DNA from: Caldisphaera lagunensis DSM 15908
GTDB lineage: Archaea > Thermoproteota > Thermoprotei_A > Sulfolobales > Acidilobaceae
Assembly: GCF_000317795.1 (NCBI RefSeq)
Contig: NC_019791.1
Coordinates: 1 to 64,000, forward strand
Direction: 5' to 3'
Length of the DNA stretch: 64,000 nt
In this document: piece after piece, positions 1 through 64,000 of the stretch
How the letters are laid out: every line of letters starts with the position of its first letter
How positions within the stretch are numbered: the stretch's first letter is position 1
Notes under the pieces: model-generated
The model's database searches: none
What the model saw: only the letters and a program-made list of their open reading frames with translations
What the model was told of the DNA's origin: nothing
Made by a program: the position numbers and the translations under genes

Positions 1-63
1 TATTTTAGGTGAACTGCCCTTAAATTTTTCCTATTTATTATTTCCTATGGATCAGGTGGAAAA

Positions 64-1299
64 ATGTCAGAAATTGATGATATATTCAATGCAGCATATA
101 AGCCAAGAGTATTTAAAAGGAGAGAAGTATTATTACCTGATTATGTACCAGAATTTCTTCCTCATAGAGATGATGAAACAAAAAGGGTAGCCCTAACATT
201 ATCACCTGCTTTAAGGATGGAAAGACCTAGTAATATCTTTATTTATGGTTTAACAGGCACAGGAAAAACAGCTGTGACCAAATTTGTATTAAGAAAACTA
301 GAAGAAAATGCTAAACAAAAGGGTATCAAAGTTGGTTATATTTATGCTAATGTTAGGCATAGAGAAACCCCTTATAGAATATTAGCAGATATAGCAGATT
401 ATTTTAATATGAGAATACCTTTTACTGGTTTATCTACAGGTGAAGTTTTTAATAGGATTGTAAAGAAATTAACAAATCTTGAAGGAGTTTATATAATAGT
501 CTTAGATGAAATCGATTTTCTAGTTAAAAAATATGGGGATGATTTATTATACAATTTAACTAGAATTAATGAACAATTAAGCAAGTCAAGAGTTTCCATA
601 ATAGGGATAACTAATAGCGTTAAAATGATAGAATCTTTAGATCCTAGAGTTAAAAGCAGCCTAAGTGAAGAAGAAATAGTTTTTTCTCCATATGATGCTA
701 AACAATTGCAAGATATATTAAATCAAAGAGCTGAAGAGGCTTTTAATGAAAGAGCTTTAGATGAGGAAGTTATTCCATTATGTGCAGCATTAGCTGCTAG
801 AGAACATGGTGATGCTAGAAGGGCCTTGGATTTGCTAAGGGTTGCTGGAGAAATTGCTGAAAGAGAAAATAGAAATGTTGTAACAAAAGATGATGTAATG
901 AAGGCAAGAGTTGAAATAGAAAGAGATAGGGTAGGGGATGTAGTAAAAACATTACCTCTTCATGGAAAACTAATAATGACTTCAATATTATTAGCAACTG
1001 CTATGGGTAAAGATTATGCGACAACTGGAGATATATATGATAATTACAAAAAATTGATTTCCAAACTTGGATTAGAAGAAATAACATTAAGAAGGGTAAG
1101 TGGAATATTAAGTGAACTTGATATGCTAGGTATCATCTCAGGCAGAATAATTAGCAGAGGAAGATATGGGAAAACTAGGGTTATTTCATTGGCGGCAGAA
1201 GTTAATGCTATAATACAAGCGCTAAAAGAAGATCCAATGATTGCCGATTTATTGAATGAGGTCAAATATGATGATAATAGAAAAAATAATAGCCTGTGA
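64..1299 (+). CDS. cdc6: Orc1/Cdc6 replication initiator
   Basis: A 411-residue AAA+ ATPase of the archaeal Orc1/Cdc6 family, which binds origin DNA and loads the MCM helicase. Visible motifs are Walker A GLTGTGKTA (residues 62-70), Walker B VLDEID (146-151), a sensor-1 region GITNS (181-185), a likely arginine-finger segment DPRVKSS (193-199), and sensor 2 around GDARRALDLL (about 254-263). The last 120 or so residues form the expected winged-helix DNA-binding domain. The ATG is preceded closely by a purine-rich AGGTGGA. Length is normal for the family. In many archaea an origin lies just upstream of this gene, but only 63 bases are visible here, so an origin can be neither claimed nor excluded. 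The next gene overlaps its end. Confidence 0.96.
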   Translation: MSEIDDIFNAAYKPRVFKRREVLLPDYVPEFLPHRDDETKRVALTLSPALRMERPSNIFIYGLTGTGKTAVTKFVLRKLEENAKQKGIKVGYIYANVRHRETPYRILADIADYFNMRIPFTGLSTGEVFNRIVKKLTNLEGVYIIVLDEIDFLVKKYGDDLLYNLTRINEQLSKSRVSIIGITNSVKMIESLDPRVKSSLSEEEIVFSPYDAKQLQDILNQRAEEAFNERALDEEVIPLCAALAAREHGDARRALDLLRVAGEIAERENRNVVTKDDVMKARVEIERDRVGDVVKTLPLHGKLIMTSILLATAMGKDYATTGDIYDNYKKLISKLGLEEITLRRVSGILSELDMLGIISGRIISRGRYGKTRVISLAAEVNAIIQALKEDPMIADLLNEVKYDDNRKNNSL

Positions 1300-1840
1300 T
1301 GATGGTGAAGTTAAAAAGTTAGGATATGGTAAAACCTTAGTCTCATGTATATCATATAAGGAAGTTTGGCCTGAAAATATAAAGATTGGTTTTGTTCATA
1401 CAGATGGATTAGATGCAACATCAGTATTATCATACCTTATAAAAACCTTGGCAAACAATGAAAAATCTGTTGTTTTATTTGATTCAATAACTATAGCCGG
1501 GTTTAATGTTATATCACTACCAGGCATCCAAAAGCTAACTAATTTACCATCAATAGTTATATATAATTATAAGCCATCTATAAAAAATTTGTTAAAGGCA
1601 TTGAGGCCACATTTTGAGGATAGCTATATTAGAGAACTAGCATTAAATCAGCTAAAAGAAATTAAAAAAATTGAGACAAACAGAGGGGTTTTATACATTG
1701 TTAACCGGGGGGTTAACAAAGAAGAAGCAATACAATTGATTAATTCATATCAATTTTACTCAACGATCCCCGAGCCATTAAGAATGTCCCATATAATATC
1801 TTCCCACTTATCAAAAATTATTAATCCCTATTTACCATAA
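1268..1840 (+). CDS. DUF99 (UPF0215) family protein, putative endonuclease dU-like
   Basis: About 190 residues of the archaeal DUF99 family, recognised by an early acidic DDG segment and by the central DSITIAGFNV block, which matches the family's D-(G/S)-ITFAGFNV signature. Some members are annotated as deoxyuridine endonucleases, so a DNA-repair nuclease role is possible, but this copy's activity is inferred only from family membership. The frame opens at 1256, but the tandem ATGs at 1268 and 1271 are the more likely starts. All of them lie inside the 3' end of cdc6 (stop at 1299), so the two genes are probably cotranscribed and coupled. The replication-gene neighbour fits a role in DNA maintenance. 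Confidence 0.8.
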   Translation: MMIIEKIIACDDGEVKKLGYGKTLVSCISYKEVWPENIKIGFVHTDGLDATSVLSYLIKTLANNEKSVVLFDSITIAGFNVISLPGIQKLTNLPSIVIYNYKPSIKNLLKALRPHFEDSYIRELALNQLKEIKKIETNRGVLYIVNRGVNKEEAIQLINSYQFYSTIPEPLRMSHIISSHLSKIINPYLP

Positions 1841-1842
1841 TC

Positions 1843-1855
1843 TATTTATAAATAA
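1843..1855 (+). promoter_or_regulatory. TATA box for the MBL hydrolase gene
   Basis: The AT-rich TTTATAAATAA stretch lies about 45 bases upstream of the ATG at 1898 in the short gap after the DUF99 gene. With a start site about 25 bases downstream, the leader would be about 20 bases and contain the GGGGAT ribosome-binding sequence. Confidence 0.5.
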
Positions 1856-1897
1856 GTTTTATTAATTTCTTTTAATAAAGGTATTTTGGGGATATGG

Positions 1898-2806
1898 ATG
1901 AACAAATATGAGAAATTTGGTGATTTATTCATAGTTGATGTTTCTCCTGGAGATTTACATGGTATAGTTTCTTCCTTTATTTTAGTAGATGATAAGGTTA
2001 CAATTATTGAACCTGGACCTGCAAGTCAATATAATAAATTGAAAAATGCTTTATTAGATTTAAATCTAAAACCTGATATAATAATATCAACACATATTCA
2101 TTTAGATCATGCAGGCTCTACCGGGCATTTAATAAATGATTATCCTAATGCTAAAGCATATGTTCATCCAAAGGGTGCAAAGCATATTATTGATCCTTCC
2201 CAATTGTGGGACGCTGCAAATAAGTTTTCAAAGCTTTTAGCAGATAATTATGGAAAGCCATTACCAGTTAAAGAATCTAATGTGATTGTTCCAGATGATT
2301 ATTCAGAAATTAATATTGGAAAACATAAGGTTAAATTTATATATACTCCAGGCCATGCAAGCCATCATATGAGCATATTATTATATCCAGAAAATATAAT
2401 TTTCACAGGAGATTCGGCAGGAGGCATCTTTAATTTTAAAAGCGGTAAGGTATATGCAATTACCTCACCAACACCATTTAAGCCAATACAATACTTAGAA
2501 AGTTTAGAAAAAATGAAGTCATTTAAACCAAAGTATATAGCTCCTACACATTATGGAATACATGAAAATGGTTATGAATATTTGGAAATAGGAGTTGATA
2601 GAACGAAATTGTGGCTTGATGTTATAAATGAAGATTTAGCTAAAGGTGTTGAGGATTTAAATAAAATTGTTAAAGATTTAATGGATGCTGATAAAGACTT
2701 TATGAATGCAGTTAATGAGAATATACAATTCTTTACCGATGGCTTTCTAATAGAATCTGTTAAAGGAATGATAAATGCTATAAAAAATGGAGACTACAAA
2801 AAATAA
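1898..2806 (+). CDS. Metallo-beta-lactamase fold hydrolase
   Basis: About 302 residues with the zinc-binding signature HIHLDHAG followed by a later GH-x-SHH segment (TPGHASHHMS), an acidic metal ligand in FTGDSAGG, and a C-terminal PTHYG histidine. This arrangement is that of glyoxalase II-like MBL hydrolases. The final 80 residues form a helical extension. The substrate is unknown; thioester hydrolysis is a reasonable guess from the fold only. The frame also opens at a TTG at 1886, but the ATG at 1898 sits correctly behind GGGGAT and downstream of a TATA box, so it is preferred. Confidence 0.85.
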   Translation: MNKYEKFGDLFIVDVSPGDLHGIVSSFILVDDKVTIIEPGPASQYNKLKNALLDLNLKPDIIISTHIHLDHAGSTGHLINDYPNAKAYVHPKGAKHIIDPSQLWDAANKFSKLLADNYGKPLPVKESNVIVPDDYSEINIGKHKVKFIYTPGHASHHMSILLYPENIIFTGDSAGGIFNFKSGKVYAITSPTPFKPIQYLESLEKMKSFKPKYIAPTHYGIHENGYEYLEIGVDRTKLWLDVINEDLAKGVEDLNKIVKDLMDADKDFMNAVNENIQFFTDGFLIESVKGMINAIKNGDYKK

Positions 2807-2830
2807 AAAATAAATTTTAAAATTAAATAT

Positions 2831-3001
2831 TTACTCTACCTTGGCTCTGAAGTATTTTCCTGTTTCCGGACTCTTGAATAAACCTATTTTAACGCCCTTT
2901 CCTTTCTTGGGCGCTAATGTCCATACTTTTATTGGTGTTAATGTAACTTCCTTACCAGTTGTGGGATCCTTAACCTTTACAGGCGGTAACTTAGACGACA
3001 T
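2831..3001 (-). CDS. creN7: Chromatin protein Cren7
   Basis: A 56-residue basic protein with the Cren7 pattern: PVKVK near the start, then [29 protein letters not shown] and a short acidic end. Cren7 is a small SH3-like DNA-binding, DNA-kinking chromatin protein conserved across crenarchaea. The start ATG is preceded by GAGG on the minus strand. A TATA box lies about 40 bases upstream. It stands alone between the convergent MBL gene and a divergent zinc-ribbon gene. Recognition rests on near-complete similarity to the family and on the correct length. Confidence 0.96.
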
Positions 3002-3034
3002 GTTTCCTCACTATGCTATAAGTTATATCATGGA

Positions 3035-3046
3035 TATTTATAAATT
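3035..3046 (-). promoter_or_regulatory. TATA box for cren7
   Basis: Read on the minus strand this is AATTTATAAATA, preceded by an A-rich BRE-like stretch, about 35-45 bases upstream of the cren7 ATG. The leader would be short and contain the GAGG ribosome-binding site. This is a typical strong crenarchaeal promoter layout. Confidence 0.6.
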
Positions 3047-3219
3047 TTTTCTTTTAAAAAGTAGGATGTACTAAAATAAAAGATTCAGTTTTGTATTATC
3101 AATTAACCATTTTATTAAATACTTAAAAAAATTTTTTAAAAAAATATGGAAAAAGTAGTTTTATAAGATATTTTTAATTCTCTTCTAACATTTTTCATTA
3201 GGAAAACAAGGTGGAATAA

Positions 3220-3372
3220 ATGACAAAATGGAAGTTAAGATGCAAGGAATGCAAAAATGAATGGGTATTACCAGTAAGTTTTGAAATAGATAAAATGAAG
3301 AATTTTTATCATTATTGCCCTTACTGCAAGAAAAACACTTTTCATGAACCAGTTAAGAAACTGGAGGATTAA
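3220..3372 (+). CDS. Small zinc-ribbon protein
   Basis: A 50-residue open frame encoding two Cys-x2-Cys knuckles, CKEC at residues 8-11 and CPYC at 33-36, the layout of a small zinc ribbon. Charged residues dominate the remainder. The ATG follows a purine-rich GGTGG sequence. Function is unknown; tiny zinc ribbons of this kind in crenarchaea are often nucleic-acid or ribosome associated, which is inference. Its 3' end overlaps the convergent ThrRS-ed gene by 20 bases. Confidence 0.75.
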   Translation: MTKWKLRCKECKNEWVLPVSFEIDKMKNFYHYCPYCKKNTFHEPVKKLED

Positions 3373-4777
3373 GGTATTTATTTAAAGGACCTTCCGATTT
3401 TAAAAGCTCAATTTCATTGTAAAATTCATCTAGTGTTAAAACTTCTTGGGAACCCTGTTTCCACCTTTTCCTTACATTTACTGTATTAGATTCTTTCTCT
3501 TTATCACCAACTACTACGATCATTGGGACCCAAGATTTTCCCGCTACCCTGATTCTAGTTCCTAAACTCTTAGAAGGAGGATCATAATAAACTCTAATAC
3601 CTTTTGAATTTAATTCATTAAATATGTTTTTTGCGTATTCTTCATGTGATTCCTTTACAGGTATTATGGCAACCTGATAAGGAGATAACCAAAATGGCAA
3701 ACTTGGTGTTATACCATTATCTGCTAAGATTAAACCATAATCAATTAAAGAAGAAATTATATTTCTTATTGGCCCAATAAAGGTTAATGAATTCCCTCTT
3801 ACATTACCATATCCACCCAATAAAACAAACCCATTATTTCTTGACTTATATAGAATTAAATTTAAATCGTAATCAATGTCATAATTAATGTTAAATCCTT
3901 CGCTAGATGATGCTTTTATTTCAGATAATTTATTACTTATGCCATTAATTATATTGTTAAATTCCTTATCAAAATCATCCTTTTTGCTAATTTTTGGCAA
4001 TAACAATATATCACTTCCTGGTATGAATCCTTGAATTGATGCTCCATGGTCTTTTAAATATCTTCCATAATCTAAAACAGACTTTATAATTGATGATAGA
4101 CCATCAATTCCATAGATCTCTTTATGATTACCATGTTTAATCTCTAGATTTTCTTCATTGTTTTCCTTAATTAAAAATTCCATAAAAGTATCTATCATAA
4201 ATTTGCCTATATTATTTATCCCATCGCTAAGTATGCCGAATTTTTCTTGGGCGCCTATTGATTCATTATCCCAAGGATTGTTAATTAATAGAGAACTATC
4301 AAGAAGTTTATTATTTATTGCATCTTGTATTGATAGTTTATTTTGATCTTTAATATAAAATGGTCCCTTAGGAGGGGTAATTGTTCTAGATAGTTCACAC
4401 ATAGGATGCCCAGGACATGTAATGCTAAAACCTTTATACCAACCAAATGGTGCTCTATTTACATTAAATCCCATTTTCTTTAACTCATCTTCAATTGATT
4501 TTAGAACATTAATTGCTTTGTTTGGCTCTGCCAGGCTTGGTGATAAATGAGCAAAAGGATAAATTACTATACAATTTAATTTGAATCTATTTGCATGTTG
4601 GGCTAATTCTAAGGCTGCTTCATGAGACAAATCAGGAGTATCATCTTCTTCAACGCTTATAAAACCTGCGACACATTCATTTCCTTCATATTTTGAAGGA
4701 GGATCTGGAGGGTTTTCTATAGCTTCTTCAACAGCCCAATATTTTATTTCTCTTAGATGAATCATTAAAATTCTCAT
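3353..4777 (-). CDS. thrS-ed: Editing-only threonyl-tRNA synthetase (ThrRS-ed)
   Basis: A 474-residue protein. The N-terminal 140 residues match the archaeal ThrRS editing domain, which removes serine mis-attached to tRNA-Thr: YPFAHLSPSLAEP at 73-85, APFGWYKGFSI at 109-119 and GHPMCELSR at 123-131. The last 105 or so residues look like the class II HGTP anticodon-binding domain. The region between is too short and lacks recognisable class II motif 2 and the zinc-ligand pattern of the aminoacylation core. Many crenarchaea split ThrRS into a catalytic and an editing protein; this is the editing one and should act in trans. A catalytic partner is not in the window. Confidence 0.87.
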   Translation of the reverse strand: MRILMIHLREIKYWAVEEAIENPPDPPSKYEGNECVAGFISVEEDDTPDLSHEAALELAQHANRFKLNCIVIYPFAHLSPSLAEPNKAINVLKSIEDELKKMGFNVNRAPFGWYKGFSITCPGHPMCELSRTITPPKGPFYIKDQNKLSIQDAINNKLLDSSLLINNPWDNESIGAQEKFGILSDGINNIGKFMIDTFMEFLIKENNEENLEIKHGNHKEIYGIDGLSSIIKSVLDYGRYLKDHGASIQGFIPGSDILLLPKISKKDDFDKEFNNIINGISNKLSEIKASSSEGFNINYDIDYDLNLILYKSRNNGFVLLGGYGNVRGNSLTFIGPIRNIISSLIDYGLILADNGITPSLPFWLSPYQVAIIPVKESHEEYAKNIFNELNSKGIRVYYDPPSKSLGTRIRVAGKSWVPMIVVVGDKEKESNTVNVRKRWKQGSQEVLTLDEFYNEIELLKSEGPLNKYLNPPVS

Positions 4778-4944
4778 TTAATGCACCATTTAGATTAGTT
4801 TCTGTAGAAATATTAATATATTCACTGAGGAGGGAACAAACTAAATCTAAATGTAATATAGAATTATATCATCACTTACAACACAAATAATGTAATATAA
4901 AATTATAGCTTTTAATAGCTATTTAGTTAATTGAGGATGGTAAG

Positions 4945-5928
4945 ATGTCGGAAGAAAATACTAATAATGAACAAGAGAAGGCTAGGCCAAAAGATATAAC
5001 TGATCTACCAGGAGTAGGGCCTAATACGGCTCAAAAATTAATAGAATCAGGATATACTAGTATTGAGGCAATAGCTGTTGCAACTCCTCAAGAAATTGCC
5101 CAAGTAACTGGGATTCCATTACCCTCAGCCCAAAAAATTGTAAGCGCTGCAAGGGAAACATTAGATATCAAATTTAGAACCGCATTAGAATTGAAGAAAG
5201 AAAGGTTGAATATACATAAGATAACAACGGGAAGTAAGAGCTTGGATGACTTATTGGGAGGAGGAATTGAAACTAGGGATATGACAGAGTTTTTTGGGGA
5301 ATATGGAACAGGTAAAACACAGATATGCCATGCTTTAGCTGTTAATGTTCAATTACCAGAGGATAAAGGAGGATTAAATGCTAAGGCTGTTTATATTGAT
5401 ACTGAAGGCACATTTAGATGGGAGAGAATAGAACAAATTGCAAGAGGTTTAAATTTGGATCCAGATAAGGTTATGGAAAACATTTATTGGATAAGAGCTG
5501 TTAATTCCCATCACCAAATGGCAATAGTAGATCAATTATATGATATGCTTTCTAAGGATAATGTAAAGCTTGTAATAGTAGATTCATTAACAAGTCATTT
5601 TAGAGCTGAGTTCCCAGGAAGAGAAAATTTGGCTATGAGACAGCAATTATTGAATAAGCATCTTCATCAACTAATTAGACTATCTGAAATATATGATATA
5701 GCAGTTGTAGTTACGAACCAAGTTATGGCAAGGCCTGACGTGTTTTATGGAGATCCAACATCTGCTGTTGGAGGAAATATAGTAGCACATGCCCCAGGAG
5801 TAAGAGTTCAATTGAAAAGAAGTAGAGGAAACAAAAGAATAGCAAGAATTGTTGATGCCCCTCATTTGCCAGAGGGTGAGACCGTATTTGTAATAACCGA
5901 ATATGGAATTAAAGATGCTGAAGATTAA
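4945..5928 (+). CDS. radA: DNA repair and recombination protein RadA
   Basis: A 327-residue archaeal RecA/Rad51-family recombinase. An N-terminal helix-hairpin-helix DNA-binding domain (about 18-65, [12 protein letters not shown]) is followed by the FRTA polymerisation motif (77-80), Walker [10 protein letters not shown] (118-126) and Walker [13 protein letters not shown]. An L2-region segment with GGN-HAPG and the conserved basic C-terminal part are also visible. Length and residues are fully typical, and it should form filaments on single-stranded DNA for strand exchange. GAGGATGG precedes the ATG. The 167-base upstream gap carries a short direct repeat (AATGTAATATA at about 4850 and 4889). 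Confidence 0.98.
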
Positions 5929-5953
5929 GATCAAACTTATTTAATTATGCCCA

Positions 5954-5967
5954 TTTAAATATAAATT
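5954..5967 (+). promoter_or_regulatory. TATA box for the prepilin peptidase gene
   Basis: TTTAAATATAAATT lies about 40 bases before the TTG at 6000, in the short gap after radA, suggesting separate transcription from radA. A GGGGAG ribosome-binding site lies between this box and the start codon. Confidence 0.45.
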
Positions 5968-5999
5968 ATTAAATATGTTATTTGGATCAAGGGGAGAAA

Positions 6000-6653
6000 T
6001 TGATAATATTAAAAGTCATGCAATATTTTTTAATAATGCTAGCCTTTGCAATATTTATACCTGCCTCCATTTTAGATATAAAGTATAGAGAAGTACCTTT
6101 ATGGTTATGGTATGTTGGCTCTAAAATTGGTATAGTTTTTTCGTTAATTTCATTCTCATTTTATTATTCTATACAAACACTTGTTATCTATTATTTAATA
6201 AGCATATTCAGCGTTTTGGGATTATTTATAGCTTATATTATTGGTCATATGGGAGCAGGGGATATGTGGGCTTCTATATTTCTTGCATTATCTTTACCAA
6301 TAAATCCATTTGGTGGTATATTTCCCCCCATAATTTTAACTCTTTTAATTGCATCCATATTAGAGTTGATAACAAGGACTTTCCTAACTTTAAGGGAGTG
6401 CAAAGGATTTAATAAAAGATGCTTTTCTGCTGCCCCAATTAAAGCAAGGGATCTTTTATCAATGAAAAAATATAAATGGTATTTTGCTCAAACCTCTACA
6501 AAAAATATTTCTGTAGATGAACCTCATGAAACAATAATAGAAGAATGCAATGGAAATCTTGATAACATAGTTTGGGCTCAACCCGGTCTCCCATATATAT
6601 TATTTATATTAATAAGTCTTCCGGTCTCTCTTATACTAGGTGCTATAATATAA
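6000..6653 (+). CDS. Type IV prepilin/archaellin signal peptidase (A24 family)
   Basis: About 217 residues of a multi-pass membrane aspartic protease. The two A24 catalytic aspartates are seen in DIKYREVP after the first membrane helix and in the GAGD motif (HMGAGDMWAS) after the third. This is the PibD/FlaK group, which removes class III signal peptides from archaellins, pilins and sugar-binding proteins at the membrane. A hydrophilic cytosolic loop of about 70 residues precedes the final helix. The frame is open from a TTG at 5982, but the TTG at 6000 has GGGGAG four bases upstream and is preferred. Confidence 0.87.
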   Translation: MIILKVMQYFLIMLAFAIFIPASILDIKYREVPLWLWYVGSKIGIVFSLISFSFYYSIQTLVIYYLISIFSVLGLFIAYIIGHMGAGDMWASIFLALSLPINPFGGIFPPIILTLLIASILELITRTFLTLRECKGFNKRCFSAAPIKARDLLSMKKYKWYFAQTSTKNISVDEPHETIIEECNGNLDNIVWAQPGLPYILFILISLPVSLILGAII

Positions 6654-6668
6654 TTAGGTGTTAAAACA

Positions 6669-7214
6669 ATGGAATGGGCTGAAAAATGGTATGATAATCT
6701 CTGGGCACCATGGAGGATGAGTTATATAAAAAATTTTTCTGGAACAAAAAATGAAGAAAAAAATGAAAAGAATAAGTGCATTTTCTGCGAAGCACAAAAA
6801 CTAGATATGAAAGAAGCATTAGTAGTATTTAAAGGAAAATTTTCATTTATAATTCTTAATAAATTTCCTTATAATTCAGGTCATCTAATGATAGCCCCAT
6901 ATAGGCATGTTGGAAATTTAACTGAATTAAATGATGATGAAATGTTGGAAATATCAAAATTAATAAAAGTTTCAATAGATGCTTTAACTAAAGCATACAA
7001 GCCGGAGGGATTTAATATAGGGGTAAATATTGGAGAAGCTGCTGGGGCAGGAGTTCCAGGGCATGTACATATACACATTGTTCCTAGATGGAAAGGTGAT
7101 GCTAATTACATAACAATTATAGGAGGGGTTAAGGTAGTCCCTCAGTCTTTAGAAGAAACTTATAATATATTAAAACCTTTAATTGAGGAGGTATCAAGAA
7201 ATCTTGGGCTCTAA
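6669..7214 (+). CDS. HIT-family nucleotide hydrolase/transferase
   Basis: 181 residues with an intact histidine triad, GHVHIHIVPRW (His132, His134, His136), the active site for attack on nucleotide alpha-phosphates. An N-terminal CIFC knuckle (Cys37, Cys40) together with later histidines resembles the zinc site of the larger archaeal and actinobacterial HIT proteins related to Ap4A phosphorylase. The N-terminal WAPWRMSYI block is typical of that subgroup. Substrate is likely a dinucleoside polyphosphate or adenylylated compound (inference). The gene overlaps the start of the following DHH gene, which suggests translational coupling. Confidence 0.9.
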   Translation: MEWAEKWYDNLWAPWRMSYIKNFSGTKNEEKNEKNKCIFCEAQKLDMKEALVVFKGKFSFIILNKFPYNSGHLMIAPYRHVGNLTELNDDEMLEISKLIKVSIDALTKAYKPEGFNIGVNIGEAAGAGVPGHVHIHIVPRWKGDANYITIIGGVKVVPQSLEETYNILKPLIEEVSRNLGL

Positions 7215-8235
7215 TAATGTAAATAAAATTTATATAATTACTCATAATGATTTAGATGGCATGGGAGGGGCTGCATCAATTTTAAGGATATTAGGCAAAA
7301 AACTAAATGATTCTGTAATAATTTTTGCTGAACCATATAATGTAGAAAATGCTATTGAGGGAATTATAGATTCTGTAAATAAGGGAGATTATTTATTTCT
7401 TGTTGATATAGGATCTAATAAAAATAATATTAGTTATGTTTACAACTACTTCAAAGAAATAAGTAAAAAAGGTGTTGAAATATATTGGTTCGATCACCAT
7501 GTATGGGAAGATAAAGATATACAATTAATTAAATCTATAGGTGTAAATGTAATTGTAGATACTAGCACATGCGGAACTGGAGTTGCAATTAAATATGCAT
7601 CAAAAATATTTGAGAAAAATATAGATGATTTCTTGGAAAAATTAGAAAAGGCTATTTGTGCATCAGATATTTGGAAATGGGACGATGAGCTTGGAGCAAA
7701 GCTATTTAGAGCTACCTATGCAAACGGAGGTTTAAATGGGCTAGAATGGAAATTCAAGGTAATAGATAAATTTATTAATGGAATTATTTGGGACGAGGAA
7801 TTGGAAGAACATTTAAGATATTATATTAGGAAAGAGCTGGAAGGCTATGATAGAATATTGTCTACATTAAAAACTTATGGAAACTCATGCAAGGTATCCG
7901 GTGTTTTTAAAGATACTGATATTCCATCAGACAGTATTGTTGGAGCTATGATATTATCTAGATCTAATAGTGATATTGCGGTTATAATAAAGAAGAAGGG
8001 GTTTAATTTGGTAAGTCTTTCATTAAGGAGTAGAGATAAGGCTAATGTGCAATTAATTGCAAAAAGTCTAGGTGGAGGAGGCCATCCAAAGGCTTCTGGA
8101 GCTTCTATGAATATTCCATTATATGTTTCTCTTATTTCATTGTTTGATAAATCATTTTTAATAAAATATGTTATTAAAAACATATATTCTTTGGCATTAA
8201 ATAATAATTCTTGTTTATTAAATAAGAAGAATTAA
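7204..8235 (+). CDS. DHH/DHHA1-family phosphoesterase
   Basis: About 343 residues. Motif I is THNDLDGMGG with metal-binding aspartates, the diagnostic DHH triad appears as WFDHHVW, and the C-terminal DHHA1 domain has the glycine-rich GGGGHPKASGAS. These are features of RecJ-like and NrnA-like enzymes that degrade short oligonucleotides or cyclic dinucleotide products; which substrate applies here cannot be read from the sequence. The frame extends to a TTG at 7183, but that codon overlaps the ribosome-binding sequence GGAGGT, and the TTG at 7204 lies correctly downstream of it. The overlap with the HIT gene implies one operon of two nucleotide-cleaving enzymes. Confidence 0.87.
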   Translation: MGSNNVNKIYIITHNDLDGMGGAASILRILGKKLNDSVIIFAEPYNVENAIEGIIDSVNKGDYLFLVDIGSNKNNISYVYNYFKEISKKGVEIYWFDHHVWEDKDIQLIKSIGVNVIVDTSTCGTGVAIKYASKIFEKNIDDFLEKLEKAICASDIWKWDDELGAKLFRATYANGGLNGLEWKFKVIDKFINGIIWDEELEEHLRYYIRKELEGYDRILSTLKTYGNSCKVSGVFKDTDIPSDSIVGAMILSRSNSDIAVIIKKKGFNLVSLSLRSRDKANVQLIAKSLGGGGHPKASGASMNIPLYVSLISLFDKSFLIKYVIKNIYSLALNNNSCLLNKKN

Positions 8236-8237
8236 AT

Positions 8238-8618
8238 TTATTGGTTTTCTTCCTTCTTTTCTTCACTTGCAATATTTGTTTGAGTTTTCTCCTCTTCTTT
8301 AGTCTCTTTCTTCTCCTCTCCTCCTTTTACTTCCTCTTTGGCTTCCTCTTTTACTTCCTTTTTCTCCTCTTTCTTCTTTGGTTTTTGTTGTTTTGGTTTT
8401 TGTTTATCCAAATCGACTACATTTTTGCAATTAAGTTTTGTTAATATTTCATCAACTTTGTCTTTTTCTACTTTGAATGTATATAAATATTTATTGGTTC
8501 TTACTTTTATTTTGGCCATACCATCTTTATTATTTCTTTTAACTCTACATTCTATACCCTTTTGAGCTATTTTTTCTAGCTCTTCCAAGCTTTTTACTTC
8601 TATTGGCACATTTAACAC
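8238..8618 (-). CDS. rpl38e: Ribosomal protein eL38 with Lys/Glu-rich tail
   Basis: The first 72 or so residues match eL38: the pattern VKSLEELEKIA, basic CRVKR, and KVRTNKYLYTFKVEKDKVDEIL aligns with the eukaryotic VKFKVRCSRYLYTL region. eL38 is a small protein of the large ribosomal subunit found in crenarchaea and eukaryotes. Residues 73-126 form a low-complexity tail made almost entirely of Lys, Glu and Gln, which is unusual since eL38 is normally about 70-80 residues. The tail is predicted to be disordered. The gene is convergent with the DHH gene, with only a few bases between stops. Confidence 0.83.
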   Translation of the reverse strand: MLNVPIEVKSLEELEKIAQKGIECRVKRNNKDGMAKIKVRTNKYLYTFKVEKDKVDEILTKLNCKNVVDLDKQKPKQQKPKKKEEKKEVKEEAKEEVKGGEEKKETKEEEKTQTNIASEEKKEENQ

Positions 8619-8652
8619 CCTGAAAAATAAATGAGATAGTAAATATTAAAAA

Positions 8653-10326
8653 TTATCTTTTAATTGCCTCGATGGCTTCTTCTTTGATTCCCATTCTTCT
8701 AGGATAGAATATTCTTTGATCCATAAGTTTTGGCTCTTTTATAATAATTGGTTTAAATTCCATTTTGTTTAATATATCTTTCTCTAAGTCAATCCCAGGC
8801 GCTATTTCCAATAATTCTATACCTTCATCAGCCTTCTTAAACACTGCTCTTTCAGTAATATATAAAGCATTTTTGTTGGCTCTGCTTAGTATCTTACCTG
8901 AACAACCAACTCTGTAAACTTCTTTAACGAACTTTATTATATCACCATCTTTTATTATTTTTAGTTTACCATCATGGATCTCAATAACTCTATCTCCTGC
9001 AGTAAATTCTCCTGCAAAAAAGATCTGTGGAGAACCAGCAGCAATTGCTGGAAAGCCTCCTGGACCTGGCAGTCTTGAAGGCATGATAAATGAATTAACG
9101 TTTCCATATTTATCTACTTGCATAAAACCTAAACTGGCTGCATCTATTATTCCTCCTTCATACATGGTAAATTGATCAGGAACAGAGAGGATTGCAAATG
9201 GCCCAATAGATGCCCCAAAGTCTGCCCCATATAAAGGTTTACCTCCCCAGGTCCCCGATTCAACAGTTAAAACTATTAAATCTTGAACCTCTTCTTCTAC
9301 AGCAACATCAGCAACTGTTGCTGGAATACCAACACCTAAATTAACTATTACCTGTCTTCCATATTTCTTTAGCAATTCAAGCAATTCAAGCATTACTCTT
9401 CTTGCTATTATTTTTCTGTGATTTAATTCTACTTGAGTTAAGCTTTCTCTGCTTAAAGGGGGTATAATTTTTCCAGAAACTGACGGATCATAATCGAAGC
9501 TTGCACTTTGCCAATGATATTCTCTTGGAGAAATAACAACATAATCAACTAATGGGCCAGGAACCTCAACATCTTTTGGATTTATTGATCCATAACGGGC
9601 TATTCTTAAAACTTGGGCTATGTTAACTCCTTTATTTGGCATAGCCTTTATTGTTTGAGCTATATTTAGAACTGTGCCATAAGCTGCTTCATCTTCCAAA
9701 GAGAGGTTACCCATTTCATCGGCTGTTGTAGCTCTAAGGAGAGCGAACTGAGGTTTTGGTGCCGTATATAATAAAAATTCTTCGCCATCAATATTAATTA
9801 AATGTACTTTAACTCTCCTCATCTTTTTTCCTTTTTCATTAATTGCTGTTCCATCGAATCTGGGATCTGCCGTGGTATAGAGACCAACCTTTGTTAAAAC
9901 ACCAGGCCTCCCACTACCTACTTCTCTAAACCAATATGCCATTATTCCTATGCTCCAAGCATATGCATCAAACCATTCCTCTCTAACCATTTTTTGTAAA
10001 CTTTCGCTCCATCCGTAGTATGGAAAGAGAGTACCATCAATAAAGTCCTCATCTTTTCTTTCATAAATCATTTTTGCAATACGATCAAGCCCTCTTCCAG
10101 GAGCGCCTGGAAAAGTATCACTGATAAGGAACAATTTTTTGGGATGGCCAGTTTTTATATATAATTTGTACAGTCTTTCAATTAAAAATTCTGGCGCAGT
10201 AATCATATTAAAGCCTGACATTGCAACTATGGAATTATCTGGTATTAAAGATAATATTGTATCCGGATCTTTTACTATTTTTTTACGTGCAAGCTGTTCT
10301 ATAACTTCTGCCAATAGTTTCACCAT
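8653..10326 (-). CDS. Acyl-CoA:acetate/propionate CoA-transferase (YdiF type)
   Basis: A 557-residue fused alpha-beta family I CoA-transferase. The N-terminal half carries the CoA-binding part and the C-terminal half has GVGIPA followed by the catalytic glutamate in TVESGTWGG (Glu356), which forms the gamma-glutamyl-CoA intermediate. Length matches bacterial propionate CoA-transferase/YdiF proteins. It exchanges CoA between short-chain acyl-CoAs and free acids such as acetate or propionate. It is a single-gene unit, distinct from the two-gene CoA-transferase-like pair at 54.3-55.9 kb. The next gene, a phosphatase, is divergent. Confidence 0.9.
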   Translation of the reverse strand: MVKLLAEVIEQLARKKIVKDPDTILSLIPDNSIVAMSGFNMITAPEFLIERLYKLYIKTGHPKKLFLISDTFPGAPGRGLDRIAKMIYERKDEDFIDGTLFPYYGWSESLQKMVREEWFDAYAWSIGIMAYWFREVGSGRPGVLTKVGLYTTADPRFDGTAINEKGKKMRRVKVHLINIDGEEFLLYTAPKPQFALLRATTADEMGNLSLEDEAAYGTVLNIAQTIKAMPNKGVNIAQVLRIARYGSINPKDVEVPGPLVDYVVISPREYHWQSASFDYDPSVSGKIIPPLSRESLTQVELNHRKIIARRVMLELLELLKKYGRQVIVNLGVGIPATVADVAVEEEVQDLIVLTVESGTWGGKPLYGADFGASIGPFAILSVPDQFTMYEGGIIDAASLGFMQVDKYGNVNSFIMPSRLPGPGGFPAIAAGSPQIFFAGEFTAGDRVIEIHDGKLKIIKDGDIIKFVKEVYRVGCSGKILSRANKNALYITERAVFKKADEGIELLEIAPGIDLEKDILNKMEFKPIIIKEPKLMDQRIFYPRRMGIKEEAIEAIKR

Positions 10327-10415
10327 GTTTTTAATAGGTTAAGTACTCTTATTAAACTTTAACATTTTAAAATTTAAATTAGATAAAGATTATATTTAAA
10401 TGAGGTAGATCAAAA

Positions 10416-11129
10416 ATGATAAAATACGTAGCAACTGATGTTGATGGTACACTTACAATAAGAAGAGGAGACGTCAGAATAAGCATTGAAGCAATAAATG
10501 GAATTAGGCTATTAGAATCTAATGGAATTAAAGTTTCATTAATATCAGGGAATTCCTTACCAGTTACATTAGGTTTAAGGGGTTATATTGGTGCATCAGG
10601 ACCTGCAATTGCAGAAAATGGTTGTATAATTTATTTTCATGGATATAAACACATATGTAATAAAACACCTCCTGATGAATTAAAGGACATAGCGTTAAAG
10701 ATGGGACTTATAGAGAGCTGGCAAAATAAATTTAGATTTCACGATTTAGCTTTTTTTATACCTAGAAATATGGATAAAAGCAAAATAAAAGATTTAATTA
10801 ATGAAATTGAAAAAAATTCTAACAAATATGGATTTAAAGTATTGTGGAGCGGCTATGCATTGCATATATTGCCAGAAATGGGTGGTAAAGGGTTTGGAGT
10901 AAAGATTGCAAGTGAATTGCTTGGGTTTAAAGAAGAAGAAGTAGCTACAATAGGTGATGGTGAAAACGATTTGGATATGCTTAATTTTGGTATTTTATCA
11001 GCTTGTCCTAGTGATGCATCAGAAGAAGTAAAGAAAACTGTAAAATATGTTGCTAGTAAACCAGGAGGTGAAGGTTTTTTAGAAATAGCTAATTACATAT
11101 TAAAAATAAACAATCAAAATTCAGGTTAA
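10416..11129 (+). CDS. Phosphoglycolate phosphatase, archaeal HAD type
   Basis: 237 residues of the HAD superfamily. Motif I is TDVDGT (nucleophile Asp8, acid Asp10), motif II is the SGNS serine region, and motif IV is ATIGDGENDLDML with the metal-binding aspartates. The C2-type cap and overall length match archaeal phosphoglycolate phosphatases, which clear 2-phosphoglycolate, but Cof-like sugar phosphatases share this layout. An AT-rich promoter region and GAGG precede the ATG. Its last bases overlap a candidate antisense C/D-like RNA. Confidence 0.87.
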   Translation: MIKYVATDVDGTLTIRRGDVRISIEAINGIRLLESNGIKVSLISGNSLPVTLGLRGYIGASGPAIAENGCIIYFHGYKHICNKTPPDELKDIALKMGLIESWQNKFRFHDLAFFIPRNMDKSKIKDLINEIEKNSNKYGFKVLWSGYALHILPEMGGKGFGVKIASELLGFKEEEVATIGDGENDLDMLNFGILSACPSDASEEVKKTVKYVASKPGGEGFLEIANYILKINNQNSG

Positions 11130-11180
11130 AATCTTCTTCATAGCCACCGGCTCAGCACTCGGCAAATTCCACATCTACTT
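11118..11180 (-). ncRNA. Candidate C/D box sRNA guiding 23S rRNA methylation
   Basis: A G+C-rich island in an AT-rich gap. Read on the minus strand it has a degenerate C box (AUGUGGA, 11174-11168), a 12-base guide, D' CUGA (11155-11152), a 10-base spacer, C' AUGAAGA (11141-11135), a 10-base guide and D CUGA (11124-11121). The first guide is exactly complementary to CACUCGGCAAAU, which resembles the CUCGGCAAAUU block that I recall before CCCCGUAACUUCGG in archaeal 23S rRNA. Box order and spacing are those of archaeal 2'-O-methylation guides. The weak C box lowers confidence. The D box overlaps the 3' end of the upstream phosphatase gene in antisense. Confidence 0.5.
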
Positions 11181-11218
11181 AATTTTTGCTAGCGGAAGAT
11201 AATATTTTATAAGAAATT

Positions 11219-12496
11219 TTAAGTATTACTTATATTTATTTCATCCCCATTGTCTGGTATTATTATATCTAGATTGGTATTATGGTTTCTTATTTCTTCT
11301 GCTAATGATTTTTGCCCTTCAGGCTCTCCATGTACTAATATAACTCTTTGAATTCCCTGTATAGATTTTATTGTTTCTAATATTCCTCTTCTATCAGTAT
11401 GACTTGAAAAATCAAACCATTCAACCCTTGCCTTTACTTCAACTTTTGTATTTCCATCGTAATAACTTCCTGTTTCTAGTATATCTCTACCAGGAGTTTT
11501 TTCAGCTTGATAGCTTACCATAAAAACTGCATTTCTAGGATTATGAGCTAATTTTTTAAGGTAATAGAGACTAGGCCCTCCTTTCATCATGCCAGCGCTA
11601 GCAATAATTACTCCAGGTTGTTTTAAAGCTTTTCTTCTATCATTCCACCCTTTAACTAATCTTTGCTCTTGCATTGCTTTTAATAATAATCCCGGTGATC
11701 TTAGATAATTGCTATGTGCAATGTAAAGCTCCGCTATATCTCTTATCATTCCATCAACCCATATATTGTAACCAAAACCTTTTTCTTCTAGCAATGCCAT
11801 TATCTCTTGTCCTCTAGAAACCCCGAAAGCAGGAACTAATACAATTCCTCCCTTTTCAACAACATCATTGACATCATCTATAAACCTTTTTTCCGTTTCA
11901 TCCCTTGGAGGATGATTTGATGTTGAATATGTAGATTCTATTATTAATGTATCAGCTTCAACACCATTTAATTTATGGGGATTTTTAAGTTTAGTTTCGA
12001 TAGTATTCATATCAGCGGTATATAGAATTTTATTATTACTTGTCTCTACTAAAACGCTTGCACTTCCTGGTATATGCCCACTATCCATTAATGTAACTTG
12101 AAAATCTCCATATTCATAAGGTTTTTCATAATCCATTGTTTCTGCTGAAGTTAACATATCATTAACGCTTTGTTCATCAAATGGTAAATAGGGACCATTA
12201 AGCTTAATCATATCCATTAAGAGTATTTTGCTTACGTCCAAAGTTAATGGTGTTGCGCCAATTTTAGGCATTATTGATATATATAATGATGGTGCTGCTC
12301 CAATGTGATCTAAATGACTATGAGTTAATATTACAACATCTATATCTTTTGGCCTTACATGAAGAGGAAATATAGGCCTATCATCTTCATCAAAATTTAC
12401 ACCATAGTCTAATAATACTGATCTACTATTTTCTTCTATTAAAATTCCTGCTCTTCCTACTTCTTTGCCACTTCCTAATATTTTTATTTTAGTCAT
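11219..12496 (-). CDS. Beta-CASP metallo-beta-lactamase ribonuclease (aCPSF type)
   Basis: 425 residues. The zinc site is HSHLDHIGA, followed by the metallo-beta-lactamase SGHIPGSAS histidine, the beta-CASP motif A acidic residue in IIESTYS, and the late histidines in DFSSHTDRRG and LVHGEP. No KH domains precede the nuclease, so it corresponds to the short aCPSF2-like group rather than the KH-containing aCPSF1. Members act as endo- or 5'-3' exoribonucleases in RNA processing and decay. Length and motifs are complete. Confidence 0.9.
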   Translation of the reverse strand: MTKIKILGSGKEVGRAGILIEENSRSVLLDYGVNFDEDDRPIFPLHVRPKDIDVVILTHSHLDHIGAAPSLYISIMPKIGATPLTLDVSKILLMDMIKLNGPYLPFDEQSVNDMLTSAETMDYEKPYEYGDFQVTLMDSGHIPGSASVLVETSNNKILYTADMNTIETKLKNPHKLNGVEADTLIIESTYSTSNHPPRDETEKRFIDDVNDVVEKGGIVLVPAFGVSRGQEIMALLEEKGFGYNIWVDGMIRDIAELYIAHSNYLRSPGLLLKAMQEQRLVKGWNDRRKALKQPGVIIASAGMMKGGPSLYYLKKLAHNPRNAVFMVSYQAEKTPGRDILETGSYYDGNTKVEVKARVEWFDFSSHTDRRGILETIKSIQGIQRVILVHGEPEGQKSLAEEIRNHNTNLDIIIPDNGDEINISNT

Positions 12497-12679
12497 TGTT
12501 TTTACATGCCTCGATTTTTATCCTATTTTATACTTAATAATTGAGCTTAATATTTAATAATATAATACATTTTCTTTCATAGAATATAGTTGAAAATTAA
12601 AACATATAATAGAGAAATATATAAATAATTAAATCTTCAATAAATATAGATGGATACTTAATTTAGGCGATGAAAATTG

Positions 12680-13030
12680 ATGGGTATGAATCCAAAAGAT
12701 TTAAAAAAGGCGATGAAAAGATTAGGTATGGAAATTGAAGAAGTTAAGGCCGAAAAAGTTACAATTGACGAAACCGATGGTTCTAAGTTAATAATTGAAG
12801 ATCCTCAAGTTATGATAATTAAAGCAAAGAACCAACCCACAATGGTTTACGTAGTTGGAGAACCTAAAAAAGTCGAGGAAACTAAGAAAAAAGAAGAGGT
12901 CTCAATTAGTGAAGAAGATATTAATTTAGTTATGGAGCAGGCAAACGTTGATAAGGAAACTGCAAAGAAGGCTTTAATCGAATCAAATGGAGATATCGCT
13001 GAGGCTATTCTAAAACTGAAAGGAAGTTAG
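12680..13030 (+). CDS. nac: Nascent polypeptide-associated complex protein (NAC)
   Basis: 116 residues with the archaeal NAC layout: an N-terminal MGMNPKDLKKAMKRLGM helix, a NAC beta-barrel (about 20-63, with DPQVMIIKAKNQPTMVYVVGE), a Lys/Glu-rich linker, and a C-terminal UBA domain (EEDINLVMEQANVDKETAKKAL). It binds ribosomes at the tunnel exit as a homodimer. A TTG one codon earlier is also open; the ATG at 12680 is preferred because AGGCGAT lies at a suitable distance. A strong TATA-like ATATATAAATAA lies about 60 bases upstream. The 3' end overlaps the convergent regulator gene by 26 bases. Confidence 0.93.
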   Translation: MGMNPKDLKKAMKRLGMEIEEVKAEKVTIDETDGSKLIIEDPQVMIIKAKNQPTMVYVVGEPKKVEETKKKEEVSISEEDINLVMEQANVDKETAKKALIESNGDIAEAILKLKGS

Positions 13031-13757
13031 TCTCATCGCTTCCAGCCTTTGATCTCAATTTTCTAATTAATGTATTTATATCTTTGGCTAGGCTTAATAT
13101 TAGCGGTAATCCTTCTAATCTAGCCAATTCTATTGCTAAAGGATCAACATATCTTCTAGGGCCATGAATTATAATTATACCAGGTTTAACGAGAGAAACC
13201 CTAATTGCTACCATAGGACTTCTTCCAGCAGTAACGTTTGTGAATATTATAGCTCTTTCTGGGGTAGATCCTAAAAGGAAATAAAATTGTGGTCCACTTA
13301 ATTCGGCAATAGCCCTTATGCTATCTATTAAAGTATAACCATATACTCTAATTGAATCTGCATAATTTGGTGAAAGTAATATTCCATCAACTAAACTTAT
13401 TAAATCCCCAATAGTAATTGGTTCATTGAATTCCATCATATCAATTATAGCTCTTCTTGGAATGCCTAAGGCCTTTGATAATGCATCTAATTTTTTCCAA
13501 CCTCTCTGATGATCAATTGTTAGTAATGCTCTAACATATCTTTGTATGAATTTGGCCCCAGGAACTCTTCTACCTTTTTCATAATCGCTTATAACGCTTG
13601 CTGAAACTCCCATTATTCTAGCAACCTCTAGTTGTGAAACCTCAAAATAATCTCTCCATTTTTTTAAACCTATATTAGGATTATTACTATAAACTATATC
13701 ACCTGATATCCTTCTTGCTATTAAATCCGCTATAAAATTTTGAAAAGATTCTTCCAC
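13005..13757 (-). CDS. XRE/Cro-type helix-turn-helix transcriptional regulator
   Basis: 250 residues. A clear HTH_3 domain occupies about residues 30-80 (SQLEVARIMGVSASVISDYEKGRRVPG), followed by a helical linker and a C-terminal domain of about 130 residues that begins near the ITIGDL segment. This architecture matches the archaeal COG1709-type predicted regulators. The ligand and target genes are unknown. It is convergent with the NAC gene. The region upstream of its start, shared with the divergent TauE gene, has several AT-rich boxes, so autoregulation or control of the exporter is possible but unproven. Confidence 0.83.
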   Translation of the reverse strand: MEESFQNFIADLIARRISGDIVYSNNPNIGLKKWRDYFEVSQLEVARIMGVSASVISDYEKGRRVPGAKFIQRYVRALLTIDHQRGWKKLDALSKALGIPRRAIIDMMEFNEPITIGDLISLVDGILLSPNYADSIRVYGYTLIDSIRAIAELSGPQFYFLLGSTPERAIIFTNVTAGRSPMVAIRVSLVKPGIIIIHGPRRYVDPLAIELARLEGLPLILSLAKDINTLIRKLRSKAGSDETNFLSVLE

Positions 13758-13940
13758 TTCTGCCCTCTTATTATATATAAAAACAATCCTTATAAAATGT
13801 TAAATTGATAAATCTAATAATATTATAAGATAAAAAATAAATATTTAAAAGATACATAATTAATATCATATATAAACTAACAGATTAATTTTTTATATTG
13901 CATCGTTTACCGGTTATTAAGAAGAGGTGGCAAATATTAA

Positions 13941-14798
13941 ATGCTCGAGCTATTATACTTTGCATTATTGGCGTTGGCGAGCATAGTATCAGGCTTCTTA
14001 GGATCTCTTGTTGGACTAGGTGGAGGGACCTTTTTAGTACCAATCTATACATTATATTTAGGAGTTCCAATAATTTACGCAACTGGAGCTAGCTTAATAT
14101 CAACTATAGCAACATCAAGTGGTGCGGGAAGCGCATATGTTAAAGATAGAATAACTAATGTTAAATTAGGTATGGGACTGGAAGTCGCGACATCTGGAGG
14201 AGCTATTATAGGTTCATTAATTGCAACATGGGTTTACCAACATCATTTAGCATCCATAATATACATTGTTTTCGGTATTGTTTTACTTATACAAATATAT
14301 TTTCAACTGGAAAGGTCAAAATTTGAAATTCCCAAACCCATGAAACCAGATAGGACAACCAAGTTTTTCAAACTATATGGAGAATATCATGATTATGCGC
14401 TTAAACAAGATGTAAAATATTATGGAGTAAGATGGTGGTTAGGAGAAATAATAATGTTTTTTGCAGGTATGATATCAGGTTTATTGGGTATTGGATCAGG
14501 TGCTTTAAAGGTATTAGGTATGGATTGGGCAATGAATTTACCCATGAAAGTCAGTACTACAACTAGTAACTTTATGATTGGAGTAACTGCAGCAACTGGT
14601 AGCTCAATATATTGGGTGCATGGATACATTCAACCTATATTAGCAGGAATAACAGCTTTAGGAGTACTTCTTGGATCGTTTGCTGGAACAAAGGTTTTGC
14701 CAGGTATGAAAAATAAAACAATAAGATATGTTTTTACGGCAATATTAGCATTCTTAGGAGTAGAAATGATATTGAGAGGTTTAGGTATAATAAGGTGA
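13941..14798 (+). CDS. TauE/SafE family sulfite/anion exporter
   Basis: 285 residues, strongly hydrophobic, with the two family repeats each starting near a glycine-rich turn: GSLVGLGGGTFLVP in the N-terminal half and SGLLGIGSGALKVLGM in the C-terminal half. About eight membrane helices are expected. TauE/SafE proteins move sulfite, sulfonates or other organic anions across the cytoplasmic membrane. Substrate cannot be read here; sulfur compounds would suit a thermoacidophile (inference). GAGGTGG precedes the ATG. Its stop overlaps the ribosome-binding site of the next gene, a DUF1634 partner. Confidence 0.87.
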   Translation: MLELLYFALLALASIVSGFLGSLVGLGGGTFLVPIYTLYLGVPIIYATGASLISTIATSSGAGSAYVKDRITNVKLGMGLEVATSGGAIIGSLIATWVYQHHLASIIYIVFGIVLLIQIYFQLERSKFEIPKPMKPDRTTKFFKLYGEYHDYALKQDVKYYGVRWWLGEIIMFFAGMISGLLGIGSGALKVLGMDWAMNLPMKVSTTTSNFMIGVTAATGSSIYWVHGYIQPILAGITALGVLLGSFAGTKVLPGMKNKTIRYVFTAILAFLGVEMILRGLGIIR

Positions 14799-14803
14799 GA
14801 GAA

Positions 14804-15187
14804 ATGGTAGAATTCGAAGATGTTATAGGATGGGCATTAAGGATAGGAGTTATTATTTCAGCTATACTAATAATATTCGGTTTTGCATTATTAATAATAC
14901 ATAATGGGGCATATCCTTATACTTTAAACCAACTTATTAATCCAAAATCTAATATAAATACCAAAACTATAGGATTTAACAGCATAATATCAGGAATAAT
15001 GAGCTTTAATGGTCTTGATTTAATAATGTTAGGTCTAGTAGTATTAATAGCAACACCAGTTCTGAGAGTTTTTATAGGAATAATACAGTTCGCTAGAGAA
15101 AAGGATTATCTATATACAATTATTACTATAATAGTGTTCTTCAATTTAATGTTTGCTATATTTATAATTCCACATATAGTGAAATAA
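14804..15187 (+). CDS. DUF1634 membrane protein, partner of TauE
   Basis: About 127 residues with three predicted membrane helices and the DUF1634 ending, in which LRVFIGIIQFAREKDYLYT precedes a last helix. DUF1634 genes are commonly found directly after TauE/SafE genes, and here AGGTGA of the ribosome-binding site contains the stop codon of that gene, so translation should be coupled. A GTG at 14795 is open, but the ATG at 14804 fits the ribosome-binding site better. It probably acts as an accessory subunit of the exporter. Confidence 0.8.
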   Translation: MVEFEDVIGWALRIGVIISAILIIFGFALLIIHNGAYPYTLNQLINPKSNINTKTIGFNSIISGIMSFNGLDLIMLGLVVLIATPVLRVFIGIIQFAREKDYLYTIITIIVFFNLMFAIFIIPHIVK

Positions 15188-15901
15188 TTCTACTTTATTT
15201 ATAGAATAAATTTTTAGTGTGATTCTATTATAAGTATTCTTTTAAAATCTTATTTGATAAAATTAGTAATGATATTTCTAAGAATAGATTAAATAAAATA
15301 GACTGTTCATGTATAAAGAAACATGCTATTGGAGTCTTATAGATATAATGCTGTTGAGAAATACAAAAAAAATTGCTCAATCGATAGCTAATAAAGAAAA
15401 TATTAATAAGAGGCAAGGTTATATATGAATATAATGATCATTTCTTTAAACACAATTAATTGTGAACTTACCAAGGAACAATGAATTATAAGAAAATAAG
15501 TTCTTCACACAAATTTAGCTTATCGAGAAAATTAAAAATTTGGATGAAGGGATAAACATTGATAATGATGTAGATTAAGGATTAAAAGCTGGATTTTCAG
15601 TAAAAAGTGTTTCTTCTAATTGAAGCTTGAGTCACATATGCCAAAAGAATTTAAGGGGTTACAACATATGTTATGATAAAAGTGCAATCATTCATGGGCT
15701 GAAAAATGTTTCATAAAAAAACTTGATGACATATTATTTGTTCAATTTCATGAAAAGTGATTTTAATAGATATCATTATTGTCTATAAATATTTTAAATT
15801 AATAATTAATGTTTAGCAAAAAAATTTTTAAATTGGAGATAATCCTAGATATATATTCTTTTTTAAATTTTTATAATTTTTCAGAAAAATCGGTGAAAGG
15901 A
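15188..15901. other. Long gene-free stretch, possibly decayed coding DNA
   Basis: About 710 bases with no intact gene. Codon-like runs appear in shifting frames on the plus strand, for example the peptide PKEFKGLQHML followed after two stops by KCNHSWAEKCFIKKLDDILF near 15637-15765, which suggests an eroded gene that I cannot identify. A perfect 14-base palindrome, CACAATTAATTGTG, lies at 15451-15464, and AACATATGTT at 15663-15672. AT-rich promoter elements for the CDGSH gene lie at about 15859-15880. Confidence 0.5.
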
Positions 15902-16111
15902 ATGGCTAGGATTGTATTGCATGAAAGAAATCATCCATATGCTATAAAGTTAGATAATGGTAAAGAAATTCATGTATGTGCATGCGGTCTTTCAAAGAAT
16001 AAACCATATTGTGATGGATCACATAGAAAAACACAAGATGAAGAAGATGGTAAAATATACATGTATGATGAAAACGGAAATAGAGTTAAGATAGTATCAT
16101 TTTATTTATAA
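15902..16111 (+). CDS. CDGSH-type iron-sulfur protein
   Basis: 69 residues carrying the CDGSH zinc-finger-like motif, CAC-x8-CDGSH: ligands Cys26, Cys28, Cys37 and His41, which hold a [2Fe-2S] cluster with 3Cys-1His ligation as in mitoNEET. The single-motif small form is common in archaea, and its role in redox or Fe-S transfer is not defined. The frame is open back to 15809, but the ATG at 15902 directly follows GGTGAAAGG and gives the expected N-terminus, so the upstream part is leader. Confidence 0.87.
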   Translation: MARIVLHERNHPYAIKLDNGKEIHVCACGLSKNKPYCDGSHRKTQDEEDGKIYMYDENGNRVKIVSFYL

Positions 16112-16191
16112 TTAAAGTTTTATTATATAAATTGTTGTAGAACATTAATAAATAAATTTTTCTAGTATAATAATTTAATGGTGAAATTTAA

Positions 16192-16665
16192 TTGGCTTAT
16201 AATGGTAAGGAAATGTCAAATTATATAAAAGGGATTAATGAATCTCAAATACAACCAGCAGGAGTGGATTTAAGGTTAGATAAGGTGTTCAAATTTATAG
16301 AAGAAGGATATTTAGGAGAAGGAAAGAGGGTTTTACCTAATACTGAAGAAATCGCGCCTATTGATAATTTGTATGATCTATCTAAAGGAGCTTATAAAAT
16401 AAGATTCTTTGATATAGTAGAAATTCCAAAAGAAGCTATAGGTATATGTTTTCCTAGAAGTAGTTTGTTAAGAATGGGAGCAAATCTTAGTTGTGCATTA
16501 TGGGATCCTGGTTATAGTGGAAGAGGAGAAGCATTGTTAAATGTATTAAATGATAAAGGTATTAAGATAGAAAAATATGCAAGAATTGCTCAAATAATTT
16601 TTATAAAACTAAAAGATATACCTGATAAATTATATAATGGTATATATAACAATGAAAACCTGTGA
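16192..16665 (+). CDS. dUTPase/dCTP deaminase family enzyme
   Basis: 157 residues of the trimeric dUTPase/dCTP deaminase superfamily: IQPAGVDLRLD, PRSSLLRMG and the DPGYSGRGEALL segment are its conserved motifs. Enzymes of this group either hydrolyse dUTP to dUMP or deaminate dCTP; the short crenarchaeal form is usually annotated as dUTP diphosphatase, and I cannot settle which applies. The start is a TTG about seven bases after GGTGA. A PfkB-family gene follows after 10 bases and is probably in the same operon. Confidence 0.82.
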   Translation: MAYNGKEMSNYIKGINESQIQPAGVDLRLDKVFKFIEEGYLGEGKRVLPNTEEIAPIDNLYDLSKGAYKIRFFDIVEIPKEAIGICFPRSSLLRMGANLSCALWDPGYSGRGEALLNVLNDKGIKIEKYARIAQIIFIKLKDIPDKLYNGIYNNENL

Positions 16666-16675
16666 GTGATAAGAC

Positions 16676-17464
16676 TTGGTTTGCAATGCATTAATAATCT
16701 CATCGCCTACTGTTGATATAATTAATATAAATAATAATGAAGTTATTTGCGCTGGTGGTCCGCCCCTATATGCAGGTTTTGCATTAAGAAAAATGAATTG
16801 TAATGTTTATTTTTATGGACCGATTGGTTATGAAACGGAAAAAACGGTTAATTTACAAGAAAAAATTAATATAATTACTGTAGGTATTCGTCAGAAAGTA
16901 AAGGGAGCAGTTTTCTATCATAAGTATAATCAGGACAAAAGGTTAACAAAATTTATTGGTGAAATAATACCAATAGATGTTAATGATTTAATTAATAAAA
17001 CTAGGAATATTAAATTCGATTTTATTATTTTATCTCCTATATTTAATGAAATTCCGGCTGAACAAATAAAATTATTAAATAAACCAATAGTTTTAGATCC
17101 TCAAGGTTATGTTAGGTCGTTAAAAGCGTGGATGGATTTAGTTCCATTAAACTATATAGATTTATTTCACATTTCAAGCGATGACTTACCACTTGACCTC
17201 GTTAAAAATCTTGCTATAAATTCGATTTTACTTTATACAATGGGTATTGAGAATACTGTTATTATTGATAAAAATGAAGCAAAGGAAATAAAGCCTTCAG
17301 GAAATATAGCTAAGGATAGAACTGGATCAGGAGATATAATAACAGGTTTAGTTTCCTATTATTATTTTTATAAGAAATTAAATATAGTAGATGCGTATAA
17401 TAAAGCCCAAGAAAATTTTGAAGAAGTAATAAATGAAGTAAATAGAATAAAATATAATTTTTAA
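16676..17464 (+). CDS. PfkB-family carbohydrate/nucleoside kinase
   Basis: 262 residues of the ribokinase fold. The N-terminal GGPPLYAGFALRKMNCNVYFYGPIG block corresponds to PfkB signature 1, and DRTGSGDIITG to signature 2, with the catalytic aspartate in the GSGD motif. Substrate (sugar, nucleoside or other) cannot be deduced. The start is a TTG immediately downstream of the dUTPase-like gene. The C-terminal part is somewhat short for the family but the active site is complete. Confidence 0.83.
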   Translation: MVCNALIISSPTVDIININNNEVICAGGPPLYAGFALRKMNCNVYFYGPIGYETEKTVNLQEKINIITVGIRQKVKGAVFYHKYNQDKRLTKFIGEIIPIDVNDLINKTRNIKFDFIILSPIFNEIPAEQIKLLNKPIVLDPQGYVRSLKAWMDLVPLNYIDLFHISSDDLPLDLVKNLAINSILLYTMGIENTVIIDKNEAKEIKPSGNIAKDRTGSGDIITGLVSYYYFYKKLNIVDAYNKAQENFEEVINEVNRIKYNF

Positions 17465-17615
17465 AATTTTTAAAAATTAAGAGTATTGAAATTTTCCAAA
17501 TAACAAAACAAATAGTATTATTAAGTTAAAAATAACTTTTATATTTTTAATCTTTAATTGATTAGAATTCATATATACTAATAAATGCTTTAAGAAAGAT
17601 ATTGCATGAATAATA

Positions 17616-18296
17616 TTACTGAAGTGATATGACTTCACCGTACATGCCATTCTCAGCATGACCTGGGTATGTACATAAATACCAATAATTTCCTGGCGAA
17701 TTGATTATAAATGTGTATTCATAGCCATATGCATAGTTATTGTTATAATTAGCTGGAGGCAACCAAGTCATATAGAGTCTCATAGAAGGTCCCATACCCC
17801 CATTCATGCCAACATAAGGCATAACGTTATATGGATATGGTGGAGGGGTTGTTGTGATAATAAAGTTATGATACATATCATCATCTAAGTTGATAAATAA
17901 CACATGAATGGTTGAACCTGATGGAACAATTAATGTTGGATTTATTAAACCATAGATTACAAAGACGTCCCCATGAGAATAGGAAGGAACAGTTGAATTT
18001 GTCATGTTTGCTGCATCATTACCCATCATAGCTAATACAACCAAATTTATATTATTGTTGTCTATCACAATAGAATTATTATTTTTATATATATGGACAT
18101 AATTTGGAATTTCATTAGCCAACTCCATTGATTCATTAATAGGATATCTAGTAAAAGATTGAAGGTTATAATAGTTATTTATGTTATTATAATATTCTTT
18201 ATAATTTAAATAGTATGCAATGCCCGTTATTGATATAGCTAGGCCAAGAGTTAATATTATTGCTAACCAAATTAATTTATTCATTTTTGCTCCCAT
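17616..18296 (-). CDS. Rusticyanin/sulfocyanin-like blue copper protein
   Basis: 226 residues. An N-terminal membrane anchor or signal (about 8-30) precedes a hydrophilic, Asn/Tyr-rich linker and a cupredoxin domain. Type 1 copper ligands are complete: His143 in DMYHNF, then Cys208, His213 and Met218 in C-x4-H-x4-M. The methionine axial ligand and the long N-terminal part resemble rusticyanin and sulfocyanin, acid-stable electron carriers. It should sit on the outer face of the membrane and pass electrons to a terminal oxidase. No oxidase genes are adjacent. Confidence 0.87.
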   Translation of the reverse strand: MGAKMNKLIWLAIILTLGLAISITGIAYYLNYKEYYNNINNYYNLQSFTRYPINESMELANEIPNYVHIYKNNNSIVIDNNNINLVVLAMMGNDAANMTNSTVPSYSHGDVFVIYGLINPTLIVPSGSTIHVLFINLDDDMYHNFIITTTPPPYPYNVMPYVGMNGGMGPSMRLYMTWLPPANYNNNYAYGYEYTFIINSPGNYWYLCTYPGHAENGMYGEVISLQ

Positions 18297-18437
18297 TATA
18301 TTCAGAATCCATAGTTAATAAATGTTTTTTAATACTTTTCTTTAAATTATAAAAATAATTATTAGATTTTATTATAATTTAAGGGTTATTTACTTTTTTG
18401 TTTTATGTTTCTTGTTTAATTATTTTAATATAAGGTG

Positions 18438-19895
18438 TTATTCTTTTTTAATTCCAGCCATTATTTTAGCATTTTCTATTAAATCATTTAATCTATTTTT
18501 CATATCATTTTTGAGGGCTAATAATTCTGCTGCAGGAGGACCTCCTCCTTGAATTAGACCAACAAGATGAGGTCCTGCAACCCATAGCTGTAAAAGTCTT
18601 GCTATTCTTAGCCTTTCTTCAGCAGTGTAATTTTCATTTCCTTTTAAAGCTTCCGCGATCTTATTTGAAAGTCCTTCAATATTTAGATCCTTAGACGAAG
18701 GTGCATTAACTGTAATTCCCCCACCTATATCAGCTGACGCTATAATAGCTTCTTTTAGATGTTCAATTGAATCTAATTTGGTTATATTGGCTAATCTAAA
18801 ATCTGGTATATACTCCCCACTTGGATGTCTATATCCTTTAACCATAGCCGCTAATCCAGCTGCATAAGCAGACTCTCCATGTCTCATGATATCTAAAAGC
18901 CTGTCCTGTATGTAACTTGCATTAAGCACACCATTTGCATCTGCCATTAATGCAGCTGAACCAAGGATAACATCGGCAAAACCTGCTTTGCAAGGTCCCC
19001 CTCCCGCTCTATGATGAGATACAAAATATTCTATTAATTTGCCTGTAAACTCATATTCTCCGTCCATAAAAACTCTATCATTAGGAACAAAAACATCATC
19101 AAAAATTATTAAATATGTATTTCTATGACCAAATGGTAATGGATAATCTATATCTGTTCCAAGATCTTTAGAAACCTTCTTCATTATATCCATTGGGTGC
19201 CAACTAGATATAAAATGAACGTTTTTTGTTTCTGGTTTTATTGCAAAAGATACTGCATAGTCTCTTTCATTTTGTTTCATATTTTTTGTTGGTATAACCA
19301 ATATTTCATCCGCTATTGCAGCACCGGTAATATGCATTTTTGCTCCTCTAACAATTATTCCATCTTTTTTCCTCTCAACTACATGTACATAAGCAAAATC
19401 ATTTTTTTGTTCCAAAGGTCCTTTTGATCTATTTCCCTTAACGTCTGTCATAGCTGTTTCAACTACCAAATCCTTTGATTGTACATCTTTTAGCCATCTA
19501 AGAAATCTTTTGTGATATTCTGTGTTTAACTTAGAATCTATATCATAAGTAGATGCATAAACAGCATTAATTCCATCATGGCCTGTGCATCTATAATTGC
19601 AATTACCAATATGAGAATTAAGTATTCTTTGTGATTCTGCTCTCATTATTAAGTCATTTATACTTTTCTCAACATAAACTAATCTATTTATTTCTTCATT
19701 ATCTTGCATAACCGTTAAAATACCTTTATATTCATTTTTTAAAGATAATTCGTATGTTTTTGTTATAACATTAATTGAGGGCCTTATAACTGGGTTATTT
19801 AAAACATCCTCAACCTTTTCTCCTCCAACATAAATATCAATATCTTTTTCTCTTTCTTTTAACCTATTTAAATAATCATTAGAGGTTCCTAACAC
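18438..19895 (-). CDS. abfD: 4-hydroxybutyryl-CoA dehydratase/vinylacetyl-CoA isomerase
   Basis: 485 residues of the 4-hydroxyphenylacetate hydroxylase-like flavoprotein family. The four ligands of the unusual [4Fe-4S] cluster of AbfD are all present: Cys99 and Cys103 in GNCNYRC, His295 and Cys302 in SHHRAGGGPC, with the same spacing as in the clostridial enzyme (C99, C103, H292, C299). It dehydrates 4-hydroxybutyryl-CoA to crotonyl-CoA with FAD. It occurs in archaeal 4-hydroxybutyrate CO2-fixation cycles and in aminobutyrate or succinate fermentation; which applies cannot be told here. It is monocistronic as far as can be seen. Confidence 0.92.
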   Translation of the reverse strand: MLGTSNDYLNRLKEREKDIDIYVGGEKVEDVLNNPVIRPSINVITKTYELSLKNEYKGILTVMQDNEEINRLVYVEKSINDLIMRAESQRILNSHIGNCNYRCTGHDGINAVYASTYDIDSKLNTEYHKRFLRWLKDVQSKDLVVETAMTDVKGNRSKGPLEQKNDFAYVHVVERKKDGIIVRGAKMHITGAAIADEILVIPTKNMKQNERDYAVSFAIKPETKNVHFISSWHPMDIMKKVSKDLGTDIDYPLPFGHRNTYLIIFDDVFVPNDRVFMDGEYEFTGKLIEYFVSHHRAGGGPCKAGFADVILGSAALMADANGVLNASYIQDRLLDIMRHGESAYAAGLAAMVKGYRHPSGEYIPDFRLANITKLDSIEHLKEAIIASADIGGGITVNAPSSKDLNIEGLSNKIAEALKGNENYTAEERLRIARLLQLWVAGPHLVGLIQGGGPPAAELLALKNDMKNRLNDLIENAKIMAGIKKE

Positions 19896-20287
19896 TATAA
19901 GGTCACCATTTAATAGTATGAAAAAGAAAGTTATTAAAGAAATTAAATGAAAAATAATAAATAAAATTAAGACAGACTCTTATAGTTTTGAAATAATTTT
20001 TCTTAAATATTTTGTTTTAACAAAATATTAAAAAATTGTATTTCTGAGTAGATATAAATAAGTTCTGTTGGATTTGACTTATACATATTATCTATAGGAT
20101 TAAATATATACACTTGACTCTAATGTATATAGACAAGTTGAAATAAGCCTTCTTAATTATTGATTTATATTTTATTTAAATGTTTGTTCTTCTTAATTAT
20201 TGATTTATAAAAATAATAATTGATATATCTTAAGTTTTTTTCAAAAAATTTTTTAATTTGATGTTGAGTAAATTAAAGGGAATCAAA
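19896..20287. other. AT-rich intergenic region with a direct repeat
   Basis: About 390 bases between the divergent abfD gene and the STT3 gene. No coding frame is convincing. It holds an exact 21-base direct repeat (see the repeat entry), an imperfect dyad ATATAC...GTATAT near 20105-20130, and the ribosome-binding AAAGGGA for the STT3 start. It presumably contains both divergent promoters. Confidence 0.5.
20149..20209. repeat. Exact 21-base direct repeat, 40-base period
   Basis: Two identical copies at 20149-20169 and 20189-20209 begin CTTCTTAATTATTG and end ATTTATA. Their start-to-start distance is exactly 40 bases. They lie 80-140 bases upstream of the STT3 start, so a regulatory protein-binding role is possible. 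They are too few to be a CRISPR. Confidence 0.6.
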
Positions 20288-20869
20288 ATGTCAAATAGAT
20301 TTAAAAAAATTATTACATCTAATAAGTTTCAATCAATATTAACTTATGTAGTATTTGTAATAGTAGTAATTTTTTCAACATATCTGAGGTTGCTTCCAGC
20401 AATTAATTATGGACTAAAATATTTAAATGAGGCAGATCCATGGGAAAGATATTGGCTATCCCTTTATTTTTATAATCATTTATTTAACTTTGATGGATTA
20501 AAGCATGTGACTTTTTGGTGGTATCCAATTGGAAGAAATTTTTTAAAAACTGAATATTTGGGAATGTCAATATTAACTGTTATTATATCAAAAATCCTTG
20601 GTTTAGGCCAGTCAAAATTAATTGAAATATTGGGATTGCTTCCAGTTGCTTTTTCGATCATTGCTATGTTAGGAGTTTTCTTTGCTGTTAGTAAGATAAC
20701 CGGCTCAAAAATTTCTGGTCTTATATCAGCATCTGTAATAGGATTTTATCCAATTATATTGTTTGATCAAACATTTGCAAATTTTCCAGGTAAAAGAATA
20801 TTTGGTTTTGCACTAATCTCATGGTTTTTATATTTTTTTGCAAGTTCACTGAATGAGAAATATCCATAA
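20288..20869 (+). CDS. aglB: Oligosaccharyltransferase STT3/AglB, N-terminal part
   Basis: About 193 residues: an N-terminal membrane helix, then the first extracellular loop with the metal-binding acidic motif NEADPW, and further helices. This is the front of an AglB/STT3 catalytic subunit, which transfers lipid-linked glycans to Asn in N-x-S/T sequons outside the cell. It ends with TAA just where the protein should continue into its next membrane helix; the remainder follows five bases later in another frame. ATG 20288 is preferred because AAAGGGA lies just upstream; earlier TTG/ATG codons at 20258 and 20261 lack one. Confidence 0.8.
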   Translation: MSNRFKKIITSNKFQSILTYVVFVIVVIFSTYLRLLPAINYGLKYLNEADPWERYWLSLYFYNHLFNFDGLKHVTFWWYPIGRNFLKTEYLGMSILTVIISKILGLGQSKLIEILGLLPVAFSIIAMLGVFFAVSKITGSKISGLISASVIGFYPIILFDQTFANFPGKRIFGFALISWFLYFFASSLNEKYP

Positions 20870-20874
20870 AAGTC

Positions 20875-22671
20875 ATGGCAATATACTCTATTTTAGCTGG
20901 TATATTTGGAGGATTAGTTGGATGGTTTTGGGGTGGATATGAATATATCGCTTTAATGTTAGCAATATATATCCTTTTAGAACCATTTATATTTAGACCT
21001 AATAGGAGAAGTCTTTTGAATTATATTCTTATAATTTTAGGATATACAAGTGTCATAGCCTTATCTCCAACGATTGGATTATCATTTTACACACATAGTG
21101 TAGGATTAGGCTTGATTGGAATTATTATGTTGTATTTGGTAGAAGAAGAGATGTGGAGAGTTAAGCTATTAAGGAAAATAAACATAAAGGATAATTTTGA
21201 TATAAAAGTACATTTATGGTTTATCATTGCTGCATTTGGTATATTGGTTTCATTAATACTTACAGGTTTAATTTCACTACCGAGTAGGGTATTAATAGGA
21301 TTAGGTATTACGCCAATTAATAGTGTTGTTTCTTTAACAGTAGCAGAATACCAATCAATCACCTTTAGTCAGGCAATGGCAGATTATGGAATTTTATTTT
21401 TTGTAACGATAATCGGCCTTATTATGGAATTTTATATCATTTACTTAAATAAAGATAAAATGTCAAGAATAGAAATACTTAAATTAGCTTTGTTTATATA
21501 TGGATTTATTTTTGTATATACAAGCATAAATGAAGCTTATTTTTTATCTTCTGCTGCGTTTTACTTATCGTTATCTACTGGAGTATCAATAAGTTTATTC
21601 CTTTCCTTTAAATCAAAGGAATACAATAAGAAAACAAGAAAAACTATAGAAAAACCTAACTATTCTTCGATAGCTGCTGGAGTTATATTATCTGTTATCG
21701 TATTAGGTATGGCATTAAACTATAGCAGATCTGATTATAATACACTGAAATTAATGGCACCAGATATAGAAACTGGTTATTTGGGTCCAATTTCTGTTCC
21801 AACATCTAATGGAGGATCGAAAATAATTTCTCCAATAAACTCTGCTTGGTTAGATGCATTGAGTTATATCAAAAATAATACTGATAATAATGCTGTTATA
21901 GTATCATGGTGGGATTATGGATATTGGATTGGTGTGTTAGGAAATAGAACAACAGTAGTTGATGGTTCTACAATTAATGGAACTCAAATTCAGATAGTTG
22001 CCGATGTTTTTACCTCTACTTTAAATACAAGCTTAGGATATTTAACTCTGCTAAATCTACCAAAGAACGATACATATATAATTACCTATGATATCTTTTT
22101 GGGAATCTATAATAATAATACTAACTCAGTTACAATGATACCTTATCCATCCATTTATTCCTTAAACCCAAGTGCAGGTATTTATTCAATAACATATGGT
22201 TTAGGAGATATAGCCAAATCATATCAAATGCTTAGAATCGCGTATAAGGTTAATCCAATATTTGGAAATCCATTAACTTCTGCATATTCATCTATATCTA
22301 CTTATAATAACTATGCTTATTATCAATTCCCAGCTTTTTCTGGAAATCCAAGTAAAAATGTTTCTTTAACGCTTGACACAACAATTTATAATCTCATGTT
22401 ATATGGGATTAGTGTATTAAATAATTACAGCAATTTAGGATATGGAGCTTCTTTTCTTAAAAATGTTAAATCCTTTACTCCTGCATCTGTAAGTTATATA
22501 GATCCCACAAATGGTAATTTAGTATTGCAGCCTATTAATGCTCCAAATCCCACAAATTATTATAAACCTGTAAAGATATTTGTATCAATTCCTTATTCAT
22601 GGAATGTATCAAGCTATGGTAATACTTATTTCTATGCTGTTGTTGTATTTTTATACAAAGCACAATTATAA
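20875..22671 (+). CDS. aglB: Oligosaccharyltransferase STT3/AglB, C-terminal part
   Basis: 598 residues with about eight membrane helices followed by a soluble domain with the STT3 signature SWWDYGYW, which recognises the +2 Ser/Thr of the sequon. Together with the preceding 193 residues the total is about 790, a normal AglB length. The frame is -1 relative to the front part. The ATG at 20875 lacks a clear ribosome-binding site, so either translation restarts after the upstream stop, ribosomes shift frame, or there is an indel (real or a sequencing error). The coding sequence on both sides looks well conserved, which argues against an old pseudogene. Confidence 0.8.
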   Translation: MAIYSILAGIFGGLVGWFWGGYEYIALMLAIYILLEPFIFRPNRRSLLNYILIILGYTSVIALSPTIGLSFYTHSVGLGLIGIIMLYLVEEEMWRVKLLRKINIKDNFDIKVHLWFIIAAFGILVSLILTGLISLPSRVLIGLGITPINSVVSLTVAEYQSITFSQAMADYGILFFVTIIGLIMEFYIIYLNKDKMSRIEILKLALFIYGFIFVYTSINEAYFLSSAAFYLSLSTGVSISLFLSFKSKEYNKKTRKTIEKPNYSSIAAGVILSVIVLGMALNYSRSDYNTLKLMAPDIETGYLGPISVPTSNGGSKIISPINSAWLDALSYIKNNTDNNAVIVSWWDYGYWIGVLGNRTTVVDGSTINGTQIQIVADVFTSTLNTSLGYLTLLNLPKNDTYIITYDIFLGIYNNNTNSVTMIPYPSIYSLNPSAGIYSITYGLGDIAKSYQMLRIAYKVNPIFGNPLTSAYSSISTYNNYAYYQFPAFSGNPSKNVSLTLDTTIYNLMLYGISVLNNYSNLGYGASFLKNVKSFTPASVSYIDPTNGNLVLQPINAPNPTNYYKPVKIFVSIPYSWNVSSYGNTYFYAVVVFLYKAQL

Positions 22672-22860
22672 TTTTTCAATTTTTAATGCAATTTGATTTT
22701 AAATTAAATTTTATAGAAACATTATAGCAAAAATTTAGATAATTGATTTTTAGTTAATTTAATATATTAATAACATAATTAATGATATGTTAAATTAGAT
22801 AGCAAACATTAAAATAAGAGTTAAAACTTTGTTAAGAAATTTGCAAAATACTTTTTAAAT

Positions 22861-23136
22861 TTAGCTTGGGATTTTTGGAAGAAAAGTTCTATTAATTATT
22901 ATCAAAGCTATGGCTAATATCATTAGAACTATTGCCAATATTATTGCAATATTAATTGCTTTCCATGAATTTCCAAAAATTATTGGAATTGGTCCAATCA
23001 TTATTATACCTCCTACTTCAAATTTTTGGGTAATGTTTTGTTGAATTGATGAATAAATTGTACCTGAAAATATAACTAGCATACCAATAACTATTAAAGT
23101 AAATCCTATTATTAACCAGGTAGTTATGTTTGCCAA
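22861..23136 (-). CDS. DUF131 small membrane protein (copy 1)
   Basis: 91 residues with two predicted helices flanking the conserved loop GGIIMIGPIPIIFGNSW, the signature of the archaeal DUF131/TIGR00304 family. Function is unknown. A second copy lies at 23985-24245, and the two share the loop almost residue for residue. Confidence 0.78.
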   Translation of the reverse strand: MANITTWLIIGFTLIVIGMLVIFSGTIYSSIQQNITQKFEVGGIIMIGPIPIIFGNSWKAINIAIILAIVLMILAIALIIINRTFLPKIPS

Positions 23137-23289
23137 TTTTCATCATTTTAATTACGATATAAGAAAAGATTAAATAGTTTTATTTTAGCAGTTTAAGTAT
23201 TTACACAAAACTAAAGTTAACCCTTTAGGGTAGGAGAAAGTAAGCAGTTATTAATTGATAACATTCTTATTTTTGTAAATCTTTAATAT

Positions 23290-23658
23290 TTATTCCATCT
23301 TGCTTTCAGCTATACTTTTATCAGGTTCAACAACCACTGCTGTACCATAGGCTATAATTTCATCCATAGTTTCAGCTACTTCATTCGAATCTAGCCTAAA
23401 GCTTATTATCGCATTTGCTCCTAATCCTTTTGCATGAGTTATCATTCTTTCTATGGCTTGAACTCTAGATTGCTCTGACATTTCAGTAAACTCTTTTATT
23501 TCTCCTCCAGCTATACTCCTTAGACTTGCTAAAATTCTACCCCCAAGCCCCCTTGATCTAACTGTTATGCCAAGACAAATACCTAGAACTTTTGTTACTT
23601 TATATCCTGGTATATAAGGAGTTGTTGAGACCATTACATCTTTTTCAGATACGCTCAT
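23290..23658 (-). CDS. YbjQ/UPF0145 family protein
   Basis: 122 residues of the YbjQ (DUF74) family, with VSTTPYIPGYKVTKVLGICLG at the start and the later ANAIISFRLDSN...EIIAYGTAVVV strands. Members form pentameric rings and are sometimes called heavy-metal-binding, but a function is not established. It lies between two DUF131 membrane-protein genes on the same strand. Confidence 0.83.
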   Translation of the reverse strand: MSVSEKDVMVSTTPYIPGYKVTKVLGICLGITVRSRGLGGRILASLRSIAGGEIKEFTEMSEQSRVQAIERMITHAKGLGANAIISFRLDSNEVAETMDEIIAYGTAVVVEPDKSIAESKME

Positions 23659-23796
23659 AACAAATCCCGATAATTTATTTGAAATTTAAAGTTTAAAAAT
23701 TTACGGTTTTAATTAATAAAAATTAGTTTATTAATATAGGAAATTAAAAGCATAAATTTTAGTATATGTATAAAACAAATCGAGGATGGTGAAAAG

Positions 23797-23970
23797 ATGT
23801 CATATATTGATAAGAATAAGGAAAGGTTGGAACAAGAAGGATTAAAAAAGCTGGAAGAAATATATAAAGTTTTTAAGGAGAAAATAGATAATGATTATAA
23901 AAGTAAAATTGATGAATTGAAAAGCAAATATGATTTATTAGTAGAAGAATTTGCAAAAAGATTATCTTAA
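23797..23970 (+). CDS. 57-residue coiled-coil protein
   Basis: The open frame starts at an ATG behind GAGGATGG and encodes a very charged peptide, nearly all Lys, Glu, Leu and Ile, with heptad-like spacing over residues 8-55 and no Cys. It is probably a single long helix or coiled coil. It resembles small stalk or G/H-type ATPase subunits only in composition, so no function is assigned. It is divergent from YbjQ and convergent with the second DUF131 gene. Confidence 0.65.
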   Translation: MSYIDKNKERLEQEGLKKLEEIYKVFKEKIDNDYKSKIDELKSKYDLLVEEFAKRLS

Positions 23971-23984
23971 TTAGAACACTCTTT

Positions 23985-24245
23985 TTAGAATGCTATCCTT
24001 CCAATTAACATAAAAACAATTGCTAAAGTTATTAAAATTATTGCCAATATAATAGCTATTTTTGCAGCCCTCCATGAATTTCCGAAAATTATTGGAATTG
24101 GCCCAATCATTATTACCCCTCCGACCTCAGATTTTTGAGTTTGGTCTTTTTTTGATGATGAATAAATAGTGCCAATAAGTATAACTAAGAATCCAATCAT
24201 TATTAGAGCAATTCCTATTGTTAGCCATATGGCAATATCTGGCAT
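23985..24245 (-). CDS. DUF131 small membrane protein (copy 2)
   Basis: 86 residues, two membrane helices around the loop GGVIMIGPIPIIFGNSW. It is a paralogue of the protein encoded at 22861-23136. It precedes no other gene closely: the upstream Trm112 gene ends 46 bases away on the same strand, so it could be the last gene of that operon. Function is unknown. Confidence 0.78.
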   Translation of the reverse strand: MPDIAIWLTIGIALIMIGFLVILIGTIYSSSKKDQTQKSEVGGVIMIGPIPIIFGNSWRAAKIAIILAIILITLAIVFMLIGRIAF

Positions 24246-24291
24246 AGTTTCACCTATTATAATATTTTTAGATAAAAGCTTAATAATTTAA

Positions 24292-24675
24292 TTATTTGCC
24301 TAATTCTGGTATTTTCATTAAATTTTTAATATCTAAAGGAATTTTATCAAGATATTTTCTTAAGAGTTCCACATCTTCATGATATTTTCTATACTTATCA
24401 TTAAGCATTCTCGGTATACCATCAATTATAGGATACCATCTACCACAATTCTTGCATATAATAATACCATCAATTACATCTAAATTAACACATCTCTTGC
24501 ATATATCAATAGGAACTTCATTAGCTGGTTTTTTCTGAAAAGCACACTTTTCTTTACATTTAATTTTTTCTGGATCTATATCAACCTTATCTTCCTTTAC
24601 GTTTAGTTCATATAGCATTAAATTGTCACTTTTACATTCAGGGCAGGCTAGCAATTCAAAGAAATAGTATCTCAT
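24292..24675 (-). CDS. trm112: Trm112-like zinc-ribbon protein
   Basis: 127 residues. The start FFELLACPECKSDNL and the end CKNCGRWYPIIDGIPRML are the hallmark of the Trm112/YcaR family; in between is an insert with two further Cys pairs (CKEKC, CKRC). Archaeal Trm112 activates several methyltransferases that modify tRNA, rRNA and release factor. Its ATG sits six bases after the stop of the upstream mutase gene, with GGTGAT as ribosome-binding site, so the two are cotranscribed. Confidence 0.83.
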   Translation of the reverse strand: MRYYFFELLACPECKSDNLMLYELNVKEDKVDIDPEKIKCKEKCAFQKKPANEVPIDICKRCVNLDVIDGIIICKNCGRWYPIIDGIPRMLNDKYRKYHEDVELLRKYLDKIPLDIKNLMKIPELGK

Positions 24676-24680
24676 TTACA

Positions 24681-26051
24681 TCACCTTATACATCTCTCTT
24701 TAACATATTTTATTGTATCGTTGATAATTTTTTCAATTTTTTCTTTATCTTTTGCTTCTCCAGTTATCCTCAATATGGGTTCAGTACCACTTGGTCTAAC
24801 AAGTAACCAAAAATCATCTCCAAAAACCTTTACCCCATCAATCGTAATCATTCTATAAGATGAGTATTTTTCTTTAACTGCTTCTACACCACATAAGGCC
24901 TGTTCTCTATTAGCTTCTATTTTTGCTTTAATTGCATAATATTGTGGAAGCTTATTATAAATATTATTTAATGTTTCATTAGTTTCAGAGAGCATGTATA
25001 GAGTTAATGCAATTGTCATAGCTCCATCCCTTACCACATGATGGGGTACGTGCAAATAACCCCCATTATCTTCGAAACCACTAATGGCATCATTGTTTTT
25101 AGTTATTTCCCTAGCTATGGTAACACTCCCAACAGGCGTCCAAGCTACATCAATTCCCTTAGGTTTTAGATATTCTTCTACAAGTATACTGCTCGAAACA
25201 GCTGTATACGTTTTCTTATTATAATTTTTCCATATTTTAGATGAAAATTCTGTTAACAATGCGCCCGTTCTATCTCCCCATTGTATTCTTCCCTCATTAT
25301 CTAATACCATCGCTCTATCAGCATCTCCATCATGAGCAAAACCTGCATCTGCTTTAATTAATTTTATATAATTTAATGTGTTCTGCAATGTTTCTGCATT
25401 TGGTTCAGGATTCCTTCCTGGAAAATATGGATCTAAGTTACAATTTACTGTAAAGGCTTTTACACCTAATTTTCTTAATAATAATGGAGAAGTTAAAGAT
25501 CCAACACTATTAGCACAATCAACAACAACTTTAAAGTTTTTCTTAGCAATTTTTTCTACATCAACCTGGTTAATTATAGCATCTATGTAAATATCAATTA
25601 TATCATCCCTACTCTTTACAAAATTATCATAAGATCTCCATTCCATTTTTGACAAATAATTGTTAAAATAATAGTTTTCTATAATATCTTCATTCTCATG
25701 GGGTATTTCTATCCCATCGCTTGATATAACTTTAATTCCATTATATTCAGGTGGATTATGGCTTGCGGTAATCATAACTCCACCATCAAAACCCAAAGAC
25801 TTTATTCCATATTGTAAAGCTGGTGTTGGAAGTAGGCCTGCATCGTAAACTTTGATTCCCTCAGCAAGTAGGCCTGCAGTTAATGATCTAACAACCATAT
25901 CCCCACCTAACCTTACATCCCTTCCAATAAGTAATCTAGAACCTTTTCCAAAGTATGCTCCTATTGCATGGCCCATCCTTAATGAAAATTCTGGCGTTAT
26001 TAGCTCTCCTACAATACCTCTTACTCCATCTGTTCCAAAAAGCCTGGCCAA
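24681..26051 (-). CDS. glmM: Phosphoglucosamine/phosphohexose mutase
   Basis: 456 residues of the alpha-D-phosphohexomutase family. Visible are the FGTDGVRG start, the phosphoserine loop TASHNP (95-100), the metal-binding DGDADR loop, the sugar-binding GFEDNGG, and the C-terminal phosphate-binding RPSGTEP. In archaea this group interconverts glucosamine-, glucose- or mannose-phosphates for glycan synthesis, and the exact sugar cannot be fixed here. It would supply nucleotide sugars for the glycans used by the STT3 enzyme encoded nearby. Confidence 0.92.
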   Translation of the reverse strand: MARLFGTDGVRGIVGELITPEFSLRMGHAIGAYFGKGSRLLIGRDVRLGGDMVVRSLTAGLLAEGIKVYDAGLLPTPALQYGIKSLGFDGGVMITASHNPPEYNGIKVISSDGIEIPHENEDIIENYYFNNYLSKMEWRSYDNFVKSRDDIIDIYIDAIINQVDVEKIAKKNFKVVVDCANSVGSLTSPLLLRKLGVKAFTVNCNLDPYFPGRNPEPNAETLQNTLNYIKLIKADAGFAHDGDADRAMVLDNEGRIQWGDRTGALLTEFSSKIWKNYNKKTYTAVSSSILVEEYLKPKGIDVAWTPVGSVTIAREITKNNDAISGFEDNGGYLHVPHHVVRDGAMTIALTLYMLSETNETLNNIYNKLPQYYAIKAKIEANREQALCGVEAVKEKYSSYRMITIDGVKVFGDDFWLLVRPSGTEPILRITGEAKDKEKIEKIINDTIKYVKERCIR

Positions 26052-26094
26052 TTTTAATTCCCCAATTTCTAATTCTTGTTTTAGGTTAATTTAT

Positions 26095-26739
26095 TTAAAT
26101 GGCTTTTTCCATAAGTTTTGATGATATAAAACATGTAATATCCCATGACTTGAATTTATATCCGTGGTATAATCTTATTTGTTTATATGCATATTTTTTA
26201 GTTTTTTCATTAAAATCTCCATGAGCAAATGCTCCTATTCCAATGGGCATTTTCTTTTCTAATGCTATATTTATTAGATCATCTACGCTATGTTCCTCAC
26301 CATTTTCAGTTAATAGCAAAATTTTTTTATCATTTAAGAATTCATCAAGGTTTTTTGATACTAAATAAATTAATGGTTTTTCTTCATTTGGAGGAACTTT
26401 ATTATAAATTAATAGCTGTGACATCAGCCCTTTAAATCTATCATAATTTTTGGGTATTCTAATATCATTAGAAAATTTAAAAACTCTCCCATCGTAGACA
26501 TGCATATATACATCCACTTTACCATCAATGACAAAGGGTTTTTCTAATATGTTAAGTAATGAATTGTGTATAATATCAGGTCTTCCTCTTTTTTTAAAAT
26601 CTTTAAGTTTAAGCATATCCTTATAATGAAAATTTATATCCAAAATGCTAGAATTTGATTTGATTTTTCTCTTTTTTATAATCTCTTTAGGTATCAATTC
26701 TAAAGCGCTTTCAAGATATATAATATCTATTTTCCCCAA
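26095..26739 (-). CDS. nep1: rRNA pseudouridine methyltransferase Nep1 (Emg1)
   Basis: 214 residues of the SPOUT-fold Nep1 family, identified by RGRPDIIHNSLLNILEKP and the C-terminal AFAHGDF knot region. Nep1 makes N1-methylpseudouridine in helix 35 of 16S rRNA and helps small-subunit assembly. The gene starts inside the end of the upstream MBL gene (13-base overlap), so the two are translated together. Confidence 0.92.
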   Translation of the reverse strand: MGKIDIIYLESALELIPKEIIKKRKIKSNSSILDINFHYKDMLKLKDFKKRGRPDIIHNSLLNILEKPFVIDGKVDVYMHVYDGRVFKFSNDIRIPKNYDRFKGLMSQLLIYNKVPPNEEKPLIYLVSKNLDEFLNDKKILLLTENGEEHSVDDLINIALEKKMPIGIGAFAHGDFNEKTKKYAYKQIRLYHGYKFKSWDITCFISSKLMEKAI

Positions 26740-27617
26740 AGCTCTTTCCTCCTTGCTTCTAATTGATCTATTGGGTATCCCATAAATTCCGCTGCTGTTA
26801 TTAAAGAAACACCATTATCGTTTGCTAATTTATAGTGATCCTTCAATATGTCTTTATAGTGTATGTCTCTTAACAAATGATGATCAGCAATTATAATTTT
26901 TGAAACGTGTTTTTCTATAAGACTCTTCATATTTTCAAGGCCTTTTTCTACTGATTCTTGAGAAACCTTATAGCCTGCAAAATATGTAGGGGGTCCACTA
27001 ATTATTAATAGCTCTGCACCTTTCCACTCAATTAACTTTTCTAATGCCTCTTGATTACCTGGTCCTTGAGTATCGCTTCCAAATATTATAGATTGATCGT
27101 TACATATAATCCTAGCCATAACTAGCTTTCCAACCTTTGTTTTATCTTCTCCATGCCATAATGCGTTTGAAAATTCTAATTTTAAATCCCCAAAATCAAA
27201 TTTATTATTATCAGCTATATTTACATTTGCCTTGTTCTGAACTTCATTATCAATTAAAAACACCTTTGCTCTATATGATTGGCTCCTATTTACATTCTTT
27301 TTTGGATCTTTAATAAATAATGTTTTTCCATAATAAAGATTTGGTTTATCTTTAATATAGTGATCATAATGATAATGAGTTATTATTATATAATCAGATA
27401 TGTTTATTGCATTTTCTATTTCTAACAAAACTTTACTTAATCTTTCTAACTCGATTTTATGAGGCGGTAGTCCATATCTTCTTGGGGCTAATGAGGCTCC
27501 TAGATCAATACCAATATTTTTATTGCATACATTTACAAATGTTGCCAATGATCTAACTCCGAAACTATCTGAACCTAAAATTGATACATTAAATTTACCA
27601 ATTTTTATAAATTTCAA
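26727..27617 (-). CDS. UPF0282 metallo-beta-lactamase fold protein
   Basis: 296 residues with an HYHYDHY metal motif, an N-terminal SLATFV block, the APRRYGLPPHK block, and a late ADHHLLRD histidine pair, which together mark the archaeal UPF0282 family. The zinc-site layout suggests a hydrolase or nuclease but no reaction is known. Overlap with nep1 implies a linked role in ribosome or RNA metabolism (inference). Confidence 0.83.
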   Translation of the reverse strand: MKFIKIGKFNVSILGSDSFGVRSLATFVNVCNKNIGIDLGASLAPRRYGLPPHKIELERLSKVLLEIENAINISDYIIITHYHYDHYIKDKPNLYYGKTLFIKDPKKNVNRSQSYRAKVFLIDNEVQNKANVNIADNNKFDFGDLKLEFSNALWHGEDKTKVGKLVMARIICNDQSIIFGSDTQGPGNQEALEKLIEWKGAELLIISGPPTYFAGYKVSQESVEKGLENMKSLIEKHVSKIIIADHHLLRDIHYKDILKDHYKLANDNGVSLITAAEFMGYPIDQLEARRKELWGK

Positions 27618-27739
27618 ACTTATCCCCCTTATATTAAATTTTATTAAGGATATTTTTAGTTTATTTAAAGCATATAAGGATTATTTGTTTATTATACTCT
27701 TTTTTCACTAATTCCTTTATGTAAATAGGAGGCTTTATC

Positions 27740-27808
27740 TTGAATCGTGTATTAATTTTTAGCTTTCTGTTTTTATTCACATTATATCATGTATTTTACA
27801 TAAATTAA
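27740..27808 (+). CDS. Possible 22-residue hydrophobic peptide
   Basis: In the 220-base gap between the UPF0282 and Trm10 genes, a TTG codon seven bases after a perfect AGGAGG opens a frame for a 22-residue peptide that is almost entirely hydrophobic and would span a membrane once. Nothing else supports it. The strong ribosome-binding site on an otherwise empty strand is the only reason to list it. Confidence 0.25.
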   Translation: MNRVLIFSFLFLFTLYHVFYIN

Positions 27809-27837
27809 AACATTAATTATTTATTAGCAAAAAGTAA

Positions 27838-28842
27838 TTAACCCCTAACTTCTATATGTGCCCTCTTAGCTGCTTCCAGATATTCATCAAATGTTAATGG
27901 TAACCAGGCTTTAAGCATATTATAATTTTCTTTTGTGACATATTTAACTCCTCCTTCATCTTTTGAATCCTTTATAATTTCACGATATGCTCTTGATATT
28001 CTATCTTTCTTTGTCATAGTTGATATAATAGCCTTTGTTATATCTCCATTGTATAAATACCTAGTTTTTAATAATATTTCTATTATTCTATTTATCCTTT
28101 CAGGAACCCCAATAACCGAACCCCTTAGTTCTAATCTTCTTGGAATGCCCCATGGTACCAGGCTATCTAGCATTCTACTCATTCCTGGCCTTGGTATTTT
28201 ATCAACAATTCCCCCAATAAGAAATGCATCTGCTGTTAAGACATCTTCAGGTTTTAAAGGATTTGGTGCATCAGGTCTTAATATAATTACCTTATCAGCA
28301 TCAAATCCCCAAAGTATTTCGCTTGGCCTTGCATTAGAGATAGAGACTTTGTTATATCCTAGAACTTCTAATAACCATTTACTTGTCTCCTCATCAGCTC
28401 CTGTTATTGCTAAATGAGCATCCCATAAATATTCTCTTAGTGTTGATAAGCTTACTCCTATTTGGAGTCTCAACTTAGCTAATTCTTCAGGGGTATGTAT
28501 AAATTTCATGCTCATATCTATAACAAATAAAGGTAAGGGGGGCTGTGGTAAATAATCAAGCAAAGATCTCCATGAGAGTGATTTTACATTTGGATTTACT
28601 TTTCTACTAACAACAACATCCGCGCTTTCTGTTCCATCGGAATATAATATAATTTTTTTATTTCCTTTCCACTCTTCAGAATAGATTTCCTTTCCACGAT
28701 ATGTTTCATCTTCTATAAAAGAATATTCTCTTATTAAAGTTTCTGTAGCTAAATACTGAAAACCTAATCTACTTATTTTATTTAATTCAAGCCATTCTCT
28801 TGATCCTATTTTTGAATATCCATAATTATCCATGAATTTCAA
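27838..28842 (-). CDS. trm10: Archaeal Trm10-type tRNA position-9 methyltransferase
   Basis: 334 residues. The central AITG and the SPOUT-like FLIGGIVDKIPRPGMSRML-LRGSVIGVPERINRIIEILL region match archaeal Trm10, which methylates N1 of A9 and/or G9 in tRNA. The first canonical start is a TTG at 28842 or the ATG at 28833, with no ribosome-binding site near. However, the frame stays open with protein-like codons (NNRPFEALLKF) for about 20 codons upstream to a TAA, so the true start may be a non-canonical codon or the upstream part is leader. It follows the RNase HII gene on the same strand. Confidence 0.83.
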   Translation of the reverse strand: MKFMDNYGYSKIGSREWLELNKISRLGFQYLATETLIREYSFIEDETYRGKEIYSEEWKGNKKIILYSDGTESADVVVSRKVNPNVKSLSWRSLLDYLPQPPLPLFVIDMSMKFIHTPEELAKLRLQIGVSLSTLREYLWDAHLAITGADEETSKWLLEVLGYNKVSISNARPSEILWGFDADKVIILRPDAPNPLKPEDVLTADAFLIGGIVDKIPRPGMSRMLDSLVPWGIPRRLELRGSVIGVPERINRIIEILLKTRYLYNGDITKAIISTMTKKDRISRAYREIIKDSKDEGGVKYVTKENYNMLKAWLPLTFDEYLEAAKRAHIEVRG

Positions 28843-28895
28843 AAGCGCTTCAAATGGTCTGTTGTTTATTGCAGATTTACTCGTCTTTTACACCC

Positions 28896-29582
28896 CTATT
28901 TCATGAAATCTTGAAGGGATTTGGAGGTTCTTTTACTTTTCTTAATATAGTATTCTGTGCCTTTTAATGTTTCCCATGAATATCTTATAAATAAGGGTTT
29001 GTATCCTTTTTTCAATTCTGAAAAAACATAATCAATTGTTTCTGGATCTGATGGGTATCCACTTCCCTTAACGCCATATAATTTTCTTAATATTTCAATT
29101 CTTCTATCTCTAATGACTTTTGCTATTATGCTCGCAGCAGATACGACTGGATAATTAACATCTGCTTTAGGCTCAACTATCAAATCACCTTTAAATCCTA
29201 GTTGTTTCAGTTTTGATGGCATTAATTTTAGATACCCAAACTTATCTATAATTATTGATTTTATCTCAAATATATTCCCAATTTGTCTTTTTAAATTTAA
29301 AATATTTTGTATTGCTGCTTTCTCTTCTAATGTGTTTATATTATTTCTATCAATATCATATGGTTTTATAGGAATAACTGAAAATAATCCTTTTCTGATT
29401 AGAATCTCATACAAATTTTCTCTCTGATTTGGTGTAAGCATCTTGCTGTCTTTAACTCCAATTTCTTTTAAAAAATCAATATCATTTTCGCGTATAGCAT
29501 AAGATCCTACCATAAGCTCTCCAATAATGCTTCCCCTTCCTGCTTCATCTATTCCTATTATCCACTTGGCTCTATTAACCAT
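28896..29582 (-). CDS. rnhB: Ribonuclease HII
   Basis: About 228 residues with the RNase HII catalytic blocks: GIDEAGRGSIIG (first Asp-Glu pair), IDKFGY, and VSAASIIAKVIRDRRIE. It removes RNA from RNA-DNA hybrids and single ribonucleotides from DNA. A TTG four codons earlier is open; the ATG at 29582 is preferred because GGGG lies seven bases upstream. The C-terminal basic tail is typical of archaeal members. Confidence 0.93.
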   Translation of the reverse strand: MVNRAKWIIGIDEAGRGSIIGELMVGSYAIRENDIDFLKEIGVKDSKMLTPNQRENLYEILIRKGLFSVIPIKPYDIDRNNINTLEEKAAIQNILNLKRQIGNIFEIKSIIIDKFGYLKLMPSKLKQLGFKGDLIVEPKADVNYPVVSAASIIAKVIRDRRIEILRKLYGVKGSGYPSDPETIDYVFSELKKGYKPLFIRYSWETLKGTEYYIKKSKRTSKSLQDFMK

Positions 29583-29636
29583 TCTATGCCCCAAAATTAT
29601 ATTTTAGTTAAAATTAATATATATTATGAGTTGTTA

Positions 29637-30077
29637 TTAAGACTGTAATCCTTGTTGAACATTTTGCATGTTTTTCTTCCATTCTTCAACAACATCATAT
29701 CCATAAACTTCTTTTAGTAATTCTCTACCTTCCTCGCTAACCATATCAGGATTCCAAGGAGGTTCAAAAGTAACTTCTATATCTATGTTATCATCAATAT
29801 CCGGAATTCTGTCTTTTATTGCTTCTTCAACATATGCTAATATTGATCCTGTTACTGGGCATCCTATAGCTGTTAAAGTCATTACTATCATAACCTTAGG
29901 TTTATTATTGACATATTTGGCTTCTATTTGATAAACTAAACCTAAATCATAAACATTTACTGGTATTTCTGGATCATATACTTCCTTTAATGCGTCCTCA
30001 ACCTTCCTTATTAGTTCATTATCTCCTGAAACTTCTAGGTTTGGAGGTCTTTTACTCTCTTTAATTTGCTCAGACAT
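29637..30077 (-). CDS. DUF59/MIP18 family iron-sulfur assembly protein
   Basis: 146 residues. The DUF59 core is clear: EVYDPEIPVNVYDLGLVY, then TAIGCPVTGSI with the conserved cysteine, and the PPWNPDMVSEEGRELL end. The family (SufT, PaaD, MIP18) helps insert Fe-S clusters. N- and C-terminal extensions are short and charged. The gene is one of a minus-strand series with rnhB and the CinA-like gene but is separated from each by 40-60 bases. Confidence 0.88.
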   Translation of the reverse strand: MSEQIKESKRPPNLEVSGDNELIRKVEDALKEVYDPEIPVNVYDLGLVYQIEAKYVNNKPKVMIVMTLTAIGCPVTGSILAYVEEAIKDRIPDIDDNIDIEVTFEPPWNPDMVSEEGRELLKEVYGYDVVEEWKKNMQNVQQGLQS

Positions 30078-30133
30078 TTCGATCCCTGATAATTATTGTA
30101 TTTGGAAGTTAAAAATAGAAGTCAATACTTTAC

Positions 30134-30334
30134 TTATATTTTATTTTTATAAATTTTATAAATAATATAAAATGATATATATGGGGATGCCACCATTATA
30201 GCAATTCCAGCCCATAATAATTTTTGATTATAAAAAAATTTTGAATTTATAATGATTATGAATACTCCAATTAATGCGATAACTATGGTTAGGATTATTT
30301 GTTTATTAACAATACTCCTCAGATATTTTTCCAT
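30134..30334 (-). CDS. Small two-helix membrane protein
   Basis: A 66-residue frame beginning at an ATG inside the last codons of the CinA-like gene (29-base overlap in another frame). It has two hydrophobic stretches (about 14-32 and 41-60) and a basic end. A longer reading to 30418 exists but its added part is a Lys/Arg-rich shadow of the overlapping gene. No family is recognised. Confidence 0.5.
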   Translation of the reverse strand: MEKYLRSIVNKQIILTIVIALIGVFIIIINSKFFYNQKLLWAGIAIMVASPYISFYIIYKIYKNKI

Positions 30335-31112
30335 TGAGCTTTTTTGCTTCTTCTTTGACAATTTGCAATGCACCCTCAGCCTTTTTCCTTGCTTCTTCCT
30401 TATTTTTATCAGATACAAGTACTTTTATTTCAAGTATTGGCTTACTTACTTCAATTCCTTTAGGATGACTTTTTATATATAAATTAGAAAATTTTTTATC
30501 AACTTGTTCTAAAATTGGAGCAATTGATGATTCTGGAACCCCTTCTAATTTAAAGCCGCATTCAATAACAGATATTGGCGGTAATATCTTATTTATTTTG
30601 TTTATTACTTCTTCTTCAAATATCGCCTCCATTTCCTTAGGTACTCCTGGCAATGAAATTACAATTTTATTATTTATTTCCAAAAACAATCCTGGGGCAG
30701 TACCTGCAGAATTGTTTAAAGGAATTCCACCTTCTGGTAGATACGCCATCTTTTCTCTTTCTTTTGTCATGGGTAGATTAGACTTTTCAAATTTTGCCTT
30801 TATCATATTATAAGCAATTGGATTCAATACAAGTTTTTTATTAACAGCCTTTGCAACAGCATCAATTGTTTTATCATCATAAGTAGGCCCTAATCCACCA
30901 GTTGTTATAATTAAATCTGCATTATTTAATCCTCTTCTCAATTCTTCAATAATATCATCAATTTCATCTGGTACCGTAATAATTCTGGTTACTTTAACTC
31001 CTAAGAATGTTAAACGTTTTGATAGCCATGTTGCATTTGTATTTGTTATCCTTCCTATTAAAATTTCATTTCCAATAGATAATATCCAGGCCTTAACTTC
31101 ATTTTTTATCAT
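30306..31112 (-). CDS. CinA-like molybdopterin-binding (MoaB/MogA fold) protein
   Basis: 268 residues with the COG1058 pattern: SIGNEILIGRITNTNATWLSKRL, TTGGLGPTYDD, AGTAPG and SLPGVPKEME. This is the N-terminal CinA domain related to MogA/MoaB; bacterial relatives hydrolyse ADP-ribose or similar pyrophosphates, and the second, amidase domain of bacterial CinA is absent, as is usual in archaea. It is the first gene of the minus-strand series just upstream of tRNA-Ala. Confidence 0.87.
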   Translation of the reverse strand: MIKNEVKAWILSIGNEILIGRITNTNATWLSKRLTFLGVKVTRIITVPDEIDDIIEELRRGLNNADLIITTGGLGPTYDDKTIDAVAKAVNKKLVLNPIAYNMIKAKFEKSNLPMTKEREKMAYLPEGGIPLNNSAGTAPGLFLEINNKIVISLPGVPKEMEAIFEEEVINKINKILPPISVIECGFKLEGVPESSIAPILEQVDKKFSNLYIKSHPKGIEVSKPILEIKVLVSDKNKEEARKKAEGALQIVKEEAKKLNGKISEEYC

Positions 31113-31183
31113 TTTTACCCCTTATATTATTGATTATAAGATAGTTTATATGTTTTTGAAAATAAAAATCTCGGCCAGTTATA

Positions 31184-31257
31184 TGGACCGGCCGGGATTT
31201 GAACCCGGGGCCTCTCGGATGCCAACCGAGCGCTCTTCCAGTCTGAGCTACCGGCCC
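31184..31257 (-). tRNA. tRNA-Ala (anticodon GGC)
   Basis: Read on the minus strand the acceptor 5' strand GGGCCGG pairs with CCGGTCC, including the G3-U70 wobble that identifies alanine tRNAs. The anticodon stem CTCGG/CCGAG encloses loop TTGGCAT with anticodon GGC. The T arm is CCGGG-TTCAAAT-CCCGG. The discriminator is A. No intron is present and CCA is not encoded. Confidence 0.96.
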
Positions 31258-31282
31258 TCAATTTTAATGATTATAAAAAAGG

Positions 31283-31295
31283 ATTTATAAATATA
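31283..31295 (-). promoter_or_regulatory. TATA box for tRNA-Ala
   Basis: On the minus strand TATATTTATAAAT lies about 26-38 bases upstream of the tRNA 5' end, the expected distance for an archaeal promoter that starts transcription at or just before the mature tRNA. Confidence 0.55.
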
Positions 31296-31457
31296 AGCAT
31301 GTCTTACCAAAAATAAAGAAATTCGATAATAAGGTTTATGCATATGTTATATTTGAAATTGTTATTAAATATTAAGTCATGATATTAATTCCTTTTTATA
31401 TAAGAATATTAAAAAATTAGTTGAATAAAAAATTAGTATGCTGAATTATAGAGTTTA

Positions 31458-32879
31458 TCAAGATTTCCTTTTATTTCTTAATGCTGATAAAACAGCACCA
31501 ACAGCTATTATTATAGATGAGATTAAATAAAGTCTTCTAAGTCCTAAAATGAAGAACTGAGCTGATATTTGATAATTTGTAATAGCTACTCCAGTAAATA
31601 TAGATGATAGCACATTTTTTGGAATATATGATGCAACTATTAAGCTTGCAATTGCGAGGCTTAAAGACTGACCTAAAAACCTCATGAGATTTAAAGATCC
31701 AGAAGCAACACCTAATTTATCTTTCGTTACCGAACCCATAACTGCACTTGTGTTTGGTGATGAGAATAATCCCATTCCTACTCCTATAATAATCATCCTA
31801 AGAGATACATCGAATAAAGTTGCCTTAAGACCTAGTGGGATCAAAAGTAATAAGCCAACCATTATTAAAAGCATACCTGTTGTAGCTAATAATCTTGAGC
31901 CAATCTTATCGGAAAGCCAACCACTAATTGGAGACAATATTACCATTGATAACGAAAGAGATATCAATGCGATGCTTGTTATCAGAGGAGAAAATATTAA
32001 AATTATTTGCATATAAAATGATATGAAAAATGATAAGTAAAAATAACCAGTATAATTAAGGAGAGCAGCCAAATTTCCTGCTGTAAACATGACATTGTTT
32101 TTTAGCAAATTAACATCTAATATTGCTTTATATGAGTTTTTATACTCATAGGCCAAAAATAATCCAAACACTGTTAAACCAAATATGGAAAATAATATGG
32201 AATAAATATTCCACCCTATAAATGATCCGTAAGTCAAACCATAAACAATAGAGAATAGACCTATAATAAGTAAGGCAGATCCTGTATAATCCATTTTTTC
32301 ATTTAATTTAATATTCGTTTCTTTTATATATTTTGTTGATAAAATATAACCTATAATAGCTAATGGAAGTGTAACGAAAAATATATATCTCCATGATGTG
32401 ATGCTAACTATAATACCTCCTATGACCGGTCCTATTGTTGTTCCTAAGTATACTGAAAAGGACCATATACCAAACGCTCTACCTCTCATATTAGGGGGAT
32501 ATGTTTCTGTTATGATGGCACCTCCAACTGCTAATATAAATGCTGCACCAATTCCTTGAATTATTCTCCATAAATCTAATTCAAATCCATTGAATGATAA
32601 ACCACTCATTAAAGTACCAATAATAAAAATTATGTAACCATTTGTAAAAAATTTTTTCTTACCTTTTATATCTGATAATCTTCCTATAGGTAAAAGCAAC
32701 ACAGTTAATGCTATAAGATATCCCAAGGGAACCCAAATAGTCTCTATATAGCTCATCTTTAAGCTTCTTGAAATAAATGGTAATGAAATGCTTACTATTG
32801 TGCTATCTAAAGGTGTTAATATTGCTGCAAATGATGTCGATATTGATACTATCCATAAATATTTCTTATCAATGTTCAA
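31458..32879 (-). CDS. MFS transporter, DHA2-like (drug/proton antiporter)
   Basis: 473 residues, strongly hydrophobic, with about 12-14 predicted helices. The loop 2-3 motif appears as GRLSDIKGKKKFF, repeated as GWLSDKIGSRLL in the second half, and an antiporter-type motif C is seen in GTTIGPVIGG. This is typical of multidrug or small-molecule antiporters of the DHA2 group. Substrate is unknown. It is monocistronic, between tRNA-Ala and the SRP RNA gene. Confidence 0.85.
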   Translation of the reverse strand: MNIDKKYLWIVSISTSFAAILTPLDSTIVSISLPFISRSLKMSYIETIWVPLGYLIALTVLLLPIGRLSDIKGKKKFFTNGYIIFIIGTLMSGLSFNGFELDLWRIIQGIGAAFILAVGGAIITETYPPNMRGRAFGIWSFSVYLGTTIGPVIGGIIVSITSWRYIFFVTLPLAIIGYILSTKYIKETNIKLNEKMDYTGSALLIIGLFSIVYGLTYGSFIGWNIYSILFSIFGLTVFGLFLAYEYKNSYKAILDVNLLKNNVMFTAGNLAALLNYTGYFYLSFFISFYMQIILIFSPLITSIALISLSLSMVILSPISGWLSDKIGSRLLATTGMLLIMVGLLLLIPLGLKATLFDVSLRMIIIGVGMGLFSSPNTSAVMGSVTKDKLGVASGSLNLMRFLGQSLSLAIASLIVASYIPKNVLSSIFTGVAITNYQISAQFFILGLRRLYLISSIIIAVGAVLSALRNKRKS

Positions 32880-32963
32880 ATTAAATCCCTTTATAATTTA
32901 TCTTTACTAGAAAAATATAAGTGCTAACTAATTATAGATCATATATACTTTTTACCACTTTTG

Positions 32964-32983
32964 AATATTCAAAAATTAAAATT
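32964..32983 (-). terminator. T-rich terminator after the SRP RNA
   Basis: Directly after the 3' end of the SRP RNA the minus strand reads AATTTTAATTTTT, a T-rich run of the type that ends archaeal transcripts. No hairpin other than the RNA's own terminal helix is present. Confidence 0.4.
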
Positions 32984-32984
32984 A

Positions 32985-33289
32985 TGTGCGGCTTCCCATC
33001 ATGTCATGCTATGCAATGAAGGTTTTACCCCTACGATAAATCTACTCCGCAAACCGTGAACGTTTGCATTCGGGCACAGGTTGCTCCCTTCCGGGCCTGG
33101 CCAGGTTCTCCCGATTAAGGTTGTAGGTATCTATCCTCCGATAGACCCTCAACCACTGCAAACTCCACGGCGCGGAGTTCATCTTATCATAGGGACCATT
33201 CATTACATAGCATGACATGATGGGATTACTGGTCCCGCATTACGCCTTCGGTTTTAAAGGGTGGCGAACCCTTCGACCCTACCCGCACA
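32985..33289 (-). ncRNA. Signal recognition particle 7S RNA
   Basis: A G+C-rich 305-base region in AT-rich surroundings. Helix 8 of the S domain is recognisable by GCCCGGAAGGGAGCAACC and the neighbouring tetraloop region, which bind SRP54. The ends pair as helix 1 (TGTGCGG with CCGCACA), as in archaeal 7S RNAs, and CCCATCATGTCATGCTATG near the 5' side is complementary to CATAGCATGACATGATGGG near the 3' end, forming helix 5. It scaffolds SRP19 (gene at 46563) and SRP54 for co-translational targeting. Confidence 0.96.
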
Positions 33290-33302
33290 AATAATATTAA
33301 CG

Positions 33303-33313
33303 ATATTTTATAG
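33303..33313 (-). promoter_or_regulatory. TATA box for SRP RNA
   Basis: On the minus strand CTATAAAATAT is centred about 20 bases upstream of the 5' end deduced from helix 1 pairing, with an A/T-rich BRE-like element before it. Confidence 0.5.
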
Positions 33314-33369
33314 TAAAAAATGTTATCCATATATAGCAAAAAAATATATATTGAAAAAAGAAATAATTA

Positions 33370-34242
33370 ATGGGGATTAAATTGCCAAACATTGTTGAAA
33401 CAAGAAAGCTTACAAAAATATATGGAAATGGGATTAAAGCTCTTGATGAACTAGATTTAAAATTGAATTCAAGAATATCTTGCATAATAGGAAGAAATGG
33501 CGCAGGAAAAACAACACTTGTAAAAATTCTTTCTACTCAATTGAGACAAACTTCGGGTGAAGCATTTGTAATGGGTTATGATGTAATAAAAGATAGGCAC
33601 AAATTAAGAAAAATGATCTGTAGTATACCCCAAGAGTCTAAACCTGCTGGAATTTCATCCCCACTTGAGCATCTAGTTATGTATTTAACTGCAAGAGGTT
33701 TTCCAATAAGAGATTCATTTAATCTTGCAAAAATGGCTTTAAAGGAAGTAGGACTTGGAGATTTTATTGATACATCTACAGATGAATTATCTGGGGGAAT
33801 GAAGAGAAAAGTTTTTGTTGCAATGGCATTAGCTTCACAAGCTGAAGTTATATTTCTAGATGAGCCAACTGTTGGATTAGATCCAATATCTAGACTAGAA
33901 GTATGGGGTGCAATAAGGCAGCTCAAAGGAAATGTAATTTTAACAACACATTATATGGAAGAAGCTCAGGCTTTATGTGATCAAATTGCTATAATCGATA
34001 AAGGAAAAACTATAAAGGTGGGAAATTTAGAAGAACTTATGGAGCCACTTAAAGGGAAAGTTAGGGTTGAAGGAATTGGTAATATATCAATAGGAGAGTT
34101 AAAAATATCATACGTTACACCTGAAGAAGCAAAGAAATTGATTAGTGAAGTTAAAATAAATGGAAGCAATAAAATTTCTATAAAACCAGTAAGCTTAGAA
34201 GATGTTTTAATTTTGAGTGGTGTTGAGATTGAGAACGAGTAA
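33370..34242 (+). CDS. ABC transporter ATP-binding protein
   Basis: 290 residues with Walker [10 protein letters not shown], a Q-loop in PQESKPAG, signature LSGGMKRK, Walker [14 protein letters not shown] and switch histidine in TTHYMEEA, followed by a C-terminal extension of about 80 residues as in DrrA/CcmA-type exporters. It powers export with the permease encoded next. The start could be the ATG at 33370 or the TTG at 33382; the latter has GGGGAT in front and gives [10 protein letters not shown]. Confidence 0.92.
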
Positions 34243-34261
34243 ATTTAATTGGAGGTTTGTT

Positions 34262-34963
34262 TTGGCATTCATTTGGTTTTATGGTTATTCTTCTATAAAA
34301 AGAGGTTATTATTATGTTCTATCTTATTTAGCATTACCATTATCCCTTTTATTCTTTATATACATCGTTAGCAAAGGACATCTAGTTCAATATGCCATCT
34401 TAGGGGGGATAATATCTATAATAACTAGTAATGCTTTAACCGCAATAGGAGATACATCATTTTTCAAATTAGAATTAAAATTACAAGAGCTACTAATAGC
34501 AGCAGATGTTTCCCCAATAGAATATTTATTAGGTATTGGACTTGGAAACTTACTATATTCATTACCAGGATTATTTGTTTATTTTGTTTTAGGGTTTCTT
34601 TATAAGATATTTTCATTATCATTATTAGGTTTAACTATATTAACGCTTATTATTGTTATGGTTGCTGCAACAAGTTTAGCATATATGACAGGTAGCAGGG
34701 TTTCTCATATGAGGAATTCTTGGGGCGTTGGTAGTTTACTCTCAGTTATATTAACCATGTTACCTCCCTTATATTATCCATACACTTTTTTGCCAAAAAT
34801 AGCACTTTATCCTCTTATTCTATCTCCAGCAACTCCAGCATCGATATTTTTACAAGATTTTATGACTAAAAGGATTATAAATTACTATTCATTTTTGATA
34901 TTGCTTGCTGAAACTATAATATACTTGCTTTTGGCTTTAAAACTCGGGAAATGGGAGGAGTAA
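34262..34963 (+). CDS. ABC-2 type transporter permease
   Basis: About 233 residues with six predicted membrane helices, matching the ABC-2 permease type that works with DrrA-like ATPases. Earlier GTG and TTG codons (from 34217) overlap the ATPase gene, but the TTG at 34262 lies five bases after a perfect GGAGGT and is the likely start. The substrate is not evident; lipids, drugs or polysaccharides are typical for the family. Confidence 0.82.
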   Translation: MAFIWFYGYSSIKRGYYYVLSYLALPLSLLFFIYIVSKGHLVQYAILGGIISIITSNALTAIGDTSFFKLELKLQELLIAADVSPIEYLLGIGLGNLLYSLPGLFVYFVLGFLYKIFSLSLLGLTILTLIIVMVAATSLAYMTGSRVSHMRNSWGVGSLLSVILTMLPPLYYPYTFLPKIALYPLILSPATPASIFLQDFMTKRIINYYSFLILLAETIIYLLLALKLGKWEE

Positions 34964-34965
34964 AA

Positions 34966-35715
34966 ATGTGTAGATTATTTATAGCAAATGCTAAGGGAAG
35001 TTTTATAGAAAAATTGTATAATTCTTTAATGAATGCAGCTGGAAATGATATCTTTGCTAAAGGATTAACTCATGATACCGGTTGGGGTTATTATATTGCT
35101 AATAGTAACATTTCTAATTTTTATAAAAGTGGATCTCCCATATTTAAAGATAAAATTTCATTAAACATTGATGAAGATAAAAATTATCATGCAATATTTC
35201 ACGCTAGGTTGGCAGCTAAAGGGCAACCAATAAGGGGTTTTATAGATTCTCACCCCTATTTAATACATAACAAGGATTCTTTACTAATATTAGCGCACAA
35301 CGGAGTTGTTGATAAAGAAATTATATCAAAGGAATTAAATGTTGATTATAGGTTATATACAGACAGCGAAATACTAGGTTTGCTTTTATCTAAATTCGAT
35401 GGAGATATAGATAAAATATTGTATGATGCAGATAAGTACATTAAAGAAATAGGGGCTTTTATAGGAACATTTAATGTTATTGCTATGAAGATTAAAAGAG
35501 ATCAAGATAATATAAAAATATCATCAGCATGCATTTCTGATTATCCTGATAATAAAGAAGATAATTATAAAAAGATGGTAATATATAAAAATGGTGATAA
35601 TATAGCTGCAATGTCGTCAACTGTTGCATACTATTATGGAATATTAGATGAAAATGGAAACATAATAGATAAGAATTCTATGATATGCGAGAAAGGGATA
35701 TCATATAAAATATAG
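34966..35715 (+). CDS. Class II glutamine amidotransferase
   Basis: About 249 residues. The start MCRLFIAN places the catalytic cysteine directly after the initiator Met, and HARLAAKGQP, SHPYL and LAHNGVVD are further class II (Ntn) glutaminase landmarks. It resembles stand-alone YafJ-type proteins, whose acceptor substrate is unknown. The ATG at 34966 follows GGGAGGAG and is clearly the start. The gene lies three bases after the permease stop, so it is in the ABC operon. Confidence 0.87.
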   Translation: MCRLFIANAKGSFIEKLYNSLMNAAGNDIFAKGLTHDTGWGYYIANSNISNFYKSGSPIFKDKISLNIDEDKNYHAIFHARLAAKGQPIRGFIDSHPYLIHNKDSLLILAHNGVVDKEIISKELNVDYRLYTDSEILGLLLSKFDGDIDKILYDADKYIKEIGAFIGTFNVIAMKIKRDQDNIKISSACISDYPDNKEDNYKKMVIYKNGDNIAAMSSTVAYYYGILDENGNIIDKNSMICEKGISYKI

Positions 35716-35763
35716 TATAAAATATTTATATATGTTGCATAGATATAATTCTAGGGGGTTCAT

Positions 35764-36939
35764 ATGAGCAATACAAGAAATTCCCTAAATTATCTTGCAA
35801 TAATAAGGATAATGAGAAGCGTTTCAGCAGGAATAATTTCAATTGTTTATCCCTATATAGCAATAAAGATGCTTCATTTCAATTTATCCACATTAGGTTT
35901 AGTATATGCCTTAGCAGCATTGTTTACAGCATTATTCTCAATAGCCTTTGGTTACTTAGCTGATTTCATAGGTAGAAAGTTGAGCCTTCTTTTTTCATCG
36001 CTTGTATTGACTATATCCATTTTAATTTTATTAATCAAAATTAATTTTATTACAGCAGTGATTGCAGCAATTTTAGGAGGAATAAGCAATACTGGCGCAA
36101 TGGCAGGTGGAGGAATAGGCGGGGCTGTAGCTCCAGTTCAAAATGCATTAATTGCAGATTTTACAACTAGAAAAAATAGAACCACTTTAATATCATTAAT
36201 GGCATTTTTTGGAAATATAGCAGCTGCTGGAGGTACATTATTAGGAGGAATATTTTCTTATAGGATCGAGTTAGAATTAGCAACAATAATTAGTATAATA
36301 CCCTTAATCTTTGTCTATTTCATAGAATCGCAACATATAAGAGCAAAATCAATTAAAATGAAATCAGGAAATGTGACATTAAAGTTTTCTATAACTGGCA
36401 TATTAAATGGATTAACAAGCGGTTTAGTTACACCATTTTTGATTCCAATATTTATAGTTCTTTACGATGTTTCAAGATCGTATATGAGCATATATACAAC
36501 AATAGCATCATTAATCGCTACATTTTCGATGCTTTTAGCCCCTAAAATTGATAAAGCTCTTGGGTTCTTAAGGAGTATTTATATAACTAGAGGGTTAACA
36601 ATACCATTAATATTGATATTTCCATTCATTAGAATTTTACCTGTTTCTTTAGGTATTTATATAATCTTTCCAGCATTAAGGGTCATTGCAATACCCATAC
36701 AGCAATCGGCCATGCTTTCCATGGTACCTCCAGAAGAAAGAGGAAGAATTTCTGGGCTTAATCAGGGATCAAGATTAGGCTTTTCATCAATTGGAACATT
36801 TATTGCTTCACCATTTATGGATATATCATTAATATACTTGCCATTTGTATCTTATAGTGTTTTTATGGCATTAAACATATATTTATATAAAAGATTTTTC
36901 GGAGGAAAAAATGGTTCACAGGCATTTCAAGCAGAATAG
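35764..36939 (+). CDS. MFS transporter
   Basis: 391 residues, about 12 helices, with the MFS loop 2-3 motif GYLADFIGRKLSL and a related RGRISGLNQGSRLG in the second half. Substrate is unknown. GGGGG precedes the ATG. A possible operon link with the following phosphatase gene exists (47-base gap). Confidence 0.84.
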   Translation: MSNTRNSLNYLAIIRIMRSVSAGIISIVYPYIAIKMLHFNLSTLGLVYALAALFTALFSIAFGYLADFIGRKLSLLFSSLVLTISILILLIKINFITAVIAAILGGISNTGAMAGGGIGGAVAPVQNALIADFTTRKNRTTLISLMAFFGNIAAAGGTLLGGIFSYRIELELATIISIIPLIFVYFIESQHIRAKSIKMKSGNVTLKFSITGILNGLTSGLVTPFLIPIFIVLYDVSRSYMSIYTTIASLIATFSMLLAPKIDKALGFLRSIYITRGLTIPLILIFPFIRILPVSLGIYIIFPALRVIAIPIQQSAMLSMVPPEERGRISGLNQGSRLGFSSIGTFIASPFMDISLIYLPFVSYSVFMALNIYLYKRFFGGKNGSQAFQAE

Positions 36940-36986
36940 TATATAAAACCTAAACTATTAATTTTAAGTGAAAGTGGTAGGGAATA

Positions 36987-37781
36987 ATGATAGATAATGA
37001 AGAGCTTAGAAAGATAGTAATTGATGTAGCTTACGAATCTGTTAAATATCTAAGAAATAATTTTTGTAATAATGATGCAATAAAATTAATAAGAGGAGAA
37101 ACTATAAGGGCTGATTTGGAGTCAGAAAAAATTGTCAATGAAGTTATAAAAAGTTATGATTTAGATTATAAAATAGTTACTGAAGAATCTAATATTATAG
37201 GTAATGGAAAGTATACCTTTATTTTAGATCCTCTTGATGGTAGTATTAACTTTGAAAACTGTATTCCATGGAGTTCTGTTTCATTAGCAGTATTGCCTCC
37301 AAATAAAAATAAGGTTAGCGATGCAATAGCAGGGGTAGTTTATCCAGTTTATTTTAACGGATTACCTTTTTCATATTCTAAAGGTAATGGATGCTTTGAA
37401 GGAAATAATAAGGTAAAAATGAGCAATGAGGAATCTAAAATACTTTTTGCCTATTTAGAAAAAGAAGATGAGGCATACAAATTAGCTAAGTTGATTTCCA
37501 AGAAAAAAGGCCTTAAAATAAGGAGTCTTGGAAGTTCTGCCCTTGAATTAATATTTACTGGTTTAGGAAGATCGTATGCATTTATAGATTTAAGGGGTAA
37601 GTTAAGAAATGTTGATGTAGCAGCTGCAATTGGTTTTATTAGAGAATGCGAAGGTTATGTTGTTAATTCTAAAGGTGAAAATGCAGACGTTAATGCAGAA
37701 AAAGTTGATGTTATAGGGGATATAATTGCAACTAATAATAAAAATAGATTAGATGAAATATTAAATTATATAAATTCATGA
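36987..37781 (+). CDS. Inositol monophosphatase-family phosphatase
   Basis: 264 residues. Metal-binding motifs are TEES, LDPLDGSINF and RNVDVAAAIGFIRECEG, the IMPase/FBPase/PAP phosphatase pattern. Archaeal members often act on both inositol-1-phosphate and fructose-1,6-bisphosphate, so either gluconeogenesis or inositol lipid supply is possible. The gene is convergent with pelota, with only three bases between stops. Confidence 0.85.
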   Translation: MIDNEELRKIVIDVAYESVKYLRNNFCNNDAIKLIRGETIRADLESEKIVNEVIKSYDLDYKIVTEESNIIGNGKYTFILDPLDGSINFENCIPWSSVSLAVLPPNKNKVSDAIAGVVYPVYFNGLPFSYSKGNGCFEGNNKVKMSNEESKILFAYLEKEDEAYKLAKLISKKKGLKIRSLGSSALELIFTGLGRSYAFIDLRGKLRNVDVAAAIGFIRECEGYVVNSKGENADVNAEKVDVIGDIIATNNKNRLDEILNYINS

Positions 37782-37784
37782 TAA

Positions 37785-38846
37785 TTAATAATTCTTTTTA
37801 GGTAATTTATACCTTAAAATTGCTATTACCCCTCCTAAATTAGATAATGTTGGGCTTACCAATGAATCTTCTGTAGCAATTACAACATCAGCCCTGTATT
37901 TTTCAGCATTTTCAATAATTTCTTGAGCCATTGTTCTTTCTTTATCATCTATGCTATAAATTAGCTTATCTAATATAACCAATTTACTAATAGCGCCTAA
38001 TTTTGATACGTTGTAGACTTCATTCAAAGTGTATGCTATCATTTCCTTATCTTTAGCTGCTAACATCATGAATTCGTTAACAATTTCCTGGGCTTTAATT
38101 GATGAAAACTCTTTTAATACTTCAATAATCGTATCTCTTCTCAAAACTTCATTTATTCCAGCGATACCTCCATTTGAGACATTATCTATTATGATTTTTA
38201 TGTTATTTACAATTTTTTTAATTTTATCATATAAAATTTCCTTTAAATTACCAGGGCCAGCAATTATTAAAACATTTGCTCTTTCTTTTGATAAATAACC
38301 TATAATTCTATTTACCAAATCGTTTAATGCAGATTCTATTTCATTTTCTCTATTTGGATCTTCTTTTCCACTAAAGTAGAAACTGCTGCTTTCTAAATTA
38401 TATACACCCAATGATGTAATTAAAGAAATTGCATATTCGTCATAATCAAGGGCAATAATCAATGCCTTTCCCTTGGGTCCACTAGACTTTAATTTATTTA
38501 GTGTTTTCTCATCCCATTCTTTTCTTTCAATAATAATTTCTTGTCCTAATGATATATACCCTGATTGATGTCTTCCTTTTACTCCAAATTGCTCTGGTCC
38601 CTCTTCTATTGTTCCAAAAATTCTTAGTTTACCAGTAAGTGGTTGAAATTCTGCGTTTTCTAATTTCAGCTTTATATCTATTGGCTTTCTCTCTTTTCTT
38701 TTTGAATTTTTCATAGAAACGTCTCTGAAAACCTTTGTGTATATATAATCTCCTTTTTTTAATATAAGCATTAAATTCCATAGATCTTCTTCGCTTTCCG
38801 GTATTATCTTTATTTGTTCTTTATTCTTTTCTACTTCTATTTTCAT
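37785..38846 (-). CDS. pelA: mRNA surveillance protein pelota
   Basis: 353 residues in the three-domain eRF1-like layout. The N-terminal Sm-like domain has GDYIYTKVFRDVS and FGVKGRHQSGYISLG, the middle domain starts at ALIIALDYDEYAI, and the C-terminal eRF1_3 domain ends in EDSLVSPTLSNLGGVIAILRYKL. The GGQ motif of true release factors is absent, as expected for pelota. It rescues stalled ribosomes with a GTPase partner. Confidence 0.94.
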   Translation of the reverse strand: MKIEVEKNKEQIKIIPESEEDLWNLMLILKKGDYIYTKVFRDVSMKNSKRKERKPIDIKLKLENAEFQPLTGKLRIFGTIEEGPEQFGVKGRHQSGYISLGQEIIIERKEWDEKTLNKLKSSGPKGKALIIALDYDEYAISLITSLGVYNLESSSFYFSGKEDPNRENEIESALNDLVNRIIGYLSKERANVLIIAGPGNLKEILYDKIKKIVNNIKIIIDNVSNGGIAGINEVLRRDTIIEVLKEFSSIKAQEIVNEFMMLAAKDKEMIAYTLNEVYNVSKLGAISKLVILDKLIYSIDDKERTMAQEIIENAEKYRADVVIATEDSLVSPTLSNLGGVIAILRYKLPKKNY

Positions 38847-38983
38847 TTTTCATCCTTTTTTATATTTTTATTGAAGATTAATAGCTATTCTTTAAATAAT
38901 ATTTTTATTTTAATTTTAACAAATATAAAAATATTTTAAAACTTAAATATTTTTATTTACATTTAACACAAGGTAGTTTAAAA

Positions 38984-39655
38984 TTGAGCGTAGATCCACG
39001 TAAAACTTTGCCAACAAAAATTAACTTAATTAGATTAAAAAGAGATTATGCTATGATTAAAAGAGTTAGAAGAATAATGGAAGAAAAAAGAGAAGTACTG
39101 CTCCATTACATAAGAAGCACTGCCGAAGATTATAATAAATATCAAAACGAAGTATTTAAGAACATTACAGATTTGTTTACAATGTATTATAGAGGAGTTG
39201 CAAGTGAAGGTTTATCAAAAGTTGACCTTTATGCCTCATCAATTCCCGAGAGCTTTACAATAAAAACTGGTTTAAGAGTATTATATTCAGTAAGAACTCC
39301 CACATTTACTCCAATTATGGATACAATTGCAATACCATCATTACCGCCTGGAAGTTCTCCTGATTTAACAATATCATATATAAAGTTGAAGGAATTATTA
39401 CCATCAATTCTTAACTTAGCTATGTATGAGGAAACAATATTAAGGCTTATTGATGAGCTTAAAGAAACCCAAAGATTAATAAATGCTTTAGATTATGTTA
39501 TATTACCTAGCTATTTAAGAACCATAAAGTATATAAATGCAGTATTGGATGAGCGCATGAGAGAAGACTTTGTTAGGTTAAAGATCTTAAAAAGAAAACG
39601 CGTTGAACAAGAAGAAAAAGCTAAGGTTGTTATGGAACAACAATCCCCACGATGA
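38984..39655 (+). CDS. atpD: A-type ATP synthase subunit D
   Basis: 223 residues, mostly two long helices, with the subunit D start LPTKINLIRLKRDYAMIKRVRRIMEEKREVLL and the later RLINALDYVILPSYLRTIKYINAVLDERMREDFVRLK. Subunit D forms the central stalk that transmits rotation from the membrane ring to the A3B3 head. The start is a TTG. It stands apart from other ATPase genes, which are not in the window. Its end overlaps a convergent small gene by 26 bases. Confidence 0.96.
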   Translation: MSVDPRKTLPTKINLIRLKRDYAMIKRVRRIMEEKREVLLHYIRSTAEDYNKYQNEVFKNITDLFTMYYRGVASEGLSKVDLYASSIPESFTIKTGLRVLYSVRTPTFTPIMDTIAIPSLPPGSSPDLTISYIKLKELLPSILNLAMYEETILRLIDELKETQRLINALDYVILPSYLRTIKYINAVLDERMREDFVRLKILKRKRVEQEEKAKVVMEQQSPR

Positions 39656-39881
39656 TTAATATAATCCCTAATGTCAGCAATAGTTTTAAGAATCCTGATG
39701 GTGTAAGGTTCCAAGTGGCTCTAAACGCCTTTACCAATAATATTATTACCCCTGTTATTACAAACGTTAACAATATAGCCATTCCTGCAAGCGCTATGTA
39801 ATAGCTGAGTCCATTAGCTGAAACTCCAGGTATGTGGGAAACAATTGTACCAAATATTTGTTGTAAAGCCTGAAGAGACAT
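39630..39881 (-). CDS. Small two-helix membrane protein
   Basis: 83 residues (ATG at 39881 behind AAGGTGG) with two hydrophobic helices (about 25-52 and 62-83). It faces atpD, but it lacks the glycine-rich pattern of the ATPase proteolipid, so it is not annotated as one. No family is recognised. Confidence 0.55.
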   Translation of the reverse strand: MSLQALQQIFGTIVSHIPGVSANGLSYYIALAGMAILLTFVITGVIILLVKAFRATWNLTPSGFLKLLLTLGIILIIVGIVVP

Positions 39882-39953
39882 ATTTTTACCACCTTCATTA
39901 ATTAGCATATATATTTAAAAAACTTAAAGCGAAATGGTTAGTATTACTTCCTT

Positions 39954-42900
39954 TTAAAATTTGTAAAAATAAGAAACTGCATATTTATATTTCTTTAAGA
40001 AATCTTCCATAATTTCATTTCTGCTATTTTTCTTAGCAATAACAACTATATAACCAAAGTCCATAATTTTTTCCTCTTTTCCTTTGTTTATATAAGTTAA
40101 AATTTTTCTATAGGCCTCATTTGAGAATTTAGGAGTTATTCCCGTTATTTTTCTATACTCTTTTTCAACCTCTTCTAGAGATTCTATAGAATTAACTGCA
40201 ATTGTAACATTTCCTTTACCAAATGTATTTTCCATATCAACTATGGTTTGAGCTATTTTGTTAGCACAATCTTTTAGTGGAGTGCATTCTATTACATTTC
40301 CTAGATCTTTAATTTTTTTATAATTGAATTTTTCCATATCCTTTGTAAGGTATTCTTCAACTTTTTTCTTAATAAATGGGTCAACGCTATTTTGTCCATT
40401 TCTTGATCTAATAGCTATTGCCTCTTCTATTATCTTTTGCATATCTTCAATTTTCTGAATTTCTCTCTTTGAAAATCTTAAAACCTCATTAAATATATCT
40501 TCATCTAAGAATTTTGTTTGCCTTTTCTCTCCAGGAGATAATGATATTAATGCTATTAAATTCTTGTTGTAATCAGATGAAAACGAATTATTGCAATATT
40601 CTTTTGATATGTTAAGGTTTTTATTTAATGCTATAAATGCTTGGTATTTAATATTGTTAACTTGGCACAATGCTGTAGAAACATCTATAGGTTTTAACTC
40701 ATTATTTATCTTTTCAAGGCCTCCTTTTGTTAAACAATAATCTTTTTCAAAAGGTATACACCAACCATATATCATTTCTATCTCTTTTTTGTTAGCCTGA
40801 TACGCTTTTATTGGACCTTTAATTAATGAATAATCTAATACTCCTGCATTCCTTAAAACATCTAAATATCTTACAGAAGCCCATTCATCTTTACTTAATA
40901 CATCTAAAGGAACAGGTATTATTTCTACCTTTCCTGATTTTTCAGAGAAAAACGATCTATAAGCAAGTATTTTATTGTAAATTTTCAGAAGTTCACTAGC
41001 TTTTATGGAAGATCTTTGTGCAAGAGCTTTCCTTCTCAATATATCATTAGGATTAAAAAGAGTTATTATCTTGGCTTCATTACCATCTCTACCAGCTCTC
41101 CCTGACTCTTGATAGAAATCCTCTATGCTTTCGCTAGGCATGCTATGTATTATCCATCTAATATTTGGTATATCAATACCCATACCAAAAGCCTTTGTAA
41201 CTACAGAAATCCTCGGTCCGTTACTATTTTTTGATAATTCCATTAATTGTTTTTCTATTTCTCTTCTTTTATGTTCATTTAATTTTCCATGATAGAATAG
41301 AACTTCCTCATTAAGCTCATCAGATAACCATTTTGACAAATTCTCAGCATTAAACCACCAAGCATTTTTGCTTTCAACATATGGAGCAAAAATTAAACCT
41401 AACCATGGTTTGTTAAATTTATCAGCCCATTCTTCTAGATTTCTTACATTTTCTGCTAAAATCTTTAATCTTTCTTCTCCACTATCTGGAACTGCAATAA
41501 CATCGAACTTAAGCTCATCTCTTATAGTTGGGGCGATTAAAACCAAAGGTTTACCATTGTAATCTATATTTAGTGTTTCTTCATTTTTTAAAGATATATG
41601 ATGAGTTTCTGCATCATTAGGATTATAACCTAAACTTTCTAAAATATCATTTATTACATCCTTCGGTGCGGTTGCTGTTAAAGCTATTATAGGCGGATAT
41701 CCATTTTTTCTAATTTTTTGTAGTTTTGTTGCCATATATAAATAACTTGGTCTAAAGCTAAAACCCCATTTTGATAATGTATGCGCTTCATCCAATACAA
41801 TTAAAGATGGTGAACCATTTTCAAATATATCATCTATTAATTCTGTTCCAAACCTTTCTGGAGTTATATAAAGGAAATCTAAGAAACCAGCCTTGGTAGA
41901 CTTGATTGCATCAATTCTTTTGCTCAATGGTATGCTAGAATCTATATATAACGTTTTGAATCCCTTAGCCTTTGCATTTTCAACTTGATCATGTATCAAT
42001 GCTTTAAGAGGTGAAACAATTATTGCCGATCCTCCAAAGCCGGAATCCTGAAGAACTTTAGATATGATTTGGAATATAGCACTTTTTCCTGCTCCAGTAG
42101 GCAAAATTACGATTTCAACTGTTGGGTTTCCTTTTTCAAGCATTTTGAAAAATGATGATATGCTTAATTGTTGATATGGTCTTGGTTTTGATTTCCATAA
42201 CTTATTGAAATAAGAATTTACCTCATCTAATAAGTAATTATAATTTATTTCATTTTTAATGAATACATCTTCCTTAGGTTCGACCAATTCAATAAATTCT
42301 CTATTTTCATGCAAGGAAAGAGCTCTTGATATAGCTTTAGATCCATATTTTGATGAAAGCTCTAGTGTTCTATAAATATAAAAATCATAATTTCCAATAT
42401 TTTTTATTGTTTTATTTAAATTGTTTATCATCCTTTCTGGAAATACTAATACAACATTGCTTGCAACAAATGAAGTCTCAGGTAAAAATAAGTTCTTTTC
42501 ATATGAGATTACTCCAACCTTATTTCCATTAAACCAATAATCCATATCATTGGGGTTTTCAATATAAACACCATCTATTATATTACTTATGTTTTTGGCT
42601 AAAGCATTGTTTGGTGTAATAATTAATCTTTTTCCTTCATATCCAAGAAGTTTTAAAGCAGCTTCAGACGCTTTTACTGGATCCTTTATATCTGAAGAAT
42701 ATGAGATCACCTTTACTTTAGTTTTTGTAGGTCCATTTATATTAAGAGACTTTGATATTTCATAAGGAATAAAACTTTCTGTAAATAATTCATTAAATTT
42801 AATATTAATTGAATCATTTATTTCTATTCCTCTAGGATCATTTGATGTTAGGCTATTTTTACAAGGAATCGATGCTCCTATATTTATTAATTCTTTTTCC

Positions 42901-44171
42901 CATATAGTTAGACCATGCATAAATAGACAATCTTCATTGCTTCCAATGCAATCTAATTTTGCCTTGTTAATTTTTTCTACGCAATCTAAATCCCAAGGTT
43001 CTACTTGATAACCATCTTTTAGTTGCTCATTATTTTTAATTATATTACCTACAATTAGATATGGTAATGATTTATCAAGTTCAATACCTCTCCTTATTAA
43101 CGCTGCTTTTGTTATATCTCCATGTCTTTCTTTTAAAATTGCCATAGATATCCTTGCTGCGTAATCCCATTTATTTCCATTTAATGGTAATGGCTTTATT
43201 GTATAAGGTTTCCAAATTGGATAAATTAGTCTAGGTTTATCCGATATTATAACATAACTTTCCTCATTTTTTGGTAATTGTACATCTGGCAATGTTTCTG
43301 CATATTTTACATCATCAGGCATATTTTTCCAATCTACATTAACGAGTTCAATTATTTTCTTTGATAACAACGCTATTGTATAAACAGCTTTTGCTAAACT
43401 GGTTGAAAATGGTATCATTAAATGATAATATGCAGATACTATTGATGTTTCAGAATCAGGAAAGGCTATAGAATAAAGATTTTTTACATTTATAGCATTA
43501 TAATTATCAAACTTTGTTTCGCAATCCCCCCAATACATGATTTTCGATGGTTTTAATGAGGATAATAAAAGTTCTAAGCTTTCTTTAGGGTCCATTATTC
43601 TCCATTCAGATCCCTTAGGAGGTATATCAATTTCTAAACCATCAACATAAGCTGATATTTTATCCTTAGAACAATATAATGATATAATATCTGCTTTTTT
43701 TGATAAAATGGGTTCTTTACCGAGCTTTATAGATGCTTCTTTTTCCCATTTGGATATACCTAATGCAACGAGGGCATTTCTTGATTCTAACAATGATTCC
43801 GATGAAACGCTGCATCCTTTTGATGATAGCATTATAACATCTTCATATAACCCAAGTTTAGGTAAATATAATGATAAGTTTTCTGAATCTTTTGGGCAAT
43901 CGTTTAATCTTCTTATTAACTTACTCAATCTGATTACATCAAGATCCTCTTTATTTTCTAAAATTAATTTGGCATAGTTTGAAAAATAGTTTTTTGATGT
44001 AGTTATATACCATTCTATTGTATTAATGTATATCTTTTTTAAAAATTTTTTTGGAATTTTTTTATTTTGGAATAAAATTTTTTTAGAATTATAATATAAT
44101 ATATATGAAATTATTCCAATTATTATAATTATAGTTGCTATAGTAATGATCATCGTAAGCAATTTTTGCAC
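39954..44171 (-). CDS. Giant RecQ-like helicase with membrane anchor
   Basis: 1405 residues. A strongly hydrophobic segment (about 7-27) starts the protein. Residues 160-280 are unassigned. Four cysteines at 397, 408, 415 and 437 could bind metal. Residues 485-600 resemble a degenerate RecA-like lobe (GKRLIITPNNALAKNI, then KVGVISYEKN). The helicase core is intact: Walker A PTGAGKS (691-697), DEAH (794-797), the RecQ-type aromatic loop KWGFSFRPSY, and motif VI QESGRAGRDG (1021-1030). The last 370 residues are unassigned. It probably unwinds DNA near the membrane. Archaeal RecQ-like proteins of this size and with an anchor are not familiar to me. Confidence 0.82.
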   Translation of the reverse strand: MQKLLTMIITIATIIIIIGIISYILYYNSKKILFQNKKIPKKFLKKIYINTIEWYITTSKNYFSNYAKLILENKEDLDVIRLSKLIRRLNDCPKDSENLSLYLPKLGLYEDVIMLSSKGCSVSSESLLESRNALVALGISKWEKEASIKLGKEPILSKKADIISLYCSKDKISAYVDGLEIDIPPKGSEWRIMDPKESLELLLSSLKPSKIMYWGDCETKFDNYNAINVKNLYSIAFPDSETSIVSAYYHLMIPFSTSLAKAVYTIALLSKKIIELVNVDWKNMPDDVKYAETLPDVQLPKNEESYVIISDKPRLIYPIWKPYTIKPLPLNGNKWDYAARISMAILKERHGDITKAALIRRGIELDKSLPYLIVGNIIKNNEQLKDGYQVEPWDLDCVEKINKAKLDCIGSNEDCLFMHGLTIWEKELINIGASIPCKNSLTSNDPRGIEINDSINIKFNELFTESFIPYEISKSLNINGPTKTKVKVISYSSDIKDPVKASEAALKLLGYEGKRLIITPNNALAKNISNIIDGVYIENPNDMDYWFNGNKVGVISYEKNLFLPETSFVASNVVLVFPERMINNLNKTIKNIGNYDFYIYRTLELSSKYGSKAISRALSLHENREFIELVEPKEDVFIKNEINYNYLLDEVNSYFNKLWKSKPRPYQQLSISSFFKMLEKGNPTVEIVILPTGAGKSAIFQIISKVLQDSGFGGSAIIVSPLKALIHDQVENAKAKGFKTLYIDSSIPLSKRIDAIKSTKAGFLDFLYITPERFGTELIDDIFENGSPSLIVLDEAHTLSKWGFSFRPSYLYMATKLQKIRKNGYPPIIALTATAPKDVINDILESLGYNPNDAETHHISLKNEETLNIDYNGKPLVLIAPTIRDELKFDVIAVPDSGEERLKILAENVRNLEEWADKFNKPWLGLIFAPYVESKNAWWFNAENLSKWLSDELNEEVLFYHGKLNEHKRREIEKQLMELSKNSNGPRISVVTKAFGMGIDIPNIRWIIHSMPSESIEDFYQESGRAGRDGNEAKIITLFNPNDILRRKALAQRSSIKASELLKIYNKILAYRSFFSEKSGKVEIIPVPLDVLSKDEWASVRYLDVLRNAGVLDYSLIKGPIKAYQANKKEIEMIYGWCIPFEKDYCLTKGGLEKINNELKPIDVSTALCQVNNIKYQAFIALNKNLNISKEYCNNSFSSDYNKNLIALISLSPGEKRQTKFLDEDIFNEVLRFSKREIQKIEDMQKIIEEAIAIRSRNGQNSVDPFIKKKVEEYLTKDMEKFNYKKIKDLGNVIECTPLKDCANKIAQTIVDMENTFGKGNVTIAVNSIESLEEVEKEYRKITGITPKFSNEAYRKILTYINKGKEEKIMDFGYIVVIAKKNSRNEIMEDFLKKYKYAVSYFYKF

Positions 44172-44225
44172 CGATAGGTATTACTAAGTTTCACATTTAA
44201 AAGGAAAAAAGGGTAAAAACGAAAG

Positions 44226-45170
44226 TTAAACATAAACGACTATTGACATGTTTGTGATTAAGAATTTGTAAAGCTTCCTTACAGTTGATTCCTTTATTGA
44301 AACAGTTTCAGCTATCTCTTTTTGACTAATATCGTGACCATTTAATCTTGATATTAAATATACTGTTGCTGCAGCAATTGCCTCTGGCTTTTTACCATAA
44401 AGTGTTTTACCAGATGACAAAGATTCTTTTACAAAGCTTATTGATTGTTCTATGATTGTCTGGTTTAAATTTAATGAAGATACTATTCTATTTATATACG
44501 TAACAACTCTAGTTAACATTCTATCTTTGCTATCAGTATAACCCATATTTTCGCTTTCTATAAATCTATATTTGGATAAAATGCCTAAATCGTTGAGTTT
44601 CTTCTTACCTTCCCATAATTTATTACTATCTATTTCCATGAACTCTTCGATTTCAGATTGAGATATGTTTAGATTATATAGTTCAACAACTTTAGCAAAT
44701 GCAGCAGCAATTATCGCTTCTTTATACTTACCAACGGACCCCCCATTCTTTTCTATATATTCGTGAAGAATCAATCCAAGTGTTTGAGAAGCGCTCCTGG
44801 GTAAATTAAAATATTCGCTAAGTTTATTTGCTAAAGAGAACATAGCTATTTGAGGCATTTCTGATCTAGAAGTTGCATGTCTCATGCTTATTCTTCTACT
44901 ATTAAACGATTTTAAAAGATTTCTGGATTTAGGGGGTGTAAATACTAAAGCACCACTTCCTTTATCATGTCTTAACAGGGTTTCTGGCTGAGAAGCTCTT
45001 TCTACACCTTTTGTGTTCTGAATTCCTTTTTCATTATATGATCTCCACTCTGGTCTATCAGCTAATAAATTTTCATCTACAACTAAACCACAATTTTGAC
45101 AAACCAATTTACCATCAATAGTTGTTACTAAATTATCAGAACTACATCTTGGGCATTTCAAGAAATTCAC
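44226..45170 (-). CDS. tfb: Transcription initiation factor TFB
   Basis: 314 residues. An N-terminal zinc ribbon (Cys6, Cys9, Cys24, Cys27) is followed by the B-reader/linker with RPEWRSY and two cyclin-like repeats (from about 110 and 210). This is archaeal TFIIB, which bridges TBP-DNA and RNA polymerase. Its ATG overlaps the stop of gar1 as ATGA, so the two are translationally coupled. Crenarchaea often have several TFB genes; only one is in the window. Confidence 0.94.
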   Translation of the reverse strand: MNFLKCPRCSSDNLVTTIDGKLVCQNCGLVVDENLLADRPEWRSYNEKGIQNTKGVERASQPETLLRHDKGSGALVFTPPKSRNLLKSFNSRRISMRHATSRSEMPQIAMFSLANKLSEYFNLPRSASQTLGLILHEYIEKNGGSVGKYKEAIIAAAFAKVVELYNLNISQSEIEEFMEIDSNKLWEGKKKLNDLGILSKYRFIESENMGYTDSKDRMLTRVVTYINRIVSSLNLNQTIIEQSISFVKESLSSGKTLYGKKPEAIAAATVYLISRLNGHDISQKEIAETVSIKESTVRKLYKFLITNMSIVVYV

Positions 45171-45448
45171 CTCTTATAATGCCGGTTCCCAAATCTTTTA
45201 ATCTCCACAAAATATATATCATTAAGATTGATGTTCTCACTTAAAGGCTTAATAACAGCATATGGCTTTTCTACATTTCCTATTATATCAAAAATTTTTC
45301 CTACTAAATTAAATTTGCTATCATAAACATTACTGTTTAATTTTATTTTAGTATTTTTATTATCTATGCTTACTATAATGTAATTTAGCACCTTATTTTT
45401 AGGTTTTCCAAGTATTTCTAGCTTTCTTTTGTTAGGCGGAACCGGCAA
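45167..45448 (-). CDS. gar1: H/ACA RNP component Gar1
   Basis: 93 residues. The Gar1 core is seen in VYDSKFNLVGKIFDIIGNVEKPYAVIKP, flanked by short basic ends. Gar1 is part of the H/ACA pseudouridylation RNP with Cbf5, Nop10 and L7Ae. The gene pair gar1-tfb is a known arrangement in archaea and the four-base overlap is clear here. Confidence 0.9.
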   Translation of the reverse strand: MPVPPNKRKLEILGKPKNKVLNYIIVSIDNKNTKIKLNSNVYDSKFNLVGKIFDIIGNVEKPYAVIKPLSENINLNDIYFVEIKRFGNRHYKR

Positions 45449-45690
45449 TAATACCTCCCCTCTCTACTTATATTCCAGGTATGGTAAGGGTAATACTAGA
45501 TAGTTTTATGTATTATCATAATTGAAATTCCTCATATATTTCATATATTTTTCATAAGGAAACAATTATAGAAAAAGATTGGTATACAAGGGTAATACTT
45601 TTAAATAAATTTTACATATATAGTGTTTTGCTATTTTTGTTATATTATTATGTTACCTTAAGAATTATAGATAAAACACTTTATAAAAAT

Positions 45691-45891
45691 TTATTTTTGA
45701 TCTAGTTTAATTCCTTTATTTTCTGCTTCCTTTTTTAGGAATTCTAGAACATCGTAAGGATCTCCACCAAACCTATCTTCAATCATATTTAATTCTCTCA
45801 TCCATCTCTTACCGTAGATTTTTTTTGCAAGTTCAATTGTTTCATCAAGCAATTTCTTAGCTTCTTTTACTGAGTCTTCCAATTCGATCAC
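45691..45891 (-). CDS. Small conserved-looking helical protein
   Basis: 66 residues, almost all helical, highly charged: a first helix (about 2-25), the KRWMRELNMIEDRFGGDPYDVLEFLKKEAE segment, and a basic end. No Cys or membrane segments. I do not recognise the family. A GGTGAT-type ribosome-binding site precedes the ATG on the minus strand. Confidence 0.62.
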   Translation of the reverse strand: MIELEDSVKEAKKLLDETIELAKKIYGKRWMRELNMIEDRFGGDPYDVLEFLKKEAENKGIKLDQK

Positions 45892-46055
45892 CTATTAAGT
45901 CAATTTTTAATTATAGAGTAGGGGGTAAAAAATATATTTATTATAATTGGTTTTAATTAATATATCAAGATAACTTTAATTAAATAATTTTTATTTTATA
46001 TTTATAAATTATCTTTTTTACTGTTAGAAAAATTATTATTAATACACATTATACT

Positions 46056-46072
46056 AAAAATATAAATCTTTT
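46056..46072 (+). promoter_or_regulatory. TATA box for the RPC34/SRP19 operon
   Basis: AAAAATATAAATCTTTT lies about 75 bases before the ATG at 46138. If transcription starts 25 bases downstream, the leader is about 50 bases and includes the AAGGGGAT ribosome-binding site. Confidence 0.45.
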
Positions 46073-46137
46073 AGGAATCATATATTATTAGAGGTATCGA
46101 CTTCAAAGCGTTAATATTAGAAAAGGGGATTTAAGAC

Positions 46138-46551
46138 ATGCCGCGCAATTCAGATGAAGTAGAAAAGGCTGCTATGGAAACAATTAAAGAGCATAAGGAA
46201 GGGGTTTTGCAAAGCGAGCTATGGAAAATGATGGGTTTAGATAGCAGAGAGGGTTCAAGGCTTGTTTTGAGATTAGCAAAGAAAGGCTTGATAAAAAGGG
46301 AGCAAGTGATTGTTAATGGCAGAAGAACCTATAGGTTATTTGTTACAGAAAAACCTATTGAATCTAAATTATTAAACATAAGCTTATCATCGATTTTGGA
46401 TATACCATGTACAACATGTCCTCATATAGATGAATGTGGGTTAGGAGGATATTATGAGCCATCGACCTGTCCATTAATAGAATTATGGTTAAAGAAAGAA
46501 GTTAAGCTTGCATCTATTAGAAAAAAACAATTAATGCAACAAGCTGAGTAG
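46138..46551 (+). CDS. rpc34: RNA polymerase III RPC34-like winged-helix protein
   Basis: 137 residues. An N-terminal winged helix (about 8-70) is followed by the segment CTTCPHIDECGLGGYYEPSTC with Cys91, Cys94, Cys100 and Cys111. That spacing and the following IELWL match the C-terminal part of human RPC39 (CGLCPVFDDCHEGG...CIYMTEWL), where a cubane [4Fe-4S] cluster sits. Archaeal RPC34 homologues exist in crenarchaea. It would act in transcription initiation or polymerase recruitment. Confidence 0.87.
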   Translation: MPRNSDEVEKAAMETIKEHKEGVLQSELWKMMGLDSREGSRLVLRLAKKGLIKREQVIVNGRRTYRLFVTEKPIESKLLNISLSSILDIPCTTCPHIDECGLGGYYEPSTCPLIELWLKKEVKLASIRKKQLMQQAE

Positions 46552-46562
46552 GGTTATGAATT

Positions 46563-46853
46563 ATGCCTAAAGAAGATAAATATATTATTTGGCCATGCTA
46601 CATTGATTCAGCAATATCAAAAAATAATGGAAGAAAAATTTCCAAAGGCAAAGCTGTTTTAAAACCAAGTATTGAAGAAATTATTAATGCAGCAAAAAAG
46701 TTGGGATTTAATGCTGTTGTAGAGGAGAAAAAATACCCAAGATTATGGATTGATCAAACAAAAAGAATAGTAATACCTAAGGTCTCTAAAAAAAGAGATT
46801 TATTAATTAAAATATCAGAAGAGATCATTAAAGCAAGGCAAAAATCTAAGTAA
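46563..46853 (+). CDS. srp19: Signal recognition particle protein SRP19
   Basis: 96 residues, basic, with WPCYIDSAISKNNGRKISK, PSIEEIINAAKKLGF and the C-terminal KRDLLIKISEEI. SRP19 binds helices 6 and 8 of 7S RNA (gene at 32985-33289) and prepares it for SRP54. It lies 11 bases after the RPC34-like gene and is probably cotranscribed. Confidence 0.93.
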   Translation: MPKEDKYIIWPCYIDSAISKNNGRKISKGKAVLKPSIEEIINAAKKLGFNAVVEEKKYPRLWIDQTKRIVIPKVSKKRDLLIKISEEIIKARQKSK

Positions 46854-46951
46854 ACAATAAATATTTATATAGACATATACTTATTTATTCTATATATATC
46901 TATACAAGTTGATTTTTATTTGAAATGCTTTTGCTTCATAGGGATTGAAAA

Positions 46952-48130
46952 ATGAGTCATAAAGAATGGCCATTAGATGAGAAACCTTTACTCATATTTT
47001 GGGAAACAACAAAAGCTTGTGGTCTCGCATGTAAACATTGCAGGGCCGAGGCAATTCACAATCCTTTGCCAAATGAATTAAATAATGAAGAAGGCAAAAA
47101 ACTAATTGATCAAATTAGTGAATTTGGCAAGCCCTCGCCAATTCTTGTCTTTACTGGAGGAGATCCTTTATCTAGAAAAGATATTTGGGATTTAATTGAT
47201 TATGCAAATAAAAAAGGAGTTGTAGCAGCTTTATCTCCTAGTGTAACTCCTTTGTTGAATGATGATGCTATAGAAAACATTGTTAATCATAAAATATCAT
47301 CTGTATCAATAAGCCTTGATTCACCTTATCCTGAAATTCATGATAAAATTAGGGGAATAAATGGTACATGGAATAGAAGCATTGAATACATTAAAAAGAT
47401 GGTTGATAAGGGAATCAAGGTTCAGATTAACACAACAGTTATGAGGTCTACTGTAGAAGGATTGCCTGATATGGTTTCATTGTTAAAAAAGCTTAATATA
47501 AGCGTTTGGGAAGTTTTTTATTTGATACCTGTTGGTAGGGCTAAGTTTGAAGAAGACCTCACAAAAGAAGAGTGGGAAGATGTAGGTGCTTTTTTATATG
47601 AGGCTAGCAAATATGGTTTAACAATAAGAACAACTGAGGGGCCTATGTTTAGAAGGATTGCCTTATTGTATAGAAATCTTGAGATTAGAAATATTGATTA
47701 CAATAAAGAAATTCTTCATGGTGAACTTTATTATAACCTAGTTAGAAGGCTAAGAGAAAATATGGGAGAGCCTAATAAAGAAACAAAGGCTGAAACTTTT
47801 AGAACGAGGGATGGAAGAGGAATAGTATTTGTTTCTTATGACGGATATATTTATCCAAGTGGATTTTTACCATATCCTGCAGGTAATGTAAGGAAACAAA
47901 ATATTGTTGATATTTATAGGAATTCCGAATTGTTTAAAAAACTAAGGTCAGCTCAATTTAAAGGAAAATGTGGTTTATGTGAATTTAGAAATATATGTGG
48001 AGGAAGCAGGGCAAGGGCATTTTCATATACTGGAGATCCTTTTGCTGATGATCCAGCATGCTCATATAATCCAGGAGAATATGATAAAATCTTGGGAAAA
48101 TATGGCCTTAGTTATGATGATTTAAGGTGA
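46952..48130 (+). CDS. ahbD: Radical SAM/SPASM protein, probable heme synthase AhbD
   Basis: 392 residues. The radical SAM cluster motif is CGLACKHC (Cys23, Cys27, Cys30), followed by the GGDPLSR region. A SPASM-type C-terminus has CGLCEFRNICGGSRARA and DDPACSY. As first gene before the siroheme decarboxylase and AhbC-like genes it most likely is the AhbD-type enzyme that oxidatively decarboxylates Fe-coproporphyrin to heme b. Close relatives with other functions exist, so the exact step rests on context. Confidence 0.8.
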   Translation: MSHKEWPLDEKPLLIFWETTKACGLACKHCRAEAIHNPLPNELNNEEGKKLIDQISEFGKPSPILVFTGGDPLSRKDIWDLIDYANKKGVVAALSPSVTPLLNDDAIENIVNHKISSVSISLDSPYPEIHDKIRGINGTWNRSIEYIKKMVDKGIKVQINTTVMRSTVEGLPDMVSLLKKLNISVWEVFYLIPVGRAKFEEDLTKEEWEDVGAFLYEASKYGLTIRTTEGPMFRRIALLYRNLEIRNIDYNKEILHGELYYNLVRRLRENMGEPNKETKAETFRTRDGRGIVFVSYDGYIYPSGFLPYPAGNVRKQNIVDIYRNSELFKKLRSAQFKGKCGLCEFRNICGGSRARAFSYTGDPFADDPACSYNPGEYDKILGKYGLSYDDLR

Positions 48131-48135
48131 AGCAA

Positions 48136-49098
48136 ATGGACCAAATAGATAAAGATATTTTAATGGAGTTGCAATATAATTTTCCATTAAATTCTAGACC
48201 GTATGATGAAATAGCTGATAAGCTAGGAATAAAATTAAATGAGTTATTAAATAGAATAAATAATCTAAAAAATGAAGGAATAATAAAAAGAATAGGATTT
48301 TATTATAATTTTAGATCCCAAGGAAATGAGGCAGCTTTAATTGCTTTTGAATCCGGTGAAAATTATAAAAAATTAGCTGAAATAGCTATGAAGGATCCAT
48401 TAGTGACTCATAGCTATCTAAGAAATCACCCTATTTATAATGTTTGGATTGTTGCAAAAAGATCTAGTCATGATGAATTAATTAAGTTAGCAGAAAGAAT
48501 GATGAAGGATTCAAATTCAAAGTCCTATGTTGTTTTATTATCAAAAAGGACATATAAATTAAGCGTAAAATTTGATTTATATAATGGAATTTCAAAGGCT
48601 GGCAGATATGCATTGTTACCAAAGAATCCACCTTTGCTAAGAGATTTGGGTATTGATAAAGATTTTCCATTATCAATTAAAAGCCTTCCAATAAATGAAA
48701 AGCCTTATGAATATATATTAAAGAAATACAACATGTCAGAAGAAGAACTTGAAAACTCATTGAAAATGTTATTGGATAAAGGAGTTTTAGCAGATCCTGG
48801 AGCAGCATTGGATGGAGAAAAACTTGGGTTTAAAGAAAACGGAATGGCAGTTATGGAACCAGATAATAATGAGGAATCAATATGTGAGTGTGCAGCGTCT
48901 ATGAGCTTTTCTACCCATGTAGTTTTAAGACAATCAATACCAGAAGGTAGATGGAAGCATGTTAGTTATGCAATGATACATGCAACTGATAAGGAAAAAA
49001 TAAATAAAATGGTGGAAGAGCTAAGGAAAAATTGCAAGCCAAAAGATATTATGGTTATCTACAGCCTAGAGGATTTAAAGCCAGGTGTAATAAGATGA
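48136..49098 (+). CDS. ahbAB: Fused siroheme decarboxylase AhbA-AhbB
   Basis: About 320 residues made of two homologous halves, each with a Lrp/AsnC-like winged helix and a ferredoxin-like domain: the first starts MDQIDKDILMELQ, the second near PYEYILKKYNMSEEEL. GRYALL in the middle and the RWKHVSYAMIHA region in the second half are typical of siroheme decarboxylase subunits. AhbA and AhbB are usually separate and form a heterodimer that converts siroheme to 12,18-didecarboxysiroheme; here they are one chain. The start at ATG 48136 follows AAGGTGA, which contains the previous stop. The four-gene order supports the function. Confidence 0.87.
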   Translation: MDQIDKDILMELQYNFPLNSRPYDEIADKLGIKLNELLNRINNLKNEGIIKRIGFYYNFRSQGNEAALIAFESGENYKKLAEIAMKDPLVTHSYLRNHPIYNVWIVAKRSSHDELIKLAERMMKDSNSKSYVVLLSKRTYKLSVKFDLYNGISKAGRYALLPKNPPLLRDLGIDKDFPLSIKSLPINEKPYEYILKKYNMSEEELENSLKMLLDKGVLADPGAALDGEKLGFKENGMAVMEPDNNEESICECAASMSFSTHVVLRQSIPEGRWKHVSYAMIHATDKEKINKMVEELRKNCKPKDIMVIYSLEDLKPGVIR

Positions 49099-50288
49099 TA
49101 CCAATAACTGTTATGGTAACAGGGGAAGGGACTGTATCTTCAAAGATAAAGGGTCATTATAATAAGGATAATCCATCAACTTTTACTAATGAGTTAAAAC
49201 CTGCAGTATTTTGGAATATAACATATAAATGCAATTTAAATTGCGTCCATTGTTATATAGATGCGTCATCTAAAATCAATAGAGAAGAATTAAGTAAAGA
49301 AAAATTAATCGAGGTTGCAAATGAAATAGTTAAATTGGAATTACCATTGATAGTATTTACTGGTGGAGAGCCTCTTTATAGGAAAGAATTCTGGGATGTT
49401 TCTGAAGTTTTAGCTAATAGAAAAAAGCCTAAGCTAACTCTTAGTACAAATGGTACATTAATTACTGAAGAAAATGCTAAGAAGTTAAAGGAATTAGGAT
49501 ACATGTATATAGGTATTTCTTTAGACAGCATCTACCCTCAAAATCATGATAAATTTAGAGGGTATGATGGAGCTTTTTCATTAACAATGAAAGGTATTGA
49601 AAATTCAATAAAATATGGAATAGATGTAGGGATTAGAACAACAATAACTAAATATAATGTAAACGAAATACCAGCAATGATAGATTTTGTTGTAAAAAAA
49701 GGCATAAGAAGAATTTCATTATATTTATTAGACACAATAGGTAGGGCAGTAAAAATATCATCTGATCTGCCAACAAAGGATCAGCTAATAAGTTTAACAA
49801 ATATTCTTATTGAAAAAGCAAAGGAATACAAATCAAAAATTGAGATAGAAATTGTTAGAGGAAACTTTATAGGAATTTATGTTGCAGACAAAATTTCATC
49901 AAATAAAGAGGATTTCTTAAAATATTTAAAAATGATTCAAGCTCAGGGAGATTGTGGAAGGAAAACTATTAGCATTTATCCAGATGGAACAGTTAGGCCA
50001 TGCCAATTTATAGATGATTATATAATAGGTGATTTAAGAAAACAAAAATTGGAAGAAATTCTTCAAATTGCAAATCCAAATCTTGAAAAGTTTATCAACT
50101 TATCAGAAAACTTAGAAGGGGAAAGATGCAGCAAATGTGCATTTAAGAAAATATGTGGTGGTGGGAGTAGGGGGAGGGCTAAGGTAATAAATAATAACTT
50201 TTGGGGTGACGAACCTTTATGTTTCATAGATTATAATGATATTGCAAAAAGGTGGGGGATTATTGACTCACATTCCTTTATACATTGA
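49095..50288 (+). CDS. ahbC: Radical SAM protein, probable didecarboxysiroheme deacetylase AhbC
   Basis: About 397 residues. The cluster motif CNLNCVHC (Cys46, Cys50, Cys53) follows an N-terminal MVTGEGTVSSKIKG region that resembles AhbC/NirJ proteins, and the C-terminus has CSKCAFKKICGGGSRGRA. It should remove the acetate side chains of 12,18-didecarboxysiroheme to give Fe-coproporphyrin III. The start ATG overlaps the stop of ahbAB as ATGA. An upstream frame to 49032 is a shadow. Assignment relative to ahbD rests partly on similarity and partly on operon context. Confidence 0.82.
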   Translation: MIPITVMVTGEGTVSSKIKGHYNKDNPSTFTNELKPAVFWNITYKCNLNCVHCYIDASSKINREELSKEKLIEVANEIVKLELPLIVFTGGEPLYRKEFWDVSEVLANRKKPKLTLSTNGTLITEENAKKLKELGYMYIGISLDSIYPQNHDKFRGYDGAFSLTMKGIENSIKYGIDVGIRTTITKYNVNEIPAMIDFVVKKGIRRISLYLLDTIGRAVKISSDLPTKDQLISLTNILIEKAKEYKSKIEIEIVRGNFIGIYVADKISSNKEDFLKYLKMIQAQGDCGRKTISIYPDGTVRPCQFIDDYIIGDLRKQKLEEILQIANPNLEKFINLSENLEGERCSKCAFKKICGGGSRGRAKVINNNFWGDEPLCFIDYNDIAKRWGIIDSHSFIH

Positions 50289-50937
50289 TTTTGATGGTTT
50301 GAAAGTTTTGGTAATAGGAGGAGGTAATGTAGGCGCAAGGAGATCCATAACATTTCTTGAATCAGGGGCAATTGTAACTGTTGTAGCATCATATTTTAAT
50401 GAGAGCTTATTGAAAATTAATGATAAAAAACTAAAACTAATAAAAATGGAAATTAAAAAACCAGAAGACTTAAATGAACTTATAGAAAACAATGATTTAA
50501 TTGTTTTAACAACAGACAATGAATTTATCAATAATGGAATTTATAAAATTGCAAAAGAAAAAGGCAAGTTAATAAATAACGCAACAAATTCTTCAATGGG
50601 TAATGTTATTGTTCCTTTTAGAAAGAAAATATATGATAATTTGGAGGTTGCAGTAACCAGTTTAGGATATACTGGAATAGCTGCAAGAAGAAGCTTAGAA
50701 AAAATTGAAAATTGCTTAGAAAATGATATTGAAATCAAAACCCTTTATGATTCTATGAAAGAATTTAAAAAATACATTAAAGAAAAAATTAAAAATCCAA
50801 AAATAAGGTATAGGTTATATTTTGAAGTAGAAAAGGATGAAATTTATGAAAAATATGTTAAAGAAGGAAAATTAAATGAAGCCATAGAAAGGGCAAAAGA
50901 AATAATAAAAAATTATATAAAAGATATGGATAAGTAA
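50263..50937 (+). CDS. Precorrin-2 dehydrogenase/ferrochelatase (siroheme synthase N-domain)
   Basis: About 225 residues. A Rossmann NAD-binding motif VLVIGGGNVGARR opens the protein, followed by the NNATNSSMGNVIVPF region and a helical C-terminal domain, as in Met8/SirC. It oxidises precorrin-2 to sirohydrochlorin and may insert iron, feeding the siroheme-to-heme genes upstream in the operon. The start TTG at 50263 follows GGTGGGGG and overlaps the AhbC gene by 26 bases; an upstream frame from 50236 is unlikely. No uroporphyrinogen methyltransferase is adjacent. Confidence 0.86.
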   Translation: MTHIPLYIDFDGLKVLVIGGGNVGARRSITFLESGAIVTVVASYFNESLLKINDKKLKLIKMEIKKPEDLNELIENNDLIVLTTDNEFINNGIYKIAKEKGKLINNATNSSMGNVIVPFRKKIYDNLEVAVTSLGYTGIAARRSLEKIENCLENDIEIKTLYDSMKEFKKYIKEKIKNPKIRYRLYFEVEKDEIYEKYVKEGKLNEAIERAKEIIKNYIKDMDK

Positions 50938-50960
50938 AGCTTTAAAATTTTATTCATGAA

Positions 50961-50970
50961 TTTATAATAT
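50961..50970 (+). promoter_or_regulatory. TATA box for tRNA-Arg
   Basis: TTTATAATAT lies about 37-46 bases before the tRNA. Transcription would start about 50985-50995, giving a short leader. The following hairpin (50970-50990) falls at the start site. Confidence 0.5.
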
Positions 50971-50990
50971 GGCACATTAAGAATGTGCCA
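50970..50990. repeat. Perfect inverted repeat before tRNA-Arg
   Basis: TGGCACATT and AATGTGCCA form a nine-pair stem around AAG. It lies between the siroheme gene's stop and the tRNA, immediately after the tRNA TATA box. It could be a terminator of the upstream operon or an operator over the tRNA start site. Confidence 0.6.
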
Positions 50991-51006
50991 GCTAAAGGGT
51001 CCATAA

Positions 51007-51084
51007 GGACCCGTAGCTCAGCCAGGATAGAGCGTCGGCCCCCTAAGCCGAATGTCGGGGGTTCAAATCCCCCCGGGTCCGCCA
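51007..51084 (+). tRNA. tRNA-Arg (anticodon CCT)
   Basis: Acceptor GGACCCG pairs with CGGGTCC, the D arm is TAGCTCAGCCAGGATAGAGC, the anticodon stem TCGGC/GCCGA encloses CCCCTAA with anticodon CCT (reads AGG), and the T arm is GGGGG-TTCAAAT-CCCCC. The discriminator is G and CCA is encoded in the genome, unlike in tRNA-Ala above. No intron. Confidence 0.96.
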
Positions 51085-51507
51085 CATAAAAATTTTAATG
51101 AGCTTTATTTCAATTTTAAAATTCTGATAAGTTCCCATTTATATGAAGGTCAAGGACTCATCAATATAATAAAAAGAGAATAAGTTAAAAGGAATATCTG
51201 ATACAAAGAGTGCCATTAGGCCTTATTTCTTTTGTTTTTTATTAATTTTAAATTAAATAATTTTACAATTATTTGAATAGTTATTTCAGCTATTCATGAA
51301 ATTTAAATAATCATATCTATTAAAGCCTCAATATATTTCAAACGTGATGCTTATAGCCTATGGAGTTGATAACTATGAAATGTGGAGTATTAGTATTAAT
51401 AAATTTAACATAATTATGTTACAAAAGATATGCATAAGAAATAAATAAAAAATATAGTTTATTTTATTTTTTATCTTTTAATATAGATTCATAATCTTAT
51501 TAAAAAT
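51085..51507. other. Gene-free stretch after tRNA-Arg
   Basis: No intact gene. An inverted repeat, TGAATAG and CTATTCA around nine bases, lies at 51274-51296. A 33-codon open frame near 51348-51449 (starting MLIAYGVDNYEMW) looks like a fragment of a former gene but is too short to identify. No copy of the tRNA 3' end was seen, so there is no sign of an integrated element. Confidence 0.45.
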
Positions 51508-53466
51508 TTATTGAATAGAGAGTTTCTTGAATTTTTCTATTGCCTCTTTTATTTCATTTATTGATGCCTCTTCTTCAAGCGTTGAAACGTCACCAATATC
51601 TTGTCCTAAGAACAATCTTTTCATCACACGGCGCATTATTTTTCCACTTCTAGTTTTTGGAAGCATATTTACAAATTCTATATCTTTAAATACAGCTACT
51701 GGACCAAAAGTTTTCCTAACATGCTCTATAAGTTCTTTTTTAAGTTCTTCACTTGGTTTATAACCCTGCTTAAGAACTACAAATGCAGCTATTACTTCTC
51801 CTCTTAGCTCATCAGGAACTCCTGTCACTCCAGCTTCTGCTACAGCTGGATGCGAAATTAATGCATTTTCAACTTCAATTGTCCCTATTCTATGTCCAGC
51901 AATCTTCATTACTTCATCTGATCTTCCGCTGAACCATAGAAAACCGTTTTCATCCATCATAGCAGCATCTCCTGTGAAATAATAGCCTTTTCCAAATCCA
52001 ACTTCCCAATAAGATTTAACATATCTATCAAAGTCACCCCATAGTCTTGGTGTAAGTCCAGGGAATGGTCTTTTTAAGTAAAGTATACCTTTTTGATTAG
52101 GACTTGCTTCTTTCCCAGTGACTTCATCTATTATAACTGGAATAACTCCTGGTAATGGTAAACCTGCAGACCCTGGTTTTACATATTTTTTAATTTCATC
52201 GCCCCCAATCCCATAAGGATATCCAAAAAGAGCACCTGTAGTTTCTGTTTGCCACATATGATCAATAACAGGTATTCTTTCATCAAAAACATCCTTATAT
52301 AACCAATTCCATACCTCTGGATTTAATACTTCTCCAGCAGCTACAACTCTTTTTAAGGAACTTAGATCAAATTCTTTTGCTTTTTCAGTACCAAATCTTC
52401 TTAGAGTCCTTGCACCAGTTGGTGATGTCCATAAGAGAGTAGCCCTATTTTTCTCCATAATCTTCCACCACATACCAGGTTCTGGATAATCAGGCACGCC
52501 ATCGTAAACAATAGTCGTTGAACCAGCCAGAAGAGGACCAAAAACAATATAGCTTTGACCAACGATCCATCCAATATCAGATGTATTTAATATGATATCA
52601 TTTGGTTCTAGACCATAAATCCATTTAGCGGCCCAATAATTCCAAATTTGATATCCTCCATGAACATGAACTACAGGTTTAGGTTTCGCAGTAGTTCCAG
52701 AAGTAGGCATAATGAATATTGGATCATCTGCATCCATTTCAACATAATCACTACTTTCTCCTTTACCCATATTTAAAAATTCCTTTATAAGCAGATCTCT
52801 TCCCTCTTTCATTCTTATTTCAAGCTCAGGCATCATCCTGCGTACTATGATATACTTTATGTTTTCAGAGACTTCCTTAGAAACTAATTTAAGTGCTTCT
52901 TCTATATAATCGTTTAATCCTATTAATTTTCCTCTCCTTGATGCATAGTCTTGCGTAAATATGAGTTTGGGTCTAGTTAGCTCTATTCTATCAGCGATTG
53001 CACCTGGTGAGAAACCTGCAAAGACAGTAACTGAAATTGCTCCTATCCTAGCGCTTGCTAAAATCATGGCAATAGCTTCAATAGAATTAGGTAAATATAT
53101 CAAAACCCTATCACCTTTGTTAATACCAGCCTTTCTGAGAGACGCTGCATAATCTTTAACCATGTAATAGAGTTGACTATAAGTTATTGAATAACTTTGA
53201 TTATATTCAGGAGCTTCATAGATATAAGCAATCTTCGTTCCATATCTTTTAACTTTATAATCTAAGCAATTATAGCTAATATTGGTTTTTCCATTAATAA
53301 ACCAGCTAAACTTTGGATATTCCCATTTAAATGTTTTGTCCCATTTCTTGAACCAATAAATATCTTCTTCGCTTTCATTGGCCTTATTATTCCAAAAATC
53401 CTCAGGATTTTCATAGGCTTTCTTCCATAGTTCTTTAAATGTTTGCATAGGATCCACTTTTTTCAC
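51508..53466 (-). CDS. acsA: AMP-forming acyl-CoA synthetase (acetyl/propionyl type)
   Basis: 652 residues of the acetyl-CoA synthetase class. The phosphate loop is MPTSGTTAKPKPV, the acyl-pocket motif MWQTETTG keeps the tryptophan that restricts the pocket to short acids, and the C-terminal catalytic lysine lies in TRSGKIMRR. It makes acetyl-CoA or propionyl-CoA from acid, ATP and CoA; some crenarchaeal relatives also activate 3-hydroxypropionate or 4-hydroxybutyrate, so the acid is not certain. It is monocistronic, 300 bases from the HIT and CoA-transferase genes. Confidence 0.92.
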   Translation of the reverse strand: MKKVDPMQTFKELWKKAYENPEDFWNNKANESEEDIYWFKKWDKTFKWEYPKFSWFINGKTNISYNCLDYKVKRYGTKIAYIYEAPEYNQSYSITYSQLYYMVKDYAASLRKAGINKGDRVLIYLPNSIEAIAMILASARIGAISVTVFAGFSPGAIADRIELTRPKLIFTQDYASRRGKLIGLNDYIEEALKLVSKEVSENIKYIIVRRMMPELEIRMKEGRDLLIKEFLNMGKGESSDYVEMDADDPIFIMPTSGTTAKPKPVVHVHGGYQIWNYWAAKWIYGLEPNDIILNTSDIGWIVGQSYIVFGPLLAGSTTIVYDGVPDYPEPGMWWKIMEKNRATLLWTSPTGARTLRRFGTEKAKEFDLSSLKRVVAAGEVLNPEVWNWLYKDVFDERIPVIDHMWQTETTGALFGYPYGIGGDEIKKYVKPGSAGLPLPGVIPVIIDEVTGKEASPNQKGILYLKRPFPGLTPRLWGDFDRYVKSYWEVGFGKGYYFTGDAAMMDENGFLWFSGRSDEVMKIAGHRIGTIEVENALISHPAVAEAGVTGVPDELRGEVIAAFVVLKQGYKPSEELKKELIEHVRKTFGPVAVFKDIEFVNMLPKTRSGKIMRRVMKRLFLGQDIGDVSTLEEEASINEIKEAIEKFKKLSIQ

Positions 53467-53779
53467 CTTTATTTATAAGTAAAAGAAGTGGTTAAATATT
53501 TTATAATATACAATATCTTATACTATTAAAAATACATAATAATTTTGAAATTTAAGATGTTCCATTACATTTGTATTTTAACTAAAGGATCTAATAAGCA
53601 TAAAGAAAAAATGTGTATAATTGGAAAGAGAAGTGTTTATTTAATACGGTAGTCAGAAAAAAGTTTTAACCTATATTGAGTTTATAGGAGAATTGTATCT
53701 TTATTATACTTTGTTATACTATAAATATCTATGAAGAATATAAATACTATAAATAATATAAATTTTTATTTCAAAAAAT
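53467..53779. other. Intergenic region with AT-rich repeats
   Basis: About 310 bases upstream of the acyl-CoA synthetase gene, on whose strand its promoter should lie. Short repeats of TACTATAAAT occur at about 53724 and 53747. No coding frame or RNA gene is seen. Confidence 0.4.
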
Positions 53780-54280
53780 TTAAGTGTTTTGAATTTCTTT
53801 TAAAGATATTTTAAGTTTATTCATATCATCAATTAATTCATCTTCGCTAACCTGGGGTCTTCCTTTCATGGCTAAAGACTTAAAATCTTCAATCCTTGCT
53901 AGTAAAACATCTGATGAAACCTTTGGAAATCCTTGATACGCATCCATAACGGAAAAGTATTTATCATTAATATCTCCATCTCTAATAGGTACAAGTATTA
54001 AATGATAATGGGGGACTCTTAAACCTCTAGCTATTAAGGCAATTGCTTTTGGATTGAATGCCTTTATCATGGCTTTTCCAATGATATTTACTGTTTTATA
54101 GAAACTGTATATCAGATCATCAGGCATCTCATAAAAGAAGACAAAATGTTTCTTTGGTATTACTAACGTTTGTCCTTTGGACATAGGATATATATCCATA
54201 ATTACCATTATCTTATCATCTGAATAAACAGTATAGGATTTTTCTTCTCCCTTAGCTATCCTACAAAAAACATCCTCCAT
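53780..54280 (-). CDS. HIT-like protein with altered triad
   Basis: 166 residues of the HIT fold: the N-terminal FCRIAKGEEKSYTVYSD and GQTLVIPKKH blocks are typical. The triad region reads PHYHLILVPI: His91 and His93 (the latter at the nucleophile position) are present, but the third His is replaced by Ile95. Activity may be changed or limited to fewer substrates. It starts five bases after the stop of the CoA-transferase B-like gene, so it belongs to that operon. Confidence 0.83.
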   Translation of the reverse strand: MEDVFCRIAKGEEKSYTVYSDDKIMVIMDIYPMSKGQTLVIPKKHFVFFYEMPDDLIYSFYKTVNIIGKAMIKAFNPKAIALIARGLRVPHYHLILVPIRDGDINDKYFSVMDAYQGFPKVSSDVLLARIEDFKSLAMKGRPQVSEDELIDDMNKLKISLKEIQNT

Positions 54281-54285
54281 AATTC

Positions 54286-55032
54286 TTACCCGTAGTTTTC
54301 TTCATATCTTAATCCATTTGGATCTGCCTTATTAATTACATTTAATTCCTCTTCATTTAATTCTTTGATTATATCAACCTTATCTGGAACAGAAATCTTC
54401 ATTCCACCAGTATTTAATACTTGTTCAACATCATAACCTTGGAATACAGCTCTTAATATTGGTCCATTTTTTGTAAATTCTATCAATGCCCTATTTGTGC
54501 ATAATACTGTCTTCAAATTATTATCTATTCTCATTTTACCATTACCAGTTATGAAATCAACTTTCTTCACTAATACTCTAGGATCATGTCTTGCCCAAAT
54601 TACTATCTTTTTGACAATAGGATATAAATATGCAGTTGCTGCACCCCCTGGTAACTTAACCTTTGGATTATCATAACTACCTATTGATGTTAAATTTATA
54701 TTGGCGTATTCATCAATTTGAGCAGTTCCAAAATACATTAAATCCATTTTACCTTTTGCAGCCAAATCAAATGCATCAATAGTTGTAACAGTAGCAATAC
54801 CACTGCTTTCTGAATGAGGATCCCCAGTTGAAGGTCTAATTAATACTTGGCTTGCATCAACAAGAAATGGTTCTGCTACACTATGAAATATAAAGTCTTT
54901 TTTAAGATATAATGATGCATATACCATAGCTAATTGTGGTAATATGCTATCCAATCCATGATATACGTAATCTTTATCCTCAATAAAACTACCCATGCAT
55001 TTTATCATTAGATCAGTCGGCCTTGCTGACAT
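54286..55032 (-). CDS. CoA-transferase-like beta subunit (GctB/IpdB type)
   Basis: About 248 residues that match the glutaconate CoA-transferase B/IpdB group, for example GTAQIDEYANINLTSIGSYDNPKVKLPGGAA. At the position of the catalytic glutamate (VESG in GctB) this protein reads FHSV, with His in place of Glu. That loss is known from IpdAB, which is a ring-cleaving hydrolase rather than a transferase. The start ATG at 55032 follows GGTGG and overlaps the upstream stop as TAATG. A GTG at 55041 is an alternative. Confidence 0.83.
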   Translation of the reverse strand: MSARPTDLMIKCMGSFIEDKDYVYHGLDSILPQLAMVYASLYLKKDFIFHSVAEPFLVDASQVLIRPSTGDPHSESSGIATVTTIDAFDLAAKGKMDLMYFGTAQIDEYANINLTSIGSYDNPKVKLPGGAATAYLYPIVKKIVIWARHDPRVLVKKVDFITGNGKMRIDNNLKTVLCTNRALIEFTKNGPILRAVFQGYDVEQVLNTGGMKISVPDKVDIIKELNEEELNVINKADPNGLRYEENYG

Positions 55033-55856
55033 TAATACCACCTTTTTAATAAATTATTGTTTATCCATTCAATTGCCTTACCATCTTTAGCATAATTATA
55101 ATATTCATTTATTGCTTTATAATCTGCCTCATACATTGTATACATACCTGTTGGCCATGCACCATTTTTAGAATGAATTACGGCATCAACATGAATCGAA
55201 GTTGAAGATAATTGCTCGGTATTTCTTTTCTTTAGTTCTTCTTTGTCAACAATCCTTTCAGCTGTAATAATAACCTTCTTTGCTGCCCTTATCTTTAATT
55301 CGTCTTCATATCTAGGTCCTAAAATGACTGAATTCCCATATTCATCGCTCATATGTACATGAATTATAGCAACATCAGGTTCGATTGCTTTTATGATTGC
55401 AATATCTTCATTTGTAAATGGATCTTTAATAATTTTCCAAGTACCTCTTTTTTCATGAATATTAACGAGATCTGATCCAATTATACCTCTAACTGGCATA
55501 AAGGGAACTCCTTGAGCTCCTGCTCTAAATCCTGCTATTATTGCCCCACAAGTATCTTCCAAATAATCAACTTGCTTTCTTTCTGCTGCTTTTCTAACAT
55601 TTGGGGATAAACCAAAATGCTCAAATGTGGCCATTGCAGCCCTAATCATTTTTAGTTTATTTGATGCTGTTAAAACGTCTAAACCAAATCCTGGTTCTCT
55701 ATCAACAAAAGATAAATCCTTTTTATCCGATTTTATTAATGCTGAAATAAAGCTCATAGGATTTCTAAAAAATGTTATACCGCTAATTGTTATTAAATCC
55801 CCGTTGTTAATTAAATCTACTGCTTCATTTAAATTCATAATCTTGCTAGTGGGCAT
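55032..55856 (-). CDS. CoA-transferase-like alpha subunit (GctA/IpdA type)
   Basis: 274 residues of the CoA-transferase family I alpha subunit. Recognisable parts are the N-terminal AVDLINNGDLITISG, the GAIIAGFRAGAQGVPFMPVRGIIGSDL segment, and AIIHVHMSDEYGNSVILGPRYEDEL. It pairs with the beta-like subunit directly downstream. The actual reaction depends on the partner, which lacks the catalytic Glu. The three-gene unit is alpha, beta, HIT-like. Confidence 0.85.
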   Translation of the reverse strand: MPTSKIMNLNEAVDLINNGDLITISGITFFRNPMSFISALIKSDKKDLSFVDREPGFGLDVLTASNKLKMIRAAMATFEHFGLSPNVRKAAERKQVDYLEDTCGAIIAGFRAGAQGVPFMPVRGIIGSDLVNIHEKRGTWKIIKDPFTNEDIAIIKAIEPDVAIIHVHMSDEYGNSVILGPRYEDELKIRAAKKVIITAERIVDKEELKKRNTEQLSSTSIHVDAVIHSKNGAWPTGMYTMYEADYKAINEYYNYAKDGKAIEWINNNLLKRWY

Positions 55857-56266
55857 ATTAACCTACCTATTTTTATTGTATTCGCTAAAGTATTTATCTT
55901 TTTTTAATTCAAAATATTTAATGGTATATAGAAAACCACTCCGATCTTTAATATGGAGTATTTACATATCATGATGGGGATTTCTTGTTTCTTAGAAAGA
56001 TGTTGATTTCTCTCAACTAAAAGATCTTATTAATGTAAAAGTTTTGTTATATTCCATATGCAAGAAAGGTTAGGGAGGATTTGCTTTCTCAGGCTTAAAG
56101 TTTTTACTCTTAAGGATACGGGCCAATTATCTCAGCCAAGGCCTAATTTGGTTATCATTTTCTCTCCCACAAAAACCTTTCCATAAGGACCATCAATACT
56201 TCTCTAAAGATTTTTTATGAAGATTCTAGATCATCTTTCTAACTATTTAATAAAAATACTATTTGC
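55857..56266. other. Gene-free stretch, probably decayed
   Basis: About 410 bases. On the minus strand near 56110-56200 protein-like runs in different frames (IDGPYGKVFVGEKMITKLGLG, then AEIIGPYP) suggest a frameshifted gene remnant that I cannot identify. Stops interrupt all frames. The promoter of the CoA-transferase-like operon is expected near 55870-55930. Confidence 0.4.
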
Positions 56267-57022
56267 TCATATTCCCTTAAATTTTGGTTCTCTTTTCTCT
56301 CTAAATGATAACACTCCTTCTCTAAAATCTTTAGTTGTACCCACATATTCTTGTATAGACAACTCATAATCTAAAAATCTTTCAAGATCTGAATAAAGAA
56401 CAAAGTTTGCCTGCTTTTTCCCACCTATATAAGATTGGAATGGTCCATTTGCTATCATTTTGGCAAACTTTTTGGCTTCTTGTAAGGGATCTTCAACTAT
56501 TTTTAATAATCCCCACTTTTCCGCATCTTCAGCAGAAAATTCTCCTCCTAACACAGTTAATTCATATGCTTTTTGATCCTTCACATGCTTCAAAAGGAAA
56601 TAAGCTACACCAGTATCTGGGGCTAAGCCTATTCTCTGGAATGCTGTTATAAATCTAGTTTCTTTCTTTGCATATCTAAAATCTGTAGATAGAACAATGC
56701 CAATACAAGCTCCTGCAACAACCCCATTTATAGCAGCAATATAAATTTTATTTGAAAATCTTATCTCTTTTATAATTGGGTGAAATGATAACTTTAAATC
56801 TCTCCCTATATCTTCAACTTCTTCGCTAACATCAGCCCCAGAACAAAAAGCCCTTCCTTCTCCTGTAATTATCACTGTTCTAATATTAGGATTTTCATTT
56901 ACCTCTCTAAGTTTTTGTACTAATTCATATCCAGTTTGAAAATTTATTGCATTTAATTTTTCAGGTCTACTTATTGCTATTATTGCATATTTTTCATCAT
57001 CGTATTTTTCAACTTTTATCAT
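56267..57022 (-). CDS. Enoyl-CoA hydratase/isomerase (crotonase) family
   Basis: About 251 residues with both oxyanion-hole segments, AFCSGADV and AAINGVVAGACIGI, and the RIGLAPDTG segment. The Asp in LAPD, rather than the usual Glu pair of enoyl-CoA hydratase, resembles PaaG-type isomerases. It acts on an enoyl- or related CoA ester. The start ATG at 57022 follows GGTGAT; an upstream ATG at 57040 is less likely. It lies alone between two gene-free regions. Confidence 0.86.
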   Translation of the reverse strand: MIKVEKYDDEKYAIIAISRPEKLNAINFQTGYELVQKLREVNENPNIRTVIITGEGRAFCSGADVSEEVEDIGRDLKLSFHPIIKEIRFSNKIYIAAINGVVAGACIGIVLSTDFRYAKKETRFITAFQRIGLAPDTGVAYFLLKHVKDQKAYELTVLGGEFSAEDAEKWGLLKIVEDPLQEAKKFAKMIANGPFQSYIGGKKQANFVLYSDLERFLDYELSIQEYVGTTKDFREGVLSFREKREPKFKGI

Positions 57023-57278
57023 TATATCACCAGATTTCATTTATTTTTAATTATTTCTTCACAATTTATATTGTTTTTGAAAGGGAAATAAAGTTTTTTG
57101 ATTAATAATATGCATAAAATTATAATCAATGTTATATTATTAGATTTAATTAAGATTTATAATTAATTAAGTAAAAATTCTAAAAATTAGCTTTTTTCTT
57201 ATAAAATATACGTTGCAAATAAAAGATAAATACTATCAGGGGGGCTAATATTTATTTATCTTATTTTTCCTGGATAAC

Positions 57279-57392
57279 TTAAGATCCGCCTTTCCATAAT
57301 GAAATAAAGTATTGCCTTAATTTAAAAAATGGATATTCATCTTCTCTCATAGGAACATCGTCTATAGGGGTAAGGTGGCATGCTTTTTTATC
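57279..57392 (-). pseudogene. Possible C-terminal gene fragment
   Basis: On the minus strand 37 codons are open and end in TAA, with a protein-like peptide including LTPIDDVPMREDEYPFFK and a C-terminus WKGGS. A stop directly precedes it and there is no start codon at the front, so it looks like the surviving tail of a deleted or shifted gene. The family is not recognised. Confidence 0.35.
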
Positions 57393-57715
57393 TTAACTTT
57401 TTTGTAAAGTATTTTAAATAACATAATAAAAAATAAAAATTTATAGACATCTTTAAAAAATAGTTAAAATAGGCTTGAAGATAAAAGCAGTTAAAGCTAT
57501 TAGAAGAAAAATTTTAGGTAAGATGTGTTTTTATCCTAAGCAGCTTTATTGTCAATATTATAGCAATTCCAGGTTTTATTAATTTAAGAAGGATAAGAAA
57601 AGAAAAATTGATTAAATGATGTTTATTATATTATAAAGAACCTGATTGGATAAACTTAACACTAAAAAGCATTCAATTTAGCTAGCGAATATACACTAAT
57701 TGATTAATTTAATGA

Positions 57716-57865
57716 AGAAACAGCAAAAATGGAGATCTATCATCTAGGCTTCCTATAAAAATTATTAAACAATCCCCACTAGGATGGCATATTGCTAGAA
57801 ATGAAGCTTCAAGGCATGTTAACTATAAATATGTTAATAGAGGATTCTCATTTTATTGCAACTGA
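57716..57865 (+). pseudogene. Possible internal gene fragment
   Basis: A 49-codon open stretch on the plus strand, bounded by stops and without a start codon, encodes a globular-looking peptide with GWHIARNEASRHVNYKYV. Flanking frames also show scattered protein-like runs. It may be part of a decayed gene; no family is recognised. Confidence 0.3.
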
Positions 57866-57973
57866 TAAATTAACTATGACAGAAATGCACCTTTATCCCC
57901 TTAAGCTCCATCAAGTTAAAAAGCGTATGTAAAAATTAGATAAAAATATTGAATTATATTATATATTAAAATT

Positions 57974-58324
57974 TTATTTATTGATGAGAGCAAATATTCC
58001 AGCTAATAGCAATAAGATAAATCCTATCCCAAATCCTCCAAAGAAGAGAGGCAAAGAGAAGAATGAAGCTAATATTAGCAAAATTCCAGCAGCTATTTTA
58101 TCATTAATTGCTAAACCTATCAAGGCTAATACAGCTGTTATAATAAAGAATACTAAAGGAAACATCATGAATGAATAACCAAACATCATATAATGATTAC
58201 CATAGTATCCCATCATGCCATATGGAAAATAATATGGAGTTACTAATGCAAACAATGAAATTATTATTGTTAAAATACCTACTATTATCAATCCTATAAT
58301 TCCTAATATTTTATATGTTTCCAA
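57974..58324 (-). CDS. Methionine/tyrosine-rich membrane protein
   Basis: 116 residues with about four hydrophobic helices. The first extramembrane loop is rich in Met, Tyr, His and Gly (PYGMMGYYGNHYMMFGYSFMM), a composition seen in metal-binding loops, though a copper role is a guess. The family is not recognised. GGTGA precedes the ATG on the minus strand. It is separated by 51 bases from homoserine dehydrogenase upstream. Confidence 0.66.
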   Translation of the reverse strand: METYKILGIIGLIIVGILTIIISLFALVTPYYFPYGMMGYYGNHYMMFGYSFMMFPLVFFIITAVLALIGLAINDKIAAGILLILASFFSLPLFFGGFGIGFILLLLAGIFALINK

Positions 58325-58375
58325 TTTTTCACCTATTAATAATATATTCAGGTGACTATTAAATTTTCACATAGA

Positions 58376-59338
58376 TTAATAATTTTTTTCATGGAATTCA
58401 TATAAATCAGTTATCATAGCTCTTGCAGTATTTAAAGCTGGTCCAGCAGGACCAGTTAATGTGATGATATTATCTTCATCTATGACAAAACTTATGCAAT
58501 TATAATTACCAGAAACCTTTGCTAAAGGTGATTCATAATCTACTTCTTCTAAACCAACCTTTGTTTTATTTTTGTTATAAGATGCTATATATTTTATTTT
58601 CCTGCCTTTCTCTATAGCATTTCTAATGTCTTTCTCATCAATGCTTAATAATGATTCCCTTTTAACATCATTTATCGTTGATTTTATGCCCAATGTATTT
58701 AATATAATAACAATCTTTGCTGCAGCATCAAAACCCTCAATATCTATTTTAGGATCTGGTTCAACTAAACCTAATCTTTTAACTTCTTCCAATGCCTTTT
58801 CAAATGTGTAACCTTTTTCAATTAAACTTAAAATATAATTTGTTGTTGCATTTAATACAGCTTTTATTTCTTTTATGTTTCTACCTTTTAGTCCTTTTGC
58901 GACATCAGTAGCAGGAGTGCCTGCCATTACAGTAGCTCTATAACCAAAGAATAACCTATTTTTGTTTGCCTCATTTATCAAATTTTCATAGTTTAATGAT
59001 AATCCTGTTTTATCTGCAGTAATGATATTTATTCTATTGCTTAGTAGTTTATTGTAAATTGTTAAATTTGGCTCCCCATTATAATAAGAGGGGGGAATTG
59101 TTACAAAAGCTATATCGATATCTAATTCTTTTAACACATCTTCTAATAAACTTTCTTCATGTTTATAATTTGGGTATGATTTAATTAATTCTTTTAGCCA
59201 TGATTTCCAATTTGAATTATTTTTAAAAAATCCTTTTGTAGTTATTACACCAATTATTTCTACCATGTCTAGTTTAATCAATTCTTCTGCAAGTGTTCTT
59301 CCTACATTACCAAAACCAATTAAAATTGCTTTTTTCAT
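58376..59338 (-). CDS. hom: Homoserine dehydrogenase
   Basis: 320 residues. The NAD(P)-binding GFGNVGRTL opens the protein; the central ATTNYILSLIEKGYTFEKALEEVKRLGLVEPDPKIDIEGFDAAAKIVI is the homoserine dehydrogenase signature. There is no C-terminal ACT domain, so simple feedback control by that domain is not expected. It reduces aspartate semialdehyde to homoserine for threonine and methionine synthesis. The hps gene lies upstream at a 21-base distance, so cotranscription is likely. Confidence 0.93.
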   Translation of the reverse strand: MKKAILIGFGNVGRTLAEELIKLDMVEIIGVITTKGFFKNNSNWKSWLKELIKSYPNYKHEESLLEDVLKELDIDIAFVTIPPSYYNGEPNLTIYNKLLSNRINIITADKTGLSLNYENLINEANKNRLFFGYRATVMAGTPATDVAKGLKGRNIKEIKAVLNATTNYILSLIEKGYTFEKALEEVKRLGLVEPDPKIDIEGFDAAAKIVIILNTLGIKSTINDVKRESLLSIDEKDIRNAIEKGRKIKYIASYNKNKTKVGLEEVDYESPLAKVSGNYNCISFVIDEDNIITLTGPAGPALNTARAMITDLYEFHEKNY

Positions 59339-59359
59339 TTTGATCCCTTAACGTGTAGT

Positions 59360-60058
59360 TTAGCATTTTGAGTTCAAATTTTTAATAGCTAAATTCGTTG
59401 CATAGCTTGGATCCTTTGCCTTAGTTATCCCTCCTCCGATTATAATGATATCAGCCCCAGCAGATGCTATGGAAGAAACCTCTTCAGGTTTTATTCCTCC
59501 TGCAACAGCGATGATTCCACCAAAACTCTCTTTCATTTTCTTTATAAGATCTAAGGCCTTTCCTGCAGTTAATCCTAGCTTTACTTGCACATCAATACCT
59601 ATATGCAACAAGGCAACATGAACCTTAGCATCTTTTAATTTCTTTATTCCCTGCTCAATATTATCAACACCTATAAGATCTCCATAAACGGCTCCTCCCC
59701 ATTTGTTTGCTTCTTCAACTGTTTCCTTTATTGTTTCCAAATTTGTTAAAGCAGAAACTGAGACAGCATCTGCTCCATTAGAAAAAGCTAAGTTTGCTTC
59801 TAATGCACCTACATCCATTATTTTCAAATCCGCAAAAACTAAATGATTGCCATTAAATGAACGCAATATTTTAACAGAATTAATTCCATATGATTTTATT
59901 AAGGGGGTACCCGCTTCTAAGATTAAGTTTTCCTTTCTCTCAACACTAGATGCAATTGATATAGCAGGATTTATATCTATAAAATCAAGAGCAATTTGCA
60001 ATAATTTATTACATTTTTCTACTCTCTCTACCAAGCTCATTACCAAGTTATTCACCAT
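59360..60058 (-). CDS. hps: 3-hexulose-6-phosphate synthase
   Basis: 232 residues of the OMP-decarboxylase superfamily. ALDFIDINPA, EAGTPLIKSYG, and the ADLKIMDVG (D-x-K-x2-D) active site with GALEANLAFSNGADAVSV match hexulose-phosphate synthases rather than orotidylate decarboxylase. In archaea lacking the oxidative pentose pathway it works in reverse with HPI to make ribulose 5-phosphate from fructose 6-phosphate. No HPI gene is adjacent. The first ATG is used here; an internal ATG at codon 7 is an alternative. Confidence 0.9.
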   Translation of the reverse strand: MVNNLVMSLVERVEKCNKLLQIALDFIDINPAISIASSVERKENLILEAGTPLIKSYGINSVKILRSFNGNHLVFADLKIMDVGALEANLAFSNGADAVSVSALTNLETIKETVEEANKWGGAVYGDLIGVDNIEQGIKKLKDAKVHVALLHIGIDVQVKLGLTAGKALDLIKKMKESFGGIIAVAGGIKPEEVSSIASAGADIIIIGGGITKAKDPSYATNLAIKNLNSKC

Positions 60059-60135
60059 TAGTCTAATATACTTTTTAACTTAAAAACGATTTCTTAGTTA
60101 TATAGTTATTTTATTTTGAAATTTTTAGTAGATAA

Positions 60136-60144
60136 ATTTATAAA
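60136..60144 (+). promoter_or_regulatory. TATA box for the sedolisin gene
   Basis: ATTTATAAA lies about 45 bases upstream of the GTG start and is followed by a short leader with AGGTGAT, the ribosome-binding site. Confidence 0.55.
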
Positions 60145-60185
60145 GCTTTATTTAACAAATAATAGACATGGCTAGGTGATTTGTA

Positions 60186-63100
60186 GTGGGAAATATATTA
60201 AAATCATTTTTGAAACTATCTTCTATTGGGCTTATAATGGTCTTCATTATTTCTGCAATTAGTCCTTTAACATTTGCTTTAACGAATAATGCTAACAATA
60301 ATACATACTATTACGGTTCATCTTTAAATGGAACATTTATAAGTGATTTACCATCTAATACAATGATAAGTTTTTCAATATTTTTACCTCCAAGAAATTA
60401 TAATTATTTGATTTTTATTGCACAACAAGTTTCTAATAAACAAATGAAACCTTTATCGAGAAATGATGTTTTAAACATGTTTGCTCCTTCATCTCAAGAA
60501 TTTAATGAAATTCTTAATACATTAAAATCTGATGGATTTATTATAACATATCAAAGCCCAGATAGATTTTCTATAATGGTAGAAGCACCTGCTTATTTAG
60601 TTGAAAAATTATTTAATATTAAACTTGGGTTATATAAGAGCTATAATGGAGAAATATATTATGCACCTGTTAATACTCCAAAGATACCATCTTTCTTATC
60701 AAATACGTTGATATTTGGTTTAAATAACTACACAAGTTTTGTTGCACCTCATATAATTGCAGGAAAAATTGTTAACAAATATTTCGTGCCAAATGCATCA
60801 AATAAATTATATGCATTATATGTTAAGAAAAACCAATTAGCAGGCGCATTTACATATTATACACCAGGAGACTTCGAAGGAGCTTATAATGTAACAAACA
60901 TAATGAAATATAGTAATAAATCTTCAATTGCAATAATAGATGCTTATGGAGATCCATTAATATACCAAGATATACAAGAATTTGATTCTATGTTTAATTT
61001 ACCTCCTGCAAATTTAACAGTAATACCAATAGGACCGTATCACCCCAGCTTAGGAATTTTACCTGGATGGGATATTGAGACCGCATTAGATGTTGAGGCA
61101 GCTCAATCTATGGCACCTTATGCTCATATTTATTTAGTTGTAGCATCTAATCCAATGAATGCACTATTTGAAGCAATAGATTATGTTGTTAGTGAAAACT
61201 TAGCTAACACAGTTTCAATGAGTTGGGGTTCAACAGAAAATACTATTGCTTTAACAGGCTTCTATACTTCAAATCCTCTTTATACAGAAGAACAATTAAA
61301 TTTAGGCTATGCATATGCTGATTACTATTTTGCCTTAGGAAGTGCAGAAGGTATTTCATTCTTTGCATCTAGTGGTGATAACGGAGCATATGATGCAACT
61401 CCTACATTATATGGGGCAGTTTTGTTCCCATCAACTTCACCATTTGTTACAGCTGTTGGAGGAACTTCACTTTTTGTTAATGTAACCTCAGGATATTTGT
61501 CATCCTTGAATTCTACTGGTACATTTGGATATGAAAATGCATGGTCTGTCAGCCCTCTTTATGGGACAAGCGAAGTTGGCTCAACAGGGGGTTATTCTTC
61601 ATTAATACCTAAACCATGGTATCAAATAGGTGTAGTCAATGGAACATTTAGGGCTGTTCCAGATGTTGCAGCTGATGCAAACCCATATACTGGATTTGTT
61701 GAAATTGTCATGGGAAGTTTAACTGTAATAGGGGGAACTAGCCTTGCATCACCTTTATGGGCAGGTATTGCAGCGGATATTGATGGATATTTAAATACGA
61801 GCCTAGGATTACTTAATCCTTTATTATATGATATATATCAAAACAAAACGCTTTATGATATGGCATTCCATCAAATAACTTTTGGATATAATGGTTATTA
61901 TTCAGCAACAAGCGGTTATAATTTGGTAACAGGATTAGGCAGTCCAAATGCAGGTATATTGGCTGAAGCAATAAAAGATATTATTAGTGAACCCCATCTA
62001 GAAGTTTCTGTGACTACAATGCAGCCTGGTTCTACTTATCCATGGTATAATTATAATACATCATTTGAAGTAGTTTCATATATAACTTTCCAGAACGGAA
62101 CTTCAGTAACAACAGGCAGCTTCAACGCTTATATTTATACAGTTAATGGATTATTAGAAAAGGTTCCATTAACATATAATGGACAATATTGGGTTGCAAA
62201 TGTTACTATTGAGCCAGGTAACCCACCTAATACATGGACTATAGTGGTAAATGGTACGTCAAATGATTTAAGTGGGTTAGGAGCAACAGATATAGATGTT
62301 GGTGTAGGATTGGCAATAATTTCTCCATTCACTGCAATGCTTTATCCATTTGGTCCGCCCTTATTCCCAAATACTCCATATCCTATTGAAGTATATGCTA
62401 CATTACCTAATGGTATGCCTGATACTAATTTAACATTAAACGCTTATTTAATAAAGAATGGTGTCACTTATTATAGCACAGAGTTAGTAAATGAAGGAGA
62501 TGGAACTTATGTCGGAAATATCTTTTTACCTTATCCAGATCCACAAGGTGTTTATACATTGCTTGTTAATTCATCTTTAGGTAGCGTTTATACATATGAA
62601 TATTTTGGAGAAGCGATTTATGAAAGCTTTGTTATAACTCCGGTAAATGATGGTTTACCAAGCACTTCACCAGGAGAAACTGTAACATTAGCTGCCCTTG
62701 TATTTAATCCAATTGGTTTGGGAATGTATACAAGTAATGTTTTTGCTAATATATATAATTTATCTGGCTATTTAGTTGCTCAAATCCCCTTAACTCCAAC
62801 TGCTTCTGGATTACAAGTTGGATCTTACACAATACCAGCTAATTTATCTCCAGGTTTCTATAATGTTGTGTTCGTTTCAAGTGAAAATACATCAATAAGT
62901 CCATTATTTGGTTATGCAAATCAATCTTTCTTGGTTGCTCCATCAGGTCTGCAAACAACAATAAATGCTGTAAGCATTGCTTATGAAGGGCAATCTATAG
63001 ATATATATGCAAATATAACATACCCTAATGGGACAGAGGTTAAATTTGGAACATTTACAGCAACTCTAATACCTGATCAATATTATTCGTCATTATTAAC

Positions 63101-64000
63101 ATACAGTTTTACTGTAGGAATACCCTTGCAGTACAATTCAACACTAAATGAATGGGTTGGAATATTATCATTACCTTCATTGAGCAACCCAGGTATATTT
63201 ACAGGTTTAAGTTCACTCGAATTATCAGGACCTTGGTCTCTAACCATTTCTGGAGAATCAGCATTTGGCCACGATATAGTATCAACTCCATATAATATTT
63301 ATTTGGAACCTTATACCTATGTAGGATCTATGTTATTAACGGAAAATAATTTAACATCATTGCCAATGGGAACGCAATTTGGAAACTCTATAACTGGAAT
63401 TTATTCATCAGAATTAATCATAGAAAATGCTTCTGTTACTATTGAAAATAGTTTAATTAACAATTTAACAATAATTAATTCAAAGGTCAAAGTAATAAAT
63501 TCAAAGGTCGAGACAATTTCATCAAAGAATTCGAAATTAGTATTGATTGATGATGATATAGGCCCAGGATCTATTGGGGTTACTTTGACTAATAGCAATG
63601 CAAACATAATCAACAGCTTGTTTGAAAACTTGCAATACGCATTTTATCAAGAAAATAGTACAGTGTATTTAAGCGGATTTAATGAATACAATGTTACAAG
63701 CTTATCTAAATTACCAAAGCCATCAATTGTAAGCACATATCCTGAAAACATTACAACTCCTATAAGCAATGTAATCGTGAACGTAACAGGTGTTAATATC
63801 GTTCCCACAGAGGTATTATTAAATGGGATCCCAGTTAACTTTTCTTATAAAAATATTAGTGGCTTATTAGAAATTATGATACCATTCAATTCTACAGAGT
63901 TACCCGATGGTACATACACAATAACAGTTGTGTTGAACAATGGATTACTTTATAATGTGAGCAGCAAGATATACAATAATTATCATCTGCTTTCACAAAA
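60186..64000 (+). CDS. Giant secreted sedolisin (S53) acid protease, partial
   Basis: Open from GTG 60186 (after AGGTGAT) to the window's end, at least 1271 residues. A signal sequence (about 1-36) leads to a pro-kumamolisin activation domain (about 40-200) and the S53 catalytic domain: Glu298 and Asp302 in ETALDVEAA, oxyanion Asp398 in SSGDNG, nucleophile Ser519 in GGTSLASPLWAG. Sedolisins are acid-active endopeptidases. After about residue 610 come beta-sandwich-like domains with many N-x-S/T sequons and a beta-helix-like segment near 63410-63640. The end is cut by the window. It is probably displayed at the cell surface of a thermoacidophile and glycosylated by AglB. Confidence 0.9.
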   Translation, partial: MGNILKSFLKLSSIGLIMVFIISAISPLTFALTNNANNNTYYYGSSLNGTFISDLPSNTMISFSIFLPPRNYNYLIFIAQQVSNKQMKPLSRNDVLNMFAPSSQEFNEILNTLKSDGFIITYQSPDRFSIMVEAPAYLVEKLFNIKLGLYKSYNGEIYYAPVNTPKIPSFLSNTLIFGLNNYTSFVAPHIIAGKIVNKYFVPNASNKLYALYVKKNQLAGAFTYYTPGDFEGAYNVTNIMKYSNKSSIAIIDAYGDPLIYQDIQEFDSMFNLPPANLTVIPIGPYHPSLGILPGWDIETALDVEAAQSMAPYAHIYLVVASNPMNALFEAIDYVVSENLANTVSMSWGSTENTIALTGFYTSNPLYTEEQLNLGYAYADYYFALGSAEGISFFASSGDNGAYDATPTLYGAVLFPSTSPFVTAVGGTSLFVNVTSGYLSSLNSTGTFGYENAWSVSPLYGTSEVGSTGGYSSLIPKPWYQIGVVNGTFRAVPDVAADANPYTGFVEIVMGSLTVIGGTSLASPLWAGIAADIDGYLNTSLGLLNPLLYDIYQNKTLYDMAFHQITFGYNGYYSATSGYNLVTGLGSPNAGILAEAIKDIISEPHLEVSVTTMQPGSTYPWYNYNTSFEVVSYITFQNGTSVTTGSFNAYIYTVNGLLEKVPLTYNGQYWVANVTIEPGNPPNTWTIVVNGTSNDLSGLGATDIDVGVGLAIISPFTAMLYPFGPPLFPNTPYPIEVYATLPNGMPDTNLTLNAYLIKNGVTYYSTELVNEGDGTYVGNIFLPYPDPQGVYTLLVNSSLGSVYTYEYFGEAIYESFVITPVNDGLPSTSPGETVTLAALVFNPIGLGMYTSNVFANIYNLSGYLVAQIPLTPTASGLQVGSYTIPANLSPGFYNVVFVSSENTSISPLFGYANQSFLVAPSGLQTTINAVSIAYEGQSIDIYANITYPNGTEVKFGTFTATLIPDQYYSSLLTYSFTVGIPLQYNSTLNEWVGILSLPSLSNPGIFTGLSSLELSGPWSLTISGESAFGHDIVSTPYNIYLEPYTYVGSMLLTENNLTSLPMGTQFGNSITGIYSSELIIENASVTIENSLINNLTIINSKVKVINSKVETISSKNSKLVLIDDDIGPGSIGVTLTNSNANIINSLFENLQYAFYQENSTVYLSGFNEYNVTSLSKLPKPSIVSTYPENITTPISNVIVNVTGVNIVPTEVLLNGIPVNFSYKNISGLLEIMIPFNSTELPDGTYTITVVLNNGLLYNVSSKIYNNYHLLSQ

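Follow-up and report, generated by a model that had tools for sequence, protein, structure and literature searches.

The window is a stretch of 64,000 nucleotides from Caldisphaera lagunensis DSM 15908, a member of the Acidilobaceae, and it contains a gene for a protein of 1405 amino acids on the minus strand (39954..44171, GTG start at 44171). Orthologues of 1318-1459 aa are spread throughout the family. The gene is present in 43 of 48 Acidilobaceae genomes; the five genomes without it are 55-77% complete, while every genome searched with a completeness of at least 78% carries it. Outside the anchor, dN/dS between two close species is 0.03-0.14, and these ratios together with the family-wide orthologues indicate that the open reading frame is more than a product of chance. 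The other families of the order lack the gene in our order sample, except for one genome with a homologue. Barring that genome, the RecQ family model returned nothing above ~75 bits in the order's genomes outside Acidilobaceae, and the order sample showed no second RecQ. The features of the gene are as follows.

39954..44171, minus strand: whole gene, 1405 aa, core gene of Acidilobaceae
44067..44168, minus strand: N-terminal helix, residues 2-35, with an uncharged hydrophobic stretch (7-25) and then a Lys-rich stretch, signal-anchor-like (sequence and AF2 model)
43692..44066, minus strand: predicted helical linker domain, residues 36-160, holding the C92/C120 pair (model and alignment)
43302..43691, minus strand: putative pseudo-DnaQ (RNase H-like) domain, residues 161-290, with the C167/C217 pair (model secondary structure, profile match, catalytic columns)
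42723..43271, minus strand: probable first degenerate RecA-like lobe, residues 301-483, without a P-loop, with the C408/C415 pair (model; weaker than the second lobe)
42252..42722, minus strand: probable second degenerate RecA-like lobe, residues 484-640 (structure comparison of the model)
40992..42251, minus strand: intact RecQ-type helicase core, residues 641-1060 (motifs, Pfam, fold comparison)
40302..40991, minus strand: predicted tail of RecQ4-like order, residues 1061-1290 (model; comparison with 5lst)
39957..40301, minus strand: predicted C-terminal alpha/beta domain, residues 1291-1405, with invariant C1296/C1302 (model and alignment)

The helicase core and its tail

RecQ helicases guard the genomes of bacteria and eukaryotes. 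The preliminary description had recognized an intact RecQ-type core in this protein, and our analysis agrees: Pfam places DEAD at 685-839 and Helicase_C at 926-1030, and the core holds motif 0 (Q667), Walker A (PTGAGKS, 691-697), DEAH (794-797), an aromatic-rich RecQ-like loop (798-810), and motif VI (QESGRAGR, 1021-1028). Q667 and the loop residues W802, F806, R807, and Y810 are invariant in 17 sequences. The modelled fold matches that of DrRecQ, BLM, WRN, and RECQL4 with Z scores of 29-33 (32.8 for DrRecQ, 31.9 for WRN), and Foldseek matched it to bacterial RecQ at 1.4e-24. Motif 0, the aromatic-rich loop, and the fold thus place it among RecQ cores. Scores against the NCBIfam models TIGR00614 (178.7 bits, cut-off 219.8) and TIGR01389 (209.1 bits, cut-off 640.2) are below the cut-offs, which makes this a divergent RecQ-type core and not a canonical RecQ. 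In a tree of RecQ cores, the Thermoproteota proteins group together (SH-aLRT 96), separate from the sampled bacterial and viral RecQs, and the forms with an intact exonuclease are themselves a clade (SH-aLRT 99).

The tail of about 370 residues had been left unassigned. It gives no Pfam match to RQC, HRDC, or RecQ_Zn_bind at E 10 and has no four-cysteine set, yet the model suggests a structured region, with a bridging helix (1058-1079), a winged-helix-like, beta-rich insert (about 1085-1211, with C1169/C1193), a long return helix (1224-1258), a further helix (1260-1276), and the C-terminal alpha/beta domain. Two bridging helices around an insert containing a winged helix are the C-terminal layout of RecQ4, and a canonical RQC is likewise missing from accepted RecQ members, RecQ4 among them (PMC5490261). 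The RecQ4 structure 5lst aligned over 479 residues at 4.7 A, the most aligned residues among the matches listed. As in RecQ4 (RECQL4), the core would be followed by a bridging helix, the insert, a long return helix, and a last helix on HD2. Unlike RecQ4, the protein has an extra C-terminal domain and another N-terminal part, and no three-Cys/one-His zinc loop was found in it.

The N-terminal half and its intact homologues

No meaningful Pfam or NCBIfam match precedes residue 660 of the window protein. When the N-terminal model was compared with PDB and BFVD by Foldseek, no match was significant (best E 0.02), and no DnaQ chain was among the matches listed. This half could be resolved because four distant homologues in other Thermoproteota (L056, L057, L058, and G449/L163) share its layout of anchor, exonuclease, middle part, RecQ, and tail and retain an intact DEDDh signature; each also starts with a hydrophobic helix. 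Pfam RNase_T scores L056 at 26.3 bits (cut-off 24), L058 at 23.2, and L057 at 19.6. The DEDDh residues are found in all four homologues versus none of 27 Acidilobaceae proteins (the window protein and 26 orthologues). At the sequence level, the four homologues combine, as WRN does, a DEDD exonuclease with intact motifs and RecQ, and the window protein does not.

An hhalign comparison of Acidilobaceae and intact N-terminal halves gave 96.6% (E 6.7e-10, 446 columns). For the exonuclease part alone, the profile comparison gave P 0.0012, versus P 0.46-0.87 for reversed or shuffled controls. The predicted order of elements at 161-290 (b1-b2-b3-a-b4-b5-a-a-a) fits the RNase H-like fold. Together, sequence and model support the view that residues 161-290 are a DnaQ-type domain stripped of every catalytic residue, an identity recognizable in the window protein only through its relatives and the model. 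The degenerate DnaQ-like exonuclease that had been faintly suspected here has thereby gained ground.

Judged by structure comparison of the model, residues 301-640 are probably a two-lobe degenerate SF2 module without a P-loop. The second lobe matches the C-terminal lobe of DDX21 (Z 10.0, 3.4 A, 119 residues). XPD (3crv) matches 301-640 at Z 8.3 and DEAD-box and Brr2 lobes do so about as well, so that the comparison does not single out the DinG/XPD-like lobe suspected earlier; these Z scores of 8-10 are to be read against Z below 8 being common by chance. By profile comparison, 301-640 shows a weak match to the distant homologues (P 0.017). Neither the Walker A nor the Fe-S cysteine quartet of XPD/DinG helicases is present in the region, and Pfam Helicase_C_2 does not match it. 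The modelled lobes are in line with the earlier idea of a degenerate SF2 module ahead of the RecQ core. The RecA-like segment then drawn at 485-600 is indeed lobe-like, but its bounds become those of the second lobe, 484-640.

The membrane anchor and the conserved cysteines

The hydrophobic N-terminal segment noted earlier is clear: residues 7-25 have a mean Kyte-Doolittle value of 2.79 and zero charged residues, within the AF2 helix at 2-35. It is a credible membrane anchor because in L029, from a sister species of Caldisphaera, the sole start codon within the first 120 codons lies before the helix and none follows it. The helix is found in the window protein, its congeners, four of four distant homologues, and about half of the Acidilobaceae. 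The preliminary description had named loss of the segment in orthologues, a downstream start, and an N-terminal fold unrelated to nucleases or helicases as observations that would speak against it. Several orthologues do lack the segment, and one Acidilobaceae genus has lost the N-terminal half wholly, while the downstream start did not appear in L029. An N-terminal tether is supported by sequence and model, and from the positive-inside rule the body of the protein is predicted to lie on the cytoplasmic side. To our knowledge, a membrane tie is unusual for RecQ enzymes.

A motif of four spaced cysteines (397, 408, 415, and 437) had also been proposed. It fails as such, since C397 is present in 11 of 27 proteins and C437 is not conserved, but C408 and C415 (25 of 27) belong to a wider set with C92, C120, C167, C217, C1169, and C1193 (24-25 of 27 orthologues). 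Adding C1296 and C1302 (27 of 27), there are ten conserved cysteines, forming five sequence-local pairs over several domains.

XPD/DinG helicases carry an Fe-S cluster, and four of the pairs (eight cysteines) are jointly absent in one genus, from the two Tiamatella-type proteins, as might be expected if the cysteines held a metal or an Fe-S cluster. We think this unlikely: the cysteines form local pairs across several domains with no quartet, the per-protein totals are mostly even, and the lineage is known as rich in cytosolic disulfides (PMC3177088). For these same reasons the five pairs are best read as predicted disulfides. Another alternative holds that the N-terminal half is an unrelated scaffold, never an exonuclease or helicase, and that the intact homologues gained their exonuclease separately. 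Direct family searches with 15 Acidilobaceae N-terminal halves gave no match (0 of 15), which would suit such a scaffold, as would the Foldseek result; however, the half agrees with that of the intact homologues in position, length, and the order of its parts, the profile matches come with clean controls, and the strand order is RNase H-like, so that an unrelated scaffold appears decidedly improbable.

Related architectures, genomic context, and function

Given the intact-looking exonuclease, the distant homologues resemble, in layout, a membrane-bound version of the Werner-syndrome protein of humans. As in WRN, a single chain of some 1400 residues carries an N-terminal DnaQ-type exonuclease, clear in these four, ahead of a RecQ core of similar fold. 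In contrast to WRN, there is a membrane anchor, an exonuclease predicted to be inactive in Acidilobaceae, a two-lobe module in between, and no RQC/HRDC match. Bacterial ExoDinG and pExoDinG also carry a DEDD-type exonuclease, active or pseudo, ahead of SF2 helicase lobes, and pExoDinG is a precedent for a pseudo-exonuclease on a helicase (PMC11981726); the lobes studied here differ in lacking a P-loop and Fe-S cysteines and in being followed by an intact RecQ core. The bacterial DnaQ-DinG-RecQ fusions L095 and L120 have the same order of exonuclease, SF2 lobes, and RecQ, but with XPD-type lobes, a canonical RecQ zinc domain (Pfam), and no anchor seen, and their cores group with bacterial RecQ in the tree, unlike the archaeal clade. 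In the open-access literature on DnaQ-RecQ fusions and archaeal RecQ, we found no report of such an architecture.

Surveying the gene neighbourhood, as the preliminary description had proposed, revealed no neighbour conserved across Acidilobaceae: over 20 family loci, only a TFB gene upstream (two genera) and a gene for a 92-aa protein (one genus) recur. A divergent 1409-aa neighbour in a g2 genome is an unrelated subtilase. The gene does not appear to be a stand-in for a lost repair gene, since all 24 family genomes tested have NurA and 20 of these 24 an XPD-type helicase, and a viral origin was set aside, as the viral matches are generic RecQ-like helicases only.

A role in handling incoming DNA had been suggested, and an enzyme held at the cytoplasmic side of the membrane by its anchor could unwind or pull DNA that enters via the Ced conjugation-like pilus system. 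CedB and CedD are reported in Acidilobales (PMC11868833), and the next same-strand gene encodes the 92-aa protein, a two-helix membrane protein comparable in size and type to the pilin CedA1. However, that neighbour is restricted to the genus and has no PDB (sequence search at E 10), Pfam, or PADLOC match, several family members lack the anchor, and no linkage is conserved. Ced is reported beyond Acidilobaceae, including in Sulfolobales, which lack the gene, as do the other families of the order, unlike the reported spread of Ced (PMC11868833). We therefore see only a slim chance of a dedicated import helicase. A defence helicase akin to DpdF or to another anti-phage protein of the RecQ-like kind would fit with the matches of the PADLOC models for DpdF, PsyrT, and Shango (SngC) to the core, and viral and bacterial contigs do carry RecQ-like helicases with nuclease domains. 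Yet what is shared with DpdF is the RecQ-like core, every PADLOC/DpdF match lying there or just after it; the DpdF score is 130.2 bits against an NCBIfam cut-off of 550, and ten neighbouring genes have no Dpd matches. Near-universal presence in the family without conserved or defence-type neighbours is unlike a defence gene, and we consider this alternative highly improbable.

We favour, as probable, a membrane-tethered RecQ-type DNA helicase descended from an exonuclease-helicase fusion. On the best reading of sequence and model, the architecture is new and the protein would be a genome-maintenance helicase with a pseudo-exonuclease. The RecQ core alone would hydrolyse ATP and, on the cytoplasmic side of the membrane, move 3'-5' along DNA. 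For the two dead modules, exonuclease and SF2 lobes, dN/dS between the two close species is 0.12-0.14; by this sequence measure they are under purifying selection, and they may serve in DNA binding or regulation. Disulfides between the cysteine pairs would stabilize the protein in a hot-living archaeon. Its task may be housekeeping at forks and on recombination intermediates rather than defence or service in a dedicated import system. The ancestor presumably had an active exonuclease, still seen in scattered Thermoproteota; catalysis would then have been lost in Acidilobaceae, eight cysteines gained in all genera but one, and the N-terminal half lost completely in one genus.

A broader picture, possible but short of probable, is that Thermoproteota own an anchored Werner-type enzyme, with an anchor, a DEDDh exonuclease, a degenerate second helicase, a RecQ core, and a tail like that of RecQ4. 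Within one family its exonuclease would have been switched off, a disulfide would have taken the active site, and the gene would have turned into a core gene found universally; essential DNA work at the membrane may then fall to a tethered helicase with built-in pseudo-enzymes. The series from intact to dead to lost exonuclease is an experiment of nature on the contribution of this domain to Werner-type proteins, and those homologues whose exonuclease motifs are intact are directly testable. For the Acidilobaceae, these results mean that a whole archaeal family shares a RecQ-type helicase, apparently tied to the membrane, as a universal gene.

The helicase gene and its RecQ-type core

The gene encodes 1405 residues at 39954-44171 on the minus strand, from a GTG start, and lies in the window that forms the first 64 kb of a single-contig genome of 1,546,846 bases. 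Its surroundings include the following features:

39630-39908, minus: 92-residue two-helix membrane protein, immediately downstream of the helicase
44226-45448, minus: Gar1-TFB gene pair, upstream of the helicase
46952-50937, plus: two radical-SAM proteins, a siroheme-decarboxylase-like protein and a siroheme-synthase-like ORF

The start of the helicase gene lies 54 bases beyond the TFB gene. By eye, T-rich sequence precedes it, with a TATA-like stretch some 30 bases before the GTG, so that it is probably its own transcription unit. The order of TFB and helicase is common only to one other genus of the family (loci L022 and L024), and the 92-residue protein, for which no family match was found, adjoins the helicase in Caldisphaera only. 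The radical-SAM proteins match viperin models in PADLOC; the cluster most likely serves alternative haem synthesis, not defence.

The helicase part matches DEAD and Helicase_C in Pfam, and motif 0, Walker A, DEAH, the RecQ-type aromatic-rich loop and motif VI are kept throughout. In structure comparison, a model of residues 636-1405 (pLDDT 85, pTM 0.82) matched RecQ, BLM and WRN with Z of about 32, which bears out the intact RecQ-type core of the preliminary description; scores below the curated RecQ cut-offs mark this core, as judged from sequence, as a divergent RecQ type. Beyond the core, the model has a bridging helix followed by an insert that is winged-helix-like and rich in beta structure, then a return helix of 35 residues and one more helix, the same order as described for human RecQ4 (PMC5490261), which also had the most aligned residues among the PDB entries listed (479 at 4.7 Å). 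Neither a canonical zinc domain nor an HRDC domain was found in the protein, and the last 115 residues are predicted to form an alpha/beta domain.

Probable degenerate modules in the N-terminal half

No family model matched the N-terminal half. A genome scan revealed three proteins of 1368-1414 residues from other Thermoproteota (L056, L057 and L058), and a fourth homologue, of 1515 residues, came from G449, a genome of another class of the phylum. All four share one layout: an N-terminal hydrophobic helix comes first, DEDDh exonuclease motifs (LDIETE, GHNVYKHD and HRADEDA in L056) next, and after these the middle part, RecQ core and tail. Pfam RNase_T scores above its cut-off in L056 and slightly below it in L058. 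The five catalytic DEDDh residues are present in all four, as compared to none of 27 Acidilobaceae proteins. Profile comparison joined the N-terminal halves of the two types (96.6%, E 6.7e-10), and the exonuclease part alone gave P 0.0012, against 0.46-0.87 for reversed and shuffled controls; the middle and helical parts alone were weak (0.017 and 0.16). In a model of residues 1-680, built with family members only as input (pLDDT 87, pTM 0.84), residues 162-277 follow the strand order expected for an RNase H-like fold and lack the stretch bearing the second exonuclease motif. Profile and model together favour the suspected degenerate DnaQ-like exonuclease, for which no significant direct family or fold match was found.

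Residues 301-640 have no P-loop and are probably two RecA-like SF2 lobes. In the model, 484-640 resembled the second RecA lobe of SF2 helicases (Z 10.0), while the longer stretch 301-638 matched both lobes of DbpA, XPD and Brr2 (Z 8.3-9.9); the lobes are probable rather than proved, because Foldseek by itself gave no significant match for the N-terminal model. Of the DinG/XPD-like lobe proposed earlier, the SF2-type character is probable; an XPD or DinG origin is indistinguishable here from other SF2 lobes.

Related combinations occur elsewhere:

L095, 2035-7140, plus: bacterial DnaQ-DinG/XPD-RecQ fusion
L120, 3079-8112, plus: bacterial DnaQ-DinG/XPD-RecQ fusion
L114, 1345-5070, and L156, 3852-7313: RecQ-like helicases behind DUF559/DUF2726 nuclease-type domains

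The two fusions, of about 1700 residues, unite three modules in one chain: DnaQ exonuclease, helicase lobes of the DinG/XPD type and a complete RecQ helicase. A recent review on DinG-like proteins (PMC11981726) does not contain the word "RecQ". The DUF559/DUF2726 proteins come from one bacterial and one viral contig.

Predicted membrane anchor and conserved cysteines

Residues 7-25 contain no charged residue and have a mean hydropathy of 2.79. In the sister-species orthologue (L029), the sole start codon within the first 120 codons precedes the helix, so the helix there cannot result from a wrongly chosen start, and the alternative downstream start raised earlier has no start codon to use in this interval. 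Occurrence of the helix in all four distant homologues suggests that it is ancestral. Several Acidilobaceae members lack it, and in genus g5 the first ~530 residues are gone:

L032, L123, L124, L125: genus g5 short form, 816-904 residues, lacking the anchor and exonuclease-like part and starting near the second degenerate lobe

The hydrophobic segment therefore holds as a predicted tether that is usual, yet evolutionarily dispensable.

Ten conserved cysteines form sequence-local pairs (92/120, 167/217, 408/415, 1169/1193 and 1296/1302), and cysteine totals per protein are mostly even. Crenarchaeal proteins are disulfide-rich (PMC3177088), and on these grounds together disulfides are preferred over a metal site. 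In the model, the first strand ends at C167, the place of the first catalytic aspartate in DnaQ proteins, and C217 comes after the fourth strand; judging from these positions, one disulfide may lie in the former active site. The first eight cysteines are jointly absent from the two Tiamatella-type proteins, whose branch lies close to the family base at a weakly placed node, so the gain of these cysteines may postdate the separation of that branch.

Distribution, history and likely role

The protein is present in 43 of 48 Acidilobaceae genomes, the other five being 55-77% complete, and, among 197 evenly sampled genomes of the order, in only two that lie outside the family. The RecQ family model exceeded its curated cut-off in none of 147 genomes; it reached ~180-201 bits in Acidilobaceae where the match was contiguous and at most ~75 bits outside, except in G098, which carries L058. 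By these scores and this presence, the helicase is a core gene of a single family within an order in which no other RecQ protein is evident. In G018 (genus g2; L037, 5393-9570, minus), it occurs as two ORFs of 397 and 992 residues broken near residue 380, perhaps a sequencing error or a genuine split.

Comparison of the window protein with L029 gave a dN/dS of 0.03 for the RecQ core, 0.04-0.05 for the tail, 0.12-0.14 for the N-terminal modules and 0.31 for the anchor; the module values indicate that selection maintains the dead modules. A RecQ-core tree made with a quick method grouped all of these archaeal proteins as a single clade (SH-aLRT 96); the intact-exonuclease forms (99) and the short forms (100) each made up a clade as well. 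In the simplest history, the ancestor would have been an anchored, active exonuclease-helicase; catalysis would then have been lost in Acidilobaceae, next the cysteines added, and last the front half lost in a single genus. That catalysis was instead gained is less likely, since the motifs of the intact forms are the ones found across DnaQ proteins generally.

Family genomes retain NurA and XPD-type helicases, so the helicase is not a stand-in for either. Roles in DNA import or defence are possible, but gene context supports neither, and the helicase neighbourhood is not conserved across family loci; the earlier suggestion that the protein handles incoming DNA therefore finds no backing. From sequence and models, the protein is most likely a membrane-tethered RecQ-type helicase for genome maintenance, in which the dead modules would act as DNA-binding or regulatory parts.
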